Of a stretch of DNA of 19,651 nt, positions 1 through 19,651 are shown one piece after another; the first letter of the stretch is position 1, and each line of letters opens with the position of its first letter. Source of the stretch: Nitrospinota bacterium (lineage in GTDB: Bacteria; Nitrospinota; Nitrospinia; JACRGO01); contig JACRGO010000153.1 in NCBI GenBank assembly GCA_016212295.1, positions 1 through 19,651 of the forward strand, in the 5' to 3' direction. The position numbers and the translations under genes are program-made. The notes under the pieces are model-generated. The model was given only the letters and a program-made list of their open reading frames with translations, was not told the origin of the DNA and ran no database searches.

Positions 1-17
1 ATTTGTTTAATGTCCAT
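1..17 (-). CDS. Start of an unidentified gene (5' fragment)
   Basis: Only the first five codons are present, reading Met-Asp-Ile-Lys-Gln before the window ends. The start is supported by a GGAGG ribosome binding site five bases upstream (complement of 23-27) and by a well-formed promoter at 51-79 that gives a leader of about 28 nt. Nothing can be said about the product. It lies downstream of, and in the same direction as, the secreted-protein gene ending at 131, but has its own promoter. Confidence 0.45.
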
Positions 18-50
18 ACTGTCCTCCAAGATTAGACGCTAATGAAGAAC

Positions 51-79
51 ACTATACCCCATTCGCGGTTCAATGTCCA
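51..79 (-). promoter_or_regulatory. Sigma-70-type promoter
   Basis: Read on the minus strand, TGGACA (74-79) is followed by a 17-nt spacer and TATAGT (51-56). Each hexamer has one mismatch to consensus, at ideal spacing. The expected start of transcription is near 45, about 28 nt before the ATG at 17. It probably drives the gene leaving the window on the left. Confidence 0.6.
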
Positions 80-130
80 GGAGTCGATGGTTCTCTCTTA
101 TATATCAGTGAGATAGGGAAAAGAACAAAT

Positions 131-826
131 TCACCCTGTTGAAAGAGTTGAGGGAGTTGAACCGTTCGTGGTGTAATATGTATTGGAGCACCCTGAGCCG
201 CCGGAATTGTCCGCGCAGGTAAGCGTTACGGATTGGGCGGTGGAAAAGCCGGCGCCGGAACCGGAAGGTGAAGCAGTTGTGGCCGGGGCTGTTGAGTCAA
301 TGGTATACGTCTCCGTCTTCGCCGTCTCCTGATTTCCCGCGCTGTCCACGCTGAAAAATTTCAAGGTCATGGTGGAGGAGATGGTTATTGGAGTTGTATA
401 AACAGTTGAAAGAGTTGAGGGAGTTGAACCGTTCGTGGTGTAGAAGGTTTTGTAGCACCCGGAGCCGCCGGAATTGTCCGCGCAGGTAAGCGCCACGGAT
501 TGGGCGGATGAAAAATTGCCGCCGGAAGGGGAGGCAGTGGTGGCCGGGGCTGTTGAGTCTATGGTATACGTCTGCGTCTTCACGGATTCCGAATTGCCGG
601 ACTTATCCACGCTGAAATATTTCAATGTGGTTGTGGAGGAGATGGTTATTGGAGTTGTATAAAGAGTTGAAAGAGTTGAGGGAGTTGAGGGAGTTGAACC
701 GTTCGTGGTATAGAAGGTTTTGTAGCACCCGGAACCGCCGGAATTGTCCGCGCAGGTAAGCGTTACGGATTGGGTGGAAGAAAATGTGCTTCCAGCAGGG
801 CTGGCCGTGGTCGTCGGGTCCGTGGT
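131..826 (-). repeat. Three tandem 267-270 bp coding repeats, the last truncated
   Basis: The segment starting ACCGTTCGTGG on the plus strand recurs at 161, 428 and 698, giving unit lengths of 267 and 270 bp. The encoded units start near residues 338, 428 and 516 of the secreted protein. The copy nearest 131 is cut short: similarity to the others stops at about position 137/138. Confidence 0.85.
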
Positions 827-1837
827 ATCGGTGGTGGTAGTTCCGCCGGACGTGCTGCCTCCTGTTGAACCTCCAGTCGAGCCGCCAGTGCTTCCACCAG
901 TACTGCCGCCGGACGAACCACCCGTGCTTCCGCCTGATGTGCCTCCGCTGGTTGAGCCTCCGGTTGTTCCACCCGTTGAACCGCCAGTTGTGGAACCGCC
1001 CGTCGAGCCGCCCGTTGAACCTCCGCCAGTGCTCCCGCCGGACGTGCCGCCTCCAGTATTAGCCTCCTGGGTCACTGTCACATACTTGGACGCTGAGCCG
1101 GACGCCTCCACGCGGATTATCCCGCCCCTGCTTTTGGAAGCGGTGTTAACGGAAAAGGCCACTATAATAGTCCCGGCGTTTGTCCCGCTATCGCCGGAAG
1201 AGATACTCATCCAGTCTCCTCCGCTGCTGACAGCGGCTGTCCAAGTTAAAGTCCCTCCGCCGGTATTGGACACGCTGAAACTGGTGGACGTGGCCCCATA
1301 GCCCACTGACCTCGACTTGGGGGTGACGGACAGCGTGGGAGACCCCGAACCGCCGCCCGCGCCGCCGCTGGTTGAACCGCCCGTCGAGCCGCCTGAACTC
1401 CCCCCGGAGGAGCCGCCGCCCGTTCCTCCGGTTGACCCGCCTGAACTCCCGGACTGCTCAAGGACAAAATTCCTGGCAAGCTCAACGCCCTTATATCTTA
1501 TCGTGTCTCTTGTGGTTTTATAACCTGCCTTGCTTACCGCCACAATGTAGGTGGCCTTTTTTAAAGCCTTGCTGTAAAAACAATAATACCCGTCTTGATT
1601 CGTCTGGGCGGCAAGATTCCTGGAGCCTTGCATCAGTTTTATAGTGGCCTTCTTAACCGCATCCTCGTTTTGGTCCATTACGACCCCTGAAATGCCGCAG
1701 GTATCCGACGCCTGAGGCCCTCCCGTTTCGGATTTCCCCTGGGCGCCGGCCGAAGCGTCCAGAAATAATGGCGGCAAAAACCCGGCCAAAACCAGAATAA
1801 ACATGGAGCATACCAAAAGAAAAACGCCTTTTTTCAT
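131..1837 (-). CDS. Secreted modular protein: carboxypeptidase-regulatory-like, BACON and chitobiase-C-terminal-like repeats
   Basis: A 568-residue exported protein of unknown function. Residues 1-30 are a signal peptide (Lys-Lys, hydrophobic core, Ala-Ser-Ala before a likely cut after 30). Residues 47-127 resemble a carboxypeptidase regulatory-like beta-sandwich, 128-166 are a Gly/Ser linker, and 167-259 fit a BACON domain. Residues 260-336 are a long Gly/Ser/Thr linker. From 338 there are three repeats of about 89 residues like the chitobiase/beta-hexosaminidase C-terminal domain, each with a Cys pair (362/371, 452/461, 541/550) that could form a disulfide. The third repeat breaks off after about 53 residues. 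No membrane anchor or sortase motif is visible. The ATG at 1837 has an AGGAGG site just upstream. The first 259 residues closely match the gene at 2727-4124. A carbohydrate-binding or adhesive surface role is an inference from the domain types. Confidence 0.85.
   Translation of the reverse strand: MKKGVFLLVCSMFILVLAGFLPPLFLDASAGAQGKSETGGPQASDTCGISGVVMDQNEDAVKKATIKLMQGSRNLAAQTNQDGYYCFYSKALKKATYIVAVSKAGYKTTRDTIRYKGVELARNFVLEQSGSSGGSTGGTGGGSSGGSSGGSTGGSTSGGAGGGSGSPTLSVTPKSRSVGYGATSTSFSVSNTGGGTLTWTAAVSSGGDWMSISSGDSGTNAGTIIVAFSVNTASKSRGGIIRVEASGSASKYVTVTQEANTGGGTSGGSTGGGSTGGSTGGSTTGGSTGGTTGGSTSGGTSGGSTGGSSGGSTGGSTGGSTGGSTGGSTSGGTTTTDTTDPTTTASPAGSTFSSTQSVTLTCADNSGGSGCYKTFYTTNGSTPSTPSTLSTLYTTPITISSTTTLKYFSVDKSGNSESVKTQTYTIDSTAPATTASPSGGNFSSAQSVALTCADNSGGSGCYKTFYTTNGSTPSTLSTVYTTPITISSTMTLKFFSVDSAGNQETAKTETYTIDSTAPATTASPSGSGAGFSTAQSVTLTCADNSGGSGCSNTYYTTNGSTPSTLSTG
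830..1060 (-). repeat. Low-complexity Gly/Ser/Thr linker coding repeat
   Basis: This stretch encodes about 77 residues made almost wholly of Gly-Gly-Ser-Thr-type units (residues 260-336), linking the BACON domain to the C-terminal repeats. The codons vary between units. The complementary strand reads as an open Pro/Val-rich frame, which is a by-product. Confidence 0.85.
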
Positions 1838-1853
1838 AATGCCTCCTGAATTA

Positions 1854-1888
1854 ATTTTAGATTTTAGATTTACGATTTAGGATTTTTT
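1854..1888. repeat. Heptanucleotide-periodic tract A
   Basis: Five successive 7-mers on the plus strand: ATTTTAG, ATTTTAG, ATTTACG, ATTTAGG, ATTTTTT. The 7-nt phase holds while positions 4-6 drift. It lies in the leader of the secreted-protein gene starting at 1837. Confidence 0.7.
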
Positions 1889-2041
1889 AAACCGCAATAA
1901 GCTCTTGATCCCGGAAATATACAAACGATGCAGTGTTTATGGGCTTGCCAAGTACCGCAGGCGGCTCGCCTGCTTTCTTATCCATCCCTGCCAAAGAAAA
2001 TTTAACAGGGATAGACAGGATATTTTGTTTTTTATTCTTTC

Positions 2042-2076
2042 AATCTAAAATCCGCAATCTGAAATTTAAAATATCT
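2042..2076. repeat. Heptanucleotide-periodic tract B
   Basis: Five 7-mers on the plus strand, each beginning AAT: AATCTAA, AATCCGC, AATCTGA, AATTTAA, AATATCT. Read on the minus strand these belong to the same TTTnnGA-like family as tract A, so the two tracts are in opposite orientation. Confidence 0.65.
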
Positions 2077-2082
2077 GTAGCC

Positions 2083-2110
2083 GTTCACGGTTCAGGGTTC
2101 CAGGTTTTAG
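2083..2110. repeat. Heptanucleotide-periodic tract C
   Basis: Four 7-mers on the plus strand, all starting GTT and ending G: GTTCACG, GTTCAGG, GTTCCAG, GTTTTAG. It starts seven bases after tract B and is followed by a small inverted repeat (GGTTTT / AAAACC at 2103-2116). Confidence 0.65.
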
Positions 2111-2198
2111 AAAACCCTGTATCCACGTTTATCTCCAAAACCCGCTTACCCATGCGGATTTTAATTGTGGAGCGCCCTAAAAAAACCTTGCAACATTA

Positions 2199-2365
2199 AC
2201 ACACCCCGGCCTTCGGCCACCCCTCTCAAGAGGGGAATTTTTCAAAGGAAAAAATTTTAATCGCCAGCAGTATAATTTTCAGGGGCTTGCCGCGGCGCCT
2301 TATTCAATAATACCCACACCTATAAATTCCCGTCTTGAGAGGGGTGGCCGAAGGCCGGGGTGTGT
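2199..2365. mobile_element. MITE-like element with 41-bp inverted arms
   Basis: Arms 2199-2239 and 2325-2365 are reverse complements with one mismatch in 41. They enclose an 85-bp centre with no open frame. The outer ends read ACACACCCCGG and its complement. The left arm also holds its own palindrome (CCCCTCT-CA-AGAGGGG). No transposase lies nearby and no target duplication is visible. It could be a non-autonomous transposable element or a dispersed hairpin repeat. RNA from either strand would fold into a long hairpin. Confidence 0.65.
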
Positions 2366-2620
2366 CAGCGGGCTTTTTATACCAATCGCACGTTTGCCCT
2401 CCAGGACAAATTAACTTCTCAAATATTAAATCTCCTGTCATCCTGCCGGACGCGAGAGCGGCCCATGTATAATTTTTTTGTGTATATTATAGATAGAGAC
2501 ATGGCGCGCGAATTTCTTACAATAATTTTTCATTTATTTTACGAAAAAGGCGTAACCAATGGGTTATTATAGTTTTTTTTTCAATAAATATTCCATGCGC
2601 CATGGACCGCGCGCCGCTGC

Positions 2621-2718
2621 CCTCCGTCCTCCGTCCTCCGCCCTCCGTCCTCCGCCTTCAGCCTTTCACCTTCCGTCTTTCCCTGTCCCCTGCCCCCTGA
2701 TACCTGATGCCTGATACC
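2621..2718. repeat. Long heptanucleotide array D (about 14 units)
   Basis: Fourteen contiguous 7-mers on the plus strand hold strict phase: CCTCCGT or CCTCCGC (units 1-5), then CTTCAGC, CTTTCAC, CTTCCGT, CTTTCCC, TGTCCCC, TGCCCCC, and TGATACC, TGATGCC, TGATACC. The sequence shifts gradually from one sub-family to the next. The array ends nine bases from the stop codon of the secreted-protein gene at 2727. Confidence 0.75.
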
Positions 2719-2726
2719 TGTCTTTC

Positions 2727-4124
2727 TCACTGCCCATTTCGGACGCACCGGACGCAGCCGTAAGGGCTGTTCGCATAGTCATAGGCGGCGGCGCCAGTTG
2801 AAAAATTGACATAGTATGAATACAAGGAGCCATATACGTCGCTGCCAGCGGAAGTGGACGTCCAATAGCCCAGCGAATAAGCATTCGGGAAAAAGGTTTT
2901 ATCTATTGCAGGGGCGGTACTGCCTTTGATTAAGGTTTTCAGTTCATCAATGGTCGGCAGCCGCCAGTCGGAATAACCGGCAAGGGACAGGGATTTGCAC
3001 ACGCTGAGAGACAAGCTATTGTAATAGTAGTTGTAAGTGCCGGAGGCCACATACCAATTATAAGTTGAAGAATTTTCTCCCTGCTGCCATATTAGCTTCG
3101 TGCTGCTGTCCGATACAGTGCCGTTACCGTTGTTGGTTAAAGAAGAGGTAGCCCCTCCAGAAGTTCCGCCAGTCGATCCTCCAGTGGTTCCACCGGTTGT
3201 GCCGCCGCTGGTTGAACCGCCAGTTGTGCCGCCAGAGCCCCATCCACTTGAATCACCGGTTGATCCACCCGTTGTTCCTCCGCTTGTGGAACCGCCAGTA
3301 GTTCCACCCGTTGATCCTCCGGATGTGCCGCCTCCAGTGGTCCCTCCAGTAGTTCCGCCTGTGTCACCTGAGGTTCCGCCAGTTGACCCTCCTGCCTCCT
3401 GGGTCACTGTCGCATACTTAGGCGTTGCGCCGGACGCCTCCACGCGGATGATCCCGCCCCGGCTTTTGGACGTGGTATTAGCTGAAAAGGCCACGGTAAT
3501 AGTCCCTGCGTTTGTTCCGCTTGAGCCGGAAGAGATGCTCATCCAGTCTCCTCCGCTGCTGACCGTGGCTGTCCAAGCCAGGGTCCCTGTCCCGGTATTG
3601 GTCACGTTAAAACTAGTCGAGGTGGCCCCATAACCCACGGTCCTCGACTTGGGGGTGACGGATAAAGCGGAAGATCCGGAATTTCCCGTCGAGCCGCCGG
3701 AGCTTCCTCCGGTGGAACCGCCCGGACTCCCGGTCCGCTCAAGAACAAAATCCTTGGTAAGCTCAGCGCCGTTGTATTTTATAGAGTCTCTTTTGGTTTT
3801 ATAACCTGCCTTGCTTACTGTCACTATGTAGGTGGCCTTTTTCAATGCCTTGCTGTAAAAACAATAGTAGCCGTCGCTATCCGTCCTGGCGGCAAGGTTC
3901 TTGGCGCCTTGCTTCAGCTTTATCGTGGCCTTCTCAACCGCGTCATCGTTTTGGTCCGTGACGATCCCTGAAATGCCGCATGTATCAGCGCTTGACGCCC
4001 TGGGCGCAACCGCTTGAGACTTCCCCTGGGCGCCGGCCGAGGCGTCCTGAAACAAGGACGGCAAAACCCCGGCCAAAACCAAAATAAACATTGTGAATAC
4101 CAAAAGAAAAACGCTTTTTTTCAT
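2727..4124 (-). CDS. Secreted modular protein: carboxypeptidase-regulatory-like, BACON and DUF1566 (Lcl) domains
   Basis: A 465-residue exported protein. Residues 1-30 are a signal peptide ending Ala-Ser-Ala. About 49-129 fit a carboxypeptidase regulatory-like domain, 152-244 a BACON domain, and 245-326 a Gly/Ser/Thr linker. Residues 328-463 fit DUF1566/Lcl_C: an NGNGTVSD-like opening, Leu-Ile-Trp-Gln, the hallmark GYSDWRLPTIDEL (383-395), Ala-Ile-Asp near 406, a Tyr-Trp-Thr-Ser-Thr strand and a closing Val-Arg-Cys-Val-Arg. Cys 457 and 460 lie close to the end. DUF1566 domains have a C-type-lectin-like fold, so ligand binding at the cell surface is a reasonable guess. The ATG at 4124 has AAGG seven bases upstream. 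An intrinsic terminator at 4143-4186 sits just before it. The first 244 residues are paralogous to the gene at 131-1837. Confidence 0.85.
   Translation of the reverse strand: MKKSVFLLVFTMFILVLAGVLPSLFQDASAGAQGKSQAVAPRASSADTCGISGIVTDQNDDAVEKATIKLKQGAKNLAARTDSDGYYCFYSKALKKATYIVTVSKAGYKTKRDSIKYNGAELTKDFVLERTGSPGGSTGGSSGGSTGNSGSSALSVTPKSRTVGYGATSTSFNVTNTGTGTLAWTATVSSGGDWMSISSGSSGTNAGTITVAFSANTTSKSRGGIIRVEASGATPKYATVTQEAGGSTGGTSGDTGGTTGGTTGGGTSGGSTGGTTGGSTSGGTTGGSTGDSSGWGSGGTTGGSTSGGTTGGTTGGSTGGTSGGATSSLTNNGNGTVSDSSTKLIWQQGENSSTYNWYVASGTYNYYYNSLSLSVCKSLSLAGYSDWRLPTIDELKTLIKGSTAPAIDKTFFPNAYSLGYWTSTSAGSDVYGSLYSYYVNFSTGAAAYDYANSPYGCVRCVRNGQ
3147..3392 (-). repeat. Low-complexity Gly/Ser/Thr linker coding repeat
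   Basis: This encodes about 82 residues of Gly-Gly-Ser/Thr units (residues 245-326) between the BACON and DUF1566 domains. One Trp (296) interrupts the pattern. It is the counterpart of the linker at 830-1060 in the neighbouring paralogue. Confidence 0.8.
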
Positions 4125-4142
4125 GGCTTCGCCTTAATAAAT

Positions 4143-4186
4143 AAAAAAGCCCGTTTGAAGCCTCATACAGGCCTTTCAAACGGGCT
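4143..4186 (-). terminator. Intrinsic terminator between rplQ and the secreted-protein gene
   Basis: Read on the minus strand, AGCCCGTTTGAA pairs perfectly with TTCAAACGGGCT. The stem extends through GGCCT / AGGCT-type pairing around a short loop and is followed by six T. It can end transcription from the ribosomal operon about 250 nt after rplQ, or act inside the leader of the gene starting at 4124. On the plus strand no T-run follows, so it works in one direction. Confidence 0.85.
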
Positions 4187-4294
4187 ATTAACTATCGAAA
4201 ATTCCAAACAAAAGAAAAAGCCAGGAGGAGAGGATACGGTTGGTTCGAGAGTTGGGGAGTACGAGGAAATAATCGCGCCAGTGGAGTAAGTCAT
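4163..4294 (-). other. Possible 43-codon leader ORF
   Basis: An open frame from the ATG at 4294 to a TGA at 4163-4165. It runs through the 5' arm of the terminator and its stop codon falls in the terminator loop. No Shine-Dalgarno sequence precedes the ATG, so translation is doubtful. It is listed because its position would suit translation-coupled attenuation. Confidence 0.15.
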
Positions 4295-4324
4295 GGGTTT
4301 TTCAGGAAAAAATAAACCGCGCCG

Positions 4325-4353
4325 ATGTTACAACTTTCGCGGTTGCTTGTCAA
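4325..4353 (-). promoter_or_regulatory. Sigma-70-type promoter downstream of rplQ
   Basis: On the minus strand a perfect TTGACA (4348-4353) is followed by a 17-nt spacer and TAACAT (4325-4330; four of six bases match TATAAT). It lies between rplQ and the secreted-protein gene and points at the latter. No other promoter of this quality was found in this gap. Confidence 0.6.
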
Positions 4354-4435
4354 GCGGATTTTTTCCACCACGGATTTCACAAAACGTCATGTGTCATGCG
4401 CGGCGCGCCGACGGCCAAAATTCTATCCGGTCGTC

Positions 4436-4852
4436 TTAAGCCTTTTTTTCTTCCGACTCTTTTTTCCTCGGCTTTCGCTTAGGCGCGGCCGCAAGGTCGC
4501 GGTCCACTAATTCCAGAATAGCCATCGGGGCGCAATCGCCTAGCCGGTTTCCCAATTTATAAATCCTGGTGTATCCGCCGTTTCGTTGGGCATACCTTGG
4601 GCCGATGGTTTCAAAAAGTTTATTCAAAAGCGTTTTATCACGGACCATTCTAAAGGCGTTTCGCCGTGCGTGAAGGGTCCCCTTCTTGGCCATGGAGATC
4701 AATTTTTCCGCGGGACTTCTCATTTCCTTTGCCTTTGGCAAGGTCGTTTCAATCCTCTCATATTTAACCAATGCTGTTATGAGGTTCCGCGCCAAGGCCA
4801 ATCGATGGGCCGATGTTCTACTTAGTTTTCGTCCGGACTTTAAATGTCGCAC
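4436..4852 (-). CDS. rplQ: 50S ribosomal protein L17
   Basis: A 138-residue L17, a component of the large subunit near the peptide exit tunnel. The N-terminus MRHLKSGRKLSRTSAHR is the family hallmark, and the conserved GGYTRIYKLGNRLGDCAPMA stretch lies near residues 92-111. The Lys/Glu-rich tail (about 121-138) is typical of longer L17 proteins. The start is GTG at 4852, preceded by an AGGA-type site. It is the last gene of the cluster, 20 nt after rpoA, and is followed by a promoter (4325-4353) and a terminator (4143-4186). Confidence 0.97.
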   Translation of the reverse strand: MRHLKSGRKLSRTSAHRLALARNLITALVKYERIETTLPKAKEMRSPAEKLISMAKKGTLHARRNAFRMVRDKTLLNKLFETIGPRYAQRNGGYTRIYKLGNRLGDCAPMAILELVDRDLAAAPKRKPRKKESEEKKA

Positions 4853-4872
4853 TTGAATTCCTTCCTTCTTTA

Positions 4873-5844
4873 TTAGTTTCCAGTCTTCATCCCGAGCCTT
4901 AACCCCATGCTGACCAGGAGGTCCTTTATCTCCTTCAGGCTTTTTTTGCCGAAATTCTTGGTCTGCAGTAATTCGTACTCGGTTTTAGACACCAAATCCG
5001 ACAGGATTTTTATCTCGGCGTTCCGTAGACAATTCTGGGAGCGAACGGACAATTCCAACTCCTCGACGTTTTGACCAAGGTCAATGTTCACTTCAGGGCC
5101 CTTTTCGGGTTCTTCAACCTTTTCCTCTTGTTCAGGCTCTTCCTCGAAATTAATAAAGATCTGCGTGTGCTCCTTCAGTATCTTGGCCGCGTAAGCCACT
5201 GCGTCCTCAGGGGAGATGCTGCCGTTAGTGAGGACTTCCATAATCAGTCTTTCAAAATCAACGGAAGACCCCGCAGAGGTCGTCTCGATTTCAAAATTAA
5301 CTTTTTTCACGGCGGAAAAAACCGCGTCGATCGGTATCATCTGAATGGGAAGGTCCTCGTCCTGGCTCTCCTCGCTGTAGATATATCCTCTCCCATGTTT
5401 AACGAGCATTTCCATGCTAAGCACGCCGCCTTCACCTAGTGTGGCGATATGGTGTCCGGGATTCAAAATTTCAACATCCGCGTCGGTTGCTATTTGGCCG
5501 GCGGTTATTTCTCCCGGCTTATCAACCTTCAGGGTAAGGGTCTTGGGTCCTTCGGAATGCATTTTAATTATCACTTCCTTGAGATTTAAAATAATGTCCG
5601 TGACGTCCTCCAAAACACCGGGGATAGAACAGAATTCATGATAAACGCCTTCTATTTTCACCGCTGTAATGGCGGCCCCTCCTATGGAGGACAAAAGAAG
5701 CCTTCTCAAGGAGTTCCCCATGGTAACCCCAAAGCCCCTTTCATAGGGCTCCGCGAAAAATTTTCCGTATGTATCAGTCAGGGTCTTTTTTTCAAATTCC
5801 AGCTTTTTAGGCATTTTAAATTCCTGCCACCAACTATTATCCAT
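4873..5844 (-). CDS. rpoA: DNA-directed RNA polymerase subunit alpha
   Basis: A 323-residue alpha subunit. The N-terminal domain (about 11-235) dimerises and scaffolds beta and beta'; it has the typical GFGVTMGNSLRRLLLSSI helix (37-54). An acidic linker follows (about 234-255). The C-terminal domain (about 260-318) has SVRSQNCLR, where Arg268 corresponds to the DNA-contacting Arg265 of E. coli, and a helix-hairpin-helix NFGKKSLKEIKD. The ATG at 5844 has AAGGAG seven bases upstream. A second ATG at residue 11 would match the usual shorter N-terminus, but the first has the better site. The 137-nt gap before it holds one copy of the 32-bp inverted element. Confidence 0.98.
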   Translation of the reverse strand: MDNSWWQEFKMPKKLEFEKKTLTDTYGKFFAEPYERGFGVTMGNSLRRLLLSSIGGAAITAVKIEGVYHEFCSIPGVLEDVTDIILNLKEVIIKMHSEGPKTLTLKVDKPGEITAGQIATDADVEILNPGHHIATLGEGGVLSMEMLVKHGRGYIYSEESQDEDLPIQMIPIDAVFSAVKKVNFEIETTSAGSSVDFERLIMEVLTNGSISPEDAVAYAAKILKEHTQIFINFEEEPEQEEKVEEPEKGPEVNIDLGQNVEELELSVRSQNCLRNAEIKILSDLVSKTEYELLQTKNFGKKSLKEIKDLLVSMGLRLGMKTGN

Positions 5845-5899
5845 TGGTTATCTCCTTATAAATTTCTCTTGAAGCATTCTGCGCTGGCTTTGTTTCCAT

Positions 5900-5931
5900 C
5901 GGAAAACGTAAATTTCTGAACGTAATAATAT
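5900..5931 (+). repeat. 32-bp element, copy 1 (rpsD-rpoA gap)
   Basis: The sequence from CGGAAAACG to CTGAACGTAATAATAT on the plus strand matches the complement of 7806-7837 at 30 of 32 positions; both differences are T here and C in the other copy. It lies wholly between rpsD and rpoA, and in the opposite orientation to the copy before infA. Confidence 0.75.
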
Positions 5932-5981
5932 CATCAAACGTTTAAATACGTCGAAATTTATTTTTTTTGCTGCCTGCCGCG

Positions 5982-6608
5982 CTATCTGGAGTATAATTCA
6001 ACTATCAACTGCTCCTGTACCGGCAAATTAATATCTTCCCTGTTTGGCAAGGAAAGGACTGTTCCCTTTAAATTTTCCTTGTCCAAGCTCAACCAGGAGG
6101 GTATGAATTTCTCACCCCTTTGGTTCAGAAAAGTATTTATGCACTTCAGGTCCTTGCTTTCAAACCTGACCTCTACAACATCGCCTTTTCTAATGCGATA
6201 GGATGGAATATTCACCTTTTTTCCATTGACGATGAAATGGTTATGCCGCACCAGTTGCCTGGCGGAGTTCCTTGACGGGGCGAAACCCAATCGATAAACC
6301 ACATTATCCAACCTCTGCTCAAGCAAGCTTAAAAGGTTGTCCCCGGTAATGCCCTTTTGGCGCTCGGCCCTTTGAAAATAAAGGGAAAATTGGTCCTCTA
6401 AAATACCATAAATTCTCTTTGCCTTCTGCTTCTCCCTCAACTGGATGCCGTATTCGGAAAATTTGCTTCTCCTGGTCCCATGTTGCCCTGGGGGATAACT
6501 CCGCCTGTCAAAGGCGCACTTTTCCGTGGCGCACCTATCCCCCTTGAGGAAAAGCTTTGTTCCCTCACGCCGACATTGCTTGCAAACCGCGTCCTTGTAT
6601 CTTGCCAA
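5982..6608 (-). CDS. rpsD: 30S ribosomal protein S4
   Basis: A 208-residue S4, a primary 16S rRNA-binding assembly protein. The N-terminal zinc site is intact (Cys9, Cys12, Cys26, Cys31), so this is the zinc-containing form. An S4-type RNA-binding domain (about 98-160, [20 protein letters not shown]) follows. The start is TTG at 6608, coding MARYKD; a GGGAG site eight bases upstream supports it and no ATG fits. In E. coli S4 represses the alpha operon; no matching leader structure was identified here. Confidence 0.97.
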
Positions 6609-6662
6609 AAAAAATCTCCCTTTTTGGGGTTAGTAAAACATTCCTTGATTTTTCAAAAAATA

Positions 6663-7052
6663 TCAGACCCTTCTCCTCTTGGGAGGCCTGCAGCCATTGT
6701 GCGGAATAGGAGTCACGTCACGGATGGTGCTTATCTCCAACCCAACGGCCTGAAGGGAACGAATAGCCGCCTCTCTTCCAGAGCCTGGCCCTTTAACAAA
6801 GACCTCGACTTTTTTCAACCCCAGATCCTTGGCTTTCTTCGCGGCGTTCTCGGCCGCAACCTGAGCGGCGAAGGGGGTGCTCTTCCTGGATCCCTTGAAT
6901 CCCTGAACACCCGCGCTGCACCAGGAAATCACGTTTCCGGAAATATCAGATAGAGTGATAATGGTATTATTAAAAGTGGAATTTATATGCGCCACTCCCT
7001 CTGGCGATACTCTTTTTAATTTTTTTTTGGGGCCTTTTGCTTTATCATTCAT
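6663..7052 (-). CDS. rpsK: 30S ribosomal protein S11
   Basis: A 129-residue S11 of the small-subunit platform. It shows the conserved [16 protein letters not shown] (20-35), the Gly-Pro-Gly-Ser-Gly-Arg-Glu loop and the ending [18 protein letters not shown]. The length is normal. The ATG at 7052 lies 12 nt after rpsM. Confidence 0.97.
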
Positions 7053-7064
7053 GATTTTCTCCCA

Positions 7065-7439
7065 TTAACCTTCCTTTTTCTTGGCGCCAACTGTTTTTCT
7101 TGGCCCCTTCCTCGTGCGGGCATTCGTGCTGGTCCTTTGGCCGCGAACCGGAAGGCCCCTTTTATGCCTCATTCCCCTGTAACTCCCTGTATCCATAAGG
7201 CGCTTGATGTTGGTGGTCACTTCCCTCCTGAGGTCCCCCTCAACGGTGTACTCCTTTTCAATGATATTTCTTATTTGGGTGACCTCATTATCAGTAAGAT
7301 TCTTGACGCGGATATCCGGAGACAATTTGGCCCGCGCCAAAATGGCCTTTGATGTAGGCCTGCCAATGCCGTAGATATAGGTCAAAGCGACCTCAACCCT
7401 CTTTTCCCTGGGAATATCGATTCCTGCAATTCTTGCCAT
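7065..7439 (-). CDS. rpsM: 30S ribosomal protein S13
   Basis: A 124-residue S13 of the small-subunit head, which contacts the P-site tRNA and forms a bridge to the 50S. The N-terminus [14 protein letters not shown] is typical. The conserved [21 protein letters not shown] segment and the basic tail ([15 protein letters not shown]) are present. The start is set at 7439: AGGAGG lies just upstream, and the longer open frame to 7529 would run into rpmJ in another frame. Confidence 0.97.
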
Positions 7440-7453
7440 TTGGCCTCCTTTTT

Positions 7454-7567
7454 TTATCCTTGCCGTTGCTTGTGTTTGGGATTTGGGCAAATGACGCGGA
7501 GAACCCCTTTCCGCTTGATGACCTTGCATTTTTCACATATTGTCTTAACCGAAGCCCGTACTTTCAT
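7454..7567 (-). CDS. rpmJ: 50S ribosomal protein L36 (zinc form)
   Basis: A 37-residue L36, beginning [14 protein letters not shown] and ending KHKQRQG. Cys11, Cys14, Cys27 and His32 form the usual zinc site. It fits exactly between infA (5 nt upstream) and rpsM (14 nt downstream), its classic place. Confidence 0.96.
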
Positions 7568-7572
7568 AATCC

Positions 7573-7791
7573 TCACTTATACCTGTAAATTATTCTTCCC
7601 CTTGATAGATCATAAGGGGACAATTCCACCTTAACTTTGTCTCCAGCCAAAATACGTATGAAATTCATTCGCATTTTTCCGGAGATGTGGGCCAAAATCC
7701 GGTGGCCGTTTTCCAACTCAACCCTGAACATGGCATTAGGCAGAGGTTCCACCACAATTCCTTCCACTTCGATAGCGTCCTCTTTGGCCAT
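7573..7791 (-). CDS. infA: Translation initiation factor IF-1
   Basis: A 72-residue single S1/OB-fold domain of normal length. It starts [11 protein letters not shown] and keeps the [12 protein letters not shown] and [19 protein letters not shown] strands that bind the 30S A site. The ATG at 7791 follows a 78-nt gap after map, the longest in this part of the cluster, which holds a 32-bp element at 7806-7837. Confidence 0.97.
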
Positions 7792-7805
7792 ACATTAAAA
7801 CCTCT

Positions 7806-7837
7806 ATATTATTACGTTCAGGAATTTGCGTTTTCCG
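7806..7837 (-). repeat. 32-bp element, copy 2 (map-infA gap)
   Basis: On the minus strand this reads CGGAAAACG through CTGAACGTAATAATAT and ends 14 nt before the infA ATG. It matches 5900-5931 in inverted orientation with two differences. The two copies bracket infA, rpmJ, rpsM, rpsK and rpsD. Confidence 0.75.
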
Positions 7838-7869
7838 CACAAGCTTTCAACCGTTTCTTGGAGCGGCGC

Positions 7870-8640
7870 TCATGTCCGCAATAAAGACGCCAAACTCAAG
7901 ATATCGGCCTCCCCTTCCGTCACCGCTATGGTGTGCTCGAAGTGGGCCGAAAGTTTACCATCCAGCGTAACCGCCGTCCAGTTATCGCCAAGCACCTTTA
8001 TATCATGTTTACCCATATTCACCATCGGCTCAATGGCAAGAACCATACCTTTCTTCAAGACCGGCCCCATGCCGTTTCCGTCAGGTTTAAAATTCGGCAC
8101 CTGCGGTTCCTCGTGCAACTCGGTCCCTATTCCATGCCCCACAAAATCCCGGACCACCGAAAAACCATTGCCCTCGACATATTCCTGAATGGCTTGGCTG
8201 ATCTCATAAAGATAATTCCCCGCGACTGCCTTGCCTATCCCTATAAAAAGGGCCTCACGGGTCACCGCCATAAGCCTTTCGGCCTTATCTGAAACAGAGC
8301 CAATTGGGAAAGTGCCCGCTGCGTCCCCATAATAACCGTCGCAATATACGCCTAAATCAATGCTTATGATGTCGCCGTTCCTTAACTTTCTTTTGGAATT
8401 CGGGATTCCATGCACCACAACTTCATTAACGGAAGCGCAAATGGTGGCTGGATAGTTTCTGTATCCCTTAAAAGCCGGAAGCGCGCCCAATTCCCTTATT
8501 TTCTTTTCCGCCAACTGGTCCAGGTGCTTAGTCGTAACACCGGCGGAAATTTCATTTTTCAGGAGACCCAATACTTCCGCGACGATCCTGTTGCATTTCC
8601 GGATCTTTTCGATCTCCTGGGCCGACCGGATAACTATCAT
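7870..8640 (-). CDS. map: Methionine aminopeptidase, type I
   Basis: A 256-residue metallopeptidase that removes initiator methionine from nascent proteins. The five metal ligands are in place: Asp95 (SIDLG), Asp106 (YGDAAG), His169 (GHGIG), Glu204 (AIEPM) and Glu235 (FEHT). His77 (VVHGIP) and His176 (LHEEP) match the catalytic histidines. It lacks the N-terminal zinc-finger extension found in some homologues. It starts 7 nt after adk, in the usual secY-adk-map-infA order. The stop is inferred from length and similarity. Confidence 0.97.
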   Translation of the reverse strand: MIVIRSAQEIEKIRKCNRIVAEVLGLLKNEISAGVTTKHLDQLAEKKIRELGALPAFKGYRNYPATICASVNEVVVHGIPNSKRKLRNGDIISIDLGVYCDGYYGDAAGTFPIGSVSDKAERLMAVTREALFIGIGKAVAGNYLYEISQAIQEYVEGNGFSVVRDFVGHGIGTELHEEPQVPNFKPDGNGMGPVLKKGMVLAIEPMVNMGKHDIKVLGDNWTAVTLDGKLSAHFEHTIAVTEGEADILSLASLLRT

Positions 8641-8647
8641 AAAAATC

Positions 8648-9295
8648 TCAAAGGCCCTCTATGGCCCGGCAGATATCCTGGAAAATATTTTGTATATCGC
8701 CTTGGCCCTTTTGCTGCCTTAAAATTCCGCGCTTTTTATAATAGCCCCTCAAAGGTTCCGTGTTCTCCTGAAAAACTTCCAGTCTCTTTTTTATGGTTTC
8801 GCTTTTATCGTCGTCCCGCTGTATCAAATTTCCTCCGCAGGAATCGCATATTCCCTCATTGCGCGGCGGACTGGTTTCCAAATGATAACCTTTTCCGCAA
8901 TTCCCGCACGTCCTCCGTCCCGAAAGCCTTTTATTCAACTCATCAAAGTCAACCAACAAATCAAGGACCACATCGATCTTTAAACTCAAATCCCTTAATT
9001 CCGCGTCCAGTGACTCCGCCTGCTTTACTGTCCTGGGAAAACCATCAAGGATAAATCCATTTCCACAATCAGGGAGTTGTATCCTGTCCTCGATTATTCC
9101 TATTACCACATCGTCTGGAACAAGCATACCCTTGTCCATGAATTCCCTGGCTTTTTTCCCTAACTCAGTGGCGTTTTTCACCGCATCCCTGAGAATGTCT
9201 CCAGTTGAAATCTGAGGGATATTGTACCGCTCCGCCAAGAGTCTTGCTTGAGTTCCTTTGCCTCCACCGGGGGGCCCTAGTAAAATCAGTCTCAT
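8648..9295 (-). CDS. adk: Adenylate kinase, zinc-containing long-lid form
   Basis: A 215-residue kinase that interconverts ATP plus AMP and two ADP. The P-loop GPPGGGKGT is at residues 7-15, STGDILR (30-36) helps bind AMP, and DGFPRT (84-89) is conserved. The lid domain has Cys130, Cys133, Cys150 and Cys153, the four-cysteine structural zinc site. It lies 57 nt after secY. No strong ribosome binding site precedes the ATG at 9295, but the start fits the family exactly. Confidence 0.97.
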   Translation of the reverse strand: MRLILLGPPGGGKGTQARLLAERYNIPQISTGDILRDAVKNATELGKKAREFMDKGMLVPDDVVIGIIEDRIQLPDCGNGFILDGFPRTVKQAESLDAELRDLSLKIDVVLDLLVDFDELNKRLSGRRTCGNCGKGYHLETSPPRNEGICDSCGGNLIQRDDDKSETIKKRLEVFQENTEPLRGYYKKRGILRQQKGQGDIQNIFQDICRAIEGL

Positions 9296-9352
9296 GCCGT
9301 TTCACAAGCTTATGTTTTATTTAAATTACATGTATCGGAAATTAAAATCCTT

Positions 9353-10666
9353 TTAGCCCCTGCGCCCCTTCATTCTTCCTTTCTTCAGAAATCCCTCATA
9401 ATTTCTCATAACCAAATGGGACTCAATCTGCTGCATGGTATCCATGGCAACGCCGACCACTATAAGCAAGCTGGTTCCGCCGAAATAAAAGGGCACGTTC
9501 ATGTATTTAATCATATAGTCAGGAATAATGCATATAACGGCAAGGTAAATCGCTCCAACCACTGTCACTCTTGAAAGAATTTTGTCCACATATTCAGAGG
9601 TCTTAACGCCAGGCCGTATTCCAGGAACATAGCCCCCGTATTTTTTCATGTTATCCGCAACGTCCTGTGGATTAAAGATTATCGCCGTATAAAAAAAACA
9701 AAAAAAGACCACGGCCGCTATGAAAATGAGGCTGTAGACCGCCGTCCCTGGAGTCAGATTTCCGGCAAGGGAAATCAGCGCTGGATTTCCGCTGAATTGC
9801 GCTATAGTAGCCGGGACCATGATAATAGAAGAAGCGAAAATGGGCGGTATAACGCCGGCCGTATTGACTTTCAAGGGAAGATGAGTGGTTTGCCCGCCAA
9901 CCATCTTCCTGCCCATGACTCTTTTAGCGTATTGCACTGGTATGCGTCTTTGACCTGTTTCCATGTATATAATAGCCGCCACCACAAGCACCATGAAAAC
10001 CAGCAGAATAATCATGACAAAAGGCTTCAGTTCCCCGGTGCCCATCAATCGGAAGGAGTTCACTATCGCCGCAGGCATTCCAGCCACTATTCCAGAGAAA
10101 ATTATAAGCGATATCCCATTTCCGATGCCTCGCTCGGTTATCTGCTCGCCCAGCCACATAATAAAGGCGGTTCCGGACGTAAGCGTCAGGATGGTCATCA
10201 ATCTAAAACCCCACCCCGGTCCGGCTACGATCAACGCCCCCGAGGGACTCCTCATGGCTTCCAGGCCGATAGCTATGCCGCTGGACTGAATAATGCTGAT
10301 TACTATTGTGCCGTACCTGGTGTATTGAGTGATTTTCTTCTGGCCCTGCTCGCCTTCCTTTTTCAGCTTTTCCAAGTGAGGGGAAACAATTGTTAAAAGC
10401 TGAAGAATAATGGAAGCGCTGATATATGGCATTATTCCCAAGGCGAAAATTGTCAACCTGCTCAGGGACCCGCCGGAGAACATGTCAAAAAAACCGAGTA
10501 TAGTGCCCTTGGTCTGGTTAAAGATTTCCGCAAGGGCAACGGAATCTATTCCCGGCGTCGGAATATGGGCGCCTATCCTGTAAATAGCCAGCAAGCCTAA
10601 AGTGAAAAAAATCCTACGCTTTAATTCCGGTATTTTCAAAAGATGGTTAAATCCGCTTCCAACCAA
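9353..10666 (-). CDS. secY: Preprotein translocase subunit SecY
   Basis: A 437-residue integral membrane protein with the ten hydrophobic helices of the Sec channel. It has the conserved GRIGAHIPTPGI-like first helix and periplasmic turn (about 30-40), SGGSLSRLTIFALGIMPYIS (64-83), QRRIPVQYAKR (about 239-249) and the KKYGGYVPGIRPG loop. The two secreted proteins in this window would use this pathway. The start is TTG at 10666, directly after the rplO stop, with GGAGG eight bases upstream inside rplO, so translation of the two is probably coupled. Confidence 0.97.
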   Translation of the reverse strand: MVGSGFNHLLKIPELKRRIFFTLGLLAIYRIGAHIPTPGIDSVALAEIFNQTKGTILGFFDMFSGGSLSRLTIFALGIMPYISASIILQLLTIVSPHLEKLKKEGEQGQKKITQYTRYGTIVISIIQSSGIAIGLEAMRSPSGALIVAGPGWGFRLMTILTLTSGTAFIMWLGEQITERGIGNGISLIIFSGIVAGMPAAIVNSFRLMGTGELKPFVMIILLVFMVLVVAAIIYMETGQRRIPVQYAKRVMGRKMVGGQTTHLPLKVNTAGVIPPIFASSIIMVPATIAQFSGNPALISLAGNLTPGTAVYSLIFIAAVVFFCFFYTAIIFNPQDVADNMKKYGGYVPGIRPGVKTSEYVDKILSRVTVVGAIYLAVICIIPDYMIKYMNVPFYFGGTSLLIVVGVAMDTMQQIESHLVMRNYEGFLKKGRMKGRRG

Positions 10667-11116
10667 TTAAACCACCTCCGCCTTTCCACCAGCCGCCTGG
10701 ATTTTTTCCAAGGCGGATTTACTGAATTTCGCGGCGTGAATGATTATTTTTTTACTTAGCTCGCCATTCCCCAGGATTTTCAGTCTTCCCTTGTTCCCGA
10801 TTATCTTTTTCTCCCTGAGAGCGTCCTCTGTGATTGTCCCGGCTTCAAAGGGCAAGCGCTCCAAATCGGAAATATTCAATATCTCGAATTTTTCCTTGAA
10901 AATATTTGTAAAACCCCTTTTGGGAAGCCTTCGCTGCAAGGGCATTTGTCCGCCTTCAAACCAAGGGGGTCTGTTCCCTCCTGACCTTGCTTTTTGTCCC
11001 TTGTGTCCCTTACAGGAGGTCTTTCCATGGCCAGAGCCTGGGCCACGCCCTACCCTCTTTCTCTTTTTGGTCGACCCTGCGGCAGGTTTTAAATCAGTCA
11101 ATTTCATGTTTTTCAC
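10667..11116 (-). CDS. rplO: 50S ribosomal protein L15
   Basis: A 146-149 residue L15. The family's Gly-rich basic N-terminal region ([20 protein letters not shown]) and [15 protein letters not shown] are clear. The start is ambiguous. GTG at 11116 overlaps the rpsE stop by four bases (GTGA) and has AAGGGG upstream, while ATG at 11107 gives the more typical MKLTDLKP. No rpmD lies between rpsE and this gene. It ends immediately before secY. Confidence 0.95.
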
Positions 11117-11601
11117 TCAATGGTTTTTCCCCTTAACATGGAAACCTGATTGGCATCCATCAAGGACTTCAAGCCGTCCATGGTGGCCCTTACCACGTTA
11201 TGGGGGTTATTGCTTCCTAATGATTTAGTCAAAATGTCCTTTATCCCGGCCAATTCAGCAATAGCTCTTACCGCGCCGCCCGCTATTATACCTGTCCCCT
11301 TGGACGCAGGCTTAAGCAAAACCCTGCCGGCGCCGAAATGTCCGATGCACTCATGCGGGATTGTCCCCTCGACCAATGAAATTTTTTGCAAGGACTTCTT
11401 GGCATTTTCAATCCCTTTCCTGATCGCTTCAGGGACTTCATTTGCCTTGCCAAGCCCAAAACCCACTTGGCCGTTTTTGTTTCCAACCACGACCAAGGCA
11501 CTGAAGCCAAAGCGCCTTCCTCCCTTGACCACCTTGGCCACGCGGTTGATATTGATAATTTTATCAATCAGTTCATGTTTATCACCGGCACGTTCTTCCA
11601 A
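11113..11601 (-). CDS. rpsE: 30S ribosomal protein S5
   Basis: A 162-residue S5 that takes part in decoding fidelity. It has the N-terminal double-stranded-RNA-binding-like domain ([20 protein letters not shown], from residue 19) and the C-terminal domain with [18 protein letters not shown]. The start is TTG at 11601, with GGGAGG seven bases upstream and no suitable ATG. It overlaps rplO by four bases, leaving no space for L30. Confidence 0.97.
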
Positions 11602-11626
11602 TACTGAGCCTCCCGATTTTCCAGAG

Positions 11627-11980
11627 TTAAAAAATCAGTCCTTGTTTCCTTGCGCCTTCCGCCAAAGCCTGGACCCGTCCATGATAGATATAACCATTTC
11701 TATCAAATACCACTTTGTTAATACCTTTTTCACGCAATTTTTCCGCTATCAATTCCCCGATCTTCTCAGCGCCCTTTTTGTTCCCGGCCCCCTCGATTTT
11801 TAGTTTCTTATCAACCGTGGAGACAGAGGCCAATGTTTTGCCGGAACTATCATCAATGGCCTGGGCGGATATATGCTTTGTGCTCCTGAAAACGCACAAG
11901 CGCGGGCGCTCCACGGTCCCGATGACTTTTTTTCTGATTCTGATTTTTCTTATGTATCTTGGATTTTTCTTTTTCAGCAT
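11627..11980 (-). CDS. rplR: 50S ribosomal protein L18
   Basis: A 117-residue L18, which binds 5S rRNA together with L5. It shows [20 protein letters not shown] (25-44) and the conserved end [20 protein letters not shown]. The length is normal. The ATG at 11980 follows rplF by 23 nt. Confidence 0.97.
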
Positions 11981-12003
11981 AATAATACTATAATAAATAA
12001 TTT

Positions 12004-12543
12004 TTATTTTTTGGCCCCCGTTTTTCCGGCTTTCCTTATGATTTTTTCCCCAAAATAGAAAATTCCCTTGCCCTTATATGGCTCTGGAGGCCGGAAGGAA
12101 CGTATTTCAGCGGCAACCTGGCCCACCATCTCCTTGTCACGGCCAAAAACGGATATTTCATTTCCCTGGACGGAAAAGGTTATTCCCTCCGGGGCTGGAT
12201 ACTTGACCTCGTGGGAAAAACCGAGGGTAAGCTGAAGGGCCTTTCCAGCAACAGAGGCCCTGTAACCGACCCCATTAATTTGCAAAACCTTTTTAAAGCC
12301 CTCTCCAACGCCGACCACCATATTTTGTATAAGGGTCCTCGTCAGGCCATGAAGAGATTTGTCCGTCCTGGAATCAGAGGCCCGCGTGACAAGTATCTCT
12401 TCCTTGCCTATCTCGACACTTATACCTGTGGAAATATTCCTGTATAAATTACCGAGCTTTCCTTTCACTTCCAGGGTCCGGTCCTTCAGGCTAGCGGTCA
12501 CGCCAGGCAACAATTTTATCGGCATTTTTCCTATTCTTGACAT
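12004..12543 (-). CDS. rplF: 50S ribosomal protein L6
   Basis: A 179-residue L6 made of two related alpha/beta domains and located near the factor-binding site. It begins [15 protein letters not shown] and has the C-terminal signature [20 protein letters not shown]. The ATG at 12543 is 4 nt after the rpsH stop. Confidence 0.97.
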
Positions 12544-12547
12544 GTCC

Positions 12548-12949
12548 CTACCATATTTTACAAATTAATTCCCCGCCCACTCCTATTTCACGGGCGGAAC
12601 GATCTGAAATGATGCCTTTATTAGTCGAAAGCACGGATACGCCCAGGCCCTTCAAGACCCTGGGAACATCCTTTTTGCCAACATAAACTCTTCTGCCGGG
12701 CTTGCTCACCCTTTCCAGGCCCCGGATGGAACTGATGGCATCTTCGGTCTCGTACTTCAAATACACCCTCAATGTGTCTTGCTTCCGATCCTTGATGATC
12801 TTGAAATTCCGTATGAAACCTTCCTCCTTCATAAGAGAGGCAAGCTCATTCTTAATGCCGGAGGCAGGAATATCAACCTTTTCATGTTTCACCATTACGG
12901 CGTTTCTGATGCGGGTCAGCATGTCTGCTATCGGATCGGTCATTGCCAT
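12548..12949 (-). CDS. rpsH: 30S ribosomal protein S8
   Basis: A 131-133 residue S8, a central-domain assembly protein. It shows [13 protein letters not shown] near the start and [26 protein letters not shown] at the end (a closing Trp is typical). The ATG at 12949 gives MAMTD; a second ATG at 12943 (MTD) has a better distance to the upstream AGG, so the exact start is uncertain by two codons. In E. coli S8 represses the spc operon. Confidence 0.97.
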
Positions 12950-13015
12950 TTACCTACACTCCAAAATAAAAGGATTTTTTCCACCCAATCAAAAAAAATA
13001 AAGCCATTCCGTTAA

Positions 13016-13201
13016 TTACCAACTGGACTTAATAACGCCGGGAACTTCACCCGCCAGGGACAGTTTTCTAAAGCAAATCCTGCACATGGCGAATTTTCTT
13101 AGGTATCCCCTAGGCCGTCCGCATATCCTGCATCGGGTATACTCGCGCACCTTAAATTTTTGTTTGTTCCGGCATTTGGCTATCAAGGCACTTTTGGCCA
13201 T
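13016..13201 (-). CDS. rpsN: 30S ribosomal protein S14, zinc type
   Basis: A 61-residue short S14 (type Z). Cys24, Cys27, Cys40 and Cys43 form the zinc site, and the protein ends GVIKSSW as usual. The longer, zinc-free form is about 100 residues, so this genome uses the zinc-dependent version at this locus. It lies 18 nt after rplE and 66 nt before rpsH. Confidence 0.97.
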
Positions 13202-13219
13202 GTTTTTCTCCCAAGAATT

Positions 13220-13756
13220 TTACCTAAAAGGCATCCCCATTTTCTGAAGAAGAACCTTTGCTTCCTCATCAGTCCTGGCGTTGGTAACGATTGTAATGTT
13301 CATTCCCCGGACCTTGTCGATCTTGCTATAGTGTATCTCTGGAAAAATGGATTGTTCCTTGATCCCCAAGGTGTAATTTCCCCTGCCGTCGAATGCCTTG
13401 CTGGATACGCCCTTAAAGTCCCTGACGCGAGGCAAGGCGACGCTCACCAACCTGTCAAAAAATTCCATCATCATGTTCCCGCGAAGGGTAACCATGCACC
13501 CGATGGGCAATCCCTTCCTCAATTTAAAATTGGATATTGCCACCTTTGCCTTGGTGACAACCGGCTTTTGGCCGGTAATCGTGGCAATCTGTTCCACGCA
13601 CAGCTCAACGACTTTTGGATTTTGCGTGGCCTCCCCAAGTCCCACGTTAATAACGATCTTTTTCAATCTTGGGACCTGCATCCTGTTTTTATATCCAGAG
13701 GATTTGAGGATGTCGTCAACTATTTTTTCCCTGTATTCTTTTAAAAGCCTGCTCAT
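13220..13756 (-). CDS. rplE: 50S ribosomal protein L5
   Basis: A 178-residue L5 that binds 5S rRNA and contacts the P-site tRNA. It has [16 protein letters not shown] (28-43), the [21 protein letters not shown] loop and the [16 protein letters not shown] end. The length is standard. The ATG at 13756 is 32 nt after the rplX stop. Confidence 0.97.
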
Positions 13757-13788
13757 AATTAAAATTTCAATCCGAAGTTATTAAAGAT

Positions 13789-14121
13789 TTATTTTCTATC
13801 GACAATTTCACCGCATTTAACGCAAATCCTCGCGCTTTTTCCGTCTTCAAAACGTTTCCTTTTCACCCTGACGGCTTTATCGCATTTCAAGCAAAGCACC
13901 ATCACATTGGAAATATGTATTGCGGCTTCCTTTTCTATTATGCCACCAGGCTGCTCTGGCCCCCTGTGCTTCGAATGCTTTTTAACCAGATTCGTTTTTT
14001 CAACGATTACCTTTCCCTCCTTGGGAAACACGGAAAGCACCTTTCCTTTTTTTCCTAACTCGCGCCCGGCAATTACCTGCACCAAGTCTCCCTTTTTTAT
14101 CTTTACCTTTTCCGCGAACAC
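13789..14121 (-). CDS. rplX: 50S ribosomal protein L24 with zinc ribbon
   Basis: A 110-residue L24, an assembly initiator of the large subunit. The KOW motif ([20 protein letters not shown]) starts at residue 7. The C-terminal part carries Cys77, Cys80, Cys100 and Cys103, a zinc-ribbon arrangement lacking in the E. coli protein. The start is GTG at 14121; its first G is the last base of the rplN stop (TAGTG), and GGAGG lies seven bases upstream. The nearby ATG is followed at once by a stop in its frame. Confidence 0.97.
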
Positions 14122-14489
14122 TACATTACCTCCGGCGCTAGAGAGATTATCTTCATGAAACGCTTCGATCTTAATTCGCGCGCCACTGGGCCGAAAATAC
14201 GGGTCCCCATGGGCTCTTTCGCGTCATCAATAAGAACGGCCGCATTGTCATCGAATTTAATATAGGTCCCGTTTTCACGCCCTACTTCTTTCCTTGTCCG
14301 CACCACGACGGCCTTCTTGACTTCACCCTTTTTTATACTGCCGTTCGGGGCGGCTTCCTTGACGCTGACAACAATGATGTCCCCGATGGAAGCGTATCTT
14401 CGTCCGCTTCCTCCTATGACCTTTATACACTGCACTTTCCTGGCCCCGGAGTTATCGGCCACATTCATTACAGTTCGCAATTGTATCAT
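14121..14489 (-). CDS. rplN: 50S ribosomal protein L14
   Basis: A 122-residue L14 at the subunit interface. It starts [19 protein letters not shown] and contains the signature [18 protein letters not shown] (52-69) and [11 protein letters not shown]. The length is exactly typical. It is 5 nt after rpsQ and its stop overlaps the GTG of rplX by one base. Confidence 0.98.
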
Positions 14490-14494
14490 AACCC

Positions 14495-14761
14495 TTATAC
14501 CCTTTGAGCCTTTTCAACGATTTCGAGAAGCCGCCAGCATTTGTCCTTGCTTAACGGACGGGTTTCCATGATCCTGACCTTGTCTCCCACTTCGCACTGG
14601 TTTCCGGCGTCATGGGCCTTATATTTTTTGGATTTTTTAATGATCCTCTTAAATACCGGATGGTTGATTTTTCTTTCCACCTTGACAACAATAGTCTTGT
14701 CCATTTTGTTGCTTACAACTTCTCCCAACCGGACTTTTCTGTTTTTCGCGGATTCGGCCAC
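14495..14761 (-). CDS. rpsQ: 30S ribosomal protein S17
   Basis: An 88-residue OB-fold S17, a primary 16S-binding protein. It has [20 protein letters not shown] and the signature [20 protein letters not shown]. The start is GTG at 14761, with GGAG seven bases upstream. The gap after rpmC is 31 nt. Confidence 0.96.
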
Positions 14762-14792
14762 CTTATTTCTCCAAAGGACAATTTCGTTAAAA

Positions 14793-14996
14793 CTAATTTG
14801 TTGAGCTTTTTGCCTGTCGTTCCATGTTTATGGTCTTGACCCTGGCAATCTCCCTACGCAACGCCCTCAACTTCATGGGGTTTTCAAGTTTGCCTGTGGC
14901 AAATTGCATTTTAAGATTAAAAAACTCCACCTTAAGGTCTTCCTCCTTGGAAGTTAGCTCCTCGGTGGTCAAGTTTCGCAAGTCCGATGATTTCAT
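14793..14996 (-). CDS. rpmC: 50S ribosomal protein L29
   Basis: A 67-residue two-helix L29 near the tunnel exit, where trigger factor and the signal recognition particle dock. It has [23 protein letters not shown] and the signature [20 protein letters not shown]. The start is ATG at 14996, 6 nt after rplP. Confidence 0.97.
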
Positions 14997-15002
14997 AATT
15001 AT

Positions 15003-15410
15003 TTATTTTTTAGTAATAAACCTGGTTGCAACGGAAAGCTTATGTGAAGCCAGGAGCAGGGCCTCTCGAGCCAGTTCCTCCGTCACGCCTTCCATCTCAT
15101 ATAAAATACGCCCCTTTTTAACCCTGGCTACCCACAGTTCCGGTGAGCCTTTTCCCTTGCCCATTCTTGTTTCCAAGGGTTTCTTCGACACAGGCTTGTC
15201 CGGGAAAATCCTCAGCCAAACCTTGCCTTTTCTCTTGACATGGCGCGTCAGGGCCACGCGGGCCGCTTCTATCTGCCGCTGTGTAACCAGGGCGGGCTCT
15301 ATGGCCTGGAGCGCGAATGTCCCGAAAGAGATGGTGGATCCCCTATAGGCCGTTCCCCGCATCCTTCCCTTTTGGCGTTTCCTGTATTTAACCTTCTTGG
15401 GCATCAACAT
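15003..15410 (-). CDS. rplP: 50S ribosomal protein L16
   Basis: A 135-residue L16 that helps position A-site tRNA. It begins [21 protein letters not shown] and keeps [17 protein letters not shown] and the helix after it. The length is standard. The ATG at 15410 is 2 nt after the rpsC stop, so the two are probably translated together. Confidence 0.98.
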
Positions 15411-15412
15411 GA

Positions 15413-16099
15413 TTATTTTTTCTCCGCCTTATCATGCCCTTCGGCTTCCTCGTTCGTGGCATTTCCCTTGGTCTTGAAAATCTCGCCGTTAAAAACCCAA
15501 ACCTTGACCCCGATCAATCCGTAAGTTGTCTTCGCCTCGGCGGTCCCGTAATCAATGTCCGCCCGGATGGTATGAAGGGGGACTCTGCCCTCGCGGTACC
15601 ATTCTGATCTGGCAATTTCGGAGCCGGCCAGGCGCCCGCCGCACATGACCTTGATTCCCTTAGCCCCGAACCGCATCGCGGAAGTAATGCTTTTTTTCAT
15701 GGCCCTTCTGAAGGCCACCCTCCGCTCCAATTGAAGCGCTATGTTTTCAGCAATCAGTTGCGCGTCCAGCTCCGCCTTCCGCACTTCCTTGATGTTCAGA
15801 ACAACCTGTTTTTCCGGGAGTATCTTCTCAAGATCGGCTTTTAACTTGTCAACGTCAAATCCTTTTTTTCCAATTATGATTCCGGGACGGGCGCTGTAAA
15901 TATTTATCTTCGCCCTTCTCGCCGCTCTTTCTATCTCAACCTTGGATATTCCGGCGTGGTACAAATTCTTTTTAATGTACCTTCGAATGAATATATCCTC
16001 GTGCAACAGCTTGGCATAATCCTTTTTGGCGTACCAATTAGATTGCCACGACTTGTTTATTCCCAAGCGAAAACCGATTGGATGAACTTTCTGTCCCAA
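15413..16099 (-). CDS. rpsC: 30S ribosomal protein S3
   Basis: A 228-residue S3 at the mRNA entry channel. It starts [15 protein letters not shown] type II KH domain (about 38-110) has the GKKG loop at 77-80, and the C-terminal domain has [21 protein letters not shown] short acidic/basic tail follows residue 210. The start is TTG at 16099, well supported by GGAGGAG six bases upstream; no ATG fits. Confidence 0.98.
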
Positions 16100-16140
16100 A
16101 AAAACTCCTCCAGAAGAGATGAAAACCTGAAAAGGGATTT

Positions 16141-16485
16141 TTACTCCCCGCCCTCCAAAACGATCGTTATATGGCTCGTTCTCTTTCGAATCGGGGTTGC
16201 CCGTCCCCTGGCCCTTGGCATGAATCTTTTATGAAAAGGCCCGCCATCGATTTTGATTTCCTTTATAAGCATTTCCTCGGCGTTATCCACCTTTTTATTT
16301 TCAATCGCGTTTGACTTGGCGGTTTTCAGGCCCGCGGACATAATACGCGCGGTTTTTTTGTAATTAATGGCCCTTAATGTATGCTCAGCGGCGGACACTT
16401 TTTTACCGCGGATTAAATCAGCGACCAGCCTCGTCTTTTGAGGGGAAACCCTCACGAATTTTAAAATAGATTTTGCAGTAGCCAT
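16141..16485 (-). CDS. rplV: 50S ribosomal protein L22
   Basis: A 114-residue L22 whose extended hairpin lines the exit tunnel. It has [20 protein letters not shown] (10-29) and the hairpin-to-end segment [25 protein letters not shown]. The ATG at 16485 is 31 nt after rpsS. Confidence 0.97.
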
Positions 16486-16516
16486 TTTTTTTTATTTGAA
16501 AAGTTAAATACAAAAA

Positions 16517-16798
16517 CTACTTTGTAACGGCCTTTTTCGTCCTTCCGCCGTGAGACTTAAAAGTCCTTGTGGGAGAAAACTCCCCTAATTTATGCCCTAC
16601 CATGTTCTCGGTAATGTATACCGGGATGAATTTTTTTCCGTTGTGTACAGCCAGGGTATGCCCGACAAAATCAGGGATGATTGTAGACCTTCTCGACCAT
16701 GTTTTGTGGATTCTCTTCTCGCCTTTTTTGTTCATCCACTCCAATTTTTTCAATAAAAATTCATCAACAAAAGGACCTTTTTTAACCGACCTGGGCAT
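16517..16798 (-). CDS. rpsS: 30S ribosomal protein S19
   Basis: A 93-residue S19 of the small-subunit head. It begins [18 protein letters not shown] and has [38 protein letters not shown] and a basic tail. The length is typical. The start is ATG at 16798, 3 nt after rplB. Confidence 0.98.
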
Positions 16799-16801
16799 AG
16801 T

Positions 16802-17629
16802 TTATTTCCCTCTCTTCTTAACGATCAAGCGACTAGAGTTTTTCCTTCTTGGCCTGGTCTTATACCCCTTCGTTGGCTTGCCCCAAGGAGTACAAGGGTG
16901 CCTGCCGCCTGAAGTCCTGCCTTCTCCGCCTCCCATGGGGTGGTCAATCGGGTTCATGGCTACTCCGCGCACATGAGGTTTTTTTCCAAGCCACCGGGAC
17001 CTCCCGGCCTTTCCGAAGGAAACAATTTCATGCTCCTTGTTTCCAACCGTCCCAATCGTGGCCCTGCAAAGCTCAAGAAACAGCCTTACCTCGCCGGACT
17101 GGAGTTTCAAATGCACCATATTGCGTTCCTTGGCAAGAATCTGGGCCGATGTCCCCGCGCTTCTTGCCAACTGCGCGCCTTTCCCTACCCGCATTTCAAT
17201 GTTGTGGACCGAAGTGCCGAGTGGTATCTTGCGAAGAGGCAATGCGTTTCCAACCCTGATCTCGGCGTCTTCTCCGGACATCAACCTGTCTTCCACCTTC
17301 AGGCTCTCCGGGGCAAGGATATACCGCTTTTCCCCATCCTCATAATGGAGCAAGGCAATGCGCGCGGAACGATTCGGATCGTATTCAATGGAAGCAACCT
17401 TGGCCATCACCCCGTCCTTGTTTCTCTTAAAGTCAATGAGCCTGTATCTCTGCTTATGACCTCCACCCCTATGGTAGGCAGTGATCCTTCCGTGATTATT
17501 TCTTCCCCCTGACCTTTTTGCGGGCCTTAAAAGGCTTTTCTCAGGCCGGTCCACGGTAATGTCGGAAAAAAGCGATATCGTTCTGGAGCGAGAGCTGGGA
17601 GTGACTGGATTAAGTTTTTTTACCTGCAT
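16802..17629 (-). CDS. rplB: 50S ribosomal protein L2
   Basis: A 275-residue L2, needed for subunit association and close to the peptidyl transferase centre. It has [20 protein letters not shown] (41-60) and the C-terminal segment around [18 protein letters not shown]. Asp229 and His230 match the conserved Asp-His pair of E. coli L2, while the second His of that motif (DHPH in E. coli) is Met232 here. The ATG at 17629 is 3 nt after rplW. Confidence 0.98.
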
Positions 17630-17632
17630 GGA

Positions 17633-17923
17633 TTAAACACCCTCGATCAAAGTAATTTTGTCACCCTTTTTCAGGGATATGATTGCCTTTTTCCAGCGTG
17701 GAGACGTGCCTGAATTCCTGCCTATCCTCTTCGGCTTTCCCTTGTAATGCATGGTCCAGACCTCGGTCACGGAAACCTTGAAAAATTTTTCCACCGCCTT
17801 CTTTATCTGATCCTTGTTCGCATGGACATGGACCCGGAAAGTGACTTTATTCACCTCTTCGGTTGAGATAAAGGAGCTCTTTTCCGTAATCAATGGCCTT
17901 GAGATGACTTGATACAAATTCAT
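17633..17923 (-). CDS. rplW: 50S ribosomal protein L23
   Basis: A 96-residue L23, the main docking site for trigger factor and the signal recognition particle at the tunnel exit. It has VISRPLITEKSSFIS at the start and VFxVHVxANKDQIKKAVEKFF-like and GKPKRIGRNSGTSPRWKKA segments. Its ATG overlaps the rplD stop by four bases (ATGA). Confidence 0.97.
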   Translation of the reverse strand: MNLYQVISRPLITEKSSFISTEEVNKVTFRVHVHANKDQIKKAVEKFFKVSVTEVWTMHYKGKPKRIGRNSGTSPRWKKAIISLKKGDKITLIEGV

Positions 17924-18543
17924 TGCATCCTCCCCTGAATCTTTTCCAAGGCTGCTTTAGTGCAAACAATATTCTTGTGCAAAATCAGGTCGTAAACGTT
18001 CAGCCCCTCCGGCAGGATGACCTTTACATCGGGAATATTCCGGGCGCCAAGAATTATATTTTTCTTCATTTCATGGATAACCAGGAGCATTTTTTCATTC
18101 GCCGGTTTAATGGTTGACAGCAAGGAAATCATCTCCTTGGTCTTGTGGCTTTTAGGTTCCATGTCGTCTATCACCACGAACTCGCCATTCTTCACCTTGA
18201 GGCTCAAGGCCGATTTAAGGGCGATTTTTTTAACTTTCTTGGCCAATTTAAAATTATAGGTCTTTGGAGTTGTGCCGAATACAATTCCGCCGCCGCGAAA
18301 TAGTGGTGACCGCAAAGAGCCTGCCCGCGCCCTGCCTGTTCCCTTCTGGGCCCACGGCTTCTTGCCGCTGCCGCTTATAAGGTCCCGCGTTTTAACGGAA
18401 ACTGTTCCACGCCTTCTGTTGGTCAATTGCATCCTGACCACGCTATGAAGTAAATGCTCCTTTACCTCGGCTTCAAAGATATCCTTGGAAAGGTCCGCCT
18501 TGCCGACTTCTTCGTTATTTAAATTTTTTACTGTAATTTCCAT
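17920..18543 (-). CDS. rplD: 50S ribosomal protein L4
   Basis: A 207-residue L4 whose long loop reaches the exit-tunnel constriction. The loop is clear at 57-86 (SGSGKKPWAQKGTGRARAG). The protein starts exactly after the rplC stop (TAAATG) and overlaps rplW by four bases. In E. coli L4 represses its own S10 operon through the rpsJ leader; here the gap before rpsJ is too short for such a leader. Confidence 0.97.
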   Translation of the reverse strand: MEITVKNLNNEEVGKADLSKDIFEAEVKEHLLHSVVRMQLTNRRRGTVSVKTRDLISGSGKKPWAQKGTGRARAGSLRSPLFRGGGIVFGTTPKTYNFKLAKKVKKIALKSALSLKVKNGEFVVIDDMEPKSHKTKEMISLLSTIKPANEKMLLVIHEMKKNIILGARNIPDVKVILPEGLNVYDLILHKNIVCTKAALEKIQGRMQ

Positions 18544-19185
18544 TTAGCCCTTTTTCGCCCTTTTAGTCTTCCTGAGAATCAATAACCCGCCGTTTGGCCC
18601 TGGCGTCGCCCCTCTCACCAGAAGCAGATTTTTTTCCTTTTCCACCTTAACTACCTGTAAATTGAGAACAGTGCATTGGGTGTTTCCATAGTGCCCCGGC
18701 ATTTTTTTTCCCTTTAATACCCTGCCCGGCCATGCCTTCATTCCAACCGAGCCGCCCCCTCTGAATATTTCATGGGAGCCGCGAGAGCCGGGAGCGCCGT
18801 GGAACCCGTGTCTCTTTATAACACCGGCGAAGCCTCTTCCCTTGGTGGTGCCGGTAATATTTAAAAATTCTCCCGGCTCGAAAATCCCAGCGTCAGCGGT
18901 CTGGCCGATCTGGACGTCACCGGCTTCCTCGCAACGAAACTCCCTTAAAACTCTCCGCGCCGGGACCTGATTTTTTTCAAAAGACTTGGCCTGGGCCTTT
19001 TTAACTCTTTTCTTTCTTATTTCCCCGAATCCAAGTTGAACGGCCTGATACCCGTCCCGTTCCTGGGTCTTTTTATCGCATACAACGCAAGAAGCGGTTT
19101 CAATTACCGTAACAGGGATGCAGTTGCCGTCCTCGACGAAAACCTGCGTCATTCCCAATTTTTTTCCTAAAAGTCCGTTTAGCAT
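18544..19185 (-). CDS. rplC: 50S ribosomal protein L3
   Basis: A 213-residue L3, an early assembly protein whose central extension approaches the peptidyl transferase centre. It starts [16 protein letters not shown] and has the signature [17 protein letters not shown] (112-128). The E. coli protein has a Gln methylated by PrmB in this extension; here the position falls at Met149-Lys150, so that modification is not expected. The ATG at 19185 is 14 nt after rpsJ. Confidence 0.97.
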
Positions 19186-19199
19186 ATCAACCCAGAATT

Positions 19200-19508
19200 T
19201 TACAGTTTAATTTCAACATCAACGCCGGCCGATAGGTCCAGCTTCATCAGAGCGTCAACAGTCTGCGGCGTTGGATCAATGATCTGCAGCAAACGCTTAT
19301 GGTTCCTGATTTCAAATTGCTCCCTGGATTTCTTGTCCACATGGGGGGATCTTAAAACCGTCCATTTATTCTTGACGGTAGGCAGAGGGATAGGCCCAAC
19401 CACCCGTGCGCCTGACCTTTTGGCGGTCTCCACTATCTCGCCAACGGAATGGTCAAGTATCCGGTGGTCATAAGCTTTAAGCCTTATCCTTATTATTTGC
19501 TCACTCAT
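19200..19508 (-). CDS. rpsJ: 30S ribosomal protein S10 (NusE)
   Basis: A 102-residue S10 of the 30S head that also acts as NusE in transcription antitermination. The signature [19 protein letters not shown] is at 54-72. The length is typical. The ATG at 19508 lies only 2 nt after the tuf stop, so it is probably expressed by continuation of the upstream tuf transcript. Confidence 0.98.
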
Positions 19509-19510
19509 AT

Positions 19511-19651
19511 TTATTCCAATACCTCGCTGATAACGCCGGCGCCCACGGTCCTGCCGCCTTCGCGGATAGCGAACCGGAGTTCCTTATCCATTGCTATGGG
19601 GGTAATGAGCTTGACCGTCATGCTCACGTTGTCGCCGGGCATGACCATCTC
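19511..19651 (-). CDS. tuf: Elongation factor Tu, C-terminal end (partial)
   Basis: The last 46 codons of EF-Tu; the 5' end is outside the window. The translation contains [20 protein letters not shown] and then a [20 protein letters not shown]-like end, the hallmark of the third beta-barrel domain, and closes in a TAA stop. In its classic position it follows fusA in the str cluster and leads into rpsJ. Confidence 0.97.

Follow-up and report, generated by a model that had tools for sequence, protein, structure and literature searches.

Seven copies of a promoter-leader-terminator unit in a Nitrospinota genome as candidate phase-variable attenuators of secreted-protein genes

A leader unit preceding a secreted-protein gene in the stretch of Nitrospinota DNA analysed here (19,651 nt, hereafter the window) is one of seven dispersed copies in the genome, which extends beyond the single copy noted in an earlier interpretation of the window made from its letters (the sequence-only reading). 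A promoter, a leader, a T-rich block and an intrinsic terminator follow one another in the same order in all seven copies, and we put the probability that this unit is a phase-variable, translation-coupled transcription attenuator at about 50%. In the proposed mechanism, a strong promoter would produce a G-poor leader RNA, and ribosomes starting at the leader ATG would read through a slippage-prone repeat, and the number of repeat units would decide which reading frame they are in on arrival at the 3′ block. In the off frame, they would meet a stop codon 28–43 nt before the hairpin, so that the terminator folds and the secreted-protein gene is off, while in the on frames ribosomes would run into the hairpin and prevent its folding, turning the gene on. 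The seven copies would thereby act as independent switches on cell-surface or secreted proteins. Three steps are our inference: ribosomes translate the leader ORF, the repeats change in length, and termination is governed by translation.

The window copy lies on the reverse strand. Its promoter, TTGACA-17-TAACAT, occupies positions 4325–4353 (TTGACA 4353–4348, TAACAT 4330–4325), the leader runs from a predicted transcription start at 4317 to the hairpin (4187–4317; 13% G), and the intrinsic terminator (4137–4186) consists of a hairpin at 4186–4148 followed by a T-rich tail to about 4137. Rechecking the sequence placed the promoter, the one-way terminator and the ATG at 4124 where the sequence-only reading had put them. 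The hairpin segment folds at −27.8 kcal/mol (z = −5.85), with none of 200 shuffled sequences equally stable, and the alignment and covariance model of the family delimit a conserved 3′ block, T-rich stretch plus terminator, at 4134–4222. Between position 4143 and the ATG at 4124 there are 18 nt; the gene that begins there (2727–4124, reverse strand), 23 nt past the hairpin, encodes a 465-aa secreted protein with CarboxypepD_reg, BACON and Lcl_C (DUF1566) domains and a signal peptide judged by eye. The window contains 30 promoter-like matches where shuffles give 20.2 ± 4.3, and the promoter match, taken alone, is weak; it is convincing because an exact TTGACA and a second hexamer agreeing at four to six of six positions, spaced by 16–18 nt, are found in all seven copies. 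A second, paralogous secreted-protein gene in the window (131–1837) has no leader unit, and between the two paralogues, at 2200–2370, lies an inverted pair of CACACCCCGGCCTTCGGCCACCCCTCTCAAGAGGGG-like sequence.

The genome searched was the window's own assembly (3.74 Mb in 237 contigs, 90.5% complete). Judged by RpoA, its nearest named relative is Nitrospinia bacterium OFTM173 (68% identity), which places it in the Nitrospinota. A sequence search with the window stretch returned further copies of the leader unit, and a hairpin-stem pattern allowing up to three mismatches gave exactly seven matches, on contigs C9, C108, C109, C112 (the window), C125, C133 and C147, each matching the 22 outer-stem bases perfectly; near-miss copies were absent from the genome at this tolerance. 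The seven copies, the order of their parts, their repeats and frames, and the neighbouring genes can be read off the assembled sequence. The leaders are 112–237 nt long with 5–13% G, and the T-rich stretch has the near-constant form CTTCCTGACTCTTTCTTTTGTTTTAA, altered in the window. Sequence similar to the inverted pair of the window also occurs 3′ of the C109 copy, and in the C108 copy (C108:883–921) the terminator loop is inverted relative to the other six, as if a palindrome had been flipped by template switching. The sequence-only reading had looked to covarying pairs in related genomes, but the unit was found in its own genome only, and no compensatory changes occur in the hairpin across the seven copies, for which covariation is uninformative because the outer stem is identical in every one. 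Nor do the copies amount to seven independent observations, because they share ancestry.

The genes 5′ of the copies are mutually unrelated and include, as named by inspection, rplQ, a chorismate synthase-like gene, a methyltransferase-like gene and others. This bears on the idea, also raised in the sequence-only reading, that the hairpin is simply the end of the ribosomal protein operon and would then be conserved after rplQ in other genomes. A strong hairpin does stand 3′ of rplQ on the same strand, but six other, unrelated loci carry the unit together with its own promoter, and in the sister genome rplQ is not followed by such a hairpin; we reject this explanation as very improbable, although the hairpin may stop ribosomal transcripts as a side effect. 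The dispersal of the copies also fits a mobile or recombinogenic repeat without regulatory function that happens to carry a promoter and a terminator: a single genome carries seven copies, three lie no more than 1.1 kb from the end of a contig, the C9 and C109 copies have short stretches of downstream flank in common, and the sister genome has none. However, inspection of the aligned copies by eye showed neither terminal inverted repeats in common nor target duplications, similarity among most of them starts near the promoter and stops near the terminator, the ends of the element coincide with these two parts, and five of the seven lie in line with secreted genes. We consider a functionless repeat improbable.

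A secreted-protein gene lies directly 3′ of the unit in these five copies (window, C108, C125, C133 and C147), starting 23–170 nt past the hairpin and with signal peptides recognised by eye. The C109 copy runs up to a contig edge, and the C9 copy has no secreted gene just downstream. The C125 and C147 copies agree in the unit, in the sequence immediately past it and in the gene start CCACCATGTCCAGGCAAAA, while the gene bodies are non-homologous, with CarboxypepD/BACON domains in C125 and FGE-sulfatase domains in C147; such agreement ahead of different gene bodies favours the view that the unit goes with the gene start. A related gene on C131 with the same kind of N-terminus has a plain TTGACT-16-TAGAAT promoter, with neither terminator nor unit. 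The secreted-protein frame of C133 is broken after about 111 aa and resumes in another frame near a T run, either an assembly error or a true frameshift.

The position of these genes also weighs on the reading of the copies as small RNA genes, in which promoter to terminator would form a complete unit of 150–280 nt, the C/U-rich single-stranded leader would pair with Shine-Dalgarno regions elsewhere and the secreted neighbours would be incidental. Such genes would account for a similarity mostly bounded by promoter and terminator, for a G-poor, unstructured leader, for a U-rich stretch before the terminator resembling a small RNA 3′ end and for the C9 copy. They would not account for five copies directly 5′ of, and in line with, secreted genes, or for a unit and gene start kept together in C125 and C147 ahead of different bodies; repeat arrays of very different length would be odd for a small RNA, and the window gene would be left with no room for another ordinary promoter. 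In addition, the Hfq family (PF17209) had no match in the 90% complete genome, which is at odds with an Hfq-dependent small RNA. We hold small RNA genes to be unlikely. The sequence-only reading had proposed that the window gene is expressed only past the terminator trapped between promoter and gene, by way of a riboswitch, a protein or translation-linked attenuation; this proposal, with translation-linked attenuation as a possible route, has gained from six further copies with the same order and from the five that precede secreted genes. A riboswitch with an alternative helix is unsupported, the leaders being low in G and folding no better than shuffles. The covariance search suggested for the window leader yielded no Rfam family at gathering score and nothing convincing at relaxed thresholds, in agreement with the earlier statement that no known riboswitch is recognisable there.

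Translation-coupled attenuation with phase variation draws on the slippage-prone repeats found between the leader ATG and the hairpin, which are (CCAA)25 in C109 (100 nt), (TCAA)11 in C125 and a C10 run in C147, in each case clearly a tandem repeat within the leader ORF whose length is not a multiple of 3 nt. Remnants persist in other copies, with about three units in C108 and C133 (in C133 they sit 3′ of that copy's only leader ATG) and two in the window, where AACCAACC at 4238–4245 on the reverse strand aligns with the place of (CCAA)25, (TCAA)11 or three units elsewhere. A pattern search across the 3.74 Mb genome found no YCAA arrays besides those of C109 and C125, and no other tetranucleotide array of at least four units occurs in a 340 kb sample of the genome; runs of at least ten C occur in about eleven places. 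The repeat lengths come from one metagenome assembly. Support that does not depend on shared ancestry is provided mainly by the presence of these three different kinds of repeat at the corresponding place. In C147 (6957–8642), no stop interrupts the leader frame across the terminator, and it continues in frame into the FGE-sulfatase gene (561 aa), so that the C10 run could, as another option, act as a direct N-terminal fusion switch. The C125 contig also carries heptanucleotide arrays, (TCAGGTT)6 at 7301–7342 and (CCTGACT)4 at 7501–7528.

The leader frames were compared in all copies. The window leader ORF has 43 codons (4163–4294, reverse strand), with its ATG at 4294 (+24) and its TGA at 4165–4163 inside the terminator loop, and its ATG is without a Shine-Dalgarno sequence (duplex −1.8 kcal/mol), confirming the description in the sequence-only reading. 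That reading had set the frame aside for its missing ribosome binding site; the missing site stands, but the ATG position and the downstream repeats across the family make this putatively translated frame the most interesting part of the unit. Six of the seven copies have their first leader ATG between +22 and +30, counted from the predicted start site; in C133 it has been lost, leaving a single leader ATG at +56. In C9, the copy with no adjacent gene, the leader ORF is closed after three codons.

Five copies (C9, C109, C125, C133 and C147) have one frame that stops 28–43 nt before the hairpin, another that stops in the loop and a third that runs through. The far-upstream stop is at −28 in C9, C108, C133 and C147, at −37 in C109 and at −43 in C125; C108, which has stops at both −44 and −28, departs from the arrangement in its other two frames. 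In the assembled sequence, the leader ORF stops before the hairpin in C108 (−28) and C125 (−43), ends in the loop in the window and in C133 (from the ATG at +56), and runs through the hairpin in C109 and C147. This stop-by-frame arrangement is not significant by itself, because about 25% of shuffled sequences show the same and because the copies share ancestry. The window copy has no far-upstream stop left: its three frames end at +21, −8 and −4, in each case inside the hairpin or no more than 8 nt from it, and translation in any of them would cover the hairpin. This copy is accordingly predicted to be fixed on and, having lost both the array and that stop, is probably a locked-on descendant. 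In E. coli, a stop codon a few bp before a hairpin nearly abolishes termination, which is maximal beyond about 30 bp, and terminators can still act when they lie less than 100 bp into a coding region (PMC4824070). The distance from ATG to hairpin, 84–108 nt in four of the five gene-linked copies, counts against the attenuator reading, a gap of about 100 nt being close to the limit that a ribosome trailing the polymerase can cover.

The main doubt on the attenuator reading is that the leader ATGs have no Shine-Dalgarno sequence, none being present in any copy (duplex −1.8 to +3.7 kcal/mol). For the majority of the window's genes the value is about −5 to −11 kcal/mol, though rplV, rplR and adk are also without one. 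This observation favours an attenuator that is non-coding or differently controlled, in which readthrough would be set by a protein, by RNA polymerase pausing at the T-rich block or by leader length, with the repeats tuning an untranslated leader. Repeats in untranslated leaders tune expression in the case of Moraxella uspA2, and in the present family the T-rich block and stem are conserved more strongly than the leader ORF. Against an untranslated leader stand the ATG position between +22 and +30 in six copies and the lack of any alternative helix or Rfam family, and we consider such control unlikely.

Known systems resemble the unit in different respects. The E. coli pyrBI attenuator has a leader ORF of about 44 codons that enters the terminator hairpin, with a T-rich stretch before it and the gene shortly after; it responds to UTP and has a ribosome binding site. 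The window copy, which lacks an array, much resembles this layout, with no link to pyrimidine genes. The proven precedent is found in the pil1 locus of S. gallolyticus, where a pilus is switched by GCAGA repeats that lie within a leader-peptide gene ahead of a terminator, as established with mutants and chloramphenicol, and in pil3, which has the same arrangement (PMC3894217). In pil1, the off-frame stop lies 49 or 39 bp before the hairpin, and isolates stopping at least 28 nt before it keep a low profile (PMC3894217). The Nitrospinota unit shares with these loci the order of promoter, short leader ORF with a frame-shifting tandem repeat, intrinsic terminator and surface-protein gene. At pil1, one frame stops well before the hairpin and the others end adjacent to it or inside; comparable stops occur in C9, C109, C125, C133 and C147, as in about a quarter of shuffled sequences, and have been lost in the window. 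As in the pil1 type, the promoter lies 5′ of the leader ORF, and the terminator lies between the leader ORF and the secreted gene in the five gene-linked copies. The streptococcal system comprises a 5-bp GCAGA repeat at two loci with a clear ribosome binding site and experimental proof, whereas the Nitrospinota unit carries CCAA, TCAA or C10, occurs in seven copies with one terminator type and no Shine-Dalgarno sequence, and is described here from its sequence. Because no leader ATG has a Shine-Dalgarno sequence, we say that the unit works like a pil1-type attenuator, not yet that it is one. A search of open-licence full text for phase variation together with leader peptide, terminator, tandem repeats and attenuation returned only the S. 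gallolyticus paper (PMC3894217), and other examples may exist. In Haemophilus influenzae, many contingency loci at surface-related genes are built on CAAT or CCAA units, repeats that contain no stop in any frame (PMC2651432). The tetranucleotide CCAA is common to these switches and the C109 array, but in H. influenzae the repeat is usually in the gene's own coding frame (PMC2651432) and in the Nitrospinota unit it is in the leader, ahead of the terminator.

A covariance model run against 60 genomes, the unit's own and 59 relatives of the class, gave matches in its own genome only; run against the sister genome alone it gave two weak matches (E about 1), and the stem pattern had no match in species genomes and viral contigs. 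Deep conservation cannot serve as a test of the unit because the sister genome and the 59 genomes of the class are without it. That at least five independent, random switches act here on secreted or surface proteins, with a shared terminator type, repeat-bearing leader ORFs and translation without a Shine-Dalgarno sequence, seems possible but falls somewhat short of an even bet. If so, leader-ORF attenuation by slippage would be a multi-gene system outside the streptococci, and switching by repeat-bearing leader ORF and terminator would have been reached in a second phylum and spread over a gene family. Random variation of the cell surface in uncultured Nitrospinota would also be suggested. 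A promoter-terminator-gene order with no Rfam family could then be spotted by looking for slippage-prone repeats in its sister copies, a rule that can be used to search any genome.

Other sources of variation were noted in the same genome. Lcl_C and FGE-sulfatase domains are frequent targets of diversity-generating retroelements, and a search for such elements gave a single RVT_1 match, on C142, which by inspection looks like a group II intron protein. At C216:49034–49052, a 19-C run (G on the other strand) lies within an open frame of 495 aa, which may be another gene prone to slippage. On C46, one of the long C runs counted above, a C15 run (7763–7777), follows closely on the start codon region of a gene that encodes a secreted protein and has a Shine-Dalgarno sequence of its own, a case that favours the attenuator reading; C14 would give a long open frame and the assembled C15 gives a stop after 21 codons, so that by its sequence this is a classic phase-variable secreted-protein gene, predicted to be off as assembled.
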